Shown here piece after piece: positions 1 through 64,000 of a DNA stretch of 64,000 bases. The notes beneath the pieces are model-generated. The model made no database searches, was not told the origin of the DNA, and was given only the letters and a program-made list of their open reading frames with translations. Both the position numbers and the translations under genes were made by a program. How positions within the stretch are numbered: the first letter of the stretch is position 1; every line of letters starts with the position of its first letter. Source of the stretch: Anaerolineae bacterium (lineage in GTDB: Bacteria > Chloroflexota > Anaerolineae > DRVO01); assembly GCA_013178015.1 (NCBI GenBank), contig JABLXR010000013.1:1-64000 (forward strand). The letters run 5' to 3'.

Positions 1-365
1 AGGTCGGCATCCCAGCGTTCGCGGGAGTCTCGTATGGCCAGGAACAGGGCCCCACTCTCAGCCACCAGGTCCTGTGCCCGTTCCAGCAGCGCCAGCCCTG
101 CCTCTGTAGACTGGGCGCAAATGCCACCGGGTGGAGTGGTGAAGTGATGGCCCTGCAGCAAGCTTCGCACCTCAAACAGCGGCATCACTCCAACGATGCC
201 GCTACTATTGCGGGCGACGAGGTACCTGGGCCGCAACCCATAGCCGTTCCTGATCACCTCCCGCCATCCGAGCAGATGGTGTGGCACCGCCGCCGGGCTT
301 CGACGCACGAACTCGTCCCATTGACCCTCGTCCTCATGGGTCATCTCTCTAACCGTGAGAGACAT
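1..365 (-). CDS. FemAB/GNAT-like acyltransferase, paralogue 2 (partial)
   Basis: The N-terminal 121 codons of a FemAB-like (peptidoglycan-bridge or GNAT-type) acyltransferase; the gene runs off the left edge. It starts at ATG 365, behind GAGGAGG. The translation aligns without gaps to the first 121 residues of the gene immediately upstream (384-1418); I count 71 identities by hand, including the shared blocks WDEFV, LLGWR and GVMPL. It begins 18 bp after that gene stops, so the two are a tandem duplication in one operon. In FemAB-type proteins this half folds as the first of two GNAT lobes. The substrate is unknown: either a cell-wall muropeptide or an acyl group on an exopolysaccharide, which the neighbouring polysaccharide genes would favour. 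Confidence 0.8.
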   Translation of the reverse strand, partial: MSLTVREMTHEDEGQWDEFVRRSPAAVPHHLLGWREVIRNGYGLRPRYLVARNSSGIVGVMPLFEVRSLLQGHHFTTPPGGICAQSTEAGLALLERAQDLVAESGALFLAIRDSRERWDAD

Positions 366-383
366 GCATCCTCCTCGGCTGGT

Positions 384-1418
384 CTATCCAAACGGTATGT
401 GCTTACGCATCACCGGCCCCAAGAGCTCCGTCAGTCTGAGTGGCAATCTGCTCCAGATTCGCATCGCACGCCGCACTAGCGGCCGCGCGTCCGGCTCCAC
501 CGAGGCGGGCGGCCTGGCGCCGTCGCACAGGTAGTACTGGTGGTACAGGGGCACGGTGCTGCCTCGCCACTTGAGCTTGAACCGGTGCTGCCCCGAGCCC
601 ATCCGGCTGCGTCCCAGGTCCAGGCGGGTCAGCTTGCGCTCGCATACCGTCTCTATCGCTCGCCAGTAGAGGGCATCGTTGGGCCGCAAGTGGTGGTAGC
701 GGCTGAGCGCCGCACCCCAGACCCCCGCCAGGGAGGTGCCCACCCTCAGGGCGAAGTAGCCGCCCACCATCTCCTCGCCCTGCCACGCTCCCAGGAGACA
801 TGCCTCTGGCCCCAGCACTTCTACGATGTTCCTCAGCCAAGTCCGGCCGAACACCGGGGTGCCCCTATCCCGGCAGAAACGCGCGAACATGTCATAGAAA
901 GCGTCCAGTTGCTCTAGGCCCTCCCGCACCACTAGCCCGGCGCGCTCCGCCTGGCGCGTATTGGTGCGGACGCTCGAACGCAACTCTCGCCAGATGGGCT
1001 TGCACCCATCCCGCAGGTCCACCACCACCGAGCAGTTGCCTCCCACCGTCACCAGGTCCCCATTCCACACCCGCCGGGTGTCCCGGATCACCAGGTACTC
1101 CGCTCCCCTCGCCTGCACCAGCTCCATCGCCTTCTGCAGCAACGCCTGGCCCGCTTCTTCGGACTGAGCACACAGCCCTCCCGGCATGGTCGTGAGGTGA
1201 TGACCCTCCAGAAGGCTCGGCACCTCGATCAGCGGCATCACGCCCTGGACTCCATCCGAATCCCTGGCCATGAGGTAGTGAGAGCGATATCCGTAGGTCC
1301 GGCTCATCACCTGCCGCCACCCGAGGAGTTGATGCGGCAACCCATCCGGGCTCCGGTTCACGAACTCGTCCCAGAGCGGCTCGTGCCCCTCCGGGACTTC
1401 CACGACCTCCAGCGACAC
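384..1418 (-). CDS. FemAB/GNAT-like acyltransferase, paralogue 1
   Basis: A complete 344-residue protein of the FemAB-like family, whose members transfer aminoacyl or acyl groups with a double GNAT fold. Features seen are an N-terminal GNAT lobe (GVMPL, then GGLCAQ near residues 78-83) and a C-terminal lobe with GGYFALRVG and RLDLGRSRMGSGQHRFKLKW, a stretch typical of FemAB-like proteins near exosortase/EPS loci. The length (about 340) matches that subgroup. There is no signal peptide or membrane segment, so it is probably cytoplasmic. It lies at the distal end of a long minus-strand unit that also has an exosortase-type polysaccharide deacetylase, which supports a role in EPS or envelope assembly. 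The acceptor substrate cannot be read from the sequence. Confidence 0.75.
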   Translation of the reverse strand: MSLEVVEVPEGHEPLWDEFVNRSPDGLPHQLLGWRQVMSRTYGYRSHYLMARDSDGVQGVMPLIEVPSLLEGHHLTTMPGGLCAQSEEAGQALLQKAMELVQARGAEYLVIRDTRRVWNGDLVTVGGNCSVVVDLRDGCKPIWRELRSSVRTNTRQAERAGLVVREGLEQLDAFYDMFARFCRDRGTPVFGRTWLRNIVEVLGPEACLLGAWQGEEMVGGYFALRVGTSLAGVWGAALSRYHHLRPNDALYWRAIETVCERKLTRLDLGRSRMGSGQHRFKLKWRGSTVPLYHQYYLCDGARPPASVEPDARPLVRRAMRIWSRLPLRLTELLGPVMRKHIPFG

Positions 1419-1442
1419 AAACGCCTCCCACAGCTAAATGGC

Positions 1443-2522
1443 CTACATCTCGCCAACTTCGTTCCGCAGTGTGTCTGTCCGCCATCGGTAGGCTGCCACC
1501 ACCGGGAGGTGATCCGATCCGGCGCTGTCTCGCAGAACTCGGACAGCGTAGGGAGCCAATCCTCCGCGATGGAACAGGTAGTCCAGCCTCAACACGGGCA
1601 GCCCCAGAGGAGCTGGCAGCCCCAGCCCGTGGGGGACGAGCCAGGTGTGCCCAAAGCCACGGCCGGCGGAGCGGAACCCGTCCTCGAACTCATCCACGAT
1701 GCGGGCGTAGGCTTGGCTGTTCTCGGGGGCGTTGCAGTCACACGCCAGCACCGCCGGCCCCTGCCACTCGTCCAAAGCCCGGCAGATGACCTCGGCCTGC
1801 CTGGTCCGCTCGGCCGCCTGCGTCACCAGGTGGTCGGGCCGCAGGCCCACCACGCCGCGCCTCACGCCCACCGGAGTCAGGTGAGCGTTCACCAGTACCA
1901 CACGGCTTGCCCCCACTTCCACCAGGAGCCTCTGGGCCGACCACGGCCGCAACGGGATTTCCTCCGCTCTCAGCAGCGGGTGGCGGCTGTAGACCGCCAG
2001 GCCGGCGTCGAGCAGATAGGACTGGTACGGGTAGATGGCCTTAAGCGTGCGACTCAGAACTACCTCCTGCTCCGGCGACACCTCCTGCAGGGCCAATACG
2101 TCGGCCTCCGCTGCCAAATAGACGGCAGCCAGCTCGGGCACGCGCGGATTGCCGTAGCGCACGTTATGGGTGAGCACCAAGAGCGACGGACCGTCGCCGC
2201 CTGGGGGTCGAGAGGCGAACTGAGGGCTATAGCGGAGGGCGAAGAGAGCCAATGGCACAGCCAACAGGGGCAAGGCCCGAGCGCCGCCGGACAACCCCAG
2301 CCAGGCTGCCAGCAGGGGCGTCAGAGCGAACGGCCAGACGCCGGCATAGTTGAGCACCATGACTGGCAGCACGGCCTCGCCGACAGTCCGACGCAGAACC
2401 TGCCAGAGAAGCAGGCCCAGCACGTACAGGACGGTCAGGATCACCGCCGGCGTGGCAGCTGCCCCCGGCGTAGGTCTGATGCCCGCTGTTCCCGCCTTCA
2501 GTCCGGCCGCCTCTCGAAGCAT
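1443..2522 (-). CDS. Membrane-anchored endonuclease/exonuclease/phosphatase-fold protein
   Basis: A 359-residue protein with about three hydrophobic segments (residues 25-105) followed by an endonuclease/exonuclease/phosphatase (EEP) domain. EEP motifs occur in order: THNVRYGN, ALQEVSPE (catalytic Glu), NAHLTP, CDCNAPENS (Asp/Asn), LRLDYLF and SDHLPV (the catalytic Asp-His). The family hydrolyses phosphodiester or phosphoester bonds in nucleic acids, phosphoinositides or sphingolipids with Mg2+. The membrane anchor and polysaccharide context make a lipid or glycan phosphodiester more likely than DNA, but this is inference. The gene starts six bases after the MFS gene ends. AAGGAGG sits almost directly against ATG 2522, an unusually short spacing, so the true start may lie slightly downstream. 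Confidence 0.8.
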   Translation of the reverse strand: MLREAAGLKAGTAGIRPTPGAAATPAVILTVLYVLGLLLWQVLRRTVGEAVLPVMVLNYAGVWPFALTPLLAAWLGLSGGARALPLLAVPLALFALRYSPQFASRPPGGDGPSLLVLTHNVRYGNPRVPELAAVYLAAEADVLALQEVSPEQEVVLSRTLKAIYPYQSYLLDAGLAVYSRHPLLRAEEIPLRPWSAQRLLVEVGASRVVLVNAHLTPVGVRRGVVGLRPDHLVTQAAERTRQAEVICRALDEWQGPAVLACDCNAPENSQAYARIVDEFEDGFRSAGRGFGHTWLVPHGLGLPAPLGLPVLRLDYLFHRGGLAPYAVRVLRDSAGSDHLPVVAAYRWRTDTLRNEVGEM

Positions 2523-2528
2523 CCTCCT

Positions 2529-3791
2529 TCACTCCACTCGTCGCAGCCCGGGAATGGCCCAGAACAGGGCCAGCGCGAAGAGCCCACAGAGCACCGCCGT
2601 GCCCGCCACCGCCACCGGTCCACCCCAGATGTCGGCCGCTGCCCCCGCCAGGAGCGTGCCTACCTGCTGGGAGCCCACGAACAGCAGGCTGTAGAGGCTC
2701 ATCACTCGCCCACGCATACGGCCGTCCACCAGCGTCTGCACTAGCGAGTTGTCCAGTGCCTGCACTGCCACGAAGGCAGCCCCTGCCGCCGCCAGCACCG
2801 GGACGGCCAGCGCCGCCACCGGGCTGAAGGCGAAGGCCACCAGCGCTACGCAGAACAACCCTGTGACCAGAGCCAGCCGCCGGCCCCGAGCCACCGAGGG
2901 CAAGGTGGCCACCCAAAGCGAACCCAGCACGGCGCCCACCCCTACCGACGCAGTCAGGAACCCCAGTCCCTTCTCGCCCACGTCCAGCACGTCCCGGGCG
3001 AACACCGGCATCAAGTTCAGGAAGGGCGTGCCCAGGAGGCCCACCGCCCCCGCCAACGCCAGCAGACCCATAAGGACGGGTTGGCCCAGCACGTAGCGGT
3101 ATCCGTCCAGGGTACTGCGGCCCAGCCCACGCGAGTCGGGCGATGCTACCCGGTCCGGTCCCCGCATCAGTAGCAGGGCCACCACCGCCCCCAAGTAAGC
3201 CACGCCGTTGACCAGGAAGCACCCGGCCTCGCCCACCTGCGCCAGCAGAAGGCCTCCCAGGGCGGGGCCGAAGGCCCGCGTGCCGTTGAACAGGGAAGAG
3301 TTGAGAGCGATGGCATTGGTCAGGTCCTCCGGTCCCACCATCTCCACCACGAACGACTGCCGCGCCGGCTGGTCCAGCGCTCCCAGCACCGCCCACACCA
3401 TCTCCAGGAGGACGAGGTGCCAGATGCGCACGGCGCCGCTCCAGGTAAGCCCCGCCAGGGCCAGGGCCTGCACCGCGAGGCCGACCTGGGTGAGCAGGAT
3501 CAGACGTCGCTTGGGCATCCGGTCGATGAGCGCTCCGCCCACCAGCGCCACGGGCAGCGCCGGCAGTACGCCCAGGAAGGATACGTACCCCAGAGCGAAG
3601 GCCGAGTCGGTGAGCCGCAGCACCAGCCATCCGCGGGCCACCACCCGCATCCACATGCCGGTGAGGGAGAGAGCCTGCCCCAGCCAGAAGAGCCGGAAGT
3701 CCCGGTGCGCCAGCGAGCGAAAGGCACCTCCACGCTGTCCGCTCGCCGCGGCGGCGGCTGCCTGGGAGTGGCCCGCACCTGGGTACCTCAT
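2529..3791 (-). CDS. MFS transporter (MFS_3, exporter-like)
   Basis: A 420-residue major facilitator superfamily protein with about 12 hydrophobic segments. The N-terminal half carries FRLFWLGQALSLTG and an interhelical DRMPKRR loop, the MFS motif A region, as in the EntS/MFS_3 efflux group. The long central hydrophilic loop has a PDRV stretch. The start codon overlaps the stop of the giant TPR gene by four bases (ATGA), which indicates translational coupling. It is probably an inner-membrane efflux carrier. The substrate is unknown; its place in an envelope-polysaccharide unit does not define one. Confidence 0.85.
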   Translation of the reverse strand: MRYPGAGHSQAAAAAASGQRGGAFRSLAHRDFRLFWLGQALSLTGMWMRVVARGWLVLRLTDSAFALGYVSFLGVLPALPVALVGGALIDRMPKRRLILLTQVGLAVQALALAGLTWSGAVRIWHLVLLEMVWAVLGALDQPARQSFVVEMVGPEDLTNAIALNSSLFNGTRAFGPALGGLLLAQVGEAGCFLVNGVAYLGAVVALLLMRGPDRVASPDSRGLGRSTLDGYRYVLGQPVLMGLLALAGAVGLLGTPFLNLMPVFARDVLDVGEKGLGFLTASVGVGAVLGSLWVATLPSVARGRRLALVTGLFCVALVAFAFSPVAALAVPVLAAAGAAFVAVQALDNSLVQTLVDGRMRGRVMSLYSLLFVGSQQVGTLLAGAAADIWGGPVAVAGTAVLCGLFALALFWAIPGLRRVE

Positions 3792-6700
3792 GGCGCCACC
3801 ACCTTCACCCTGACCTCAGCGTAAGGCGGATAGTTGCCAGTGCTGTCCACCGCCGTCAGCCGCAAGATGTACTCGCCCGGAGCCAGCGTGCCCGTGCTCC
3901 AAACCGCCAGCACCCCACCCTCGACCTGCCGGTCCGACTGATGTATCACGGTCCACGCCCCAGGAGTGTCGGCTGGGGCGCACTCCAGCTTGTAGTAGGC
4001 GAAGTCGGCGATGGCCGCCGTGCCCAGCACCTCCACCTTTCCGCTCAGGCTCTGGCCCGCCACAGGGGCAACGATCTGCACCGCTCGCTGCTGGCGACTC
4101 ATCTCGTCGAGCCGGGCCCGGACGTCTTCGGCGGCGGCTCCACTCCCTCCCAGGCTGAGGAACCTCCGATAGCTGGCCTCGGCAGCGGCGAAGTCCCACT
4201 GCTCCTGGTAGACGTGGCCCAGGCGGCGGTGGGCCTCGGCGTAGTCAGGAGCCAGCGCCGCCGCGGCCGCGTACTCGCGCAACGCCTCCGCTCGCTGACC
4301 GGACCACTGGTACACCAGCCCCAACGCCATGCGCACCCACAGCGATTGGGGCTGCGACTGAGCCATCCCCTGCAGCCTGGCTAACGCCGACGGCAACCCC
4401 ACACTGCGCCGGTAGGCCCGCACCAGTTGGTCGTACAGGTCGCTCTGTCGGGGCTCCAGAGCGAGGGCCCGCTCGTAGCTCTCTACGGCCGCCGTGGGCT
4501 CGTCCAGGCGGGCGGACTGCAGGTTGCCCAGCGCCACGTACGCCGCCGCCAGCGTCGGCTCCGCGGCCACGGCCCGCCGGTAGGATTCCTCCGCCGCCGC
4601 CATCTCCCCCAGCCCCAGCAGCACGTCGCCCCGGAGCAGCAGAGCCATTCCAGACGAAGGATCCGCCGCCAAGGCCGCTTCAACGAGCGATCGGGCGCCG
4701 GCGAAGTCGCCGGCGCTGACCAGGACTCGAGCCAGGCCCAGGCTGATGCCCGGGTCACCGGGCCGAAGGGCCAGGGCCTGCCTGTAGGACTGCTCGGCCG
4801 CCCGTGGGTCCCCTAGTTGTACCTGCAGCTGGGCCAGAAGCACGTAAGGGGTGGGATCGGTGGGGTCGTAAGAAGCGGCGCGGCGGTAGGCGGCCGCTGC
4901 CGCCTCCCAGTTGGAGTTCAGCTGGTACGCCTGCCCTAGCTTCATCTGGGCCGCGGCGCTGGGGGGCGCCAGCTTCTCATAGCGCTGGTAGGCCACCAGC
5001 GCCTCCGCGTACCGGCCCAGAGCCCGCTGCACGTCTCCCAGCGTGAGATAGGCACTGGCGTTCTCTGGGTCGAGCGCCACCGCCCGCTGGACGCTTCTCA
5101 AGGCTGCCTCGTGCTGACCCAGAGCACTGTTCACCTGGGCGTGCACCAGCAGCGCCGATGCCGAGTCGGGCGCCTTGTCCAGCGCCTGCTCCACCCAGGC
5201 GAGTGCCTTCGTCAGCTCTCCCTGGGACAGAGCCAGTTGGGCGAAGGCCACTAGCACTGAGGGCGACTCGGGCTCCCGCCTTCTCGCCTCCTCCAGCGCC
5301 GATCGGGCCTTATCCCGCAGGCCCTGCCCCTGGTGGACCGCGGCGAGCGCCAGCCAGGGCTCGGCGCTGGTCGGGTTGGCCACCGCGGCCGCCTGGAGGG
5401 CGGCGACGGCTGACAGGGGATAGCCCAGAGCCTGCTCACAGCGCCCCTCGCCCATGAGGCCCCCATACGACTTGGGGTCAAGGCGGAGGGCCTGGCGGTA
5501 CTGCGTGCGGGCGAGAGGGACGTCGCCCTTCCGGTAGAGCACGTCGCCGAGAACCACCCAGGCCTCGGGCGAGCCGGCATCCGTCTGCACCGCCCTCTCT
5601 GCCGCCCGGTGAGCGTCGTCCTCCAAGCCCGCTGACAAGTAGGCGCGCGCGACCTGCACCCGCACCTCGCTCCCGTCCCGGGCGGTGGCCTCGGCCTGGG
5701 CAAACGCCTCCCGCGCCCGATCGGGACGATCCAATGCCAACCACGCCTGACCCAGCCCCAGGTGTGCCGAAGCCAACTCGGGGTCCGCGGCCAGGGCGGC
5801 TTCATAGGCCTGGATCGCCTCGCCCGCCCGCCCCTGGAGGCGGTAGGCGTCACCCAGCGCCGCCCTCAGCCCGGCCCCGTCCGGGTAACGCGACAGGGCC
5901 TCGAGCAACAGCGCCTCCGCCTGCTCGGGCTGCTGCGCCGCCAGGTAGGCCCCCGCCCAGTGGAGGTACCCCGTGGTGCCGTCGTACACCAGCGTCAGGT
6001 AACTCCGATACTGCTCAGCGGCGGCCTCCAGGTCGCCCCGGTCCCGGTACAGGTCACCGAGGGCCAGTCGAGCCGCGGCCGACCCTGGCTCCACCGCCAG
6101 GGCCCGGAGCAGACTGCGCTCAGCCTCCGTCCACTGCCCCTGAGCTGCCAACGTCCCCGCCAGCCCGACGTGCCCGGCCGCGCTGCCCGGCTCGCGCCTT
6201 GTCGCCTCTCGGTAGGCTGCTTCTGCCTCACCCCAGCTGCCGTTGGCTGCCTCCAGCCGTCCCAGCGCCAGCCAGGGCCTGGGGTCAGCAGGAGCCAACC
6301 CGGCGGCCGCCTCAAACTGGGCCCGGGCCTCGCTCCCCTGCCCGAGGGTCAGGTACACTTCGCCTCGGGCCAGACGTACGTCAGCCGAGCGCGGTTGAAG
6401 GGCCTGGGCCCGATCCAGGTCGGCAAGAGCTCCCTCAGCATCGCCGCTCTGAAGCAGGATCAGCGCCCGGCCGGCGAGGGCCGTCGCCGACTTGGGATGC
6501 GCCTCGACGGCGGAGGAGGCGATCCGCACCGCTTCCTGTACGTCACCCTGGGCCAGGCGCAGGTTCGCCAGGGCTAGGAGTGCGGGCTCCTCCGAGGGCG
6601 CGTCCTCCAGAAGACGGGCCACCACCGCTTCCGCCTCGCCCGGGGCGCCGCTGTCGGCGAGGGCCCGCACCAGCGCCAGCCTTGCGATGGTCGAGGAGGG

Positions 6701-9700
6701 ATCGGCGATCAGGGCACTCTGGTAGGCCGCCATGGCGCGGTCCAACTGCCCCAAGTGACGGTAGGCGTCCCCCAAAGCCACATGGGTCTCGACGGATTCG
6801 GGTCTGATGGCCAGGGCCTCCTGATAGGCACTGATGGCCTCCTCGGGCCGGCCCAACCGCAGCCGAAGCTGCCCAATCCTCAGCCATCCCGACGCGTCAC
6901 TGGGCGCGGCGGACACGGCCCGCCAGTAAGCCCTTGCTGCCCCGTCGAAGTCGAGCCTCCGCAGCAAGAGATCGCCCAGAGCGACTTCCGGAGCCGCCAG
7001 GTGGCGATGCAGAGCCACCGCCCGGCGAAACGTATCCTCGGCTTGGTCCAAGAGCCCCAAGTCCGTCTGCGCCTTCCCCAGGGCCAGCAGCAACTCGGGG
7101 TCCCCCGGGCTGGCATGCAGACCCTGGCGATAGGCCGTTATCGCCCACGCCGGTCCCCGCTCCGTCAGCCACACGTTGCCCAGGGCCAGCCAGGCGGAGG
7201 CTACACCCGGGCGGGCGAGAGTCACAGCGCGGAAGGCCTCTTCCGCCGCCTCGACCTCCCCCGCCTCGAACAGAGCCTGGCCCAGTGCCAGTGCCACCTC
7301 GCTCGACCCGCTGTGGGCCGTCAGGGCCTGAGTCAGGGTCGCGACCGCCTCCGGAGCGTGCTCCGCGGCGCGCTGCACCGCCGCCAGGGCCACCTGCGCC
7401 TCCGCGCTGCCCGGGTACAGCTCCAGCAGCCTGCGAGCGGCTGCCTCCGCCTCCCCCAGCTGCCCACCGGCCAGCCAGGCGCGGGACAGGCTGAGGTGTG
7501 CCGGCAGATAGCCAGGCTCCAGCGCCAGAGCCGCTTCGTACTCGGCGACAGCCTGCTGCGGGTTGCCGGCCGCCAGCAGATGGTCGCCCACGGCCACTCG
7601 GACGGCGGCCGATCCAGGATTGGCGGTCACGGCGGTCCGGACCGTCTCATTGGCCTGGACCCGGTCTCCCAGCCTGGCCAGAGCCGCGGCCACGGCAGCG
7701 TGCGCCTCCGGCTGGGAGGGGTTCAGCTGGGCCGCCTGGCTGTACTGAAGCAGCGCCTCCAGGGGGCGGCCCTCGCGCTCCAAGAGTCCGCCCAGGCCTA
7801 GACGTGCCTTTAGGTCGGACGGGGCTACGCTCAGGGCCCGCTCGTAGGCGTTGCGCGCGGCCTGATAGTCGCCCCGCCGTTCCTGCGCCTCGGCCAGTGC
7901 CACCCATCCCTCGGCGAAACCGGGGAAGCGTTCGGTCGCGCCTTCGAGAACCGCCAGCTCTCGGTCCCACTGCCCCGCCTCTTTCAGCATCCGTGCCCGA
8001 GCCAGGAGCACGTCCAGTTGGGGACGGATGCCGTCAGCCAGATCGAGGATGGCGGCGGCCCTGTCGTCCCTGCCCTGGAGGCGAAGCAGCTCGTGCAGCG
8101 CCAGATAGGCGCTGGACTCTCCCGCGTTCCGAGACATGGCCTCGCGGAGCAGTCCCTCGGCCGATTCGGGGTCACCGATGAGCAGGTACATCTCGGCCTG
8201 GGGCACCAGCCCGGCAAGGCCGAACGGATCGGCCACGGCGGCAGCCCGGTAGGCGTCCAGCGCCTGGCCTGTCTGCCCCTGGCTCCGGAGCAGGTCGCCC
8301 AGCCTCAGCCACGCCTCGGGATTGCCGCGGTTAAGGTCAGTGGCCCGAGAGTAGGCCTCCAGCGCCTCACCCATGCGCCCCTGCAGTCTGAGGGCGTCGC
8401 CCAAGGCCACGGCGGCGTCCGCCCACCCGGGGGCCAGCGCCACCGCCCGACGGGCGGCCTCCTCTGCCTCTGCGGGCCGACCAAGATTAGCGTAGGTGCG
8501 GCTGAGAGCCAGGTTGAGGTCGAGGTTGCCGGGCGAGCGACTGAGAGCCTCCCGTAGCACGTTCAGGGCATCTTCGGGCCGGCCCAGGGACCGGTAACCC
8601 TCGGCGAGGGCCACCTGAGCCTGGGAATCTCCCAGGTTCCTGCGGGCCGCCTGCTGGAGCTGCTCCAACCCCTCCAAGGGTCGCCCCAGAGCCGAGAGGG
8701 CCCGCCCCAGGCCCACCCGGGCCGCCGTGGAGCTGGGGTCCAGCTCGATAGCCCGGGTGTAGGTGTCGGCGGCGGCCTCAAACTGAGCCCGACGGTAGTA
8801 GGCATCGGCCAGGAAGGCCAGGGCAGTGGACGACGTGGGATCGGCCTCGGCCACCAGCAGGTACTGGTCCAGGGCTTCGTCGTACAGGCCCCGGGCCTCG
8901 TATACCTGGGCCAGCGCCACTCGGCCGGCCTCGTACGCTCCGCTCGGAAGCAGAGACTGCAATCGCTGGCGGGCCAGCATTGCCGTATCCCTTTGCCCGT
9001 CGTCGGGCCCGTCTCCGGAGGCGGCCACTAGCGCCTCTCCGGATAGCGCCTGCAGCCTGCCCGCGATCGACGCCGGCCCTAGCGCCAATCCGCCCCCTTG
9101 CCCTCCCGCAGTCCCCAGGCTGAGCGCCAGCTGGTACTGAGCCAGGGCATCGGCCTGCCTGCCCATGGCGGCGTAGGCCTGGGCCAGGCTCCGGTAGCCT
9201 CCGATGAAGTCGGGACGGACCGTGACCGCCTGTTGGTAGTAGCCGATGGCCTGCTGCCGGTCGCCCAGCAACTCGTAGGCCCGCCCCAGGGCGATGTTGG
9301 TCTGGCTGGAACGCGGAGCGTAGCGCTGCGCCGCCTGGAAGGCGCTCAAGGAAGCCGTAGGGTGCCCCAGCTCGTAGTGCGCCTGAGCCAGGGCCAGGTA
9401 GGTGAAAGCGTTCTCGGGCTCCAACTCCAGCGCCTGCCGATAGGCGCCGATGGCCTCCACCCAGGAAGCCTGCCGCGACAAGAGGTTGCCCATGGCGTAC
9501 CAGGCCGCAGCCGAACCGGGCTCGACTTCCAGCGCCAACCGATAGTACGACCCGGCCTCCTCCGTTTGACCCCGGTCCTCGTACAGGCCGGCGAGCATCA
9601 AGTAACCCTCAGCTCGGAACGGGGCCCGTTCCACGGCCCGTCGAGCGGCTGACAACGCCTCTTCGTAGCGCAAGTGGCGCCGGTGATACAGAGCCAGGAA

Positions 9701-12700
9701 CAGATAGCCGGCGGTCTCCTCCGGATCGCGGGCGATGGCGGCCTCGATAGTGGCCTCGGCCTCCTCCGGGTGCCCCCCCTCCTCGTACAGCATGCTGAGC
9801 GCCAGGTACACCGGCTGCGCCGGCTCCGCCTTGAGGTCGGCCACTAGGATTGCCCGTTGGTAGGCGGACTCAGCCGCGTCCGGCCCCTGGTCCAGCCTGA
9901 GCGCCTCAGCCAGCTTCACCCACAGATCGGTACGCCACGGGGCCAGTCGAGCCGCCTGACGGAAGGCGGCGACGGCCTCGTCGTACCGGTGCCTAGCCAT
10001 GAGGTTGCCGCCCAGGGTGCTCCAGTTGGCGGCGGTCGGAGCAGCTTCCACCGCCTTCTTGAACGCCTCTCCCGCGCGGTCGTGTATGCGCCGGCTTTGC
10101 CACAGCTTGCCCACAGTGAGGTAGTAAGCACTGCTTCCCGGCCGATGAACCAGCCCGACGGCCGCCTCGTAGGCTGCTGCCGCCTCCCCCAGCCTGCCAG
10201 CGAAGAGGTAGGCGTCCCCTAGCCGCAGGCGCAGGTACGATACCTGGGGCGCCTCGGCGACCGCCCGCTGCCAGGCGAGCAGGGCCTCCCCCGGCCTGGC
10301 GTCCGCCTCATACGCTAGGGCGGCGGCGGCGCACAGGCATTCGTCTGCCTTGCCCCTTATCACCGGCTCCAGAAGGGCCACCGCCTCAGTGGGTCGGTTC
10401 CGAATCTGCCACGTCTCCGCCAGCCCCATCAGCGCCAGCCGGTCCTCTGGGTCGGCCTCCAGCGCCCGGGTGTAGGCCAGCTCCGCGCCCTCCCAGTCTC
10501 GGCTCTCCAGTAGGGTGTTGGCAGCGATGGCGCCGTGCTCCTCCGGCGGAGATTCCACCCGGAACAGGCGATAGCGATCATCGCGCGCCACTTCGGTATA
10601 GGGCTCACCGGCGTGGCGGAATTGGCAGCTAAGAGGGTGATCGTCGGGCAGCAACACGTAACGCACCGGGTACCGGCGCAGTATGTCCACCACCTGGGCG
10701 TCTAGCTTCTCGGCCCGGTTGAATGTGTCCAGGTCGCGAATGCGCTGCAGGGCCTCGTCCTGTCGCTCGGCGGGGAACTCCTCGCTGGTGTTGGTAGCTC
10801 GATAGGCGACCAGATCCGGCTTGCCCACATAGGCGGGTACTATCAGGTTGGTGGCGTAATCGGCTATGAGCACGCTGTCCCGATCGGGGGCGCCGCGGAG
10901 GTAGTCGAAGATCAGAGTGGGCGCGTCTATCCTCACCTTGTCGGTGAGCAGCTCCTGGCTGTAGGCGCGCAGCAGCGGCAGGAGCACCAAACTAAGCCCG
11001 GCCAGGAAGAGTGATGGGCCCGCTTGTCTGGCTAAGGTCGCCCATCGGCCCGGCAGCCGGCCGAACAGGGCCGCCGCGCCGCGGTATACGACGTACCCCG
11101 GAATCAGAGTGACCGGGAGGGGCCATGCCATGCGGTTCACCTGCCAGGGCGTCACCGCTCGTCCCACCAGGGGAGTGATGAGGGGGCTGAACCCGAGCAC
11201 CAGGTAGGCGAGGGTAATTGCCAAGAGGTACCGGGCCAGGTGATCCCGGCGGAAGAGAGGCAATAGGGGCACCATGGCCAGCGCCAGCACCGGCACCACG
11301 TCCAGCAACAGGCCAGGGTGAGCCATGTAGCGGTCGTCAGCCAGTATGAGGAGCTTGCGCGAATTGAGCTGGCTCCAGAGCCGGGTCAGCATGAATGGGT
11401 TCTCGTCGCCCATCGTGGAATCGAGCACCGACGGCCTCGCCCCCGGCATCTTGAGGGTCTCCGTCCACACGTAGGGCAGCACCGGGGCCGGCCCGGAGAC
11501 CACCGGCAGGTCTACGAACGTCTCCGGGAAGAGGTAGCCCTCCCGCGTCTCCTGGGTGGTCTGCCGCTGGAACAAGGGCACCACCATCGTGGCCGCTACC
11601 ACCACCGCTAGCGCCGCCGCCCTAGCCAGGTTCTTGAGCTTCTCCCTTTCCCAGAGCCAGTGGATCCCAGCGAAGGACATCGTTCCCACGGCGAAGAAGA
11701 GCACGTCCAGGGGGTGCACCACGGCCATGCCCAGGCCCACTAGGGCGGCGCAGGCTATCTGCCGGGGCCCGCCCCCCCTGAGCCAGCGGGCCGCGAAGGT
11801 CATGCCCACTGGCAAGGGAATCAGAAGCATGGCGAACTTGTCCGAGGCGATGCGCCGGAACAGCATGTACGACCAGATGTTGCGGTGGAAGGGGTTGGCC
11901 AGGAGGATAACGAAGTGGACTAGCACCAGGAACAGGGCCAACCGACGGTTGCCCGACAAGTGCCGGAGCAAAGTGTACAGGGCGAAGAGGGACACCACTC
12001 CCAGGAGGGGGGTGAAGTAGCCATGCACGAAGGCTACCGGGTCCAGGCCCCCTAGGCGGGCGGCGAAGCCGGTGAGCAGCAGCCAGGGGTTGAACGCCGT
12101 CCTGGGCGAAGCAGACAAGCCGGCCCCGAACAGAGGCTCCTCCACCCCGATCCGGTCGGCATCCATCACATCCCGGACCAGAGCCATCATGGCTAGGAGG
12201 TCCCCGTCCACTCGCCCCTGCACTCCACCATGCGAGGACAGGGGGAACAGGCTGAGGGCAGCCACCAGGACCAGGCCAGCCAGCACCGCGTTGCCCCAGC
12301 CATCGAAGCGCAGCGCCGCCGCTCCTGTGGTGATGCCGGCCACCCTTCGCGATAGATCCAGCAGCACCAGAGTGGCCACCAGGCCGGCGAAGACGGCAGT
12401 GTACGCCGCCACGCTCCCATGCAGGAACATGACTACGAAGGCGGGGATGCCGGCCAATGCCAGGCTGAAGGCGAAGGCGTAGCTCAGCCGCTCCATGTTG
12501 CCGGCCGCTTCCTCTCCAGGCAGTACGAGAGGGAGCAGGAGCAGCCCCGGGGCCAGGAACACGGCTGAGAAGCCCACCGCAGCCCGCAGGACGCCGGGCA
12601 CCCCCAGCCACGAAGGCCACACCGAGGCCAGCAGAAGAGCCGACCCCAGGGCCACCAGAGCTGCCCACGGGCCCACCCAAGCTGGCCTCCGGCCCGGGGC

Positions 12701-12754
12701 CTCGGTGCCCCGCCGCACCAGCGGCAACCCTTCTGCACGCGGCTTGGACGTCAT
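3788..12754 (-). CDS. Giant polytopic membrane protein with about 60 TPR repeats
   Basis: 2988 residues. Residues about 25-610 are hydrophobic with 12 or more predicted membrane segments and a VDGD acidic motif in the first large loop region, resembling GT-C-type polytopic glycosyltransferases. A soluble stretch (about 610-740) follows. Residues about 741-2885 are almost unbroken tetratricopeptide repeats; dividing by 34 gives roughly 63 units (for example AYTRALEADPEDRLALMGLA). The last 100 residues form a beta-rich, Ig-like domain ending in RVKVVAP. The start follows GGGGGAGC, 10 bp after the lipoprotein gene. The 3' end overlaps the MFS start. The TPR superhelix could scaffold a glycan-synthesis or secretion complex. 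The DNA is a long run of diverged repeats, which produces many false reading frames on the plus strand. Substrate and partner are unknown. Confidence 0.85.
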   Translation of the reverse strand: MTSKPRAEGLPLVRRGTEAPGRRPAWVGPWAALVALGSALLLASVWPSWLGVPGVLRAAVGFSAVFLAPGLLLLPLVLPGEEAAGNMERLSYAFAFSLALAGIPAFVVMFLHGSVAAYTAVFAGLVATLVLLDLSRRVAGITTGAAALRFDGWGNAVLAGLVLVAALSLFPLSSHGGVQGRVDGDLLAMMALVRDVMDADRIGVEEPLFGAGLSASPRTAFNPWLLLTGFAARLGGLDPVAFVHGYFTPLLGVVSLFALYTLLRHLSGNRRLALFLVLVHFVILLANPFHRNIWSYMLFRRIASDKFAMLLIPLPVGMTFAARWLRGGGPRQIACAALVGLGMAVVHPLDVLFFAVGTMSFAGIHWLWEREKLKNLARAAALAVVVAATMVVPLFQRQTTQETREGYLFPETFVDLPVVSGPAPVLPYVWTETLKMPGARPSVLDSTMGDENPFMLTRLWSQLNSRKLLILADDRYMAHPGLLLDVVPVLALAMVPLLPLFRRDHLARYLLAITLAYLVLGFSPLITPLVGRAVTPWQVNRMAWPLPVTLIPGYVVYRGAAALFGRLPGRWATLARQAGPSLFLAGLSLVLLPLLRAYSQELLTDKVRIDAPTLIFDYLRGAPDRDSVLIADYATNLIVPAYVGKPDLVAYRATNTSEEFPAERQDEALQRIRDLDTFNRAEKLDAQVVDILRRYPVRYVLLPDDHPLSCQFRHAGEPYTEVARDDRYRLFRVESPPEEHGAIAANTLLESRDWEGAELAYTRALEADPEDRLALMGLAETWQIRNRPTEAVALLEPVIRGKADECLCAAAALAYEADARPGEALLAWQRAVAEAPQVSYLRLRLGDAYLFAGRLGEAAAAYEAAVGLVHRPGSSAYYLTVGKLWQSRRIHDRAGEAFKKAVEAAPTAANWSTLGGNLMARHRYDEAVAAFRQAARLAPWRTDLWVKLAEALRLDQGPDAAESAYQRAILVADLKAEPAQPVYLALSMLYEEGGHPEEAEATIEAAIARDPEETAGYLFLALYHRRHLRYEEALSAARRAVERAPFRAEGYLMLAGLYEDRGQTEEAGSYYRLALEVEPGSAAAWYAMGNLLSRQASWVEAIGAYRQALELEPENAFTYLALAQAHYELGHPTASLSAFQAAQRYAPRSSQTNIALGRAYELLGDRQQAIGYYQQAVTVRPDFIGGYRSLAQAYAAMGRQADALAQYQLALSLGTAGGQGGGLALGPASIAGRLQALSGEALVAASGDGPDDGQRDTAMLARQRLQSLLPSGAYEAGRVALAQVYEARGLYDEALDQYLLVAEADPTSSTALAFLADAYYRRAQFEAAADTYTRAIELDPSSTAARVGLGRALSALGRPLEGLEQLQQAARRNLGDSQAQVALAEGYRSLGRPEDALNVLREALSRSPGNLDLNLALSRTYANLGRPAEAEEAARRAVALAPGWADAAVALGDALRLQGRMGEALEAYSRATDLNRGNPEAWLRLGDLLRSQGQTGQALDAYRAAAVADPFGLAGLVPQAEMYLLIGDPESAEGLLREAMSRNAGESSAYLALHELLRLQGRDDRAAAILDLADGIRPQLDVLLARARMLKEAGQWDRELAVLEGATERFPGFAEGWVALAEAQERRGDYQAARNAYERALSVAPSDLKARLGLGGLLEREGRPLEALLQYSQAAQLNPSQPEAHAAVAAALARLGDRVQANETVRTAVTANPGSAAVRVAVGDHLLAAGNPQQAVAEYEAALALEPGYLPAHLSLSRAWLAGGQLGEAEAAARRLLELYPGSAEAQVALAAVQRAAEHAPEAVATLTQALTAHSGSSEVALALGQALFEAGEVEAAEEAFRAVTLARPGVASAWLALGNVWLTERGPAWAITAYRQGLHASPGDPELLLALGKAQTDLGLLDQAEDTFRRAVALHRHLAAPEVALGDLLLRRLDFDGAARAYWRAVSAAPSDASGWLRIGQLRLRLGRPEEAISAYQEALAIRPESVETHVALGDAYRHLGQLDRAMAAYQSALIADPSSTIARLALVRALADSGAPGEAEAVVARLLEDAPSEEPALLALANLRLAQGDVQEAVRIASSAVEAHPKSATALAGRALILLQSGDAEGALADLDRAQALQPRSADVRLARGEVYLTLGQGSEARAQFEAAAGLAPADPRPWLALGRLEAANGSWGEAEAAYREATRREPGSAAGHVGLAGTLAAQGQWTEAERSLLRALAVEPGSAAARLALGDLYRDRGDLEAAAEQYRSYLTLVYDGTTGYLHWAGAYLAAQQPEQAEALLLEALSRYPDGAGLRAALGDAYRLQGRAGEAIQAYEAALAADPELASAHLGLGQAWLALDRPDRAREAFAQAEATARDGSEVRVQVARAYLSAGLEDDAHRAAERAVQTDAGSPEAWVVLGDVLYRKGDVPLARTQYRQALRLDPKSYGGLMGEGRCEQALGYPLSAVAALQAAAVANPTSAEPWLALAAVHQGQGLRDKARSALEEARRREPESPSVLVAFAQLALSQGELTKALAWVEQALDKAPDSASALLVHAQVNSALGQHEAALRSVQRAVALDPENASAYLTLGDVQRALGRYAEALVAYQRYEKLAPPSAAAQMKLGQAYQLNSNWEAAAAAYRRAASYDPTDPTPYVLLAQLQVQLGDPRAAEQSYRQALALRPGDPGISLGLARVLVSAGDFAGARSLVEAALAADPSSGMALLLRGDVLLGLGEMAAAEESYRRAVAAEPTLAAAYVALGNLQSARLDEPTAAVESYERALALEPRQSDLYDQLVRAYRRSVGLPSALARLQGMAQSQPQSLWVRMALGLVYQWSGQRAEALREYAAAAALAPDYAEAHRRLGHVYQEQWDFAAAEASYRRFLSLGGSGAAAEDVRARLDEMSRQQRAVQIVAPVAGQSLSGKVEVLGTAAIADFAYYKLECAPADTPGAWTVIHQSDRQVEGGVLAVWSTGTLAPGEYILRLTAVDSTGNYPPYAEVRVKVVAP

Positions 12755-12764
12755 GCTCCCCCGG

Positions 12765-13757
12765 CTAGCGGCCCAGCAAGGCTACGAATTCGCGCACTCG
12801 GTCGGTCTCCGGAGGGGTGTAGGTGATCCACACCCCGTCTATCAGGTCGCTCACGGCCTGGACGCAGCGCAACATGGCCTCGATGTCCTGCTCCTGACCC
12901 TTGGGGCTAGGCGACACGTCCAGAAACAGAGTCACAGCGGGATTGGCGCGGCGGAGGGTGAGGAACAGATCCCGCATCGTGGCGGCATACTCCTCCGGAG
13001 AGAGTCGCGCTTGGTAGGCCTTCGCCTGGGGCATGTAGATGTCGACGAGCGGCGCCAACTGGGCCCCGTACTTCTCGTTGAACGGCCGCGAGGGCCCTAT
13101 GGCCAGCTTCAGCCCCCGCGAATGAGCGATCTCTCGGGCCCGGGCCACCGCCGCTACCGGATCCTCCTGCTCGGCAGCGGAGGTTGCCTCCCAGGTCTCC
13201 AAGTCGTAGCCCAGATAGGCGACTTCCACCGGCAGCCGATCCAGCAGTTCCTCCAGGCCCTCCAACGTGGGGGTCATGAACATTCGGTTCTGCACCGGTA
13301 TGTTGTGGAAGGCCGCCCGCACCCTGGCCGCGTTGGCCAGGTAGCCAAAGGCGAATATGTCTCCCTCCCGACCCAGGGAAGCAGGGAACTCACCCTCGAA
13401 CACCTTCATCCCCAGCGCCAGCCGTTCCAGCTCGGGCGGGGGTGAGGCGTAGGCAGCCAATGCAGTAGCAGTCGGGATGGGGACCGTGGGAGTGGCGGTC
13501 TCAGGCATAGACGTGGTGGAAGCGGCCGTGGGCGAGGCAGTGGCAGTGGGAACGGCCCCCAGTGGCGCGGTGCTGGTGGCTGCAACTTGGCTTCGCAGCG
13601 GGCCAGCAGTGGCCGTCGGGACGGCCTTCGGCGGTGTGGCGGTGGCGGTCGCTGAAGGCGCGGCCAGCGGAGCGGGTCCGCGCCCTCCGCAGGCGGCCGC
13701 CAGCAGCAGGGCCAGGCACACTGCCCCCGCGCGTACATCAATCCCCGCCCGCCTCAT
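12765..13757 (-). CDS. Lipoprotein with Ala/Thr/Pro linker and unknown C-terminal domain
   Basis: A 330-residue protein with a lipoprotein signal peptide: a hydrophobic stretch followed by LLAAAC, putting the lipidated Cys at about residue 23. Residues 24-108 are a low-complexity Ala/Thr/Pro linker, a style common in Chloroflexota lipoproteins. The C-terminal 220 residues alternate beta and alpha segments, with YLGYDLETWE and DIYMPQAKAYQ, reminiscent of a TIM barrel such as a glycoside hydrolase-like fold. I do not recognise the family. The start ATG follows AGAGGAG with good spacing. It sits between an AP-family gene and the giant TPR gene in the same unit, so a surface-anchored glycan-binding or glycan-cleaving role is plausible but unproven. 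Confidence 0.65.
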   Translation of the reverse strand: MRRAGIDVRAGAVCLALLLAAACGGRGPAPLAAPSATATATPPKAVPTATAGPLRSQVAATSTAPLGAVPTATASPTAASTTSMPETATPTVPIPTATALAAYASPPPELERLALGMKVFEGEFPASLGREGDIFAFGYLANAARVRAAFHNIPVQNRMFMTPTLEGLEELLDRLPVEVAYLGYDLETWEATSAAEQEDPVAAVARAREIAHSRGLKLAIGPSRPFNEKYGAQLAPLVDIYMPQAKAYQARLSPEEYAATMRDLFLTLRRANPAVTLFLDVSPSPKGQEQDIEAMLRCVQAVSDLIDGVWITYTPPETDRVREFVALLGR

Positions 13758-13778
13758 GCTAATGCTCCTCTGTCCGGT

Positions 13779-15440
13779 TCACAGGTACCCCAGGTCACGC
13801 AGCCTCGACCCCACGATCTCCTCGTACTCTTCGTCCGTCTCTGGCGCGCCGCGACCTCTCAGGGGCGGCTGCCGATAGACGGGGCGCTCAGCCGGGGCGG
13901 ACCCCGCCTCCAGGGCGCCCTGAAGCACTTGGCCGTCCATGTCCTCGGGCACGGCCACTCCGGCCAGGTGGAGGAGGGTGGGCGCCAAGTCCACGATGCG
14001 AGCCCCCTCCAGCCGGTGCCCGGCCCGAATGCCCTCCCCGGCCAGGATGAACAGGCCCTGGTAGCGGTTGTTCCCTTTCCAGCGCCAGCTGCGGGCGAAG
14101 ACCTCCGCCTGCCCCAGGCCAGCCCGGTTGTGATAAGCGTCCTCGTCCAGCACCACCAGGTCAGGGGCCTGATCCAGGTGACTCCCCGAGTAGATCTCCT
14201 CCCGCCGGAAGACCCGCCGTACCACCGGTGTCCCGGTGTCGGGATCCAGCAACTTCCCCAATCTCTCGATCAACTCCTCCCGCAGCCGCTCGTACTCCTC
14301 TCCCTCGCCCACCAGACCTCGATTTATGTAGACGGGACCCTGGGGCAGGGCGAAAGCTCGGGTGCGGCTCCAATCCACTCGGTCCACGGCGGACTGGTTC
14401 CCGTACTCGCCGAACCCGCCGGTGCTCTGGGGCAACATGCTGCCGTAGCGGACCAGCGTCTCGTAGGAGAACAGGCGCGTTAGCCCCAGGCCCTGCACCA
14501 GCCGGCCCACTCGAGACCGGTTGATGCCCAGCCGGGGGAGAATGTCCAGCGGGTGGAAGCGGGTGTGTAGGTAGCCGTTCTGCCGCAACCACACGTTGAG
14601 GAAGTAGGCCTTGCGCACCGGCTCGGTGCCGTGGTCGGAGAGAATGAGAGTGTAGTCGAACCGCGGCACCAGGCGGCCCAGCCACCGGTCCACCGTCTGC
14701 CACGCCTCGAGGGTAGAGCGCCCGTCGTAGAAGAAGTGCTGCAATCGGTTGATGTCGAAGCTGGTTACGCACAGGAACGGCACCGGGTCCCGGTCGAGCA
14801 GGTACTCGCCGGCGGCGAAGGTGCGGTCCACCGTGTCCAGGATCTCCCGCACCAAGGGACTGTCCTCCCCGCCTTCCTGCAGGTCGCCCTTGATCACCGG
14901 CCGGTATCCCACGGCCCGGCGCAGCTCGGGCTCCAGATGGGCGGGGTAGGTGTAGCCCTCCTCGCCGGCGCTGGGGCCGCCGCACACCATGAACCCGTCC
15001 AGCGGCTGGGGGGGATAGGTGTCCGGCATGCCCACCACCCCGGCCCTGTAGCCAGCCGCGTTGAGGTAGTGCCAGAGATCGGCAGAGTCGACGTCGGCAG
15101 CACTGGGGGTGATCACCCGCCGGCTGCGGACGTCCAGCTGCTGATGCCAGAACACCCCTAGCTTGCCCGGCCCCTTGCCGGTGGAGAAGGCCCGCCAGGC
15201 GGGCATGGTGACTGGCGGGATAGAGCTGGCCAGCTCGCCACTGGTGCCGCCCTCGATGAGAGCTCGCAGGTGAGGCAGGCGTCCCTCATCCAGCCACCTA
15301 CCGATGAGGTTGAAGGAAGCCCCATCCAGGCCCACGGCCAGGATGCAGGGTCTGTCGCGGTCGTTCGTCGCATCAGCCAAGTCATTCTCCTCTCTATCCC
15401 GGCACCAGCGGTCCTGCGCGGTGGGCCCTCGAATGGTCAC
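13779..15440 (-). CDS. Alkaline-phosphatase-superfamily protein with degenerate metal site
   Basis: A 553-residue type I phosphodiesterase/nucleotide pyrophosphatase-like protein. It keeps the first Asp (GLDGAS), a Thr nucleophile (VTMPAW) and SDHG. Two other expected ligands are changed: the D-x(3)-H motif reads NRLQH, and the late GTHR-type His reads GNNR. Metal site 1 would lose two of three ligands, suggesting a pseudoenzyme or altered chemistry. The C-terminus RLRDLGYL matches two other AP paralogues here. The frame opens at GTG 15440, overlapping the deacetylase stop by four bases. A TTG near 15381 lies behind GAGAGGAG and would put LADATNDRD at the N-terminus, so the true start is uncertain. 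Confidence 0.8.
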   Translation of the reverse strand: MTIRGPTAQDRWCRDREENDLADATNDRDRPCILAVGLDGASFNLIGRWLDEGRLPHLRALIEGGTSGELASSIPPVTMPAWRAFSTGKGPGKLGVFWHQQLDVRSRRVITPSAADVDSADLWHYLNAAGYRAGVVGMPDTYPPQPLDGFMVCGGPSAGEEGYTYPAHLEPELRRAVGYRPVIKGDLQEGGEDSPLVREILDTVDRTFAAGEYLLDRDPVPFLCVTSFDINRLQHFFYDGRSTLEAWQTVDRWLGRLVPRFDYTLILSDHGTEPVRKAYFLNVWLRQNGYLHTRFHPLDILPRLGINRSRVGRLVQGLGLTRLFSYETLVRYGSMLPQSTGGFGEYGNQSAVDRVDWSRTRAFALPQGPVYINRGLVGEGEEYERLREELIERLGKLLDPDTGTPVVRRVFRREEIYSGSHLDQAPDLVVLDEDAYHNRAGLGQAEVFARSWRWKGNNRYQGLFILAGEGIRAGHRLEGARIVDLAPTLLHLAGVAVPEDMDGQVLQGALEAGSAPAERPVYRQPPLRGRGAPETDEEYEEIVGSRLRDLGYL

Positions 15441-16276
15441 ACGGTGTCCAGCAGTTCCTCCAGTGGGCCCAGCCGGAAGTCGTCCAGCAGCCGCTCCAGC
15501 TTGGGCCGCAAGGTGCGCCGGCCGTGGCGGTGAGTGATCCGCTCTCTAGGCGTCACTGGATGGTCGGGTTGGGCCAGGTCCAGCTCCCAGGGGTGCAGGT
15601 ACAGCACTATGGGTAGCCCCTCGTCCACGATCCGGCGTAGCGCCCAGCGGACCAGCGGGTAGGGCCACAGCCTGAGGTAGAACCCACCTCCTACCGGCAG
15701 CCGGGTCGGGCCTAGCCTCAGCGTCGAGATGGGAAACTCGACCAACCCGCCATTGCCACCCACTCGATGCGGTGCGCGGGGTGCTCCCGGATAGCCATAC
15801 AACCGCGAACGGGCGGGGAACACGCTGCTGTCGTAGCTCAGGCCCCGGCTGCGGATGATCTCAAAGGCCCAGGAAGTGCTGCCGTTGAGGGAGAAGTAGG
15901 GCGCCCGGTGACCGAGTATCTCTCGCCCGGCCGCCTCGCGCACGGCCTCCAGGCCACGGTCCAACTCCTCCCCGAACTCCATCGGCGTCATCCGAGTAAG
16001 GAAGCGGTGCCGGTAGCCGTGAACGCCGACCTCGTGTCCGGCCTCCACCACCCTGCGGATCAGATCCGGGTGCCTTTCCGCCACCGCCCCCAGGACGAAG
16101 AACGTGGCCCGGACCTCCCGCTGCGCGAGCAGGCCGAGGAGCTGTTCCGTGGCCGGCACCACCCGGCTCCCCAGGTGCGGCCACAGGTCCACGCGGGGAT
16201 TGGTGCTCGTCAGCCCCTGGAACCACTCCTCCAGGTCCACCGTGAGAGCCCCTTGGATGTCGCCAGAACCGGGCAT
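15437..16276 (-). CDS. Exosortase (XrtA)-type polysaccharide deacetylase
   Basis: A 279-residue NodB-fold polysaccharide deacetylase. Motifs: TVDLEEWF (metal-binding Asp), HGYRHRF (the His pair), GHRAPYFS and LHPWELD near the C-terminus. The order and spacing, with the PVGGGFYLRL and LHPWELD blocks in the C-terminal extension (DUF3473-like), match the deacetylases of XrtA/PEP-CTERM exopolysaccharide loci rather than chitin deacetylases. It should remove N-acetyl groups from a polysaccharide intermediate. No signal peptide is seen. It starts two bases after the DUF2304-AP gene stops and overlaps the next gene start, so it is tightly coupled. No exosortase gene is visible in the window. Confidence 0.88.
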   Translation of the reverse strand: MPGSGDIQGALTVDLEEWFQGLTSTNPRVDLWPHLGSRVVPATEQLLGLLAQREVRATFFVLGAVAERHPDLIRRVVEAGHEVGVHGYRHRFLTRMTPMEFGEELDRGLEAVREAAGREILGHRAPYFSLNGSTSWAFEIIRSRGLSYDSSVFPARSRLYGYPGAPRAPHRVGGNGGLVEFPISTLRLGPTRLPVGGGFYLRLWPYPLVRWALRRIVDEGLPIVLYLHPWELDLAQPDHPVTPRERITHRHGRRTLRPKLERLLDDFRLGPLEELLDTV

Positions 16277-16278
16277 GC

Positions 16279-18432
16279 CTACCCCACGTATCCAAGGTTG
16301 CGCAGGCGCTCGGCCAGGGCCTGTTCCTCCTCTTCAGTGAGAGTGCCCTCGGAGCCGGCTTGGCCCTCCTGGGCTTCAGGGCGCCACTCCACCCTCTCCG
16401 CAGGGACCGGCTGAGGCTGGAAGCCCTCCGTGATGGCATCCCGGAGCACTTGCCCGTCCATGTGCCCCGGCACCGGCTCGCCCATCAGGTGCATGATGGT
16501 GGGCGCCAGGTCAACGATGCGGGCCCCCTCGATCCGGGCCCCGGCTCTGATGCCGCGCCCAAACGCCAGGAACACCCCGTCCATCCGGTGCGTGCCCGAT
16601 ATTCCGTGTCGGACCGGGTCAATAGTCCGGTTGCTGCCGAACTCGTACTCGCCGAAACCGAAGTACTCCAGCCTCCGGGGGATGAACAAGATGTCCGGCG
16701 CCCGGTCGGCCCGGTGGCCGGCGTAGATCTCCTCCCGGCGGTACACCGCCTCCACCACCTCTTCGCCGGTGTCGGGATCGCGCAGTTGCCCCAGTCGGGC
16801 GATCACGTCGTCGCGGACGCGCTCGTACTCCTCTCCGGGCGCCACGCACCCCTGAGGCTCCCGCCCGGCCAAGTTGATGTTGACCTGGCCCACGTTGCCC
16901 ACCGAGTAGGCCACGGTGCGGCTCCAGTCCACGTCCTCCAGAGAGAGAAACAGCGCCTTCATCAATCCCTGCCCCTGGCCCCGGACCACCTCTCGCTTTA
17001 GGCCACCCAGCCCCAGCCGCATCATCAGGTCGTAGGCGTTCATGGGAGTGAGCCCGTGACGGAACAGGGCCGCCTTAGCCCGCGCGTTCCAGGATGAGCG
17101 CACCTGCAGGAGACCCGACTCCATCAGCCAGTTGTTGACGTGGATGAACTTGTGGAAAGGACCTAGGCCGTGGTCCGACATGATGATCAGGGTGGTGTCC
17201 TCATCCAGCGTCTCCAGCAGGTGGCCTAAATAGCCATCTACCTGGCGGTAGTAGTCCCGAATGGCGTCCCCATATCGGGCTCTCTTGGCTGGGTCGTGCC
17301 TGGGATGGGCGGGGTCCATGTAGCGCCACATGGCATGCCCCACTGTGTCGGTCCCGTTGAAGACGACCATGGCGAAGTCCCAGTCTTCCCGTTCCCGGAG
17401 GTAGTCGAAGGTGCGACCTCTCAAGTGGGCGGCCCGGTGTAACCTCTCTAGGAAGGCATCCACCCCGGAATCGGAATACGCCTGGCCCGGGTCCGGGTAG
17501 AGGATATAGTCACCCACCTCCTGCACTATCTCGTCGTAGAGGCCCCTGGGGTAGGTGATGGGCACGGCGGTGCTGGGCGCCGGCATGCCCGAGACCAGCG
17601 CCCCATTGACGGGGGTGGGGGGATAGGTCATGGGCACGTTGAGCACACACACCCGCCTGCCGGCCTCACTGAGCAGGGAGTAGATGGTAGGTGCAGCGCA
17701 ATCGAGCGCCGTCACCGGGGCGAACCGGTAGGAGCCTTCCCGCCGGGCGATCCAGTCGTAGAGCCCGTGCCTCCCCGGGTTGGTGCCGGTGGCAAAGGAA
17801 GTCCAGGCGGGGGCCGTCATGGGCGGGATGGTGCTGCGCAGCGGTCCGTGAGCCCCTCCCTCCAGGATGCGGGCCAACGCGGGAAGGGCGCCGTCAGCCG
17901 CCCAGGGCCGGATCAGGTCGAAGGTGGCTCCGTCCAGCCCCACCACCAACACCCGCCCCCGCCCGGAGGAATGACTCGAGAGCGCCGGCCGAGGGAGGAC
18001 GATTCGCCGCCTCTGCTCCGCCTCCTCCGCGGACTCGACCGCCAAGCCCTCCTCGCCGGGCAGGTCCACGTCTTCGCCTAACACCCTGGCCTGTACCTGG
18101 CGCACCTGCCACTCCAGCAGCGTCACGGCCTGGGCCAGGTCCCGGACCCGGTCCGTCAGCCCGGTCATAACCACGCTGTGCGACATCAGGATGGCGAGGG
18201 CGAAGAGCAGGCCGAAGACCAGAACCAGGGTCGGCGGATAGGAAACGCCGAAGAGGGCGGCCAGGAACAGCGAGATGCCGCCGAAGACGGAGAGCAGGAG
18301 GATGGCCCCGCTGGCGGCCAGCCAAAGCAGGGCATACTCCTCGCGCAGCTTACGCCTGCGGACGAATTGAACGGTTACCATCACCAGCGCCAAGCTGATA
18401 ACGATAGCGGTGAGGCGCTGCTCTACGTGCAT
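16279..18432 (-). CDS. DUF2304 membrane domain fused to an AP-superfamily phosphodiesterase
   Basis: A 717-residue protein. Residues 1-115 match DUF2304: three hydrophobic segments with RRKLREEYALLWL and YPPTLVLVFGLLF, then a short coiled region. Residues about 165-640 are an AP-superfamily hydrolase with GLDGATFDLI, a Thr nucleophile in MTAPAWTSF, a D-x(3)-H (TDTVGH), SDHG and the late GTHR. The metal set is complete. The tail is E-rich and ends RLRNLGYVG. DUF2304 normally occurs as a small separate membrane protein beside a GT2 glycosyltransferase. Here a GT2 gene lies directly upstream and overlaps by 83 bp. The fusion therefore anchors the hydrolase to the membrane next to a lipid-linked sugar synthase. 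Start ATG follows AAGGGGGA. Confidence 0.85.
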   Translation of the reverse strand: MHVEQRLTAIVISLALVMVTVQFVRRRKLREEYALLWLAASGAILLLSVFGGISLFLAALFGVSYPPTLVLVFGLLFALAILMSHSVVMTGLTDRVRDLAQAVTLLEWQVRQVQARVLGEDVDLPGEEGLAVESAEEAEQRRRIVLPRPALSSHSSGRGRVLVVGLDGATFDLIRPWAADGALPALARILEGGAHGPLRSTIPPMTAPAWTSFATGTNPGRHGLYDWIARREGSYRFAPVTALDCAAPTIYSLLSEAGRRVCVLNVPMTYPPTPVNGALVSGMPAPSTAVPITYPRGLYDEIVQEVGDYILYPDPGQAYSDSGVDAFLERLHRAAHLRGRTFDYLREREDWDFAMVVFNGTDTVGHAMWRYMDPAHPRHDPAKRARYGDAIRDYYRQVDGYLGHLLETLDEDTTLIIMSDHGLGPFHKFIHVNNWLMESGLLQVRSSWNARAKAALFRHGLTPMNAYDLMMRLGLGGLKREVVRGQGQGLMKALFLSLEDVDWSRTVAYSVGNVGQVNINLAGREPQGCVAPGEEYERVRDDVIARLGQLRDPDTGEEVVEAVYRREEIYAGHRADRAPDILFIPRRLEYFGFGEYEFGSNRTIDPVRHGISGTHRMDGVFLAFGRGIRAGARIEGARIVDLAPTIMHLMGEPVPGHMDGQVLRDAITEGFQPQPVPAERVEWRPEAQEGQAGSEGTLTEEEEQALAERLRNLGYVG

Positions 18433-19204
18433 GGGTTCCCCCTTGCTCCACCCTGGGTATGTGCTTGACGGCGGTTAACAACACAGCCACTGACACTTTC
18501 AGAGCGTAATAGACGGAACGCCAGCTCCCTATGGAGCTGACCCCGGCCAGGCGTTCCTGCATCCTCACCGGCACTTCCTCGGTGGTGAGGCCGGCGCCGT
18601 GCAGGATGACGCGGCTCTCCACTTCGGGGTAGTCCTGGGGCATGTAACGGGCCAGCACCTCGACGGCGCGCCGGTTCATTGCGGTCAGGCCGGAGGTGGT
18701 GTCGGTGGCCTTGCGGCGGGTCAGTAGTGACACCTCCGCCGAGAAGACCCTGATGCCCAGCCGGCGTAGGGCCGGGATCTTCATGTCCGCACCCCCGTCC
18801 AGGAAGCGCGACCCGACGGCCACGTCCGTCCGTCCCTCCACCACCGGGGCCAACACCGAGGCTAGGTAGCGCGGGTCGTGCTGGCCGTCTCCGTCCATCC
18901 GCAGCACGTAGTCGTAGTGCATGCGCCGGGCGAATTTCAGCCCGGTCTGCACCGTGCCCCCGATCCCCAGGTTGAACGGGTGGCGCACCACGAAGGCTCC
19001 CGCCGAACGGGCCACTACCGCCGTACCATCGGCGGAGCCGTCGTCCACCACCAGTACGTCTGCACCCGGGAGAGCCTTGCGGGCGTCCCGCACCACCCCA
19101 GCTATGCAGGCCTCTTCGTTGTAGGCCGGGATGATGATGAGTAGCGAGCCGGGAGGCCATCGCCGGCGAACTCCGCTGGCCCTCGGATACTCAGCCACTT
19201 CCAT
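18350..19204 (-). CDS. GT2 glycosyltransferase (polyprenol-phosphate sugar type)
   Basis: A 284-residue family 2 glycosyltransferase. Motifs: IIIPAYNEE at the N-terminus, VVDDGSADGT, then LRMDGDGQHDP with the DxD-type metal site, and a C-terminal region with TDTTSGLTAMNRR. It resembles enzymes that transfer a sugar from a nucleotide donor to polyprenyl phosphate. I place the start at ATG 19204 because AGAGGAGG lies eight bases upstream; a longer frame upstream would overlap the previous gene. The 3' end overlaps the DUF2304-AP gene by 83 bp, an unusually long overlap that suggests coupled expression with the DUF2304 domain, its usual partner. Confidence 0.85.
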   Translation of the reverse strand: MEVAEYPRASGVRRRWPPGSLLIIIPAYNEEACIAGVVRDARKALPGADVLVVDDGSADGTAVVARSAGAFVVRHPFNLGIGGTVQTGLKFARRMHYDYVLRMDGDGQHDPRYLASVLAPVVEGRTDVAVGSRFLDGGADMKIPALRRLGIRVFSAEVSLLTRRKATDTTSGLTAMNRRAVEVLARYMPQDYPEVESRVILHGAGLTTEEVPVRMQERLAGVSSIGSWRSVYYALKVSVAVLLTAVKHIPRVEQGGTHARRAAPHRYRYQLGAGDGNRSIRPQA

Positions 19205-19221
19205 TCTAGGTCCTCCTCTAA

Positions 19222-22200
19222 CTACATCAGTGACACAATCACAGGCCGGTACACAGGCCGCCCGCTCCACCTGGTGCCTGTAGTCGCCTCCGGCGCACTG
19301 GTCTCAGTCGGGATGGCCTCGACAGTCGGCGTCTGGCTGGGGACAGGCTCCGGCGTAGGCGTGTCGGTCGGCATTTCGGTCGCTGTCTCCGTGGCAGTCG
19401 GTTCACCCGTCGGAGTGCCGGTAGCCGTGGGCTCTGCCGTCGGCGTATCCGTGGCGGTGGGCTCCGGAGTGGGCGTCTCCGTCGGCGTCGGCTCGGGCGT
19501 CGCCGTGTCGGTCGCTGTAGGCTCAGCAGTAGGCGTGTCGGTGGGTTCCACCGTGGCCGTCGCAGTTGCGGTGGGCTCGACTGTCGGCGTCTGGGTAGGC
19601 GTGGGCTGCGGGGTGGGCGTAGGAGTCTCCGTCGGCGTCGGCTCCACAGTAGGCGTCTGGGTGTGAGTGGGCTCGGCAGTCGGGGTATCGGTGGGCGTGG
19701 GCTCCAGCGTCGGGGTAGGCGTGGCGCCCGGCGTGCCCCACTCCTCGAACATGACGTCGCTGCCACTCACCGCCCGCCAGCCTTGACCCCCGTCCCAGGA
19801 GTACAACGCCGTGCCCCCACCGTAGGGCGGATCGCTCCGATCCCACCGCACAAACAGCCGATTGCCGGCATCGCCCCCAGGTACCGCGATGGTGAGGACG
19901 TACTGAGTGCCCGCCTGAAGCCCCACCGGCGTCAGGCTCACCGAATACCACTCACCCAAGGTGCTGGTGGTGATGGCAGAGGTGTCCAAGGTGCCACTGG
20001 ACAGTGACGATCCCGTGGGCATGCCATTCCCACCCGCCGCCCTGATGGCCACCGTGGCCGGCCCCGGACTGCCCTGACGGTACAGCTTCAGCCGCACCAG
20101 GCTCACCGTGTGAGCCTGAGCAGGGGTGAAGGACTGCCCCACCACCATGGCCCCATCCGCCCGGATGCTCCCATCGTCGCCCTGGTTCAAATGCTCATAT
20201 AGCCCCAGCTCGGGCACCACCGTAGGCTCCGTGGTCGCGGTGGCCGTCGCCGTCGCCGTAGCGGTCGGCCCGCTGGTTGCCGTGGCAGTCCCGGTCGGCG
20301 TGGCCGTCGCGGTCGTGGTCGCGGTAGCCGTCGGAGTGGGCTCCACTGTAGGGGTCTCAGTTGGAGTGGGCTCGGCAGTGGGCGTGTCCGTGGGAGTCGG
20401 TGCCGTTGTGGAAGTATAAGTCGGGGTCGGCGTGCCGGTCGGAGTGGGCTCCGACGTATGCGTTTCGGTGGGAGTGGGCTGGACCGTGGCGGTCTCTGTC
20501 GGGCTCTCCGTGGCGGTGGCAGAGGGGGTAGGGGTAGGCCCAGCGGCTACATCCACCCAGATCGGACTCGACCAGGCCATCACGTCCCGGCCCGCTACCT
20601 GGTTGGCCTGCCGCAGCCGCACATAGTACATCGAGTCCCCACTGTACCCTTCGTCAACCAAGCTGAACTCTACGTCCCGAACCCCAGCCGTCTCCCGATG
20701 GATCACGCTGTAGCCGGTACCGTCGTACTTGAGCACCTCCACCCAGTCTACGACGTCGGTACCGTAGACCCGGACGTTGATCTCGGGGCTATGCGGCAAC
20801 GAGACGCCGTACTCCTCCCCCATCCGATGCCCGTCCGCCGTGAAATGGAGGATGATGCGTTCCCCCGTGGTCCCGTAGCTGTGCCGCGAGGCGATGGCGT
20901 CGAAGACCCCCTCCCGCGTGAGCGAAGAGGCGTACACCGCCGCCAGCCCGTACCCCGTCCGACCGGGCCTCCCCCAGTGCTCATCCGAACTGGCAATCAC
21001 CCCCAGCCGCTGCCCCGCCGCCCACGCATCCTGAGCATAGTAGGGACCGGGCATGCTCCGGTAGGTGTGCACGTTCTCAGCCGACAAGGGATGGCTCGGG
21101 TCGTAGTACTCCCACAGCCCCTTCACCTGATAGATCTCCAGAGAACGCTGGAAGGTGGTGTTGACGTACTCCCACGACGTCGCCGTGTTGGAGGCGGCGC
21201 TCTCCATCCCCATGTGGTGCGGCAGCGTCAGCGCCGGCGTGCCGTTGCCCGCCAGCGCCCCCCACAAGGCCTCTATGGTGGTGTAGCTCCTGGCTCCGAA
21301 GAAGGGCTGCTGTCCCTCCCGGTAGATCACCGTCCGGTGCCCCTGAAGCGTCTGGTCCACCGACCACTCGTAGGAACAGAACGTGACGAACTCACCCGGG
21401 GCGTACGCCCCCTCCACTACCGCCGTCTGCTCCCCCCACTCCGCCAAGGTCAAGGGCGCCTTGGTGTTCCCGGCGTGGTCCAGAAACCCCATGAAGTGCA
21501 ACCCCGATACCTCCCGACCATACCGTATCTCGCTCTGAGCATCGCCGTAACCCTCCGGGCTGGCGTCCGTGTGCACATGGGTGTCCCCCCAGTACAGCCG
21601 CACCAGGGGCTCCCCATCCACCACCTCAATGGGGTTGCTCCAGGCCGAGCGCACCCCATCGCTCACCTGGAACCGATGCACCCCGGGAGTGTTCAGGATG
21701 GCAGAAAACACCCACACCCCCGCCTCGGCCTCGCTGAAGGTGTGCCCCCCCGGATACTCGGCGGCCACATCGTCGCAGCTCAGCGTCACCGTCCCCCGAT
21801 AGAGGGACGAGTTGTTGTCCAGGGCATCCAGGGCCACCACCCGCACCAGTACCGCCTCCCCCGCTCGCACCAACGAGGGCGCAATGGCTCGCAGGTAGCT
21901 CGCCTGCCCACCCCTGGTCTCTAGAATGGGCAGCTCGGGCAGCATCTGGTACTCCCCCGTCCCCAGCACGTCCACCGCTACCCACACCCGCTCCCGCGCC
22001 ACTGCCTGGCTGGCCAGTATGCCCATGCCCCCCGCAGAAGTGTCCCCGAAAACGAAGCTCACGGTGTCGCCGGGCTGTAGAGAAGCCCCCTCCACCGTGA
22101 TGGTTGTGGTGAAGTCCTGGAAGTCTACGTCCTGGGGCACTATGTCCTCGCGCGTCACCACCAGGCTAAGGAGGGCATCAGGATTGGATGCAGTGGCGCT

Positions 22201-22494
22201 CACGTAGTAGGGCCCCGAGGGGTCCCACAGCTGGGGATAGAGGGCAGACTTGTGGTAGCTCTTGGGAAACTGCACCCGCAGCGACCCGCCCTGGGCCAGC
22301 CCCGCCTCCCCTACCGTATACACCAGGGTGATGCTGCCCCAGGTCTGGGCCAACATGTACTCGGGGGTGACGTAGGCCGAGCCCAGATCGGCGGCCTGTA
22401 CCGGGCGGAGATCTGCAACAGGGAGCAGAATGACCGCAACGGCCAACAGCAGCACCCGAGCGCCCCTGAGCAGGGGACTTATGACGCTGAACAT
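19222..22494 (-). CDS. Exported DUF3604/PHP-like metal-dependent protein with Thr/Pro linkers
   Basis: 1090 residues. A Sec signal peptide (about 1-34, cleavage after VQA) is followed by beta-rich domains (36-295) and a PHP-like DUF3604 domain at about 300-640. That domain has the metal motifs [21 protein letters not shown] and SSDEHWGR. The family is probably a metal-dependent phosphoesterase or hydrolase. A Thr/Pro/Glu linker (about 650-757), a beta-sandwich-like domain (758-915), a second Thr/Pro linker (920-1070) and a short tail ending YRPVIVSLM follow. The tail resembles the hydrophobic C-terminal motif seen on other Chloroflexota exported proteins and may be a sorting or anchoring signal (inference). 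A strong SD, GGAGGAGAGG, precedes ATG 22494. Confidence 0.82.
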
Positions 22495-22557
22495 AACCTC
22501 TCCTCCACCAGCGCACGGCGGACCAGTCGCATCGGCACGACGCCACCGCGTTGCCGA

Positions 22558-23925
22558 TTACACCAACGGCGTGCCGTCCAGGCCCGCCGGAGCGGGGACG
22601 TCCATCAGCTCTAGGACGGTAGGCGTCACGTCCACCAGATCGGCACTCTCGCGCCTCGCCCCGCCGGCGCTCAGGTAGACGAACGCGTCGTCGTAGCTGT
22701 GCATTCCCACCAGAGCCCCATCGCGTCCGGTCAGCGACTCGCGGTAGAAGGCTCCCTTGGGGTCGTAGCCCTCTCTGGGAGCCAGTATGATGTCGGCGGC
22801 CTGCTCTACGTAGGGGCCCGAGTAGATCTCCTCCCGCCGATAGGCCCGCACCACCGGACGCACCGGCCCATCGCCGTCGCCGATCTCCAGGGCCTCGGCG
22901 GCCTCGATCAGCTCCGTCCGGGCCCGCTCGTAGTCCTCGCCGGGCGACACCCTGCCGTCCCGCTCCCTCCCCTTGAGGTTGACGAAGATGCGGGCCGGGT
23001 CCATCCCGTAAGCCACCGACTGTGGGTCCAGGTCGGCAATGCTGCGCGCAGGGGTCTGGGCGTAGCGTAGGTAGCCGGAGCCGGCCAGCCAGTGGTTGTA
23101 GTAGACCTCCTGGCGGATGGCGCAGGCGCCGTGGTCGGAGAGGACCACCAGGACGTCATCGTCGCCCAGCCGCTCCAGCACCTGGCCCAGAAACCGATCC
23201 GCTCTACCGTAGATGCTCAGGAAAGCCGGCGACTGCACCGGCCCGTCTTCGCTCACCTCGTCGAAGAAGAAGTGATGCAGCCGATCCGTCTCCATCAGCA
23301 CGCCCAGGAACAGGTCCCAGGGCTGGCTGTCCATCAGGTACAGGAAGGCCTGCGTCCGCTTCTCCAGCGCGTCCTCCAGGTCCTCGAGAGCCTGGCGGCG
23401 GCCCGCCCTAGCCGTCTTGGCGTCGCTATCTATGCGGTAGCCCATCTCCCCCAGCCGGGGCAGGAGGCCAGTAGGGTAGACCGCCCGCTCGTTGAGGGTG
23501 GGGGCCAGGAAGCCGGCCACCAGGACCCCGTTCACCGGACGTACGGGATAGGTCACTGGCACGTTCAGCACCACCACCTGCCTGCCCGCCTGCCCGACCA
23601 CGTCCCAGAGCGAGGGCCATTTCACCTTGTCGGAGAGGGGAATGAAAGGCTTCAGGGTGTCCGGATGGCGATCCACAAACCCGAAGACGCCATGCTTGCC
23701 CGGGTTGACCCCCGTCTGCAAGGTAGTCCAGGCTACGGACGAGACCCAGGGGTGGACGCTGCGCATGCGCATTAGGTTGCCCTCTCGGGCCAACCGGGCG
23801 AAGTTGGGCATGGCGCCCTGGGCCAACAGCCGGAGCAGCAGCCCGTGGGGCGTCCCGTCCAGGCCGATACAGCAGACCCGGCGCCTGGCCCGGGGGCGTC
23901 GTAGGCGCTGCAGCAGGCTCATCAC
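22558..23925 (-). CDS. AP-superfamily phosphodiesterase
   Basis: A 455-residue member of the type I phosphodiesterase/nucleotide pyrophosphatase group. Motifs: CIGLDGTPHG (first Asp), a nucleophile region HPWVSSVAWTT in which the usual Thr appears to be Ser, the D-x(3)-H ligand pair in TDRLHHFFF, LSDHGACA, and the late His in GMHSYDD. All metal ligands appear present. It lacks the LGY tail of its three paralogues. The start overlaps the stop of the upstream AP gene by four bases (ATGA). The substrate is unknown: a nucleotide, a phospholipid head group or a glycan-linked phosphodiester or sulfate are all possible within this superfamily. Confidence 0.82.
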   Translation of the reverse strand: MMSLLQRLRRPRARRRVCCIGLDGTPHGLLLRLLAQGAMPNFARLAREGNLMRMRSVHPWVSSVAWTTLQTGVNPGKHGVFGFVDRHPDTLKPFIPLSDKVKWPSLWDVVGQAGRQVVVLNVPVTYPVRPVNGVLVAGFLAPTLNERAVYPTGLLPRLGEMGYRIDSDAKTARAGRRQALEDLEDALEKRTQAFLYLMDSQPWDLFLGVLMETDRLHHFFFDEVSEDGPVQSPAFLSIYGRADRFLGQVLERLGDDDVLVVLSDHGACAIRQEVYYNHWLAGSGYLRYAQTPARSIADLDPQSVAYGMDPARIFVNLKGRERDGRVSPGEDYERARTELIEAAEALEIGDGDGPVRPVVRAYRREEIYSGPYVEQAADIILAPREGYDPKGAFYRESLTGRDGALVGMHSYDDAFVYLSAGGARRESADLVDVTPTVLELMDVPAPAGLDGTPLV

Positions 23926-25460
23926 AGATACCCCAGGTCCGCCAGATGATCGGATATCTGGCGTTCCTCTTCCTCGGTGTACCCTGAGCCGTCGCGCCCC
24001 TCCGACTCAGATGGGCACGTTCCCGGGCCAGGGTCGCCCTCAGGTGCCTCGGCGGCACGAGGCTGGATGACGGGGGCGCCCACCATATCGGCAGGCACCT
24101 CCAGGCCCAACCACGTCAGCAGGGTGGGCGCCACGTGCTCGATGTGTAGGCCGGCCATCTCGCGGCCCCCGAGCGACGCTTCCGGGTCGCGCATGATGCA
24201 GAGGCCGAAGCGCGAGTGGTTGGCGTCGTCCGGCCCGGTGTCGTTTTCGACCGTGTACACGTCCCCGTGACCGATGCTGCCCACGGAGCGCCACGCCAGC
24301 CCGCCGAAGTAGACGATCAGGTCGGGGGCAATGCCGTTCACCTCCCGGTACACTTCCTCTGGCTTGAGGGCTACAGTGCCCAGAGGGCGCCCGTCCGGCC
24401 CCGCAGTGTGCTCCAGGGCAGCTTTGAGCCGGTCGCGCTCCTCTTCGTACCGATCGGCCGGGATGATCCCTTCGGGCTCTCTGCCGGCAACGTTCATGAA
24501 CACGCGGGCGTAGTAGCCACCGCTCCCCCAGGCGCGGGTGCGAGGCCAGTCTATCCGGCACTGCTTGAGCTCGACGGCGCCCTCCGGCCGGTCGGCCAGC
24601 GCCAAGTAGCCCTCCCGTATCAACCACTCGTTGACAGCGAAGCCGCCCTCCATCCGCTGGGCTCCGTGATCCGAGACCACCATCACCCAGGCGTCATCGC
24701 CCACCAACTCCAGCAACTCGCCGATCCGGCGATCCACGTACACGTAGTAGTCCCGGATAGCGTGCTGGAACCGGTGGCCCGGCTGGAAGCGCGGGTCGCG
24801 GTGGTCCATGAAGCTCCAGAACCCGTGGTGGATGCGGTCAATGCCCATCTCCACCAGCATGAAGAAGTCCCAGGGCTTGCTGCTGGCCAGGTGCCGTATC
24901 ACCCGCCACCGCTTGTCCGTCATCCGGTAGATGGACTCCAGCAGCCCATCCTTGTCTTCCGTGCGGAAGTCGCGCACGTCGAACTCGTAGGGCTCCCCCT
25001 GGAGCAGCTCACCCACTTCATCGGCAAGTTCGGCCGGCCGGGCCCAATCACTGGCCCCCGGCGGGGTCAGGAAGTCGCTGATGGCCCAGCCTGTCACCGA
25101 AGGAAGGGGATAGGTCTGAGGCACTCCCACGAGCACCGAGCGCAGGCCCGCCCGCTCCGCCAGGTCCCACACTCGGGGCGCCTTCACGGCGGTGGAGTTG
25201 GCGATACGCATGCCGTCGTAGGAGTAGTCGGCCCGGTTGCGGAACCCGTAGAAGCCCAGCTGCCCGGGATCCCGGCTGGACATCATCGAGCTCCAGGCGG
25301 GTACGGTTATGGGCGGGTGGCACGTCTCCAGGGGACCGTAAGCTCCCGACTCCATCAGGCGGCGAAGGTTGGGCAGATCCTCCCGCCAGGCACCGAAAAC
25401 CAGGCCGGGATCGGCACAGTCGAGGCCGATCACCAGCACCCGTCGTTCGCGGCCGGCCAT
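23922..25460 (-). CDS. AP-superfamily phosphodiesterase
   Basis: A 512-residue AP-superfamily protein. Motifs: VIGLDCADPGLV (first Asp), nucleophile Thr in ITVPAWSSM, IDRIHHGFW (D-x(3)-H), VSDHGAQRM and NHSRFG (late His), so the full metal set is retained. The tail carries EEEERQISDHLADLGYL. No signal peptide is visible, so it is either cytoplasmic or loosely membrane-associated. It starts one base after the sulfate-activation gene ends, with its SD (GGAGGAG) inside that gene's last codons. This tight link to PAPS synthesis hints that its substrate may be sulfated or derived from PAPS, but this is inference. Confidence 0.82.
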   Translation of the reverse strand: MAGRERRVLVIGLDCADPGLVFGAWREDLPNLRRLMESGAYGPLETCHPPITVPAWSSMMSSRDPGQLGFYGFRNRADYSYDGMRIANSTAVKAPRVWDLAERAGLRSVLVGVPQTYPLPSVTGWAISDFLTPPGASDWARPAELADEVGELLQGEPYEFDVRDFRTEDKDGLLESIYRMTDKRWRVIRHLASSKPWDFFMLVEMGIDRIHHGFWSFMDHRDPRFQPGHRFQHAIRDYYVYVDRRIGELLELVGDDAWVMVVSDHGAQRMEGGFAVNEWLIREGYLALADRPEGAVELKQCRIDWPRTRAWGSGGYYARVFMNVAGREPEGIIPADRYEEERDRLKAALEHTAGPDGRPLGTVALKPEEVYREVNGIAPDLIVYFGGLAWRSVGSIGHGDVYTVENDTGPDDANHSRFGLCIMRDPEASLGGREMAGLHIEHVAPTLLTWLGLEVPADMVGAPVIQPRAAEAPEGDPGPGTCPSESEGRDGSGYTEEEERQISDHLADLGYL

Positions 25461-25461
25461 C

Positions 25462-27261
<1,800 letters not shown>

Positions 27262-27322
27262 TCAAGTCCTGTTCGCCCGTCTCCGAGGTTGCCCTCGTTA
27301 GCTAGCGCCAGGCTAGGGTAGT

Positions 27323-28087
27323 CTAGGTTCCGGCAAGTAGGGCTGCCACCACGGGGGTGGTGCCGATGGTGCGCAGGCTCAGGACGAGAATCACCACGCC
27401 AACAGCGGCCATCAGCGCCCGGGCAGGGACGCGGCTGCAGGCGAGCGCCGCCAAGGGCGCCGCCACCACCCCACCCAGCAGCAGACCAAGCGTCACCTGC
27501 CATCCCGTCAAGCCGATGGCCAGAAGAAAGGTCACCGACTGAGCCAAGGTGACGAAGAACTCGCTCGAGTTCACCGAGCCGATGGTCTTTCGCGGCGAGC
27601 CACCCCGGGCCACTAGGGTCGAGGTGACGATGGGGCCCCAGCCCCCTCCACCGATGGCATCACAGAGGCCGCCCAGAAGACCCAGCGGCACCACTCCCGC
27701 GCCGAGATTCGGCCTGGGCTGGTAGCGCCGCAGTGCCTTCACCAGGATGAGCAACCCCATGGCCGCCAAGTAGACGGCCACCACAGGGCGGATGACATCG
27801 GTCGGCACCGAGACCAGTATGTACGCCCCTATCACACCTCCCAGCACCCCTGGCGCCAGCAGGCGCCAGAACAGCGCCCGATCCACGTTGCCGAGTCGCC
27901 AGTGGGAAACCCCGGAGACGGCCGTGGTGAAGACCTCAGCGGTATGAACGCTGGCGCTGGCCGCCGCCGGCGGCACTCCCATAGCCAGCAAGAAGGTGGT
28001 ACAGGTGACTCCGTACGCCATGCCCAGCGCGCCGTCAACCATTTGGGCCAGAAAGCCAACAACTGCAGCAATAACCACGGTCTCCAT
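27323..28087 (-). CDS. TauE/SafE (TSUP) family permease
   Basis: A 254-residue membrane protein with about eight hydrophobic segments. The N-terminal AAVVGFLAQMVDGALGMAYG and the internal GLLGGLCDAIGGGGWGP are the two diagnostic TSUP half-repeats. The family moves sulfite, sulfoacetate or other sulfur and carbon anions across the inner membrane. Its place 79 bp upstream of the ATP sulfurylase/APS kinase gene supports a sulfur anion, probably sulfate uptake or sulfite export. As first gene of the unit it is preceded by a 310-nt leader from the promoter at 28406-28434. Confidence 0.88.
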   Translation of the reverse strand: METVVIAAVVGFLAQMVDGALGMAYGVTCTTFLLAMGVPPAAASASVHTAEVFTTAVSGVSHWRLGNVDRALFWRLLAPGVLGGVIGAYILVSVPTDVIRPVVAVYLAAMGLLILVKALRRYQPRPNLGAGVVPLGLLGGLCDAIGGGGWGPIVTSTLVARGGSPRKTIGSVNSSEFFVTLAQSVTFLLAIGLTGWQVTLGLLLGGVVAAPLAALACSRVPARALMAAVGVVILVLSLRTIGTTPVVAALLAGT

Positions 28088-28392
28088 TCATTCCTCTCCA
28101 AAACTCCAACTCTCCCGTGGGACAGGCGAAGGAGCATAACGTCCATACCGCGGGATGCGATGCGGCCACGACACTCAGACACACAGCCAGGAAGGCGCAC
28201 CTGTCTGCTGGCGCCGTGCAGAGCGTGTTAGCGGTCAGGGGAGTGGCACCGACTGGGCTGCCAGGGGATACTGTGTACGTGGCAGCTCCGGGAACCGGGC
28301 AGGTTCAGCCTACTCCAGATGAAATCATCTTGGAGCCGATTGCCGCTCTCAAGAGGTAGGCGTTGTTCATCCGGCGTAGCCACTCACCATAA
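28088..28392. other. Untranslated leader region, no confident gene
   Basis: About 300 bp between the TSUP start and the promoter region. It would be the 5' leader of the minus-strand transcript. I see no recognised riboswitch (no SAM-type motifs). A plus-strand frame ending at 28359 has a protein-like tail (LPGDTVYVAAPGTG), but has no SD and no family match that I recognise. Confidence 0.4.
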
Positions 28393-28434
28393 TTGACATG
28401 CTGTCTGTATAGCGGCACCGGTACCGCATGTCAA
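28393..28434. repeat. Perfect inverted repeat overlapping the promoter (candidate operator)
   Basis: TTGACATGC (28393-28401) and GCATGTCAA (28426-28434) are exact inverted copies with a 24-bp spacer that contains CGGTACCG. The right arm covers the minus-strand -35 box and the left arm covers the likely transcription start. This geometry suits a dimeric repressor. Confidence 0.5.
28406..28434 (-). promoter_or_regulatory. Sigma70-type promoter for the sulfate/polysaccharide unit
   Basis: Read on the minus strand, TTGACA (28434-28429) and TATACA (28411-28406) are separated by 17 bp. Transcription would start near 28399 and run into the TSUP gene. This is the best promoter upstream of the 28-kb minus-strand run. 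Confidence 0.6.
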
Positions 28435-28555
28435 CACCTTCCTGTCTCAACTAGTATAAGAATTGTCTATGAGCCATGCAGGAGAATGCCTACACTTGCC
28501 GGCACGCCACTTGCTCGAACCCGTCACCGCCTGGCTACCGAAGGAGCATGCCGAA

Positions 28556-28584
28556 TTGACCGTTCAGGCTCCCCAACCTAAGAT
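28556..28584 (+). promoter_or_regulatory. Sigma70-type promoter for riboswitch-cobO
   Basis: TTGACC (28556-28561) and TAAGAT (28579-28584) are spaced by 17 bp. The predicted start near 28591 lies just upstream of the cobalamin riboswitch. Confidence 0.65.
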
Positions 28585-28602
28585 TCCCGTCAACTGCATA
28601 GG

Positions 28603-28730
28603 CCTGCCGTAGAGGTGCCCCCGGCCCGGATGCCAGGGCATAATGGCGAAGCCGGTGCAAGTCCGGCGCTGTCGCGCAACTGTAAGGTCGAGCCTACCCT
28701 CGGCCAAGCCAGGTCGCCCGCCTCTATCGG
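28603..28730 (+). promoter_or_regulatory. Cobalamin (B12) riboswitch
   Basis: The conserved cobalamin riboswitch blocks occur in order: AGGTGCC (near 28613), GAAGCCGGTGCAAGTCCGGC followed by GCTGTCGCGCAACTGTA (28648-28684), and the B12-box-like AAGCCAGGTCGCCCGCCT (28706-28723). It lies between a promoter and cobO. The sequence between it and cobO has hairpins that could act as the expression platform. It should turn cobO down when adenosylcobalamin is plentiful. The boundaries are approximate. Confidence 0.9.
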
Positions 28731-28823
28731 GCTCCGCACGAACCCGCGAAAGGAGAGTGCGAGCGCGAGCGCAGGCGCGCTCGCCGCCTAGGGTCGGTAC
28801 CTACACTCCCGACCCTCTCGCAT

Positions 28824-28846
28824 CCCCTTGTCGCGGCGACAAGGGG
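28824..28846 (+). terminator. Hairpin in riboswitch expression platform
   Basis: CCCCTTGTCG and CGACAAGGGG form a perfect 10-bp stem with a 3-base loop, followed by TTCGCTTTCT. It lies between the riboswitch and cobO and resembles a weak intrinsic terminator. An upstream hairpin (AGGGTCGG at 28790 with CCGACCCT at 28809) could be part of the alternative fold. The T-tract is poor, so control might instead act on translation. Confidence 0.5.
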
Positions 28847-28910
28847 TTCGCTTTCTCCCCCTTGGCGCCCTCGTCGGCGGCCCAGCGGCAGCCGCACCCT
28901 GGGAGGCATC

Positions 28911-29471
28911 GTGGCAGCACAAAGGGACACCGATTCCGGTGAGGCCGCCGAGAGGACGGGGCTTGTCATGGTATTCACCGGCTGCGGCAAGGGGAAGACG
29001 ACGGCGGCTCTCGGAGCCCTGTTCCGTGCCTGGGGCTGGGACTGGCGCACTTGCGTCATCCAGTTCGTCAAGGGCGACGGCGGCGATTGGGGCGAGGTCC
29101 GCGCCGCCCGCCGGCTGGGCATCGAGTGGCACACCATGGGCGCCGGCTTCACCTGGCAGACTCAGGACTGCGAACTGGCGGCCGCCAAGGCGCGTCAGGC
29201 CTGGGAGCTGGCTCAGCGGCGAATCGCCTCCGGAGCCTACGACCTAGTGATCCTGGATGAGATGACCTACGCCTTCACCTGCGGCTGGCTCGACCTGGAC
29301 CAAGTCCTCGCCTGGATCTCGCGCCATCGTCCCCCGTTCACCAGCCTGATAATCACGGGCAGGGGCGCCCCCGAGCCACTCATCCGGTTCGCCGATCTAG
29401 TCACTGAAATGCGCGGCCTCAAGCACCCCTACGACCGAGGCCTCCAGGCCCAGATGGGCATAGAGTACTGA
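28911..29471 (+). CDS. cobO: Cob(I)yrinic acid a,c-diamide adenosyltransferase
   Basis: A 186-residue ATP:corrinoid adenosyltransferase of the CobA/CobO/BtuR family. It transfers the 5'-deoxyadenosyl group from ATP to cobalt(I) corrinoids in coenzyme B12 synthesis or salvage. The P-loop is GCGKGKTTAALG, followed by family blocks VIQFVKGD, DLVILDEMTYAF and ITGRGAPEPLIRFADLVTEM. It starts at GTG 28911 behind GGGAGG. The upstream cobalamin riboswitch independently supports the assignment. No other B12 synthesis genes are adjacent. The B12-binding radical SAM enzyme at 56078-57556 would be a possible consumer of cobalamin. Confidence 0.95.
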   Translation: MAAQRDTDSGEAAERTGLVMVFTGCGKGKTTAALGALFRAWGWDWRTCVIQFVKGDGGDWGEVRAARRLGIEWHTMGAGFTWQTQDCELAAAKARQAWELAQRRIASGAYDLVILDEMTYAFTCGWLDLDQVLAWISRHRPPFTSLIITGRGAPEPLIRFADLVTEMRGLKHPYDRGLQAQMGIEY

Positions 29472-29522
29472 TCGAGCCCTCCGCCGTTAGCGCTTGAGAC
29501 CGGCAAGGTGGGAGCACGAGAG

Positions 29523-29555
29523 CCTTGGCCGGGCCGTGCTGCGGCCCGGCCAAGG
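29523..29555. terminator. Bidirectional hairpin terminator
   Basis: A 14-bp perfect stem (CCTTGGCCGGGCCG with its complement) and a 5-base loop, between the convergent cobO and cytochrome genes. It has no T-tract on either side. Confidence 0.55.
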
Positions 29556-29682
29556 CCAGTTGGCCCGCGCCGCGCCTCCTGAGACCACGCCGCCAACTCG
29601 CTCATCCCGACCGGTCCGGAATAGCCATCCTGGGCACGGACGCCACCCGCGCCTCGGGTGACAGCTGGAGAAGAGCCGGACA

Positions 29683-30624
29683 TCACCGAGTCGCTGGGGT
29701 TGCCGGTGGCGTGACCGCCCGGAACGGCGGCGCCAGCATGGGCAGGGTCTCGATTGCTGCCCCTTCGGCGAACTCCCGCAGGAAGGTAATGATGGCACTG
29801 ACCTGGGCCTCGTTCAACACGCCCTCGTAAGAAGGCACCAGCCCGGCAGGATAGCCCTCCGCTATCTGGGCATCGTGATCCAGAATGGCTGTCCTGAGGT
29901 AGCTGCCAAGGACTCGCACCGTCCTGCCATCCTCGAGAGAGCGCCTTCGGCCATACAGGTCCACGAAAGTGGGCCCCAGGGAGTCCGCCCCATCCAAGCT
30001 GTGACACCTGAGGCAGTCGTAGCGCAGCAGGTTGAGGTAGCCCGCGCGGCCGCCGGGAGAGAATCCCGGAGTAGGCTGAGCCACGCCCGGGCCGGCAGCC
30101 TGGCCCGGGGGGAAGGTGGGCGAGGGGATAGGAGGGGTGAGGGCCGGGAGCTCATACCTGGCCGCCCCGATGCTGCGCAGGAAGGCAATCATCGCGGTGA
30201 GACCCTCCTCGTCAATGACCGCCGAGTAATCCGGCATGATGTCTCCGGGGAATCCCACCACTGCGTGCGTGCCCGGGTCCAAGATCGTCTCCCGCAGGTA
30301 CTCCTCGTCCACCCAGGCCACGCTGCCGTCTTGGAGGACCACGACGCTGCCGAAGAAGCCCAGAAAGCTGGGACCGAGGATTCTCTGCCCGGTGGTGGAA
30401 TGGCAGCTAAGGCACCCCAGGCGATGGGCCCGCTCGAATCCCCGCCGGGCCAGATCGGCTTCCTCCGATGAAGGGAGGATGAAGAGCGGAGTCGGCCGCT
30501 CCTGGGCCCAAACCCACAGAGGCGCGGTCCGAGGCACTAGGGGGCCCGCCAGCCAGGCCGCCATGGCCGGCACGAGCAACAGGAGCAAACCCCCCACCCA
30601 CAACATTGCCTTACGCATCGCCAA
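29683..30624 (-). CDS. Membrane-anchored two-heme cytochrome c
   Basis: A 313-residue exported protein with an N-terminal hydrophobic segment (about 7-30) that acts as signal or anchor. It has two c-type heme sites, CLSCH (about residue 73) and CLRCH (about 205). Each is followed by a class I cytochrome pattern: GPSFLGFFG and GPTFVDLYG, then a putative distal ligand region. The first domain has GDIMPDYS, with a Met ligand. The second has AGLVPSYE, where the Met is replaced by Val. The linker between domains is Pro-rich. It probably carries electrons on the outer face of the cytoplasmic membrane. No partner oxidase or dehydrogenase is adjacent. Confidence 0.85.
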   Translation of the reverse strand: MAMRKAMLWVGGLLLLLVPAMAAWLAGPLVPRTAPLWVWAQERPTPLFILPSSEEADLARRGFERAHRLGCLSCHSTTGQRILGPSFLGFFGSVVVLQDGSVAWVDEEYLRETILDPGTHAVVGFPGDIMPDYSAVIDEEGLTAMIAFLRSIGAARYELPALTPPIPSPTFPPGQAAGPGVAQPTPGFSPGGRAGYLNLLRYDCLRCHSLDGADSLGPTFVDLYGRRRSLEDGRTVRVLGSYLRTAILDHDAQIAEGYPAGLVPSYEGVLNEAQVSAIITFLREFAEGAAIETLPMLAPPFRAVTPPATPATR

Positions 30625-31049
30625 CTCCTCGCTAACCCAGACAGACCCCCCGCGGGGGGCACGCCGTCGCGCCCCGCAAGTGCACCGAGCCAGTCCCTCG
30701 ATCCGACCGGGTCAACAGCCGGCCGGAAGCCCTGGGCGTCCCGGCGCGACGCTCACGACCAGCTTCCTTCTACTGCCCACCTGCCCTCATGTCAACCCGA
30801 CCGGCGGTGCCTCGGGTCGCGCCGCCGCGAGCATGCTGATGCCCATAGGCGTCACGGGCGAGGCAGCCTCTGTCCGGCCCTCCCAAGCTCCGCCCAGCCC
30901 CGCCTGACGCCGCCGTGCCAGTTCTAGCCAATGATTGCGTAAGCAGCTCTCACCCGCCGCCACTCCGACCGGGCGGACCGCTGGAAGCCGCTGTCTGCAG
31001 GGTGTACATTGCTCCGGTGCCGCTCGCATTTCCCTGGGGGAGGACAGGC
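30625..31049. other. Divergent intergenic region, no gene seen
   Basis: About 425 bp between divergent cytochrome and dehydrogenase genes. It should hold both promoters. I find no convincing gene, RNA or well-spaced promoter boxes. Confidence 0.4.
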
Positions 31050-32066
31050 ATGAAGAAGGCCATCATTACCGGAGAGCGACAGGCGTCCTTGGTAGAGGCG
31101 CCCGACCCACGCCCGCGGGGGGAGTGGGCCCTGGTTAAGGTACACGTCGCCCCGATGTGTACCGAGTACAAGGCCTTCCTCGCCGGAGGCCGACACGAAT
31201 ACCTGGGGCACGAGGCCGCCGGCGAGGTGGTCGAGGTGGCCCAGCCCGGCCGGGTCAAGGTGGGGGATAGGGTGGTAGCCATGCCCCTCGCAGGCTGCGG
31301 CCGCTGCTACCTCTGCCTCTCCGGAGACTACATACACTGTCAAGACGCCCCTGACTTCGAGCAGACGCACGGAAGTCGAGAGGGCAGCGCCACCATGGCC
31401 CAGTACCTCCTCAAGCAGGATTGGCTGCTGCTTCCCATCCCCGATGACCTGTCATACGAGCAGGCATCGCTCGCCTGCTGCGCCTTGGGGCCCTCCTTCG
31501 GCGCCATGGCACTCCTGCAGCTGACAGCGTTCGACACCATCCTCATCACCGGGTTGGGCCCCGTCGGTCTGGGCGCGGTGGTCAACGCCCTCTTTCGCGG
31601 AGCGCGCGTCATCGCGGTGGAATCTCATCTCTGGAGGGCCGAGCGCGCCCGGACCATGGGCGTCGAGGCAGTTCTCGACCCAGCCGATCCCGATACGCTC
31701 CACCAGGTGCGGCACCTCACCGATGGCCGGGGGGTAGACTGCTCTCTTGACTGCTCCGGCACCGTGGCCGCCCAGAGGCTATGTCTCGAGGCCACCAAGC
31801 GGAAGGGGCGAGTCGCCTTCGTGGGTGAATGCAGCGAGGAGCTACACCTCCGGGCCAGCCCTGACTTGCTGCGCCAGGGCCTTACCCTCTATGGCTCCTG
31901 GCACTACAACCTGAAGCACTTCGCCGACATCATCCAGGTGATCCGCCGTTCGCCCCTCCTGGACCTGCTGGTCAGCCACGTGCTTCCCATGAGCCAGATA
32001 CAGGAAGTCTTCGAGCTTTCGGCCTCTCCTGAGCACGCCAAGATCCTGCTCAAGCCCTGGGAGTAG
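31050..32066 (+). CDS. Zinc-dependent alcohol/polyol dehydrogenase (MDR family)
   Basis: A 338-residue medium-chain dehydrogenase. The catalytic zinc ligands are in MCTEY and GHEAAGE. The structural zinc loop is CGRCYLCLSGDYIHC, with four Cys. The NAD(P) site is GLGPVGLGAVV, followed by an acidic residue in VIAVES, which favours NAD+. It oxidises an alcohol, polyol or sugar derivative. I start at ATG 31050, behind GGGGGAGGA. The frame continues 45 codons upstream, but that part lacks family similarity. The substrate is unknown. Confidence 0.88.
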   Translation: MKKAIITGERQASLVEAPDPRPRGEWALVKVHVAPMCTEYKAFLAGGRHEYLGHEAAGEVVEVAQPGRVKVGDRVVAMPLAGCGRCYLCLSGDYIHCQDAPDFEQTHGSREGSATMAQYLLKQDWLLLPIPDDLSYEQASLACCALGPSFGAMALLQLTAFDTILITGLGPVGLGAVVNALFRGARVIAVESHLWRAERARTMGVEAVLDPADPDTLHQVRHLTDGRGVDCSLDCSGTVAAQRLCLEATKRKGRVAFVGECSEELHLRASPDLLRQGLTLYGSWHYNLKHFADIIQVIRRSPLLDLLVSHVLPMSQIQEVFELSASPEHAKILLKPWE

Positions 32067-32210
32067 GTTATAGGTCGTAGGGAATAGGTTATAGGGAACA
32101 GGTTACAGGGGGAGAGTCGGCGCCGGTCCATCCCCCTATCCCCTATGGCCTAGCCTTTAGCCCCTATCCCCTGTAACCTATCCCCTACTCCCTATTCCCT
32201 ATCCCCTGCG
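32067..32210. repeat. Telomere-like CCCTAT minisatellite with inverted halves
   Basis: About 145 bp of degenerate short repeats. The left half is built of AGG-TTATAGGG units and the right half of CCCTAT/CCCCTAT units. The halves are partly exact inverted copies: AGGTTACAGGGG pairs with CCCCTGTAACCT, and TAGGGAATAGG with CCTATTCCCTA. The region can fold into a long cruciform or hairpin. It lies just upstream of the promoter of the next gene. Confidence 0.75.
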
Positions 32211-32217
32211 TCTAGGC

Positions 32218-32223
32218 TATAAT
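32218..32223 (+). promoter_or_regulatory. Consensus -10 box (TATAAT)
   Basis: A perfect TATAAT lies 31 bases before the start codon of the glycosyltransferase at 32254. No good -35 box is visible; the expected position lies in the CCCTAT repeat, so an activator may be needed. Confidence 0.5.
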
Positions 32224-32253
32224 CGCCCCAGCACTCCGCGCGAGGTTGATCCC

Positions 32254-33012
32254 CTGACCGTCTATGTTGTCGTCCCGACCTACAACGAAGCCGAGAATCT
32301 GGCTGCTCTGGTGGAGCAACTTCTCTCGCTGGGTCTAGCTGGCCTGAAGGTGCTGGTGGTGGACGATGCCTCGCCCGACGGGACGGGAGCCATCGCCGAT
32401 TCCCTGGCCCAAGCGCACCCTGGGCGGGTGGAGGTCATGCACCGAGCGGGCAAGCTGGGCCTGGGCACCGCCTACGTGGCTGGCTTCCGGCACGCCCTTA
32501 ACGCCGGAGCCGACTACGTCATCCAGATGGACGCCGACTTCTCCCATTCGCCGGCGTACGTGCCCCGCCTACTGGAGGAAGCCGGCCGCTACGACGTAGT
32601 GGTGGGATCGCGCTACGTCTGCGGCGGCAGTACTGACGAACGGTGGAGCTTCTGGCGCTACCTGCTGTCCTGGTGGGCCAACCGGTGCTACAGCCGGCTC
32701 ATCCTGGGGCTCAAGGTGCGCGACGCTACGGCGGGGTTCAAGTGCTTCCGGCGTCAGGTCCTGGAAGCCATAGACCTTGCCGCCGTGGGATCTAGCGGGT
32801 ACATCTTCCAGGTGGAGATGGCCTACCTGTGCCAGCGCCTGGGGTTCCGGGTACTGGAGGTACCCATCCATTTCGAAGACCGGCGCATTGGTCGGTCCAA
32901 GATGACCGTGCCGGTGAAGCTGGAGGCCGCCTGGCGAGTGTGGCAGATCAGGTGGCACTACCGACACCTCGTCCCGGTCACCCGAACAGCCCCAGAAGAG
33001 GCCCCCGGATAA
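32254..33012 (+). CDS. Polyprenol monophosphomannose synthase-type GT2
   Basis: A 252-residue GT2 enzyme of the dolichyl/polyprenyl-phosphate mannose synthase type. Motifs: [33 protein letters not shown] (metal site), VGSRYVCGG, then [11 protein letters not shown] and a C-terminal RRIGRSKM. It transfers a sugar, usually mannose, from a nucleotide donor to polyprenyl phosphate. There is no ATG or GTG early enough. The conserved VVVPTYNE requires a start at CTG 32254, which has GAGGT eight bases upstream; a GTG at 32311 would delete the nucleotide-binding strand. It lies four bases before the YfhO-flippase gene, a likely user of its product. Confidence 0.85.
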
Positions 33013-33016
33013 GGCC

Positions 33017-36000
33017 GTGAACCGTCGTTCCGACGTCTTCGCCATAGCCGTGCTGGCCCTCCTGCCCTTCCTCTTCTTCTGGCCGGTGGTCTTCGGAGGC
33101 CGGACGCTCGTCCCTGCCGATAACCTGCTGGCCTGGGAGCCTTGGCGCAGTGCCGCCCCGGCGGGCGCCTCCCTGGTGCCTCACAACGAGCTCCTCAGCG
33201 ACCTCGTCTTGGAGAACTACGTCTGGAAGCTCTTCCTGCGCCGCTGCCTGGACCAGGGCGAGCTACCCCTGTGGAATCCCCTCATCTTCACCGGTGTGCC
33301 TTTCCTGGCCGCCGGGCAGCACTCGGCGCTCTATCCCTTCAGCCTGCTGTTCTATGTCTTTCCCCTGCCCCAGGTGTACGGCGTCTTCTCCGCCCTGCAG
33401 CTGAGCCTGGCGGCCGTGGGGATGTACCTGTTCACCCGGGCTATAGGTGTCCGGCCCGGGGGGGCCTTCGTGGCCGGCGCGGCCTACGCCTTCAGTTCCT
33501 TCATGGTGGTCAGTGTCGCCTTCACCATGATGATCGCAGCCGCAGCCTGGCTCCCCTGGTGCCTCCTCGCCCTAGAGATGCTGGTGCGGCGCGGCACCGA
33601 GCTCGGCGCCGGGCTTCGGGCAGGAGTGCCCTGGCTGGTAGCCGGCGCCACCTTCCTCGGCCTGCAGGTCCTGGCCGGGCACGTCGAGATCACCTACTAC
33701 GTCCTCCTGGTGATGGGTCTGTACACGGCCTGGCGCTTGGCTCAGGAATGGAGGCGGCGACGCTCCCTGCCCTGGCGGCCCGCCTTGCTGGCCGCTGCGG
33801 TGCCGGCGCTCGGGCTGACGCTGGGGGCGGTCCAGCTGCTCCCCCTGTACGAACTGGTGCAGACGAACTTCCGCTCCGGCGCCAGCGGTTACCAGGTCAC
33901 CTACGAGGACGTGATCGGCTGGGCCTATCCCCTGCGCCAGGCGGCCACCTTCGTCGTCCCCGACCTGTACGGCAATCCCAGCATTCATTCGTACCTGGAC
34001 GTAATGAGCCTGCGCATCACCCCCATCACCCACAACGCCCTGGGCGAGCCCATGACCGAGGTGGCCTGGGGCAAAGGGCTACCATCGTGGAAGAACTACG
34101 TAGAGGCCGGATCCTACGTGGGCATCCTGCCTCTCCTGCTGGCCCTTCCGGCCATCGTCGCCCCCCGCACTCGCAGGCAAGCCCTCTTCTTCGCCCTCCT
34201 GGCGGGAGCATCCCTGCTGCTCGTCTTCGGCACCCCCCTCTACCGGCTCCTGTTCCTGCTTCCGGGTGTGGACCAACTTCACTCCCCCTTCCGCTGGGTT
34301 TTCCCCTACACCTTTAGCCTGGCAGCCCTGGCCGGCCTAGGGCTGACGGTCGTCGCCGACCCAGGCGAGCGCGCGGGCCGCAGGGCGGGGCGCATCATCG
34401 GGCTCCTAGCGGTCGGCGGTGGCCTGGCCGGGTTAGGTCTGCTGCTGCTCGTCCTGGTGTTGCCCGGCCCCTTCGTGAGCCTGGCGGATCGGCTGCTAGC
34501 TTCGTCCGAGCTCACCCGGCGAGCCTTCGCCGACGGCCGCATGCTGGTCTCCTATCAGTACCGCAACGGCCTGATCCTGGCCTTGAGCCTTCTCGGCGGC
34601 GGAACGGCCCTTCTGGCCGCCATCCGCGGCTGGACCTGGCACAGCCGGCGGCTGTGGCCTGCCGCCGCCGGGGCTGTTCTTGTCGCCGACCTGTTCGCCA
34701 TTGGCCATGGGTTCTACCCCAGGGCCGATCCGCAGCTGCTACAAGTCACGCCACCGGTGATCCGCTTCCTCCAGGAGGACACGGAGCCCTGGCGGCTCAC
34801 TACCTTCATCGGGCCCGGAGAGAAGCCGCTCAACGCCAATGGAGCCATGCTCTACGGCCTGGAAGACATACGCGGCTACGACTCCATCATCCCCCGGCAG
34901 TACGTCGAGTTCATGGGGCTGGTGGAGGTCCAGGACGAGCTGCTCTACAACCGCATCGCTCCGCTGTCCGAGCCCGAGTCGCTGGACTCGCCCCTCCTCG
35001 ACCTTCTCAACGTCCGCTATGTGCTCAGCTCCCAGCCCATTGATCGGCCGGGCTACGAGCTCGCCTACCGGGGCGAGCTGCTGGTCTACCGCAACTTGGA
35101 CCACCTCCCCCGCGCCTTCGCCCTGACCCGCGCCCGACGGGTGCCCGGCGATCAGTTGCACCAGGCGCTGGCTCAGGCCGACCCTCGGGCCGAGGTGCTG
35201 CTAGAGGGGCCGGACGCAGAGCTAGGAGAGGCCGAGGGCGAGCTCCTGCCTGTGAGCATCCTGCAGCGGGAGGCCACCGAGGTTCTGCTGCGGGCGTCGT
35301 TGCCTCGGCCCGCCTGGGTGGTCCTGACCGACGCCCACTTCGAGGGCTGGCGCGCCTACGTGCGGCCCTTCGGCAGCGAAGAGCCCGAGGAGCAGCGCCC
35401 CATCGAGCGGGCGTACGGTGCTTTCCGAGCAGTGGAGCTGGCCGCTGGGGACTGGGAGATCCGCTTTCGCTACATGCCCCGTTCCTTCCAGGTGGGGCTC
35501 TACCTGAGCTTCATCGCCGCCGTAGCGCTTCTGCTCCTGGCCCTAGCCTGGCTTTGGGGGCGTTACTACCGGCGCGAAGGCGAGGAGCAGACAGTCCGCC
35601 GGGTAGCCAAGAACAGCCTCACCCCCATGTCGCTCTCCCTGCTCAACAAGCTCATAGACATGGCCTTCGCCATGCTGATGCTGCGCCTGCTGGGGCCAGC
35701 GGGGGCAGGCGACTACCAGTTCGCCGTCACTTTCATCGGCTACTTCGAAATCCTGGTCCGCTTCGGGCTGGGCACCCTGATCACCCGAGAAGTGGCGCGG
35801 GAGCCGGAGCAGGGCCGTCGCTTCCTGGGCAACGCGCTGGGGGTGCGACTCCTGCTCTGGCTAGGCTCGCTGCCGCTCATGGCGCTTCTGCTCGCCGCCT
35901 ACGTCCTCTGGACCGGGCTCACCCCGGAAGTGGTAGCGGCGGTGGCCGTGTTCAGCGTAGCCGTGTTCCTGGGCAACGTGGCCGACGCCCTCAGCGCCGT

Positions 36001-37090
36001 GTTCTACGCCCACGAGCGCATGGAGCACCCCGCCTTCGTCAGCACCGGCACCACTCTCGTCAAGGTGACGCTAGGAGCCATCATTCTGCTAGCCGGGGGC
36101 GGCTTCGTGGGGCTGGCCTTCGCTTCCATTGCCAGCAACCTCTTCACCGTGCTAGTGCTCGGCTACCTGCTGACGCGGGACTACTTCCGGCCCACGGTCT
36201 CCCTCGAGCGAGGCTTTGCGTCGGGCATGGCCCGCGAGTCCTTTCCCCTGATGATCAACCACCTGCTGGCGACGGTGTTCTTCCAGGTGGACGTTCTGCT
36301 CCTCCAGCCTATGCGGGGAAGCGTCGAGGTCGGCTACTATGGCGCCGCCTACCGATACATTCGCGGGCTGGACATCATCCCGGGGTACTTCACCATGGCC
36401 CTGTTCCCGGTCATGTCGCGCTACGCCCGGTCGGCGCGGGAGTCGCTTCAGCGTGCCTACCGGCTCTCCCTGCGGCTGCTCTTCCTGGTGAGCATCCCCC
36501 TGGCCCTGGGCACCACCTTCATCGCCCGGGAGCTTATCCTCATACTGGCCGGCCCGCAGTATCTGCCCCATTCCGTCCTGGCGCTCCAGATTCTCATCTG
36601 GTACATGCCTCTGGGCTTCGTTAACAGCGTCACCCAGTACGTGCTCATCGCCCTGGACGAGCAACGCTACCTCACTCGCGCCTTCGTCATCGGGGTGAGC
36701 TTCAACCTGCTGGCCAACCTGGCGACCATCCCCCTGTTCGGCTACCGGGCGGCAGCCGCCGTCACCGTCCTCTCCGAGCTGGCCCTGCTCATCCCCTTCA
36801 TGCGCCGCGTCTATCGCCACCTCGATCCCCTACCGTGGCTGGACCTCGTCTGGCGGCCGGCGGTGGCGACCCTGGTGATGGGCTTGGCCCTGCAATTACT
36901 GCGAAGATGGGGGGCTCCCTGGCCCGCCCTCATCCCAGCGGGTGCGGCCGTTTATGCCGCAGCTCTTCTGCCCCTGGGAGCCACGCGAGCGGCGGACATG
37001 GGCTTGGTCCTGAGCCTGTTCCGGCGTAGGCTGGCAGGCGCTGCCCTCAACGCGGAGCCGACCCCGGCCGGCTCCGAGCCAGGCGCCTAA
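33017..37090 (+). CDS. YfhO-type GT-C membrane protein fused to an oligosaccharide flippase
   Basis: A single 1357-residue frame with two complete families. Residues 1-855 match YfhO-like bacterial membrane proteins: an N-terminal helix, an acidic loop region (LVPADNLLAWEPW), about 12 membrane segments, a soluble region and a last helix at about 835-850. Residues about 865-1340 match MOP-superfamily oligosaccharide flippases (Wzx/RfbX-like), with about 12 to 14 segments, LGPAGAGDYQFAVTF at the start and a GYYGAAYR stretch midway. YfhO proteins are proposed to transfer sugars from polyprenyl phosphate. The fusion would join sugar transfer and translocation. The start is GTG 33017, four bases after the previous stop. 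Confidence 0.88.
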   Translation: MNRRSDVFAIAVLALLPFLFFWPVVFGGRTLVPADNLLAWEPWRSAAPAGASLVPHNELLSDLVLENYVWKLFLRRCLDQGELPLWNPLIFTGVPFLAAGQHSALYPFSLLFYVFPLPQVYGVFSALQLSLAAVGMYLFTRAIGVRPGGAFVAGAAYAFSSFMVVSVAFTMMIAAAAWLPWCLLALEMLVRRGTELGAGLRAGVPWLVAGATFLGLQVLAGHVEITYYVLLVMGLYTAWRLAQEWRRRRSLPWRPALLAAAVPALGLTLGAVQLLPLYELVQTNFRSGASGYQVTYEDVIGWAYPLRQAATFVVPDLYGNPSIHSYLDVMSLRITPITHNALGEPMTEVAWGKGLPSWKNYVEAGSYVGILPLLLALPAIVAPRTRRQALFFALLAGASLLLVFGTPLYRLLFLLPGVDQLHSPFRWVFPYTFSLAALAGLGLTVVADPGERAGRRAGRIIGLLAVGGGLAGLGLLLLVLVLPGPFVSLADRLLASSELTRRAFADGRMLVSYQYRNGLILALSLLGGGTALLAAIRGWTWHSRRLWPAAAGAVLVADLFAIGHGFYPRADPQLLQVTPPVIRFLQEDTEPWRLTTFIGPGEKPLNANGAMLYGLEDIRGYDSIIPRQYVEFMGLVEVQDELLYNRIAPLSEPESLDSPLLDLLNVRYVLSSQPIDRPGYELAYRGELLVYRNLDHLPRAFALTRARRVPGDQLHQALAQADPRAEVLLEGPDAELGEAEGELLPVSILQREATEVLLRASLPRPAWVVLTDAHFEGWRAYVRPFGSEEPEEQRPIERAYGAFRAVELAAGDWEIRFRYMPRSFQVGLYLSFIAAVALLLLALAWLWGRYYRREGEEQTVRRVAKNSLTPMSLSLLNKLIDMAFAMLMLRLLGPAGAGDYQFAVTFIGYFEILVRFGLGTLITREVAREPEQGRRFLGNALGVRLLLWLGSLPLMALLLAAYVLWTGLTPEVVAAVAVFSVAVFLGNVADALSAVFYAHERMEHPAFVSTGTTLVKVTLGAIILLAGGGFVGLAFASIASNLFTVLVLGYLLTRDYFRPTVSLERGFASGMARESFPLMINHLLATVFFQVDVLLLQPMRGSVEVGYYGAAYRYIRGLDIIPGYFTMALFPVMSRYARSARESLQRAYRLSLRLLFLVSIPLALGTTFIARELILILAGPQYLPHSVLALQILIWYMPLGFVNSVTQYVLIALDEQRYLTRAFVIGVSFNLLANLATIPLFGYRAAAAVTVLSELALLIPFMRRVYRHLDPLPWLDLVWRPAVATLVMGLALQLLRRWGAPWPALIPAGAAVYAAALLPLGATRAADMGLVLSLFRRRLAGAALNAEPTPAGSEPGA

Positions 37091-37094
37091 GGCC

Positions 37095-37988
37095 GTGGAC
37101 GCCCGTTGCAGTACCTCGGTCCACTTGACAGGTGGACGCGGAGCCCGTAGCTTTGCCTGTATGCCGCAGGATTCGCCGTCGTCCCAGGATTGGTGGCAGT
37201 ATCCGCCCTGGCTGCAGCAAGTCGCCGAGAGGGCAAAGGGCCTCAAGGTAGGTGGCAACCTCATCTATCGTCGGGCGACCGCAAGCACCAATGACGACGT
37301 GCGTCAGCTGGCGCTGAAAGGGGCCCCGGAAGGGCTAGTGGTCCTGGCTGACGAGCAGACGCACGGGCGGGGGCGCCTGGGTCGGCCGTGGCTGGCCCCC
37401 GCCGAAAGCTCGCTGCTCCTGTCGGTATTGTTCCGGCACCCTCTGCCCATGAGCGAGACGGCCCAGCTCACCATGCTGGTGGGGTTGGCCGCGCTGGAGA
37501 GCATCGAAGTGACTCTGGGCCTCCGGTGTGCGCTCAAGTGGCCGAACGACGTAATGCTGGGGGATCGCAAGCTCGGTGGTATACTGGCCGAGACCGAAGC
37601 CTGGGGACACCGCCTGCGCTGGGCCGTGGTCGGCCTGGGGCTCAACGTCAACGTGGACTTCAGCTCCTACCCGGAGCTCCAATCGGTAGCTACCAGCCTC
37701 CGCGAGGCTACCGGTGAGGAGGTGGACCGGGGGGAACTTTTGCTAGCGCTTCTGCGGGCGTTGAGCCGCCGCTATGCCCAGCTGGTGGACGGCGCCTCCC
37801 CAGTGGAGGAGTGGCAGTCGCGCCTGTGTACCCTGGGCCGGCGGGTGACCGTGGAATCGAGCAACGAGCGGTTCTCGGGAACGGCGGACTTCGTCACCCC
37901 GGAAGGCAGTCTCTTCGTGCGGCTGGATGACGGCACGCGGCGAGAGGTGCTGGCGGGAGACGTGAAGCTCCGCAGCCAGTTGGAGTGA
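37095..37988 (+). CDS. birA: Biotin-[acetyl-CoA-carboxylase] ligase (no HTH domain)
   Basis: A biotin protein ligase that forms biotinyl-AMP and attaches biotin to carboxylase carrier proteins. Motifs: ATASTNDDVRQLA, the biotin/AMP loop GRGRLGRPW, KWPNDVMLGDRKLGGIL, and GLGLNVNV. The C-terminal SH3-like domain ends in REVLAGDVKL. The N-terminal DNA-binding domain of E. coli BirA is absent, so it is monofunctional. I use GTG 37095 (297 residues), which shares the junction TAAGGCCGTG with the previous gene pair. ATG 37161 (275 residues) is an alternative and fits the family N-terminus slightly better. Confidence 0.92.
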   Translation: MDARCSTSVHLTGGRGARSFACMPQDSPSSQDWWQYPPWLQQVAERAKGLKVGGNLIYRRATASTNDDVRQLALKGAPEGLVVLADEQTHGRGRLGRPWLAPAESSLLLSVLFRHPLPMSETAQLTMLVGLAALESIEVTLGLRCALKWPNDVMLGDRKLGGILAETEAWGHRLRWAVVGLGLNVNVDFSSYPELQSVATSLREATGEEVDRGELLLALLRALSRRYAQLVDGASPVEEWQSRLCTLGRRVTVESSNERFSGTADFVTPEGSLFVRLDDGTRREVLAGDVKLRSQLE

Positions 37989-37998
37989 GGTGCGCCGA

Positions 37999-38112
37999 AT
38001 GTTCCGCTATCTTGAGAAGCGTCATTGGTTCTTCATCTCGCTCCTGGTCTTCCTCAACGTGGCCGTATTCGGCTGCGTGCTCCTCATCCTGCTCAACAAG
38101 GTAGCCTTCTAG
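37999..38112 (+). CDS. Small 37-residue membrane peptide
   Basis: A short frame, MFRYLEKRHWFFISLLVFLN and on to a single hydrophobic helix with a basic N-terminus and the ending LLNKVAF. The predicted topology is a single transmembrane segment with the N-terminus inside. ATG 37999 follows GAGGTG with about seven bases spacing. It lies 10 bp after birA in the same direction, so it is probably co-transcribed. No family is recognised. The SD, a clean helix and the tight spacing support real translation. Confidence 0.6.
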   Translation: MFRYLEKRHWFFISLLVFLNVAVFGCVLLILLNKVAF

Positions 38113-38210
38113 CAGGCTGACGGATGGTGGACGGCGGATAGAGGCTGGGAGGAGTAGACTGCCGGCTATTCGGAGCCGTCTGCCACTCACTATCTCCACA
38201 AGGTGAAGAC

Positions 38211-39152
38211 ATGAGCGATGCGGCTGTGGGCGAGAAGAAAGCCGTGGTGGTAGGTGCTGCGTGCATAGATATCCGTGGGCAGGCCCGCGGCGCCCTGGTC
38301 GCCGGCACTTCTAACCCAGGCGTCATCCGGTTGACTGTGGGGGGAGTGGGCCGGAACATCGCCGAAGCCTTGGGGCGGCTGGGCGTGCCGGTGTCGCTCA
38401 TCAGCGCTGTGGGGGACGACGACTGGGGACGCGACATCCTCCGTCGCACCGAAGCTGGCGGGGTGGACGTGCGGTACGTTCGGGTATGCCCTGCCGAGAG
38501 ATCGGCTGCCTACCTGGCCGTGTTCGATGAGGCGGCCCAACGAGTGGTCTCCATTGACAACATGGATCTGATGCGCCGGGTTGACGGCCGCTACCTGTCC
38601 AGCTTGCGCCCCCTCTTCGCCCAGGCGAGCATAGCGGTGGTGGACGGTAACCTCTCCAACGCCGCCCTCCAGTCTCTATTCCGCCTATCGGAGCGCTACC
38701 GCTTTCCCCTGGCCCTGGACCCGACTTCGGCCGTGCTGGCGGCTCGCCTGCGGCGACATCTGCACCGGTTCCATATGGTGACGCCCGACGTGGCCGAGGC
38801 GGAAGTCCTCTCGGGGATCAGCATCAACTCGGAGACGGACGCGGTGCTCGCCGCCCAGGCCATCGTGGCCGCCGGGGTGAAGGTGGCCATCGTCACCATG
38901 GCGGAGGAGGGCTCGGCCTACGCTACCTCCGAGACGTTCGGGAGGGTGCCCGCCATCCGCTGCGAGGTGGTGGACCGGATCGGCGTGGGCGACGTGCTGA
39001 CGGCCACCGTGGTCTTCGGCATACTGCACGACCTGCCGGTGGATGAGGCAGTGCGCATGGGGACGGCTGCTGCCGCCTACACCATCCGCTGCCCCGAGGC
39101 CGTGTGCCCCGACCTTAGCCTGGAGCTCCTGTACGACGCCATTGCCCCCTGA
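38211..39152 (+). CDS. PfkB-family carbohydrate kinase
   Basis: A 313-residue ribokinase-fold kinase. Motifs: an N-terminal GAACIDIRGQA strand, GGVGRNIAEALGRLG (PfkB signature 1 region), ALDPTSAVLA, TPDVAEAE, and the C-terminal anion hole and catalytic Asp in DRIGVGDVLTA. The canonical sequence is GAGD; here it is GVGD, with Asp retained. Overall the layout resembles pseudouridine kinases and nucleoside kinases, but no pseudouridine-5'-phosphate glycosidase is adjacent. It phosphorylates a sugar or nucleoside. It ends 15 bp before a strong hairpin. Confidence 0.85.
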   Translation: MSDAAVGEKKAVVVGAACIDIRGQARGALVAGTSNPGVIRLTVGGVGRNIAEALGRLGVPVSLISAVGDDDWGRDILRRTEAGGVDVRYVRVCPAERSAAYLAVFDEAAQRVVSIDNMDLMRRVDGRYLSSLRPLFAQASIAVVDGNLSNAALQSLFRLSERYRFPLALDPTSAVLAARLRRHLHRFHMVTPDVAEAEVLSGISINSETDAVLAAQAIVAAGVKVAIVTMAEEGSAYATSETFGRVPAIRCEVVDRIGVGDVLTATVVFGILHDLPVDEAVRMGTAAAAYTIRCPEAVCPDLSLELLYDAIAP

Positions 39153-39167
39153 AGGTTCGAGGAAACA

Positions 39168-39198
39168 GATGAGGGGGCGGTTGAACCGCCCCCTCATC
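39168..39198 (+). terminator. Perfect 15-bp hairpin after the PfkB gene
   Basis: GATGAGGGGGCGGTT, one unpaired base and its exact complement. It is 15 bp past the PfkB stop. There is no T-tract after it, so it may act as an mRNA 3' stabiliser rather than a strict terminator. Confidence 0.6.
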
Positions 39199-39204
39199 CA
39201 CCGT

Positions 39205-39255
39205 GGCTCCTCGGCGTCTACTTACGAAAGAACTCGGAGGTGACGCCGAGGAGCC
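39205..39255. repeat. Second long hairpin
   Basis: GGCTCCTCGGCGTC (39205-39218) and GACGCCGAGGAGCC (39242-39255) form a perfect 14-bp stem around a 23-nt loop. It lies seven bases after the first hairpin. A small minus-strand frame overlaps both arms. Confidence 0.6.
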
Positions 39256-39274
39256 GTAGTTCTGGTACTACCAT
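39218..39274 (-). CDS. Possible 18-residue peptide (minus strand)
   Basis: A minus-strand frame encoding MVVPELRLLGVTSEFFRK. Upstream lies a complete anti-SD match, AAGGAGGTGAT (minus strand, 39293-39283). Spacing to ATG 39274 is long (12 from GGAGG). A second frame begins at ATG 39284, directly against the SD, and gives a different 20-residue peptide ending at 39222. Both fall in the hairpin above. The SD is the main evidence that something is translated here; a structured regulatory RNA is an alternative. Confidence 0.3.
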   Translation of the reverse strand: MVVPELRLLGVTSEFFRK

Positions 39275-39299
39275 CCACTGGCATCACCTCCTTCGTTGT

Positions 39300-39728
39300 A
39301 GGATAGCCGCGTTGGGCGGGCCCCAGGCCCGCAACAAGAGCCAGTATGCCATACCGCCAGCATGAGGGCAAAGTGCACCTGGCTCCGCTGGCTTCCTATA
39401 ACGCCTCAGGATCGGGGCGATCGGTCCCGAGGCGAGCACCGCTGCTCAGGTCCTTCGCTGCGCTCAGACTACGAGCGCATCCCCCGACAGCATTGCCGCT
39501 AGAACTCCCCTGGAGGAGGGCGAGCGCCCAGGCGCGCCTTGCCTCACGTAGCAGCCGCGCCTGGGGGGCGTCCACTCGTCAAGAGGGACTTGAGGGACAT
39601 CGCCTTGCTCTCGTAGACGGCGGAAGACCGGGCTCTGAAAGCCTGTGTTGGCGGCGCCTACGCGGGACTACCCCATGTGACTGCCATCTGAACCCACTCG
39701 TCCCCCCGATCCGCAGCTCTTGGGCTTC
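39300..39728. other. Non-coding stretch before the selenocysteine tRNA
   Basis: About 430 bp with no frame that looks coding. It contains several GC-rich complementary segments (for example GCGCCCAGGCGCGCC near 39527 and GCGCCTGGGGGG near 39557). I looked for tmRNA, RNase P, SRP and 6S signatures and found none. Confidence 0.4.
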
Positions 39729-39757
39729 TTGACTGGGAAGGGCGGCTCACATAGAGT
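39729..39757 (+). promoter_or_regulatory. Promoter of the selenocysteine tRNA gene
   Basis: TTGACT (39729-39734) and TAGAGT (39752-39757) are spaced by 17 bp. The predicted start near 39764 is about five bases before the mature tRNA. Confidence 0.65.
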
Positions 39758-39768
39758 GAGATCATCAG

Positions 39769-39866
39769 GGGAGTGGATGGGCCCCGGTGGGCTCCGCGGT
39801 CTTCAAAACCGTCGGGGGCGCCCCACGAGGTTGCCCCGGTGGGTTCGACTCCCATGCACTCCCGCC
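39769..39866 (+). tRNA. selC: tRNA-Sec (anticodon TCA)
   Basis: A 98-nt tRNA with the special bacterial tRNA-Sec layout. The acceptor stem is GGGAGTG with CACTCCC plus an eighth position. There is a 6-bp D stem (GGGCCC, loop CGGT, GGGCTC), an anticodon loop CTTCAAA with TCA at 39803-39805, a long variable arm (about 39811-39834) and a T arm GTGGG-TTCGACT-CCCAT. It ends GCC; the final A of CCA is not encoded. It reads UGA as selenocysteine with SelA, SelB and SelD, none of which is in the window. The eighth acceptor pair is a mismatch by my fold. Confidence 0.9.
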
Positions 39867-40017
39867 TCCCTGCGGTGCATCGTGGTCCCCTGGCTTCTTC
39901 TAGCTGCAGAGCCAGCTCAGCCACTAGAGAGAGGCGCGCCCGTGCACCTGAGCGGGGTGACTGCACCTGCCCACCACGCGCAGAGGTCTGGGCCCGACGC
40001 CGACAAGGACGGGGTGC

Positions 40018-40224
40018 CTACCGCTTCTGGCGGCTGGGCCTGAGAGACTCTCGCGCCTCCGTGCCCGACCCCCGCCCCGCCAGCTCGGCCAGCCTGGCCT
40101 GCAGAACCTGGATCTGCTCTTCCTGCCAGGCGATGAGCGGTATGCTGCCGGCGGATAAGCCCCAGCAGCTTCTCTCGAGTCGCAGCCTCCGATCGTCTGC
40201 CCATTCACCATAGCCATGGCCCAT
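40018..40224 (-). CDS. Short hypothetical frame with coiled-coil stretch
   Basis: A 68-residue minus-strand frame. The middle, LIAWQEEQIQVLQARLAELA, is a strong heptad coiled coil similar in character to the leucine-zipper-like N-terminus of IS66-type transposases. No further transposase domain, inverted repeat or target duplication is seen. It may be a transposase remnant or a chance frame. Confidence 0.25.
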   Translation of the reverse strand: MGHGYGEWADDRRLRLERSCWGLSAGSIPLIAWQEEQIQVLQARLAELAGRGSGTEARESLRPSRQKR

Positions 40225-40568
40225 CTCGGGCCACAGCGCACAATTCCAGACTCGTCCCCCCGACCCTGACCGGTCACCACCGCCCCGGTTGCGGCCAGAC
40301 CAGACCAGTGTAGTATACCGGGGCTGAGTGTCCCTGCTTCATATCCGGAGACTCCCTCTACTGGCGGCCCAGTCGACTGTGGCTGTCGCCCGAAGGCATG
40401 GGGGACGCGCCCATCTGATCCTGCGGCTCCTGGCAGAATGGGCCCGGACCGCAGTCAGGGACCGATCCGTTCACGCGGCGCGCCCCTGGCCCGCCCCAAA
40501 GAGGAGGGCAGTCCTACCACAACAGTCCGTGCAGGCGCTACGGGTTGCGCTGCCAGCAGGAGGCCACT

Positions 40569-40766
40569 GTGGAACAGCTTGTCGAGCTCCTTCCTTTCCT
40601 GATTCCGCTGATAGTCCTGGAACTGGCGTTGATGGTGGTGGCCCTGGCCGATCTGCTGCGGCGGGAGCGCACCCGGAACCTTTCCAAAGGAGTCTGGATC
40701 CTCATCGTCGTCTTCATCCAGATCTTCGGTCCTATTGCCTACTTCCTGGCTGGTCGGGAGGAGTAG
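40569..40766 (+). CDS. PLDc_N-type two-helix membrane protein
   Basis: A 65-residue protein with two hydrophobic segments (about 8-30 and 43-60) joined by a basic turn LLRRERTRNLSKG, and GPIAYFLAGREE at the end. This matches the PLDc_N (phospholipase D nuclease N-terminal) membrane module found alone beside ABC exporters. It starts at GTG 40569, five bases after AGGAGG. The stop is one base before the ABC ATPase start. It is probably part of that exporter or a membrane partner for it. Confidence 0.8.
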   Translation: MEQLVELLPFLIPLIVLELALMVVALADLLRRERTRNLSKGVWILIVVFIQIFGPIAYFLAGREE

Positions 40767-40767
40767 C

Positions 40768-41700
40768 ATGGACGCCGTCCGCTGCGAGGACCTGCGCAAG
40801 CGATTCGGCCAGGTTCAGGCCCTGGATGGGCTCACGCTCAAGGTGCCCGAGGGCAGCGTCTACGGCTTCCTGGGGCCCAACGGCGCCGGGAAGACCACCA
40901 CCATCCGCATTCTGACCGGGCTGGCTCGTGCTACCAGCGGACGGGCCTGGGTGGCGGGGGTGGAGCTCACCGGCACGGGGGACGACATTGCCCACCGGAT
41001 CGGCTACCTCCCGGAGGAGCCCACCTTCTACGGCTGGATGACTCCCGCCGAGTACCTCGACTACGTGGGACAGGTGTTCCGCCTGCCCGGAGACGAGCGT
41101 CGCCGCCGCACCGCCGAGCTGCTGGACCTGGTGGGCCTGAGCGAGGTGGCCCGGCGTCGGGTGGCCGGCTTCTCCCGGGGCATGCGCCAGCGGCTGGGGG
41201 TGGCCCAGGCCCTGGTGAATCGGCCTCAGGTGCTGTTCCTGGATGAGCCCGCCAGCGCCCTCGACCCTGCCGGCCGGAGGGAGGTGCTGGAACTAGTCGA
41301 GCGCCTCCGCGGCAGCACCACCGTGTTTATGTCCACCCACATCCTCGCCGACGTGGAGCGCGTCTGCGATACGGTGGGCATCATCGCGCGGGGCAAAGTG
41401 GTGGCCGAAGCCGGACGGGAGGAGCTCCTCTCCCGCTACGTCGTGCCTGCCTTCGAGCTGGAGACGGTCCCCGAGGCCGCTCCGGCACTGGCCGGCTGGG
41501 CGGAGACGGCTCGGCAGGAGGACTGGGTGGATGCCGTGACGCTCGACGGCCACCGGGCTCGAGTGGCGGTGCACGACGTCCCCCGGGCCAGTGTGGACCT
41601 GCTGGCCTCGCTGGCGGCCGCTCGGTTGCCCCTGGTCCGCTATGAAATGGTGCGCCCTTCGCTGGAGGACGTGTTCCTCCGCCTGGTGAACCAGGAGTAG
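40768..41700 (+). CDS. ABC transporter ATP-binding protein
   Basis: A 310-residue ABC ATPase. Walker A GPNGAGKTTT, signature FSRGMRQRLGVAQAL, Walker B VLFLDEPASALDP and the switch His in MSTHIL are all present. The C-terminal 80 residues form the extra domain common to ABC-2 drug or lipid exporters. The start ATG 40768 follows GGGAGGAG. It forms an operon with the small membrane protein upstream and the permease three bases downstream. The exporter substrate is unknown. Confidence 0.93.
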   Translation: MDAVRCEDLRKRFGQVQALDGLTLKVPEGSVYGFLGPNGAGKTTTIRILTGLARATSGRAWVAGVELTGTGDDIAHRIGYLPEEPTFYGWMTPAEYLDYVGQVFRLPGDERRRRTAELLDLVGLSEVARRRVAGFSRGMRQRLGVAQALVNRPQVLFLDEPASALDPAGRREVLELVERLRGSTTVFMSTHILADVERVCDTVGIIARGKVVAEAGREELLSRYVVPAFELETVPEAAPALAGWAETARQEDWVDAVTLDGHRARVAVHDVPRASVDLLASLAAARLPLVRYEMVRPSLEDVFLRLVNQE

Positions 41701-41703
41701 GCT

Positions 41704-42459
41704 ATGTTCGCCGTATCGCTACGTAAGGAGATGCTGGAACAGTGGCGGTCTCGCCGGCTGCTCATCGTGGTAGTGGTGTTCGTCCTCTTCGGGCTGGCTT
41801 CGCCCCTCCTGGCTAAGATGACACCAGAGTTCTTCCGTCTGCTTCCTCAGGGCGACCAAATCGCCCGATTGCTGCCCCCGCCCACGCTGAGCGACGCTGT
41901 GGCCCAGTACCTGAAGAACCTGTTCCAGTTTGGTGTGCTTCTGGCCATCTTGCTCGCCATGGGCGCCGTGAGCCAGGAGAAAGAGCGGGGCACCGCCGCC
42001 CTCATTCTGGTGAAGCCCATGTCCCGGGGGGCCTTCCTGATGGGCAAGTTCGCCGCCATCGGCACGTCGTTCCTCATTGCGACGGTCCTGGCAGGCGCAG
42101 GTGCCTACTACTACACCGTGCTTCTATTCCGCGCTCCGCCGCTGGGAGGCTGGATCGCCCTCAACCTGCTTCTGCTCCTGGTCTGCCTGGTCTACGTAGC
42201 TCTGACCCTCTGGTTCAGCGCTCTGGCTCGGTCGCAGGTGACAGCCGCGGTGGCCGGCTTTGGCGCCATGCTGGTGCTGTCGCTGGCCGGCTCGCTGCCC
42301 GCCATCGGCACCCACCTGCCCCACGAGCTGATCAACTGGGGCAGCCGCCTGGTATTGGGCGGGTCCAAGCCGGCCTGGACGGCGCTGCTCTCCGCCTTGG
42401 TCCTCATCGCCGCTCCTCTGGCGCTGGGGTGGCTCAGCCTTTCACGCCAGGAGTTCTAG
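41704..42459 (+). CDS. ABC-2 type permease
   Basis: A 251-residue membrane protein with about six hydrophobic segments. It has the ABC-2 hallmark EKERGTAALILVKPMSRGAFLMGK in the first cytoplasmic loop. It pairs with the ATPase gene immediately upstream, three bases away. Together they probably form an export pump. Confidence 0.9.
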   Translation: MFAVSLRKEMLEQWRSRRLLIVVVVFVLFGLASPLLAKMTPEFFRLLPQGDQIARLLPPPTLSDAVAQYLKNLFQFGVLLAILLAMGAVSQEKERGTAALILVKPMSRGAFLMGKFAAIGTSFLIATVLAGAGAYYYTVLLFRAPPLGGWIALNLLLLLVCLVYVALTLWFSALARSQVTAAVAGFGAMLVLSLAGSLPAIGTHLPHELINWGSRLVLGGSKPAWTALLSALVLIAAPLALGWLSLSRQEF

Positions 42460-42519
42460 GTTGTGACGATACCGACGCGACCTAGGCCACTCCGCGATAC
42501 CAATCGAAGGGGGACAGCT

Positions 42520-43080
42520 GTGGAAGTCTTCATCGTACTGGGAAGCCGCAACCCTGAGGGACAGACGGCCCAGGCGGCCGACGCTCTGGCCGCGGGCGTG
42601 GCGGAACGGGGCGGGGAGGTGGAACGCGCCTTCCTTCCTCTGCTGGATATCCAGCGCTGTCGCCAGTGCAACGAGCGTGGCTGGGGACAATGCCGCGATG
42701 AGGGAAGCTGCGTCATCGAGGATGATTTCGCCGCCGTGGTGGACCGGATCCGGGCGGCGGACGCGGCCGTCTTCGTCACTCCCGTCTACTTCGGCGACCT
42801 AAGCGAATCCATGCGCGCTTTCACCGACCGCCTACGTCGTATCACTCGCCACGACCACGGTAAGGCCGGCGTCGAAGGTAAGCTGGCAGTCGGCATCTGC
42901 GTGGCCGGCGGTGGCGGCGGCGGGGCACCCAACTGCTGCCTCAGCCTGGAACGTACGCTCACCACCACCGGGTTCCGGCTGGTGGATGTCGTCCCAGTGC
43001 GGCGCCAGAACCTGACTCACAAGACGAGCGTGCTCCGGGCCACAGGCGCCTGGTTGGCCGCCGGCGCACCGGAGACCTGA
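42520..43080 (+). CDS. NAD(P)H-dependent FMN reductase / iron-sulfur flavoprotein-like
   Basis: A 186-residue flavodoxin-fold protein. GSRNPEGQT is the FMN phosphate loop and TPVYFGDLSESMRAFTDR the second flavin loop. Between them lies CRQCNERGWGQCRDEGSC, four Cys in a C-x2-C-x6-C-x5-C pattern. That resembles the cluster site of archaeal iron-sulfur flavoproteins, with wider spacing. I use GTG 42520, behind AAGGGGGA; the frame continues upstream to 42463. It probably reduces quinones, metals or a flavin-dependent partner. Confidence 0.8.
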   Translation: MEVFIVLGSRNPEGQTAQAADALAAGVAERGGEVERAFLPLLDIQRCRQCNERGWGQCRDEGSCVIEDDFAAVVDRIRAADAAVFVTPVYFGDLSESMRAFTDRLRRITRHDHGKAGVEGKLAVGICVAGGGGGGAPNCCLSLERTLTTTGFRLVDVVPVRRQNLTHKTSVLRATGAWLAAGAPET

Positions 43081-43100
43081 CCGTCAAGAGAGCAACAGAA

Positions 43101-43201
43101 AGCTGATGAGACGCCGATACTACGCTGATTCACGCTGATCAGAAGGAGATAATATCAAAGGATCGGCGTAGATCAGCGTCCCATCAACGTGATCAGCGTT
43201 C
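43101..43201. repeat. GATCAGCGT repeat cluster
   Basis: Multiple forward and inverted copies of the 10-mer GATCAGCGTT and its variants (ACGCTGATTCACGCTGATC, GATCAGCGTC, GATCAGCGTT) lie just downstream of the SMP-30 gene. The same element occurs near 49305-49334 and 54448-54489. Confidence 0.7.
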
Positions 43202-43211
43202 CGTTGCCCTG

Positions 43212-44072
43212 CTACAGGAAGCCTATCCGGGAGGGGAACTCCGGGACGCCCCGGATGCCTAGCCGCAAGCGGAACAGGGCCCCGGCGCCTGGGCCCTCAG
43301 TCTCTCGATCCTCGCCGCCCGCCGTGGTGACGTACATGTCCTTGTAGTCATCTCCCCCGAAGGTGACGCTCGATACCTTCCTAGCCGGGAACTCGATGCG
43401 GCGTTCCTCCTCGCCCTCCGGCGTGTACCGCACTAGGCAGCCGCCGTCCCAACGCGCCGACCAGACGTACCCCTCTGCGTCCACCGTCATTCCGTCCGGC
43501 ACGCCCTCTCCCTCGGGCACGCGAACGAAGAGCTGGCGGTGGCTGATGGCGCCCGACCCGAGGTGGTAGGTGAACCGGTAGATCTCGCGCTTACCCGAGT
43601 CGGTGTAGTAGAGGCTCTTGCGGTCCGGGCTGAAGCCCAGGCCATTCGATGTCTCGACCCCCTTGAGGACCAGGCGTAGGGTCCCATCCACGTCCAGAAG
43701 GTAGAGCCGACCGGGCCCGGCCTCGGTTGGCATGGTGCCACAGAAGACCCGGCCGACCGGGTCGGCGATGACATCGTTGAAGCGGCTCTCACGCTCCGCT
43801 GGGATCTCCTCAATCACCGGGATGAAGAAGCCGCCTCGCCACAGCTTCACCGTACCGCGAGCCATGAACAGGAGGAGAGACCCATCCTGCTGGATGGTGA
43901 AGCCGCCCACGACATCGCCCTCGTAGATACGTTGGTGCTCACCCGTCGCCGGATCATACGAGTAGAGGTGGCCTCGGGGTATGTCCGTCCAGTACACCTT
44001 CCGCGTCATGGGGTGCCAAAGTGGGTTCTCACCGCACACGCAGCGGGTGTCCGCGACCATCTCGGGTTGCAC
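43212..44072 (-). CDS. SMP-30/gluconolactonase family protein
   Basis: A 286-residue six-bladed beta-propeller lactonase. Expected metal ligands are seen: Glu in CGENPLWHP, Asn in SNGLGFSPD, and Asp in VPDGMTVDAEGYVWSA. Members hydrolyse sugar lactones such as gluconolactone. There is no signal peptide, so it is cytoplasmic. It is divergent from the apionate-lactonase-like and Gfo/Idh/MocA genes and shares their intergenic promoter region, which supports a role in sugar-acid catabolism. Confidence 0.88.
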   Translation of the reverse strand: MQPEMVADTRCVCGENPLWHPMTRKVYWTDIPRGHLYSYDPATGEHQRIYEGDVVGGFTIQQDGSLLLFMARGTVKLWRGGFFIPVIEEIPAERESRFNDVIADPVGRVFCGTMPTEAGPGRLYLLDVDGTLRLVLKGVETSNGLGFSPDRKSLYYTDSGKREIYRFTYHLGSGAISHRQLFVRVPEGEGVPDGMTVDAEGYVWSARWDGGCLVRYTPEGEEERRIEFPARKVSSVTFGGDDYKDMYVTTAGGEDRETEGPGAGALFRLRLGIRGVPEFPSRIGFL

Positions 44073-44316
44073 AGCTTACCTCCTCGTCTATCTTCTGGCT
44101 GGCATCTGCCTAGGCTGGGATGGCGCCTATTATGCCACGAGTGCTCAGCCGCGGACAGGGAGGGGCCGGGCGCTTCCCTCCGCTCCCTGACTCCGCGTCG
44201 CTCCCAAGCTTCGGCCTCCGTGGGGCAACCGCCTTCGGTTGATGCCCGGCAGGGCTGGTGCTAGCATCCGGTCACTTCCCGGTCGCCCCTGGGCGACCGC
44301 CGTCGCGAGGGTGAGA

Positions 44317-46221
44317 GTGAGTGAGCTGAACCGACTCCGCTTCGGCCAGCCTGAGGCCCCGGCCGCCTGGCGCCCGTTCCGGGCAGGACCGCTGTCCCTC
44401 TACTTCGACCCCACCTCCGGGGACATCCGTCATCTGCGGCTGGGCGACCGCGAGGTGCTGCGCCGGGTGTACGTGGCTGTGCGCGACCGCCACTGGGGCA
44501 CCATCCTTCCCACGGTCACCGGTATGCACGTTGAAGAGGGAGAGAGCATGTTCTCCCTTCGCTTCCTGGCGGTGCACCATCGGGACGACATCACCTTCGC
44601 CTGGGCCGGCGAGGTTTCTGGCGACAACAACGGCCGAGTCACCTACAGCATGGCGGGCCACGCCCGGGCTTCGTTCTTAAGCAATCGCACCGGCATTTGC
44701 GTCCTGCACCCGGCCCACGAGTGCGCCGGGCTGCCCTGCACGGTGCAGCACACCGACGGCTCCATCGAGGAAGGTCACTTCCCCCTCTACATCGCCCCGC
44801 ACCAGCCGTTCAAGGACATCCGCCGCCTTACTTACCCCATCTCTCAAGATCTGCGCGCCTCCGTCGCCTTCGAGGGGGATGTGTTCGAGATGGAAGACCA
44901 GCGCAACTGGACGGACGCCTCCTTCAAGACCTACTCGACCCCCTTGGACCAGCCCATCCCCAAGATCATCCCCGCTGGCGTGCAGGTGGCCCAGTCGGTG
45001 ACCCTGACGCTGGAGGGACCTACCCTAGAGCGCGAGTCGCCTCCCTCCCGGCGATACTTCAGCACCCCGTCACCCCCGCGTCTCACCTGCACTGTCGGCG
45101 CCGAGCCGCTCGGGCCCCTGCCTCGGGTCGGACTGGGGATCGCCCCGGATCCCGAGGCACACGGAGGGCCCCAGCGGTCGCGTTTGAAGTTCCTTCGGCC
45201 CTCTTACCTCCGCTGGGAACTGGATCTGGGTCGCGAGTGGGAGGAGGATCTCTGGCACGCGGCCGGACTGGCTCAGAGCGCCGGTGCCCCTCTCGAGCTG
45301 GCCATCTTCCCGGGGCCGGAGCCGGAGGACCAAGTGGCGGGGCTGGCTGAGGTGCTCCCCAGCCTGAGCGCACCGGTGGATCACCTCCTCCTCTACGACG
45401 AGGACGACCTTCGCACCTCTCTGGAAGATATCCGTGACCGGCTGTCCCGAGCCCTGCCGAAGGCCAAGCTGGGAGGGGGAACCTATCGCTACTTCACCGA
45501 GCTCAACCGGGCTCGTCCCTCTCTCTCCTGGGCACATCTGGCCTGCTACTCGCTCAACCCGCAGGTTCACGCCTTCGACCATGCCTCCCTAGTGGAGACG
45601 CTGCCCATGCATGCCTGGACGGTGAGCTGCGCCCGGAGGCTGTACCCGGGCACGCCCATCGCCGTCTCTCCGATAACGCTGACCCCGCGCCCGAGGCCCA
45701 CCCAGGATGGCGATGCCCCGCCGCGGCCCGGCGCCGACCCTCGCCAGACTTCCCTCTTCACCGCCGCCTGGACCGTGGGCAGCCTCAAGTACCTGACCCA
45801 GGCCGGGGTGCGTAGCGTCACCTATTACGAGACCGCCGGCCCCGCCGGAGTGATGGCGAGCGGCGAGCCCGGGCCCGTCTATCCCGTGTACCACGTCCTG
45901 GCCGACGTGCTGGAGCACCCCGAGGCGCTGGTACTGCCTACCTTCTCCGGCGATCCCCTGAGGGTCGAGGCCCTGGCCCTCCGGTGGAGCCACTGCGCCC
46001 GAGTGCTGGTGGCCAACCTGACCCTCCAGCCGCTCGAGGTGGGGATAAGCGGACTGGGCCAGGCGGCCTGGGTCAGACATCTGGACGAGACCACCGCCGA
46101 GCAGGCCCTGTCCCGGCCGGAAGAGTGGCGTCAGGCGCCCTGGGCGGAGCGGGCCGCGCCCGGAGGGGCTCTGACGCTGTCGTTGCTTCCCTGCGCGGTG
46201 GCCACCGTGGACACCTGGTAG
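44317..46221 (+). CDS. D-apionate lactonase-like protein
   Basis: A 634-residue protein similar, by my recognition of its conserved blocks, to the ApnL family that opens D-apionolactone. The best marker is FEMEDQRNWTDASFKTYSTP (about residues 188-207), followed by a barrel-like middle and a beta-rich C-terminus. No export signal is seen. I use GTG 44317 with GAGG six bases upstream; the frame is open from 44239. The neighbour 27 bp downstream resembles D-apiose dehydrogenase, and an SMP-30 lactonase lies divergently, so all three genes point to apiose or related sugar breakdown. Substrate assignment is inference from memory of the family, not tested. Confidence 0.6.
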   Translation: MSELNRLRFGQPEAPAAWRPFRAGPLSLYFDPTSGDIRHLRLGDREVLRRVYVAVRDRHWGTILPTVTGMHVEEGESMFSLRFLAVHHRDDITFAWAGEVSGDNNGRVTYSMAGHARASFLSNRTGICVLHPAHECAGLPCTVQHTDGSIEEGHFPLYIAPHQPFKDIRRLTYPISQDLRASVAFEGDVFEMEDQRNWTDASFKTYSTPLDQPIPKIIPAGVQVAQSVTLTLEGPTLERESPPSRRYFSTPSPPRLTCTVGAEPLGPLPRVGLGIAPDPEAHGGPQRSRLKFLRPSYLRWELDLGREWEEDLWHAAGLAQSAGAPLELAIFPGPEPEDQVAGLAEVLPSLSAPVDHLLLYDEDDLRTSLEDIRDRLSRALPKAKLGGGTYRYFTELNRARPSLSWAHLACYSLNPQVHAFDHASLVETLPMHAWTVSCARRLYPGTPIAVSPITLTPRPRPTQDGDAPPRPGADPRQTSLFTAAWTVGSLKYLTQAGVRSVTYYETAGPAGVMASGEPGPVYPVYHVLADVLEHPEALVLPTFSGDPLRVEALALRWSHCARVLVANLTLQPLEVGISGLGQAAWVRHLDETTAEQALSRPEEWRQAPWAERAAPGGALTLSLLPCAVATVDTW

Positions 46222-46247
46222 CGGGCCAACGGAGGAGGTCGAGTCCC

Positions 46248-47273
46248 ATGGGCGAACTGCGCTTCGCCGTCTTCGGTGCCGGGTTCTGGGCTCCCTACCA
46301 GCTGGCCGCCTGGGGTGAGCTGAAGGGCGCCCGCTGCGTCGCCCTCTACAACCGCACCCGGGAGCGGGCGGAGGCGCTAGCTCGACGGGCCGGCATCCCC
46401 GCCGTCTACGACGACGCCGAGGAGCTCATCCGTCGGGAGCGGCCCGACTTCCTGGACGTCGTTACCAGTGTGGAGACCCACGCTCCCTTCGTGCGCCTGG
46501 CGGCCGAACACGGCCTCCCCGTCATCTGCCAGAAGCCGATGGCCACCACCCTGGCCGAGGCGGAGGAGATGGTAGCCGTCTGCCAGCGCGCGGGGGTGCC
46601 CTTGTTCGTGCACGAGAACTGGCGCTGGCAGGAGCCTCTGCGGCGCCTGAAGCAAGCCCTGGACGAGGGCCGCATCGGCCGTCCCTTCCGCGCCCGCATC
46701 GAGTACAACTCCAGTTTCCCCGTCTTCGACAATCAGCCCTTCCTCAAAGAGCTGGAGCAGTTCATACTTACCGACATGGGCAGTCACATTCTGGACGTGG
46801 GCCGGTTCCTGCTGGGCGAAGTAGAGCGGCTCTACTGCCAGACGCATCGGGTGCACCCCGACATCGCCGGAGAGGACGTGGCCACCGTCATGATGCGCAC
46901 CCGCGCCGGCGCCACCCTCACCTGCGAGATCAGCTACGCCAGCCGCACCGAGAAGGAGCGCTTCCCCCAGACCTTCGTCTTAGTGGAGGGCGAGGAAGGC
47001 TCGCTGGAGCTGGCCCCCGACTACTGGGTCCGCCTGACCACTGCCGAGGGGGTGTTCTCCCGCCGGTGGCCCCCTCCCGTCTACCCCTGGTCCGATCCCG
47101 CCTACGCCCTGGTACACTCCAGCATCGTTTCCTGCAATGCCGACATCCTGAGGGCTCTGCGAGGCGAGGGCCGGGCGGAGACTACCGGCGAGGACAACCT
47201 GCAGACGGTACGACTGGTCTTCGCCGCCTACGAGTCGGCGGCGACGGGCCGGGCCGTGGTCCTGCCCGGCTGA
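46248..47273 (+). CDS. Gfo/Idh/MocA oxidoreductase, apiose-dehydrogenase-like
   Basis: A 341-residue NAD(P)-dependent sugar dehydrogenase. The Rossmann start is VFGAGFWAPYQLAAW. It has the family EKP-equivalent as QKPMATT with catalytic Lys, and a C-terminal substrate domain with HENWRWQEPLRRLK, DMGSHILDVGRFL and GEDVATVMMRT. The start ATG 46248 is nine bases after GGAGGAGG; the frame is open much further upstream, overlapping the previous gene. Blocks such as HENWRWQ and LELAPDYWVR recall D-apiose dehydrogenase (ApsD), and the neighbour is ApnL-like. It would oxidise D-apiose to its lactone. Confidence 0.85.
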   Translation: MGELRFAVFGAGFWAPYQLAAWGELKGARCVALYNRTRERAEALARRAGIPAVYDDAEELIRRERPDFLDVVTSVETHAPFVRLAAEHGLPVICQKPMATTLAEAEEMVAVCQRAGVPLFVHENWRWQEPLRRLKQALDEGRIGRPFRARIEYNSSFPVFDNQPFLKELEQFILTDMGSHILDVGRFLLGEVERLYCQTHRVHPDIAGEDVATVMMRTRAGATLTCEISYASRTEKERFPQTFVLVEGEEGSLELAPDYWVRLTTAEGVFSRRWPPPVYPWSDPAYALVHSSIVSCNADILRALRGEGRAETTGEDNLQTVRLVFAAYESAATGRAVVLPG

Positions 47274-47309
47274 CAGCCTGGCCCTCCGGGAGCTACTGGC
47301 CCAAGAAGG

Positions 47310-47344
47310 ATCCTCCCGCCCATCAGAAGCATAGGCGGGAGGAT
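47310..47344. terminator. Bidirectional hairpin terminator
   Basis: ATCCTCCCGCC and GGCGGGAGGAT form an 11-bp perfect stem with a 13-nt loop, between convergent oxidoreductase and DUF438 genes. Confidence 0.6.
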
Positions 47345-47435
47345 GACCGACCGGGTTGGCCGGCTGCGGGCCCGCGGCCCGTCGCCGGCAGGTGTCTTCA
47401 GTGCCAGCGGGTGGCGCTTTCGTGGCTCTCGAGCA

Positions 47436-48647
47436 TCACAGCAGGCGCTTCTCCCCCTCCAGCTGGCGGATGCGGGTGACGTCCTGCATCACTTCGAGGC
47501 AGCCTAGATACTCACCTTGCCGGTCGCGCACGGGGAAGTAGCGGATGTAGATGAACCTGCCCCCGATCTCGATCCAGAACTCGGCCGAGTCGCGCTTGCC
47601 CTGGCGGAAGTCGCTCAGTATCTGGTTGACCACGTGCAGGCTCTTCTGGGGATGGCATCGCTGCACCGTGCGGCCCAGCACGGCCCTGGTCCGGGGGAAG
47701 ATCCGCTCGGCGATGTCGTTGAAGTAGCGCACCCGGTCGTCCTTATCCACGAAGGTCACGTCCAGGGGCAAAGCATCGAGCACCGCCTCCAGCGCCTCCA
47801 CCGACAGCGTCCCGGTGCGGAAGCGCACCATCCCTTCGGGGCCGGCGCCCACCTCCAGGGCCTCGCGGCGCCCCTCCGCCGGAGGCATGGCGGGGGTGAA
47901 GGAAGCGTAGCCGAGATCGTCGAACTCCGCCCTCACTTCGGGCCATTCCTCCTCGGTGATCACCCGCAAGGAGGCCGGATAGAGGATGTTGTTCTCCTTG
48001 AAGAAGTGGCTGGCCAGCGTCTCCGCCAGGGTCACGGCGGCGGCCGCCAGTTGTTCAGCGAAGTCAGCGACCGGCATCTCCTGATGGCGCCCCAAGACGC
48101 CCAGCACTCCCTTCTTGATCTCCCGAATCTGGTCGTGCTCCATCCACATGATGGCCGGCGGCTGAGTGATGCCATGCTTCTCCAGGTAGGGGAAGAGGAC
48201 GTTCTCCTCCCGCACGTAGTGGCTCTCGGCGCTGCGCATCTCCTCGGCGGCCTTCTCCAGCCGCTCCTCCGCTTCGCGGCCGATGTAATCCACTTCCTTC
48301 AGTTCCTGGGCCAGCTCCGCCAGTTCCTGGGCCTGAGCCAGCATGATGCGGTGCTCTTCCATCAGGGTGTGGATGGGGTGCCCGGGCGGGGCCAGGGTTT
48401 CGCCCGCCGCCAGGGACTCGCGGAACACGGCCAGGTGCACATCGCACAGGCGGTGCACCTCCTCGCGGGGCATTCCCTCTTCGATCAGCTCCTGCTCTAT
48501 CTGGGCGATCTCAGTGGCAGACACCCCGTGCAGGACCTGGCCGAAGCGGCGGGTCATCTCTTCCGCCGTAGCCCCGGAGTGGAGGCGCCTGATCACCTCC
48601 TTTATCACTTCCTTGCGGCTTTCCTTGTCGCTAACCGGTTGCTGCAT
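47436..48647 (-). CDS. DUF438 / hemerythrin / PAS protein
   Basis: A 403-residue cytoplasmic protein with three domains. DUF438 spans about 10-75 (VIRRLHSGATAEEMTRRFG). A hemerythrin-like HHE domain spans about 90-235, with the ligand residues in MEEHRIM, ESHYVREEN and MEHDQI, and SHFFKENNILYP. A PAS domain spans about 280-400 (DALPLDVTFVDKDDRVRYFND). The set is typical of di-iron, oxygen or nitric oxide sensing proteins of anaerobes. No enzymatic output domain follows. It is monocistronic. Confidence 0.9.
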   Translation of the reverse strand: MQQPVSDKESRKEVIKEVIRRLHSGATAEEMTRRFGQVLHGVSATEIAQIEQELIEEGMPREEVHRLCDVHLAVFRESLAAGETLAPPGHPIHTLMEEHRIMLAQAQELAELAQELKEVDYIGREAEERLEKAAEEMRSAESHYVREENVLFPYLEKHGITQPPAIMWMEHDQIREIKKGVLGVLGRHQEMPVADFAEQLAAAAVTLAETLASHFFKENNILYPASLRVITEEEWPEVRAEFDDLGYASFTPAMPPAEGRREALEVGAGPEGMVRFRTGTLSVEALEAVLDALPLDVTFVDKDDRVRYFNDIAERIFPRTRAVLGRTVQRCHPQKSLHVVNQILSDFRQGKRDSAEFWIEIGGRFIYIRYFPVRDRQGEYLGCLEVMQDVTRIRQLEGEKRLL

Positions 48648-48680
48648 CCTCTGTCATCCTCTCCCAATGCGGTTGTGGGG

Positions 48681-48812
48681 ACGGACCACCGTGTCCGCCC
48701 GCCCAGGGCAGGCACGGTGGCCTGCCCCTACCATAGATGGCAGATGGTCCCTCGTGGAAACGGACTACCGTGTCCGCCCGCCCAGGGCAGGCACGGTGGC
48801 CTGCCCCTACCA
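48681..48812. repeat. Two direct copies of a 53-bp palindromic repeat
   Basis: Copies at 48681-48733 and 48760-48812 differ at one base by eye. Each contains CCACCGTG/CACGGTGG-type inverted arms around GTCCGCCCGCCCAGGGCAGG. It lies between the DUF438 gene and a cupin gene. Confidence 0.8.
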
Positions 48813-48826
48813 CGGACGGTTGCCGC

Positions 48827-49165
48827 TCACGCCCGGATCATGGTGAGCATCATCTTGAAGCGACGCGGTGCCTTGACTGCATGGGGCTCATCGGCGGGCA
48901 TGATGATAACCTGCCCCTCCCGCACCGAATGCGACCGCCCAGAAATGATGATCTCCGCCTCTCCCTCTATCACGTGCACCAGGGCATCGAATGGGGTGGT
49001 GTGTTCGCTCAGCTCCTGCCCGGCGTCGAACGCGAACAGCGTGACCGATCCCGCCGGAGCGCGCAGCACGATCCTGCTCACGATGGCGCCCTCCTGGTAG
49101 GCAACCAGCCCCGACAGGTCACTCACCTCCCCTCGTAACTCGTCTTGACCACTGTGTTGTGACAT
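48827..49165 (-). CDS. Small cupin-domain protein
   Basis: A 112-residue single cupin barrel. The metal motifs are the GQELSEHTTPFDALVHVIEG stretch (His, His/Glu) and MPADEPHAVKAP (His). The length is typical of stand-alone cupins. ATG 49165 follows GGGGAGAAG. It probably binds a small ligand or metal and may sense or detoxify; the function is not determined. It is monocistronic. Confidence 0.8.
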   Translation of the reverse strand: MSQHSGQDELRGEVSDLSGLVAYQEGAIVSRIVLRAPAGSVTLFAFDAGQELSEHTTPFDALVHVIEGEAEIIISGRSHSVREGQVIIMPADEPHAVKAPRRFKMMLTMIRA

Positions 49166-49304
49166 TCCACTTCTCCCCAAGGTAACTGCCGCCAAACCGG
49201 CGGGCGAAATTCTACCTTAGCGGTCGAGGATGGCAACTCAGGCGGATGGTGGCACGCCTATCAAGGCCCGCCGGGACGAGGAGCTAGCTGGAGAACCCAA
49301 CGGC

Positions 49305-49334
49305 AATCAGCGCAGTGTCGGGTGATCAGCGTTC
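49305..49334. repeat. GATCAGCGT repeat, second site
   Basis: AATCAGCGCAG and GATCAGCGTTC abut and include the histidine kinase stop codon. The kinase ends Glu-Arg-stop, written GAACGCTGA, within the repeat. Confidence 0.6.
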
Positions 49335-50960
49335 GATCCCCGAAGGCCCTCCAAGGGGGAAATACGCGCGGAATGTGCTGCCTCTGCCCACCTCGCTCTC
49401 CACCTCCACCCGGCCACCGTGCGCCGCCACGATTGACCTCACGATGTACAAGCCCAGTCCGGTCCCGCCTGCCGAGGCCTGGTTCGCGTTGCGGCCACGG
49501 CGGAAGCGCTCAAATATGATGGGCAGATCCTCCGGAGGGATGCCTACACCGGTGTCAACCACCTCCAGCACCAGATAGCCCGCATCTTCGGCTCGCAGCG
49601 ATACCTGGACTGTCCCTCCCGCCGGAGTGAACTGGATGGCGTTGTTGACCAGGTTCTCCAGCACCTGCTGCAGCCGGCGGGCGTCTGCCCTCACTCGGGG
49701 CAGGGCGGCAGCTATGACGGAGTGGAGCGCCAGGCCCGCCTCTTCGGCCTTGGGCCGCAGGACTTCTATCGTCCGCTCCACCAGCACGTCGGGCTCGACC
49801 TCGGCCAACTCGAGCCGAAACTGATCCGCCTCTATCCGGGACACGTCCAGGATATCGTCCACCAGCCATTTGAGCCGCTGGCTGCTATCGTAGATGACTT
49901 GAAGGAACTCGCGCTGGGTGGGGGTGAGCTCCGCCGGGTCCGAGTCCAGCAGGACCTCGGCGTAGCCCATGATGGAAGAGAGAGGGGAGCGCAGCTCATG
50001 AGACACGTTGGCCACGAAGCTGGACTTCATCTGGTCCAGCGCCACCCTGTCAGACACGTCTCGCACCACGGCCACGTAACCCGTGCCTTCGCCTACCTCC
50101 TGCTCGAGGGGCACCACGGTCAAGTCGGTGGGGAAGACCTCCCCGCTCTTGCGCCTCATGGGAAGCTCGCTCAGGAAGAGGAATCCCTTCTCCCTGAGGC
50201 CCGACACCAGCGCCGCGTTGAACGATTCGTGCGTCTCTGGGCTGCCATGAAGTATGGTGGTGCTCTGCCCCACCATCTCCACCTCGGTGTAGCCGAAGAT
50301 CTCCGACGCGGCCGGGTTGCACTGTTGTATGGTCATGTCGGCGTCCACCACGAACACCGCATCGCGCATGCTGTGGAACATGCGCTCGAACAGCCGACGC
50401 GACGCCACAAGCGATTCCTCGACCAGCTTGCGGTGGGTGATGTCGTAGAAGTGCTCGATCCGGCCCCCGGCGTACGGGCCGGCCCCGATCCGGGCGGCGC
50501 CACGCTCCAGCCAGCGGTCCTCCCGACCTTTGCCGGGCAGCACGTGGCACTCGAACGTCTCAGCCCCGGAGTTCTGGGCGTCTCCACCCAGAACGCGCCT
50601 GGCGAATCCATCTGGGTCTTCGAAGATAGGCTTGAGCCGCTGCTCCACCAGCACGCGGTAGTTCTGCCCTATGGCGGCGTCCCGCGGCAGAGCGAAGGCC
50701 CTCTCCAGCGCCTTGTTCATGCAGACGACGCGGAGCTCCGCATCTAGGACGATGATGCCGACGGCACAGCCGTCCAACAGCTCCGCGGCGAAAGCACGCA
50801 AGCCCGACTCGTCCACGTCAGTGCGCCCGGGCCTCCCCTCGGGGCGGCCCGATTCGGAGGGTCCCCGCGACGCTAGAGGCAGCGGACCTCCATTGGCCGC
50901 CAAAGACGAACCAGCGCCGCGATCACCCTGCAGGCCCTCGCGGTTGGCTTCGTCCGGCAT
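49326..50960 (-). CDS. PAS-domain sensor histidine kinase
   Basis: A 544-residue soluble kinase. Two PAS domains (about residues 45-165 and 180-305) precede HisKA (phospho-acceptor in VSHELRSPLSS) and a HATPase with NLVNNAIQFTP, DTGVGIPPED and GTGLGLYIV. No membrane segment is present, so it senses a cytoplasmic signal or works with another protein. I use ATG 50960; a frame extends to 51062. The gene lies right after the CheB-CheR gene, the order found in larger CheB-CheR-PAS-kinase fusions, but here the two are separate. Confidence 0.9.
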   Translation of the reverse strand: MPDEANREGLQGDRGAGSSLAANGGPLPLASRGPSESGRPEGRPGRTDVDESGLRAFAAELLDGCAVGIIVLDAELRVVCMNKALERAFALPRDAAIGQNYRVLVEQRLKPIFEDPDGFARRVLGGDAQNSGAETFECHVLPGKGREDRWLERGAARIGAGPYAGGRIEHFYDITHRKLVEESLVASRRLFERMFHSMRDAVFVVDADMTIQQCNPAASEIFGYTEVEMVGQSTTILHGSPETHESFNAALVSGLREKGFLFLSELPMRRKSGEVFPTDLTVVPLEQEVGEGTGYVAVVRDVSDRVALDQMKSSFVANVSHELRSPLSSIMGYAEVLLDSDPAELTPTQREFLQVIYDSSQRLKWLVDDILDVSRIEADQFRLELAEVEPDVLVERTIEVLRPKAEEAGLALHSVIAAALPRVRADARRLQQVLENLVNNAIQFTPAGGTVQVSLRAEDAGYLVLEVVDTGVGIPPEDLPIIFERFRRGRNANQASAGGTGLGLYIVRSIVAAHGGRVEVESEVGRGSTFRAYFPLGGPSGIER

Positions 50961-51133
50961 AGTCGCGCCTCGCGTGCGGTGAGGTCCGCGGTCAGTCCCA
51001 TCGTCTCCGGCCAGGTCCCACGCCGCCGCTCTTGCCGGAGGTACCGACCGACACCAGCACATTTATGCCACAAGTGATGGCGGCCAGTAAAGGCCAGCAA
51101 CCCTTCGCGGGGCTTTCCGGCCGCCCTGCGCGC

Positions 51134-52855
51134 TCAAGGGAGATCGCGAGGCTGCGCTCGCGGGGCGACGGCAAGAGGGTTCGGTTCGAGCAGTCGCTCC
51201 CCGCAGCCTTCCTGGCCCCCGGTTCTCCCGGGCGCGACGTGGCCGGTCGACACCGAGGCGGAGGGACACTCGCCCAGCCGACCCGTTCCGGGCTCAGTGT
51301 GTTGGGGGGCGCGTTCCCGCCGCACGAAGAAGCGCCACTTCCTGTCCAGGGGAGCGAACATGCCGAAGCCATCCCCCACTGTCTCCGAAGCTCCCAGGAA
51401 CAGCACCCCTTCGGGAACGAGACCGAAGTAGAACCGCTCCAGCAGGCGGCGTTGTGCCTCAGCATCTAGGTAGATCAGCAGGTTGCGGCAGCTGATTAGG
51501 TCCATTCGACCCAGGGGAGGGTCCTGCAACGCGTTGTGCACCGCGAAGGCCACCGTCTCTCGGATCGCCTGCCCAATCCTGAAGCCGCTGCCTTGACGAT
51601 GGAAGAAGCGGGCCAGGCGCTCGGGCGACACGTCCACCGAGATGTTCCTGGGGTACACCCCGGCGCGGGCCGTGTCTATAGCCTGCGGGTCCAGGTCGGT
51701 GGCGAAGATGCGGCATTGGACGTCCCGGCCCGTCCGGGCCAGGTACTCTCGGATCACTATGGCGATGGAGTAGGGCTCCTCACCGCTGGAGCACGCCGGC
51801 ACCCACACTCGCAGGGCGTCGTCGCGCCCTTTTCCTTCCAGGAGATGGGGCAGCACCCTATCGGACAAGACCCGAAACGCCTCCGCGTCTCGAAAGAAGC
51901 TGGTGACGTTGATGAGCAGCTCGCGGAACAGGGCCTGGCCCTCTTGCGGGTCCTCCCTAGCCCGGCGCACGTACTCCGGTATGGAGGCGATCCCCCTGAC
52001 GATCATGCGCCGCTGCACGCGACGCACGATAGTGGTCTGCTTGTAGTAAGAGAAATCCACGCCCGTCTGGGCGCGCATGAGGGCCAGAAGGCTTCGCAGG
52101 GGCTCCATCGCCCCGGGCGAAGCCAGGGCCGGCAGCGTGCGCCCTTCGGCGCTCACGTACTCCATGATCCGGCGCGGCATCTCGTGCACCGGAAGGACGA
52201 GGTCTGCCAGCCCGGTAGCGATGGCGCTGGTGGGCATCCCGTCATAGGCAGCCGTGGTTGGGTCCTGGACCACCACTAGGCCGCCCTCACCCTTTATGGC
52301 TCGGATGCCGAGGGTACCATCGGTGCCCGAGCCGGACAGGATGACTCCGATGGCCTCTTCATGGCGAGCAGCCGCCAGGGAACGGAGGAACAGATCTACG
52401 GTGTTGTGGAGGGATGGCCGTCCGTCCGGGGCCGATAGGTTTAGAACGCCATCAGTGATGCTCAGGTAGCAGCCGGGCGGGATCACATACGCCCGGTCGG
52501 GGACCACCGGCATCCCGTCGATTGCCTCCACCACAGGCACGCCGGATGAGCGAGCCAGCAGCTCGACCAGGGCAATGGGATGGGTGGGGGACATATGCTG
52601 CACCACCACGTAGGCCATGCCCGAGTTGACAGGGACGTGGGCGAAGAACTCTTCCAGTGCCTCCAGCCCGCCGGCCGAGGCCCCGATGCCCACCACCGGC
52701 ACCTGACGGCAAACGCCGCGATCCTGGAGGCTGGAGGCTCCCTCGCCGGCAGGCGTCAAGCCGACCCCTTGGGGCCCAGTTGCCTCCGCAACTCCCTTCC
52801 GCCGGCTGCTGTCCGAGCTAGGCTCGATCCTCGGGCACTGATGCCTGTCAGGCAC
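51134..52855 (-). CDS. CheB methylesterase - CheR methyltransferase fusion
   Basis: A 573-residue fusion. The CheB domain (about 50-240) has the catalytic Ser in VVGIGASAGGLE, His in QHMSPTHPI and Asp in GSGTDGT. The CheR domain (about 270-520) has the N-terminal YYKQTTIVRRVQRRM and SAM-binding ACSSGEEPYSIA. No receiver domain precedes CheB. Such pairs usually signal through modification of a non-chemotaxis target. I take GTG 52855, seven bases after GAGGAGAG; ATG 52885 and a longer frame are alternatives. No chemoreceptor, CheA or CheW is in the window. Confidence 0.9.
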   Translation of the reverse strand: MPDRHQCPRIEPSSDSSRRKGVAEATGPQGVGLTPAGEGASSLQDRGVCRQVPVVGIGASAGGLEALEEFFAHVPVNSGMAYVVVQHMSPTHPIALVELLARSSGVPVVEAIDGMPVVPDRAYVIPPGCYLSITDGVLNLSAPDGRPSLHNTVDLFLRSLAAARHEEAIGVILSGSGTDGTLGIRAIKGEGGLVVVQDPTTAAYDGMPTSAIATGLADLVLPVHEMPRRIMEYVSAEGRTLPALASPGAMEPLRSLLALMRAQTGVDFSYYKQTTIVRRVQRRMIVRGIASIPEYVRRAREDPQEGQALFRELLINVTSFFRDAEAFRVLSDRVLPHLLEGKGRDDALRVWVPACSSGEEPYSIAIVIREYLARTGRDVQCRIFATDLDPQAIDTARAGVYPRNISVDVSPERLARFFHRQGSGFRIGQAIRETVAFAVHNALQDPPLGRMDLISCRNLLIYLDAEAQRRLLERFYFGLVPEGVLFLGASETVGDGFGMFAPLDRKWRFFVRRERAPQHTEPGTGRLGECPSASVSTGHVAPGRTGGQEGCGERLLEPNPLAVAPRAQPRDLP

Positions 52856-52981
52856 ACTAACACTCTCCTCATGGCGGGTTGTCATGCAGAGGGGCCCAGG
52901 ATCAGGGGCAAGCCACACGATGGAGGACAGAGCGACTTCCTCGCTTTCCACCCCTACCACCCACAACCGGTAACCTACAAC

Positions 52982-53620
52982 CTATTGAGAACGGCCAGCT
53001 CGCGAGACCTCAAACACACAATGGTGGGCGCCCGAGTGGCAGCAGGCGATGGGACGGACTCTGAGACTCCGACCCGACACCAGTTCCAGGGCGCCACGCA
53101 GGGCGCCCACCACCACCTCGCAGGCGTGGCGGGAGCCGTCTGCAGCCCAGCAAGCAGGCTGCCGAAGGCTCACGAGCAACATGTCGCCGCTATCCTGGAG
53201 CAGGATCAGCCGGCGATCCCTCACCGCGGTGCTCTTGGCGAAAGCATCCAGGGCGATGCCAAGGAGCTGCTTGCCAGTGATGCGCCCGCCCTGCTCCGCC
53301 AGGCCCACGGCGTGCACCACTCCTCGCCGGACGTTGGCCTTGCCCAGCTCCCGCAACACCGCCACCGCGCCCCGCTCGTCGTAGTAGTCGCGCAGGCCCT
53401 GGAGGAGGGCCAGGTAGTCGGAAGCCTTCACCTCGAGGCGCATGTTGTTGGGCGGCAGGCCACGGAAGTAGTGCTCGATGCCCGCCAGGTTCAGGATGCC
53501 TCGCAACGCCTCCCTGCCGAGTTGACGCTCCAGGAACTGGAGCATGTCCCTCATCACGGAGTTGGGCATGAAGCCGTCGCTGGGCTCCCTGCTTTCGGCC
53601 GCACTTACGTAGCCGATCAA
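52982..53620 (-). CDS. V4R-like small-molecule-binding domain protein
   Basis: A 212-residue soluble protein. The ending CCHSGAHHCVFEVSRAG and the preceding VVGALRGALELVSGRSLRV resemble the V4R (4-vinyl reductase) fold, which often binds small hydrophobic ligands or metals and acts as a sensor. The start is TTG 53620 or an internal ATG. It is in line with the CheB-CheR and kinase genes downstream and may feed them a signal, although 126 bp separate them. The assignment is by pattern recognition only. Confidence 0.5.
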   Translation of the reverse strand: MIGYVSAAESREPSDGFMPNSVMRDMLQFLERQLGREALRGILNLAGIEHYFRGLPPNNMRLEVKASDYLALLQGLRDYYDERGAVAVLRELGKANVRRGVVHAVGLAEQGGRITGKQLLGIALDAFAKSTAVRDRRLILLQDSGDMLLVSLRQPACWAADGSRHACEVVVGALRGALELVSGRSLRVRPIACCHSGAHHCVFEVSRAGRSQ

Positions 53621-53646
53621 GGCCCGCCGCCTCGATTCGTAGTCCC

Positions 53647-53979
53647 CTAGTCCGGGGCGTGAACGTAGACCACTTTGACCGGTTCGGGGCCCGTGCGCCG
53701 GGTGGCGTGCGGCACGGCCCGCCCGACGTAGAACGCCCGACCGGGGTAGATCTCATACTCCTGGTCGCCGACGCGGATGACGCCCCGCCCCGACACGCAG
53801 TAAACCGCTTCCTGGTCATCGTGCCTCTGCAGCTCCCCGAACTCGGTGGAAGTGTACTCCGCCACTCCCAACGAGAGCCCAGCATGGGCCGGGGTGTCAC
53901 CCGGGCGAATCAGATCGGCGGAGCGGCGGTCGGGATGCTGCAGCCAGGTGACCTCATTCTCATCCACAACTACTTTCAC
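53647..53979 (-). CDS. Small cupin-domain protein
   Basis: A 110-residue single cupin. Motifs are LQRHDDQEAVYCVSGRG and VGRAVPHATRRTGPEPV, giving the expected His and Glu metal ligands. I start at GTG 53979 with GGAGGTG six bases upstream; the frame opens at 54033 with no SD. It lies 26 bp upstream of the V4R-like gene, so they are probably one operon. The function is unknown. Confidence 0.8.
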   Translation of the reverse strand: MKVVVDENEVTWLQHPDRRSADLIRPGDTPAHAGLSLGVAEYTSTEFGELQRHDDQEAVYCVSGRGVIRVGDQEYEIYPGRAFYVGRAVPHATRRTGPEPVKVVYVHAPD

Positions 53980-54064
53980 GTCAACACCTCCGGATAGGTT
54001 GGACTGCCACGGCCTCTCAGGCGGTGCCTTCACGCCCCCGCGCCTGGGGGCGCGGACTCCTCGT

Positions 54065-54353
54065 GGTGACTAGACCCCACCGAGGAGGGCGCACCCCCAG
54101 GTGCGCCGCCCCCCACCACCGCACTCGCTCCCCTGCCGATGACCAGACCCCACCGTGGACTGCGCACCCCCAGGTGCGCTGCCCCCCGCCACCGCACTCG
54201 GTCCCCCGACGGGTGACTAGACCCCACCGAGGACTGCGCACCCCCAGGTGCGCTGCCCACCACCACACTCGGTCCCCCGCCGGTGACCAGACCCCACCGA
54301 GGAGTGCGCACCCCCAGGTGCGCCACGCCCCGCCACCGCACGTCCTCCCCGCC
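54065..54353. repeat. Four-copy tandem repeat, about 73 bp per unit
   Basis: Units begin at 54065, 54138, 54212 and 54282 (periods 73, 74, 70). Each starts GGTGAC(C/T)AGACCCCACCG and contains GCGCACC-CCCA-GGTGCGC, a 7-bp hairpin. They lie upstream of the cupin gene. There are no unique spacers, so it is not a CRISPR array. Confidence 0.85.
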
Positions 54354-54447
54354 TGAGGGCGCCGACGCCTCGTGGCCAGTCGCCTCCGTTACCGCCTAGG
54401 CCGCCACAGCGCCACCGATCCGCCCTGAGCTGGAAGCAACAAGGACA

Positions 54448-54489
54448 GATCAGCGTTGATCTGCGCAGTATCAGCGTCATCAGCGTTCC
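54448..54489. repeat. GATCAGCGT repeat, third site
   Basis: Three copies (GATCAGCGTT, TATCAGCGTC, CATCAGCGTT) run into the methyltransferase stop codon, which, as at 49326, is read from GAACGCTGA. Confidence 0.7.
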
Positions 54490-55106
54490 ATCCCCATCCG
54501 TCTCAACACGAACACACCATTCTTGAACCGGGGGATGTGCAGACCCCGTCGCGGCTGCCAGCCCGGCAACTCGTTCCCCAGAACCTCCAGCCAGGCGGCA
54601 GCGCTCAGCTTGGTGCGATGGGTAGGATCCCGATGAATGACGTCGCGGTCCTCGAGGACGGTGATCTCGTGGAATATCCCCTTCCGGGCCACGCGAGCGC
54701 ACTCCCGCAGCGCCCCTGCCACCTCTCCCGGTTCCAGGTGCTCCAGCACGTTCACGCTCACCACCACGTCGAACGACCGGTCGGCGAACGGCAGGCTCAC
54801 CAGGCTCCCCTGCACGAAGCAGCGTCGCACCGAATCCGGCGCCTGAGTGATGGCATACCGGCTCAACTCCAAGCCCAAGGCGGCCCGTCCCCAGGATCGC
54901 AGCCGCTCCACCAGGAGGCCCATTCCCCCGCCCGCGTCCAGGACCGAGGCCGGCCGGAAGCACAGCTCGACGTAGGCTGCCCGCCAGAAGTTGGCCACCC
55001 GAAACTCTAGTCGCTCGCGGTAGTTGTTGCGGTTGTCCCGGTAGTAGGACTCGTCGTACAGGACACGAGACGCCGACAGGGAGCCCGCTGGTGGAGCCGG
55101 CGACAT
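54480..55106 (-). CDS. Class I SAM-dependent methyltransferase
   Basis: A 208-residue methyltransferase. Motif I is VLDAGGGMGLLVE, followed by LGLELSRYAI, LPFADRSFDVVVSVNVLEHL and the usual strand order. It starts at ATG 55106, overlapping the DUF3090 stop (TGATG), with GGAGGGAG upstream. The substrate is unknown. Overlap with DUF3090 suggests joint expression. Confidence 0.88.
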   Translation of the reverse strand: MSPAPPAGSLSASRVLYDESYYRDNRNNYRERLEFRVANFWRAAYVELCFRPASVLDAGGGMGLLVERLRSWGRAALGLELSRYAITQAPDSVRRCFVQGSLVSLPFADRSFDVVVSVNVLEHLEPGEVAGALRECARVARKGIFHEITVLEDRDVIHRDPTHRTKLSAAAWLEVLGNELPGWQPRRGLHIPRFKNGVFVLRRMGMER

Positions 55107-55615
55107 CAAGCTCCCTCCGCGCCTTCGGCCGGGCAGACGTGGGGTCCCTCCCCCATGGGCTGACCGCAGACGGGACACCGGGACTGGGCCTGGGCGCAGG
55201 CGCTGCCGATCTGCTCGGCCAGGGCCAGCATCTGCTCCGGGGTGCTCCAGATCTCCACCTCGTAGGGCATGCCCTCGATCTGCCCTTCGGCCTGAACAAA
55301 CATGAGGCGCCGGTGCGGGTGCCGGCCGGCCTTCAGGTGCCTGACAGGGGCCTCCAGGTCGGTGGGAAAGCGCAGGATGTGATCGTCAGGGGGAAGGGGC
55401 CGGGCGTGGCTGAGGGGGAAGCGATCGCCGCCGAAGCTCTCCGCGACGGCCAGGAGGTCGCGGCGCAGCAACTCCGCCTGGGGCTGCTCCAGCTTGAGCT
55501 CCACCGAGGCGGCCTCCGAGCGCGCTCGCAGGAAGAGGCTCCACTCGCCGGGATGGTAGGCGACGGAGAAAGCAAGGGCCAGGGCCGGCTGCAGCCGGTA
55601 TACGTACCGCGGCAT
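55106..55615 (-). CDS. DUF3090 family protein
   Basis: A 169-residue protein similar to DUF3090, a family known mainly from Actinobacteria. The N-terminal beta-rich body has ALAFSVAYHPGEWSLFLRAR. The end has CPVCGQPMGEGPHVCPAE, a CxxC-(x)n-C zinc-ribbon-like knuckle. ATG 55615 follows AGGGAGGTG. The function of the family is not established. It is coupled to the methyltransferase gene. Confidence 0.75.
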   Translation of the reverse strand: MPRYVYRLQPALALAFSVAYHPGEWSLFLRARSEAASVELKLEQPQAELLRRDLLAVAESFGGDRFPLSHARPLPPDDHILRFPTDLEAPVRHLKAGRHPHRRLMFVQAEGQIEGMPYEVEIWSTPEQMLALAEQIGSACAQAQSRCPVCGQPMGEGPHVCPAEGAEGA

Positions 55616-55618
55616 CAC

Positions 55619-56077
55619 ACCTCCCTGGGGGCCTTTGTGGGCTCAATGCTAGCATCATGTGTCGGAGAGGACAACGCCGCCGGCAGCCTGAGGGGTGTGC
55701 CGGGCGGACGCACGGGAGGAGGGGACGCGGGGGGCGAGATAGGCGTGCGCCCGGGCGGACGCACGGGAAGGGGACGCGTGGGGAAAGATAGGCGTGCGTC
55801 CAGGCCGAAGCACGGGCTGAAGCCGCGTGCTAGAGCGGCGAAGCCTGCCCTCCGGCAGGCTCACGGTTGGGTCAGGGCTCGGGCCCTGGCCGCGGCGCTG
55901 GGTGGAATGGGCCGCGAAGGGGCAGGGTCGGCCCCGGGTGGGAGGTGTTCCCAGCCCGCGGAGGCGGGCTTCGCTCGGTCTAGCCCGGCCATTCATGGCG
56001 GGGCGGGCTGGGGAGCTCAGGCGCCAGGATGACCTCCGTTCGGGCCCTGATGTCTTGGAGTGAGCTTGAGGGCGACC
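55619..56077. other. Intergenic region with a 51-bp direct repeat
   Basis: About 460 bp without a convincing gene. Positions 55701-55801 hold two diverged copies (period 51) of a segment beginning CGGGCGGACGCACGGGA and ending GATAGGCGTGCG. A short GCCTGCC-CTCC-GGCAGGC hairpin lies near 55845. Confidence 0.6.
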
Positions 56078-57556
56078 CTACTGCACGTGGTTCTCCGCCA
56101 CCCGGCGGAAGTGGAAGCCGTAGATGGCCATGGTGATGGCCAGGGGGAAGAGCCTGGGCTTGCGGAACAGGGTCCAGAAGAACAACCTCCAGTACTGGGC
56201 CCGCTCCTGCCCCTTGATCCCCAGGCGGCAGATGGAGCGCAGGAAGGCAGCCACGTACCCGGCGTCTATCCGGATGTTCAACCGCGGTGGGTCGTAGTCC
56301 TCCAGGAACGTCTTCACCCGCTCGTAGTAGTGGTGAGGGGAGTAGATGTGATTCAGGATGTCGCGATAGCCCTTCCGTAGGACCTCCAGGTCCATGCGGG
56401 GGATGATGTTGGTGGAGCCGTCCACATTGTCGCCCGAAAGCCGGCTGATCAGCCGCCCCTCCCGCTTCATCCTCTCGTAGAGCTTGGTGCCGGGAGGAGC
56501 CTGCAGGAGCCCCACCATGGCGGTGACAATGCCGCTCCGCTGGATGAACTCGATCTGCTGCTGGAAGATGCTAGGCGTGTCGCTGTCGAAGCCCACGATG
56601 AACCCACCCTGCACCTGAAGCCCCGTCCGGTGCATGCGCTTCACCGCCGCCACCAGGTCCCGGCCCTTGTTCTGGAACTTGTTGCACTCGGCCAGGCTGT
56701 CCTCGTTGGGAGTCTCGATACCCACGAAGACAGTGTTGAACCCCGCCGCCACCATCAGCTGCATCAGCTCCGGGTCATCCGAGAGGTCAATGGACGCCTC
56801 GGTGTTGAAGGGCATGCCGGTCTTGCCCCGGCGCCACTCGATCAGCGCCGGCAGCACCTCGTTCTTGAGGACGCGGCGGTTGCCGATGAAGTTGTCGTCC
56901 ACGAAGAAGACGCCCTTGCGCCACCCCAGAGCGTACAAGGCATCCAGTTCGGCGATGATCTGAGCGGCTGTCTTGGTCCGCGGCCGGTGGCCCAGGAGGA
57001 CGGTGACGTTGCAGAAGTCGCAGTTGAAGGGACAGCCGCGGGAGAACTGGATGCTGACCGTCTCGTAGGAGCGGAGATCGGCCAGGTGCCATAGGGGCAC
57101 GGGCACCTGGGTCATGTCGGCGTGCTGGTCGGTGGTGTAGATTCGCTTGGGCTCGCCCCTTTCCAGGTCGGCCAGGAACTGGGGAAGGGTGATCTCGCCC
57201 TCGTTGAGGACGAGGTGGTCTACGTCGCTGAACTCCTGCGGCTCGATGGTGAATAGGGGCCCACCCGCCACTACCTTTACCCCGGCCTGCCGGCACCGAT
57301 CGATCACCTGCCGCGCCGAATCGCGTTGCACCACCATGGCGCTCACGAAGACCATGTCGGCCCATTCCAGGTCCTCGGCCGTGAGATCGCGGACGTTCAT
57401 GTCCACCAGCCGCTTGCCCCAGGCCTCGGGCAACAGAGCCGCCACCGTCAGCAGACCCAACGGCGGAGCCCCGGCCTTCTTGCGGATGAACTCCAGCGCG
57501 TGCTTGAAGCTCCAGAAAGTGTCGGGGAATAATGGGTAGACCAGCAGTACGTTCAC
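56078..57556 (-). CDS. B12-binding domain radical SAM protein (DUF4070 type)
   Basis: A 492-residue enzyme. A Rossmann-like cobalamin-binding domain (about 1-150) is followed by a radical SAM domain with CPFNCDFC (three Cys), FVDDNFIGN, and SDDPELMQLMVAAGFNTVFVGIETPN. The C-terminal region (about 410-490) fits DUF4070. The cobalamin domain lacks the classical DxHxxG, as in many of this class. Such enzymes methylate or rearrange unactivated carbons in lipids or natural products. GTG 57556 follows GGGAG. It would use cobalamin, linking it to the cobO riboswitch locus. Substrate unknown. Confidence 0.88.
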   Translation of the reverse strand: MNVLLVYPLFPDTFWSFKHALEFIRKKAGAPPLGLLTVAALLPEAWGKRLVDMNVRDLTAEDLEWADMVFVSAMVVQRDSARQVIDRCRQAGVKVVAGGPLFTIEPQEFSDVDHLVLNEGEITLPQFLADLERGEPKRIYTTDQHADMTQVPVPLWHLADLRSYETVSIQFSRGCPFNCDFCNVTVLLGHRPRTKTAAQIIAELDALYALGWRKGVFFVDDNFIGNRRVLKNEVLPALIEWRRGKTGMPFNTEASIDLSDDPELMQLMVAAGFNTVFVGIETPNEDSLAECNKFQNKGRDLVAAVKRMHRTGLQVQGGFIVGFDSDTPSIFQQQIEFIQRSGIVTAMVGLLQAPPGTKLYERMKREGRLISRLSGDNVDGSTNIIPRMDLEVLRKGYRDILNHIYSPHHYYERVKTFLEDYDPPRLNIRIDAGYVAAFLRSICRLGIKGQERAQYWRLFFWTLFRKPRLFPLAITMAIYGFHFRRVAENHVQ

Positions 57557-58161
57557 GGCATACTCCCAGAATCGTGCCTTAGCACATCTATAACCCCGCT
57601 GGGCGCTCCAGGTAACGCCCATCCCCTCGACAGTGTGTGTCCCCACAGAGGAACCGACGACCAGATGGGTGCCCCATCCTCAGCGAGTCCGTTCGCCGCA
57701 GCAGGGAGCCACGAAGGGACCCCGCCCTCCCACCACCCTGAGCCCTCCGCCGTTACCGCCTCGGCAGGCTCCCCGCGCCAGCAAAGTGTCTCCACCCTCC
57801 TCTGTGACCCCTTAGGCAGGCTCAGGGCAGGCTCCCCGCGCCAGCGAAGGCCGCCTACCCCCATCCTGTCACCCTGAGCGCCAGCAAAGTGTCTCCACCC
57901 TCCTCTGTGAGCCCTTCGGCAGGCTCAGGGCAGGCTCCCCGCGCCAGCGAAGGCCGCCTACCCCCATCCTGTCACCCTGAGCGCCAGCGAAGGGTCTGTA
58001 CCCGCGACTTGGGGATGCCTCACTTCGTTCGGCATGACAGGGTGAGAAGGGTCGGCATGACAGAGTGAGAAGAGCTCGCCTGACAGGGCGATGAAGCCCG
58101 GCGTGACGGGGCCGTATGACTCGGCCTGACAGGGCAGGGAAGGCGGCACGAGCCCTTCCTG
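57557..58161. repeat. Intergenic repeat block, including a 103-bp tandem repeat
   Basis: About 600 bp without a gene. A 103-bp unit starts at 57777 and 57880 (two near-identical copies), with a partial third at 57983. The unit begins GCCAGCAAAGTG and ends CACCCTGAGC. Downstream, CACTTCGTTCGGCATGACAG and related fragments resemble the widespread TGTCATNCTGAGCG-type bacterial intergenic element. Confidence 0.75.
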
Positions 58162-58189
58162 TTGACTCACCGCCGTCCTGCCGTACACT
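58162..58189 (+). promoter_or_regulatory. Promoter of the aldo/keto reductase gene
   Basis: TTGACT (58162-58167) and TACACT (58184-58189) are 16 bp apart, about 95 bp before the start codon. Confidence 0.5.
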
Positions 58190-58282
58190 CTTGTTTACAG
58201 CCTCAGACGGCTTCGGTCAAGACAGGCCAATGGCGCCGGCCGTAGGAGGCGGGCTTATCGTCTGAAAAGGAGGCAAGTCGTC

Positions 58283-59080
58283 ATGCAGTATCGCCAGTTG
58301 CACGATGGCCGTCCGGTCCCGGTGATGGGGTTAGGCACCGCGACCTACGGCACCGACCCCGCTCGCGAGGCACAGGCCATTCGGGCGGCCCTGGACCTGG
58401 GGTACACCCACATAGATACGGCCGAGCGCTATGGCGGGGGCAGGGCCGAACAGGTGATTGGGGAGGCCATCAAGGGCCACGACCGCTCCCGCCTCTTCCT
58501 CACCAGCAAAGTCGCCCCCGACAACCTGCACTACCAGAGCGTGCTCCATGCTCTAGAGGGAACCCTGAACCGCCTGCAGACCGATTACCTCGACCTGTAC
58601 CTCATTCACTGGCCCAACCCTAGCATCCCGCTGGAGGAGACGTTCCGCGCCCTCAATGAGTTGGTCTCCCAGGGCAAGGTCCGCTACATCGGGGTGAGCA
58701 ACTTCAGTCAAAGCCAGATGGAAGAGGCCTTCCGTCTGACCGACTCCATCCTGGCCACCAACCAGGTGCACTACAGCCTGACCCATCGGGAGCCAGAGCA
58801 GAATGGGGTGCTGCAGTTCTGCCAGTCCCACGACGTGCTGCTCACCGCCTACACTCCCATCGAGCGCGGCCGGGTGACTGAGAGCCATACGCTGGCGAAC
58901 ATGGCTCGGGCGAAGGGATGCACCGCGGTGCAGCTAGCCCTCGCCTGGCTGATCTCCAAGGATCACGTCATCACCATACCCCAGTCCAAAGACAGGAAGC
59001 ACCTGGAGGAGAACCTGGGGGCGCTCGAGGTGGAACTGACGGCAGAGGAGATGGACCAGCTCGACCGGCTGGCGTCCTGA
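58283..59080 (+). CDS. Aldo/keto reductase
   Basis: A 265-residue NAD(P)H-dependent reductase with an alpha/beta barrel. The catalytic tetrad is visible: Asp and Tyr in HIDTAERYGGG, Lys in LTSKV, and His in LYLIHWPNP. The C-terminal cofactor loop IPQSKDRKHLEENL is present. ATG 58283 follows AAAGGAGG. It is monocistronic, so the substrate, a sugar, aldehyde or ketone, cannot be deduced. Confidence 0.92.
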   Translation: MQYRQLHDGRPVPVMGLGTATYGTDPAREAQAIRAALDLGYTHIDTAERYGGGRAEQVIGEAIKGHDRSRLFLTSKVAPDNLHYQSVLHALEGTLNRLQTDYLDLYLIHWPNPSIPLEETFRALNELVSQGKVRYIGVSNFSQSQMEEAFRLTDSILATNQVHYSLTHREPEQNGVLQFCQSHDVLLTAYTPIERGRVTESHTLANMARAKGCTAVQLALAWLISKDHVITIPQSKDRKHLEENLGALEVELTAEEMDQLDRLAS

Positions 59081-59386
59081 AGACGTCTCCCCGATCCCGC
59101 GCTCAGGCGGGTGCGCCCTGCCGTTCGCGAAGCCTAATGCCGTGATCCCAAGGCGGGGCTCGTGGGCGGCCACGGCCAGGCTCGGGGCAACGACCAGGAG
59201 AGGCCGAGGACGGAGGCGGGGCGCCCTGCCTCGCCCCAGCTGCCAAAGCGCAGGCGCATCGATGCGGGGCCGTAGCCGGCCATTCACCTCTGAGGCTGAG
59301 CGGCGCCCGCTTGCCAGCAGGCTGGTTGCGCCTCTTCCTTCCGCCTCCGCTGGCGTCCGTCTCCCGCCGCGCCACGTTCGGGGGAA
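59081..59386. other. Intergenic region, nothing recognised
   Basis: About 300 bp between convergent genes. It has a few GC-rich repeats but no gene, terminator with T-tract or RNA that I recognise. Confidence 0.4.
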
Positions 59387-62008
59387 CTAGTGCCCGCCGT
59401 CCAGGATGCGCCGTACCGTTCGACTGAGGTCGCCGATGTCAAAGGGTTTCTGCATCACGTGGCCGTCGAGAGATTGGGAGCCGCCTTCGCCCTGGCAGTA
59501 GCCGGTCATGTAGAGCACGGGCACGTCTGCGGGCCGGCCGTGCCCGCTCCTCGTGGCTCGCAGAGCCTGGACCAGCTCCGGCCCGTTCATCCCCGGCATG
59601 ACCACGTCGGTGAGCACCAGATCGGGCCGGTGGGCGCTGTGGCGCCAGTGCGCCATCGCCTCCTCGGCTCCGGCTGCTTCCAGGACAGTGTAGCCCAGCC
59701 TGCGCAGGGCCGAGGAAGCCAAGGCGCGCACGGCCTTCTCATCCTCCACTACCAAGATGGTCTCGGTGCCGCGAGGCACGGGCGGCCGCTCAGATCTGGT
59801 AGAAGCGACTGACGCCGGCTCCTCAGCTCGAGCCAGGTAGATGCGGAAGCTGGTCCCTTGGCCGGGCTGGCTCTCCACGTATATGTTCCCACCTAGCTGC
59901 TTGATTATCCCGTAGACGCTAGCCAGGCCCATGCCCGTCCCCCTGTCCGGCCCCTTGGTGCTGAAGAAGGGCTCGAACAGATGGGCCATCACCTCAGGCG
60001 GCATGCCCACGCCGGTGTCCTCCACCGACAGCCGCACGTGGGGCCCCGGTTTGGAGCCGAGGTGCTCCTGCACGAAGCCGGCATCCAGCTCGACGTTCGC
60101 CGTCTCCAGGGTGAGCGTACCTCCCTCGGGCATGGCGTCCCTCGCATTGAGAGCCAGGTTGAGGACAACCTGCTCGATCTGGGCCCGGTCGGCGCGCACG
60201 TGCCACAGGTCATCGGCCAGCCTCACCTCGAGGGCGATCTGCTCGCCCAGGGTCCGTGCCAGCATGGAGGCCATCCCGGCGATCACCTCGTTCAGGCTCA
60301 TCACCTTCACTTCCAGCACCTGCCGCCGACTGAACGCCAGCAATTGCCGAGTGAGCAGGGCAGCCCGCTCGCCCGCCTGCCGTATCCCCTCTACGTCCTG
60401 CAGCAGTGCCGGCTTGCCTGCCAGTTCCTCCCGCAGGAAGTCGCTATGGCCGCTGATGACGGTGAGCAGGTTGTTGAAGTCGTGGGCAATGCCCCCAGCC
60501 AGCTGTCCCACCGCTTCCATCTTCTGAGCCTGGCGGTACTGGGCTTCCAGCCGGCGGCGCTCGGTCAGGTCCTCGATCAGGTGCACCGCAGCGCCGGGGC
60601 CGTCCTCGTCGGGCAGGAAGGCCCAGTGTGCGTGCACGGGCACCGCTCTGCCGTCCTTGCGCAGCATGCGGTACTCCTCACCGCCCGGTCGCGCCGCATC
60701 GAGCGTGTCCATCAGCCGCCGGCGCAGTCTGGGCCAGTCGTCCGGATGAACCAGTTCCTCCAGGCGCCGCGAGACGATCTCCTCCGGTCGGTAGCCCAGG
60801 ATGGGCTCGGTGCGCCGGTTGACGCTGGCGATGGTGCCGTCGCCGCGTACCGACAGGATCAGGCTGGGAGCGGTATCGAAGATGCTGCGATAGCGTGCTT
60901 CACTTCTGGCCAGAGCCTCTTGAGCCCTACGGGCTGCGGTGACGTCCCGCAGAGTCACCACCAGGCCACGAGGCTCCCGCCGGTGGTCGTCGAGGAGCTC
61001 GGACAGGCGCAGGTCGTAACACGCCCGCCGCCCCTGGTGATCGAGCCACACCTCGGTGCTCCCTTCCTTCCCCTCTTTGAGGCGGTCCAGTAAGTTGGCG
61101 TAGGCGGCCGCAACGTCCCCGATAGGACGGCCGAGGAGGGTGGCGGCGGGCGCCCCCAGCAGTCGCTCCGCACTGGGGTTCGCCCAGATCAGGCGCCGCC
61201 GGCGGTCCAGGACCAGCATTCCGTCTGCCATGCTCTCGATGACCGCGGCGCTGGCGATGGGCACTATGTCCAGCAGGTGAAACCGCCCCATTCCCCAGAG
61301 CATGGCCAGGCCGGTCACGACGAACATGAACCCCGTCAGGTCCAGCCGGCCGAGGGGACGCAGCCCAGCCAGGTAGGCGATACTGGCCAGGAAGGGAGCC
61401 AGCAGAGCCACCAGAAGAACCAGGGCCTGCCCGCGGTAGGGCCTGGGGCTGCGCCCGAGCAGACGCACCAAGATCACGGTGGCGAGCAAGAGGAGCGCGT
61501 ACGAGTAAGCAGTGTGGAACCAGAACCAGCCACCACGGCTGATCTCGAGCATCCGGAGGCCGTGCACCTCTACCATGCGGTAGCGATCCCATATGAGCCC
61601 GTGGTAATCGTTGGTGGCCAGCATCGCCAGCGTCAGAGCCGGCACTACCAGGAGGCCGGCGATCTCCCTGCGGGAGATGGTGCCGCCCGTGTACTGCACG
61701 GAGAAGGCGAGCCAACTCACCGGCAACACCACTATGCCCAGGTACTGCAAGCGGGCGAACAGCTCCGCCTGAGCGGCGTCAGCGCTGGCCAACTCCAGGG
61801 CGTACCCGAGAGACCACCACCCCGCGAGCACCATGGAGAGGGCATACGAGTTCGCCCCGGGGTAGGAGGCCCTGCGCCAGCCGTAGGCCCCCAGGGCGAA
61901 GCACATGGCCGCCGCGACGGCCAGAGGCACTGCGAAGGCGGTGAACTGCACGTGCATTCTGCGTCGAGCCCGCCAAGTCCAGAAGGTGGCCCGCTGAGGC
62001 AGCCACAT
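59387..62008 (-). CDS. Hybrid sensor histidine kinase with 7-helix sensor and receiver
   Basis: An 873-residue sensor. An N-terminal seven-helix membrane domain (about 20-245) of the histidine kinase 7TM type is followed by two PAS domains (about 255-370 and 380-495). Then comes HisKA (phospho-acceptor in AHDFNNLLTVISGHS), HATPase (NLALNARDAMPEGG, DTGVGMPPEV, GTGMGLASVYG) and a C-terminal receiver (VVEDE, phosphorylatable Asp in LTDVVMPG, Lys in QKPF). All catalytic residues appear present. The start ATG 62008 has no clear SD; ATG 61957 (MHVQFTAF) is an alternative. It is divergent from the MerR-like gene. The signal is unknown. Confidence 0.9.
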   Translation of the reverse strand: MWLPQRATFWTWRARRRMHVQFTAFAVPLAVAAAMCFALGAYGWRRASYPGANSYALSMVLAGWWSLGYALELASADAAQAELFARLQYLGIVVLPVSWLAFSVQYTGGTISRREIAGLLVVPALTLAMLATNDYHGLIWDRYRMVEVHGLRMLEISRGGWFWFHTAYSYALLLLATVILVRLLGRSPRPYRGQALVLLVALLAPFLASIAYLAGLRPLGRLDLTGFMFVVTGLAMLWGMGRFHLLDIVPIASAAVIESMADGMLVLDRRRRLIWANPSAERLLGAPAATLLGRPIGDVAAAYANLLDRLKEGKEGSTEVWLDHQGRRACYDLRLSELLDDHRREPRGLVVTLRDVTAARRAQEALARSEARYRSIFDTAPSLILSVRGDGTIASVNRRTEPILGYRPEEIVSRRLEELVHPDDWPRLRRRLMDTLDAARPGGEEYRMLRKDGRAVPVHAHWAFLPDEDGPGAAVHLIEDLTERRRLEAQYRQAQKMEAVGQLAGGIAHDFNNLLTVISGHSDFLREELAGKPALLQDVEGIRQAGERAALLTRQLLAFSRRQVLEVKVMSLNEVIAGMASMLARTLGEQIALEVRLADDLWHVRADRAQIEQVVLNLALNARDAMPEGGTLTLETANVELDAGFVQEHLGSKPGPHVRLSVEDTGVGMPPEVMAHLFEPFFSTKGPDRGTGMGLASVYGIIKQLGGNIYVESQPGQGTSFRIYLARAEEPASVASTRSERPPVPRGTETILVVEDEKAVRALASSALRRLGYTVLEAAGAEEAMAHWRHSAHRPDLVLTDVVMPGMNGPELVQALRATRSGHGRPADVPVLYMTGYCQGEGGSQSLDGHVMQKPFDIGDLSRTVRRILDGGH

Positions 62009-62141
62009 GCGCCAGTGGCGGTGACTCTGAGTCGCACCGCCATCCCAGCGGAGAGGCTGCCCCCCGTGCTGACCAGATATCGGCCAGCTGGCTTTCGGGC
62101 TTTAGCCCCCGCTTTCCCCAAGGCAACGGCACTATTCCCCC

Positions 62142-62170
62142 TTGACCCGCATGCACATCTGGCTTACTCT
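62142..62170 (+). promoter_or_regulatory. Promoter of the MerR/solute-binding gene pair
   Basis: TTGACC (62142-62147) and TACTCT (62165-62170) are 17 bp apart, about 67 bp before ATG 62238. The -10 is weak. Confidence 0.5.
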
Positions 62171-62203
62171 TTGCAGGCAGGAGCGAGCGAACCCTGCCTG
62201 CAA
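62171..62203. repeat. Perfect 10-bp inverted repeat (candidate operator)
   Basis: TTGCAGGCAG (62171-62180) and CTGCCTGCAA (62194-62203) with a 13-nt spacer, directly after the -10 box. It could be an operator for the MerR-type protein encoded just downstream, or a leader hairpin. Classical MerR operators lie between -35 and -10, so this would be atypical. Confidence 0.5.
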
Positions 62204-62237
62204 TACTACCCGCTTTTATTACAGCCAAGGGAGCGTC

Positions 62238-62735
62238 ATGCAGCCACTGGAAGGACAGCCCAAGCAGAAGGTCTTCACTCGGGACGAGCTGGCCGAGCAG
62301 GCCGGCGTGTCCTATGGGCAGATACGGCACTGGGAAGCCTGTGGGCTCCTAGAGGGTGGGGACGTCCGCGGTGCGACATCGGTGCCTATCCCTGGGGCGA
62401 CGGTGCGTGTCTTCTCGCCCGATCAGAAGGATCGGGCCGTGGCCATCGCTCAGCTGCGACGTGCCGGCATGTCGCTGCAAGCCATCCGTGCCTTGCTGGA
62501 GTTCTCCTGGCAGGCGTCCCCCGAGCCCATCCTAGTCCGGTCTCGCGGGCGCATTTCAGCCATTCTGGTGCCGTCCGCCCTGCGTGAGGCCGTACTGACC
62601 CTGTGCGGCCCCGCCGTCGTGCCGTCGGAAGAGGAGGTGATGGGAAGCTCAGTCGGGTATCTCGGGCCCAGCCCGTGCGCCGCGTGGACAGAAGAGAGCC
62701 AGTTCTGCGAAGGAAGTCTCTTGAGGAGGATCGAG
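62238..62735 (+). CDS. MerR-type regulator, frame open into the next gene
   Basis: Starting at ATG 62238 (GGGAG upstream). Residues about 10-90 match a MerR helix-turn-helix: FTRDELAEQAGVSYGQIRHW (helix-turn-helix), a wing with VRVFSPDQKDRAVAIAQLRRAGMSLQAIRALL. The expected C-terminal effector domain is very short. The reading frame has no stop between here and the solute-binding protein; it passes ATG 62736 in frame. I checked each codon from 62630 to 62738 by hand. Either the regulator lost its stop codon, or the two are translated as a read-through fusion. The next gene has its own SD and signal peptide. Confidence 0.7.
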
Positions 62736-64000
62736 ATGCGTGCAAGTCGAATGACCCGCAGACGGTTCCTGAGTGTGTCCGCCCTGACGGCTAGCGTCGC
62801 TGTGACGGCGGCCTGCGCCGGCGCCACGCCGGCCCCAGCGGAGCCGACCGCTGCCCCGGCAGAACCTACAGCCCCTCCTGCCGCTACAGCCCCGCCGGCC
62901 GAGGCCGCTCCGGCATCCAAGTACTCGGAGGCCCCCGAGCTGGCTGCCAAGGTGGCTGCCGGTGAGCTTCCTCCCGTGGAAGAGCGCCTCCCGGCCGAAC
63001 CCCTAGTAGTAGAGTGCCTGCAGGAGCCAGGTGAGTACTGCAGCGACCTAAACCGCTCTCTTACCGCCAACGCCCCAGTGTTGATGAGCACCTTTCTGTG
63101 GGAGGGTCTCATTCGCTGGGACACAAGCGGAGGCGGCCTGGCCATAGCCCCCAACGTCGCCTCCTCGTGGGAAGTGAACGAAGACGCCACCGCGTACACT
63201 TTCCATCTGCGGCCTGGAATGAGGTGGTCTGACGGAGAGCCCTTCACCGCCGATGATGTCATGTTCTGGTATCAGGATGTGGCACTCAATGAAGAGCTTA
63301 CGCCTTCCTTCCCTAGCTGGCTGACAGTCGCAGGCGAGCCGGTCACTATAGAGCGGGTCGACGACTACACCATCCGGCTCAGCTGGCCCAGCCCTCACGC
63401 GCTGCTCCTGGAGATGATGTGCTTCAACGGCACGACGTCCCCCATCTTTGCCCCCGCCCACTACCTGAAGCAGTTCCATCCAAGCTACGCGGATCCAACG
63501 GAGCTCGAGGCTAAGGTGAAGGAGGCCCAGTTCGAGACCTGGTACCAGCTGTTCGCCAACCGGAATGACTGGACAGCGAACCCCGAACTACCCAACCTCT
63601 GGCCCTGGGTACCGACCGGACAATGGGGACTTGGAGCTCGGATCGTGTGCAACCGCAATCCCTACTACTGGAAGGTGGACACAAACGGGAAGCAGTTGCC
63701 CTACTTCGAGCGGTATATCGTGGAGGCGGTAGAGAACAACGAGATCATCCTGATGAAGGCCATCGCGGGCGAGATAGACGTCAGCCTTGAGGGCCTCGGC
63801 TTCGCCAACCTATCGCTGCTAAAGGAGCATGAGGAGGACGGCGGATACACTGTCGTACAGTGGGAGGGCGGATACCCCGAGAGCGTCTATGTGAATCAGA
63901 GCTTCCAGGACCCGGTGAAGTCCGCCCTGTTCCGCCAGCGAGAGTTCCGGCATGCCCTCTCCTACGCGATCAACCGCGACGAGCTGAATGATCTGTTCTG
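62736..64000 (+). CDS. Extracellular solute-binding lipoprotein, family 5 (partial)
   Basis: The first 421 codons of an ABC-importer solute-binding protein (SBP_bac_5, peptide/nickel/oligosaccharide type); the gene runs off the right edge. ATG 62736 is six bases after GAGGAGG. The signal peptide has a twin-arginine-like TRRRFLSVSAL start and ends TAAC, the lipobox. An Ala/Pro/Glu-rich linker follows. Then come LIRWDTSGGGLAIAPNVASS, WEVNEDATAYTFHLRPGMRWSDGEPFTADDV (family signature) and YAINRDEL at the edge. It would bind a peptide or sugar outside the cell. The permease genes are probably beyond the window. Confidence 0.88.
   Translation, partial: MRASRMTRRRFLSVSALTASVAVTAACAGATPAPAEPTAAPAEPTAPPAATAPPAEAAPASKYSEAPELAAKVAAGELPPVEERLPAEPLVVECLQEPGEYCSDLNRSLTANAPVLMSTFLWEGLIRWDTSGGGLAIAPNVASSWEVNEDATAYTFHLRPGMRWSDGEPFTADDVMFWYQDVALNEELTPSFPSWLTVAGEPVTIERVDDYTIRLSWPSPHALLLEMMCFNGTTSPIFAPAHYLKQFHPSYADPTELEAKVKEAQFETWYQLFANRNDWTANPELPNLWPWVPTGQWGLGARIVCNRNPYYWKVDTNGKQLPYFERYIVEAVENNEIILMKAIAGEIDVSLEGLGFANLSLLKEHEEDGGYTVVQWEGGYPESVYVNQSFQDPVKSALFRQREFRHALSYAINRDELNDLF

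Follow-up and report, generated by a model that had tools for sequence, protein, structure and literature searches.

The stretch of DNA analyzed here, hereafter the window, comprises 64,000 nucleotides of an Anaerolineae bacterium and carries a gene for a selenocysteine tRNA (selC). Our data indicate, with a probability of about 0.96, that this gene is the only functional selC of a bacterium whose selenocysteine (Sec) system is complete, that it has its own sigma-70-type promoter, and that it takes part in the pathway proposed below.

The tRNA is an ordinary bacterial selenocysteine tRNA

ARAGORN identified tRNA-SeC(tca) at positions 39769 to 39866 of the plus strand as the sole tRNA in the whole window. 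The Rfam family RF01852 matched positions 39769 to 39863 with a score of 76.7 bits (gathering threshold of 47; E value of 5e-14), covering all 91 model positions. These two methods are independent, and both results bear out the initial annotation, which had described a tRNA with a 6-bp D stem, a TCA anticodon, and a long variable arm. According to the sequence and the Rfam alignment, the D arm (39779 to 39794, plus strand), an identity element for SelA (PMC7609411), is composed of a 6-bp stem (GGGCCC/GGGCTC) and a 4-nt loop (CGGT). The TCA anticodon is located at positions 39803 to 39805 (tRNA position 35) within the loop CTTCAAA, and the Rfam alignment revealed the long variable arm seen in tRNA-Sec. 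The outermost pair of the anticodon stem is unpaired, as is the case in the class members compared, and the gene does not encode the CCA end.

To place these features in context, we compared the tRNA-Sec genes of the class, 128 of 131 loci being parsable. The unpaired G following the acceptor stem (G73) is shared by 127 of the 128 tRNAs. The acceptor strands have 8 nt each and the T stem has 5 bp; at the eighth acceptor pair, G39776 faces G39856 (plus strand) as a G.G mismatch, so that the stack contains 12 standard pairs and one mismatch. This position is occupied by G-C in 108 of the 128 tRNAs and by G.G in 11, which belong to several families. This recurrence rules out a structural novelty of the acceptor stem, and the G.G pair is a minor variant and the only oddity of this tRNA. 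Acceptor-T stacks of 12 bp are known from 47 bacterial tRNA-Sec, most of which are bulged (Secmarker; PMC5330540).

The long variable arm and the unusual acceptor stem could also point to a UGA suppressor or a serine-type, allo-tRNA-like molecule by which UGA would be translated as a different amino acid, and allo-tRNAs likewise deviate from the 7/5 arrangement (PMC7609411). However, the 6-bp D stem, the 4-nt D loop, the UCA anticodon, the 8-nt acceptor strands, and the 5-bp T stem argue against such a molecule, as does its co-occurrence with selA, selB, selD, and UGA codons at known Sec sites (see below), and we consider this explanation highly improbable. The tRNA in the window is an ordinary bacterial selenocysteine tRNA.

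selC has its own conserved promoter

The initial annotation began at position 39729, which corresponds to the −35 box of a promoter, and the tRNA proper begins at 39769. The well-spaced promoter that it had reported was recovered in our promoter scan as a sigma-70-type element at 39729 to 39757 (plus strand), in which TTGACT (−35; 39729 to 39734) and TAGAGT (39752 to 39757) are separated by 17 nt, with 9 of 12 consensus matches. This match is unique within the 1.6 kb from 39150 to 40750, where 0.2 matches were expected from shuffled sequences.

The promoter is retained in another genome of the same genus (G001), in which the tRNA-Sec gene is located on a small contig and is preceded by TTGACT-17-TAGATT. 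The boxes, their spacing, and the distance of 11 nt between promoter and tRNA are the same in both genomes. The local alignment of the two sequences begins at the −35 box and shows 86% identity over 139 bp, whereas just upstream of the promoter most of the sequence has diverged. The anticodon arm of G001 shows a compensatory change from a G-C to an A-T pair. Across the class, a promoter match of at least 9/12 was present in the 60 nt upstream of 81 of the 128 tRNA-Sec genes, as compared to 95 of 2,560 shuffled sequences, indicating that in this class selC usually has a promoter of its own. A related genome (G090) contains two high-scoring tRNA-Sec genes (L121 and L145), for which its contamination of 9% may account.

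The partner genes are scattered in the genome

The genome of the strain has 4.57 Mb distributed over 97 contigs, and the tRNA-Sec gene is located on contig C13. In a profile search, no selA, selB, or selD gene above the family cut-off was found on this contig, and the term "orphan" in the initial annotation is to this extent correct. However, it holds only locally: the same genome contains selA on contig C24 (536 bits), selB on C34 (336 bits), and selD, with one in-frame TGA, on C50 (342 bits). SelA, SelB, and SelD all scored above the NCBIfam curated cut-offs, and the sel genes are scattered in the genome. No tRNA-Sec gene was found within the 1.5-kb flanks of 12 sampled selB and 12 sampled selD loci of the class. 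Among 31 related genomes, selB and selD were each above the cut-off in 26, and both were missing from four. No selB was found in G001, an assembly of 530 contigs, which is probably due to an assembly gap.

The isolation of the tRNA from the sel genes, together with the G.G mismatch in its acceptor stem, could suggest a remnant, either decaying or acquired, that has lost its role in Sec insertion. However, several families of the class share the G.G mismatch, both the tRNA (with a compensatory change) and its promoter have been retained within the genus, and no other tRNA-Sec scoring above 60 bits is listed for the genome of the window. Furthermore, selA, selB, and selD are present together with five UGA-containing genes that need this tRNA. 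Given the three sel genes in the same genome, we rejected a decayed or orphan tRNA, and such a remnant appears very unlikely.

At least five genes have TGA at known Sec sites

The initial annotation had suggested that UGA-interrupted genes elsewhere might be misannotated and that formate dehydrogenase should be inspected along with the sel genes. We found TGA codons at known Sec sites in at least five genes on other contigs, a lower bound that is probably incomplete as families were searched one by one. The formate dehydrogenase alpha subunit FdhA (C19; TIGR01591, 879 to 886 bits) has its TGA at residue 136, a known Sec site, within VDHCARLUHAPTVAGL, and FdnG, the alpha subunit of formate dehydrogenase-N (C52; TIGR01553, 1260 bits), has its TGA at residue 218 within EHQARIUHSATVAGL. 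In SelD the codon is located within TRAAGUAAK, and in the peroxiredoxin PrxU (C6; NF040737, 371 bits with a cut-off of 270) within DFTFVUPTEL. The fifth gene encodes a ResA-like thiol protein (C62; L082, 3332 to 4063, minus strand) with the motif WASWUGC, which scored 159 bits against NF041054, below the cut-off of 300. Folding predicted hairpins immediately 3' of the UGA codons of both fdhA and fdnG, each with GGTCT in its apical loop. Taken together, the sel genes, whose absence from the full genome would have contradicted the initial annotation, and these five genes suggest that the organism makes selenoproteins, as had been anticipated.

Other searches yielded no further candidates. CMD was absent from the genome of the strain, whereas 12 controls matched, and none of the TusA and thioredoxin matches contained a TGA. 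The searches for GRDA and UGSC matched none of the control genomes and are therefore uninformative. A selenoprotein within the window was also considered and rejected: the only match for an in-frame TGA in the codon usage scan (position 2529) resembles an ordinary gene junction.

By analogy with the bacterial Sec pathway as summarized in PMC13188914 (SerRS, SelA, SelD, and SelB with SECIS), the tRNA would be transcribed from its sigma-70-type promoter and loaded with serine by SerRS. SelA would then convert the serine to selenocysteine using selenophosphate supplied by SelD, which is itself a selenoprotein in this scheme. SelB would finally bring the Sec-tRNA to UGA codons followed by a putative SECIS hairpin in fdhA, fdnG, selD, prxU, and the resA-like gene. 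As the tRNA shows, UGA has to be translated as selenocysteine here; ordinary annotation would truncate or split the five genes, including those for a formate dehydrogenase and selenophosphate synthetase.

A putative small transcript family shares the spacer with selC

A second conserved block (39186 to 39294; 88% identity) emerged when the spacer was compared to that of G001. The minus strand from about 39350 to 39160, in the same spacer as the tRNA-Sec gene, contains a member of a putative family of small free-standing transcripts. The spacer between this element and the tRNA promoter (39294 to 39728) is approximately 300 bp longer than in G001. In the order of the minus strand, the element comprises a possible −10 box (GGCATACT, 39343 to 39350), a 5' hairpin (39316 to 39332), a CTATCCT motif conserved among homologues (within 39300 to 39307), a strong Shine-Dalgarno sequence (AAGGAGGTGATGCC, 39280 to 39293), an open reading frame (ORF) of 18 codons with a GTG start (39222 to 39278), a 14-bp hairpin (39242 to 39255 with 39205 to 39218) that covaries across homologues, and a final, terminator-like hairpin (39168 to 39198).

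When 396 genomes of the class were searched at the DNA level, 27 contained matches, 22 of which are true homologues. The mini-ORF has between 15 and 19 codons in these homologues, and in the 19 of 22 in which a hairpin arm of at least 8 bp could be placed, the stop codon lies −1 to +10 nt from the 3' arm. In the alignment of the hairpin, 43 cells had changed on both sides, as compared to 15 in shuffles, and the covariation score was 0.369, as compared to 0.185 in shuffles; this signal was lost when the partner was shifted by 1 to 3 columns. In 94.5% of the cells, the Shine-Dalgarno stretch and GCATCACCTC within the ORF are complementary, with columns that are nearly invariant and thus provide no covariation support for this pairing. 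The pairing and the hairpin are mutually exclusive. In the family of the window (f1), the ORF is partly in a different frame from that of the other families, and ORF length and stop position are retained, suggesting that being translated may matter more than the peptide sequence. The genes flanking the element vary between genomes outside the family.

No Rfam family matched the element, and we found nothing specific to it in the literature. We tentatively propose, at slightly less than even odds, that the minus strand of the spacer encodes a member of an undescribed family of small transcripts of this class, in which the Shine-Dalgarno sequence GAGGUGAUGC would pair with GCAUCACCUC in the ORF in competition with the covarying hairpin, whose 3' arm starts from the stop codon. 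Which fold forms would depend on whether the mini-ORF is translated, and the element may thus act as a self-contained sensor of translation or as a regulatory RNA. It is unlinked to tRNA-Sec outside this genus and, as far as the evidence goes, unrelated to selenium. If confirmed, it would represent a new regulatory RNA family and a more interesting lead than the tRNA.

Other features of the window

The window also contains a cobalamin riboswitch (28596 to 28739, plus strand; RF00174, 57.9 bits) with a gene for a CobA/BtuR corrinoid adenosyltransferase shortly downstream (28911 to 29471), as well as a very long ORF of 2,988 codons on the minus strand (3788 to 12754).

Comparison with known selenocysteine systems

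The Sec finding is real, was rightly interpreted, and is ordinary, adding one more example to a well-known system. The tRNA shares with bacterial tRNA-Sec (RF01852) the D stem and loop sizes, the UCA anticodon, the long variable arm, and G73. Its 8-nt acceptor strands and 5-bp T stem have the lengths of the 8+5 layout, from which it differs in the G.G at the eighth acceptor pair. As in the bacterial Sec trait (TIGR00474, TIGR00475, and TIGR00476), all three partner genes are present above curated cut-offs, and selD has a Sec codon, as is the case in many bacteria. UGA is found at the Sec position of each of the families FdhA, FdnG, PrxU, and WAxxUGC. The ResA-like protein has the motif of the last of these (NF041054) but is shorter than the model and below its cut-off; it is possibly a short variant of that selenoprotein family. 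In contrast to the selABC operon, the genes of this strain are spread over four contigs.
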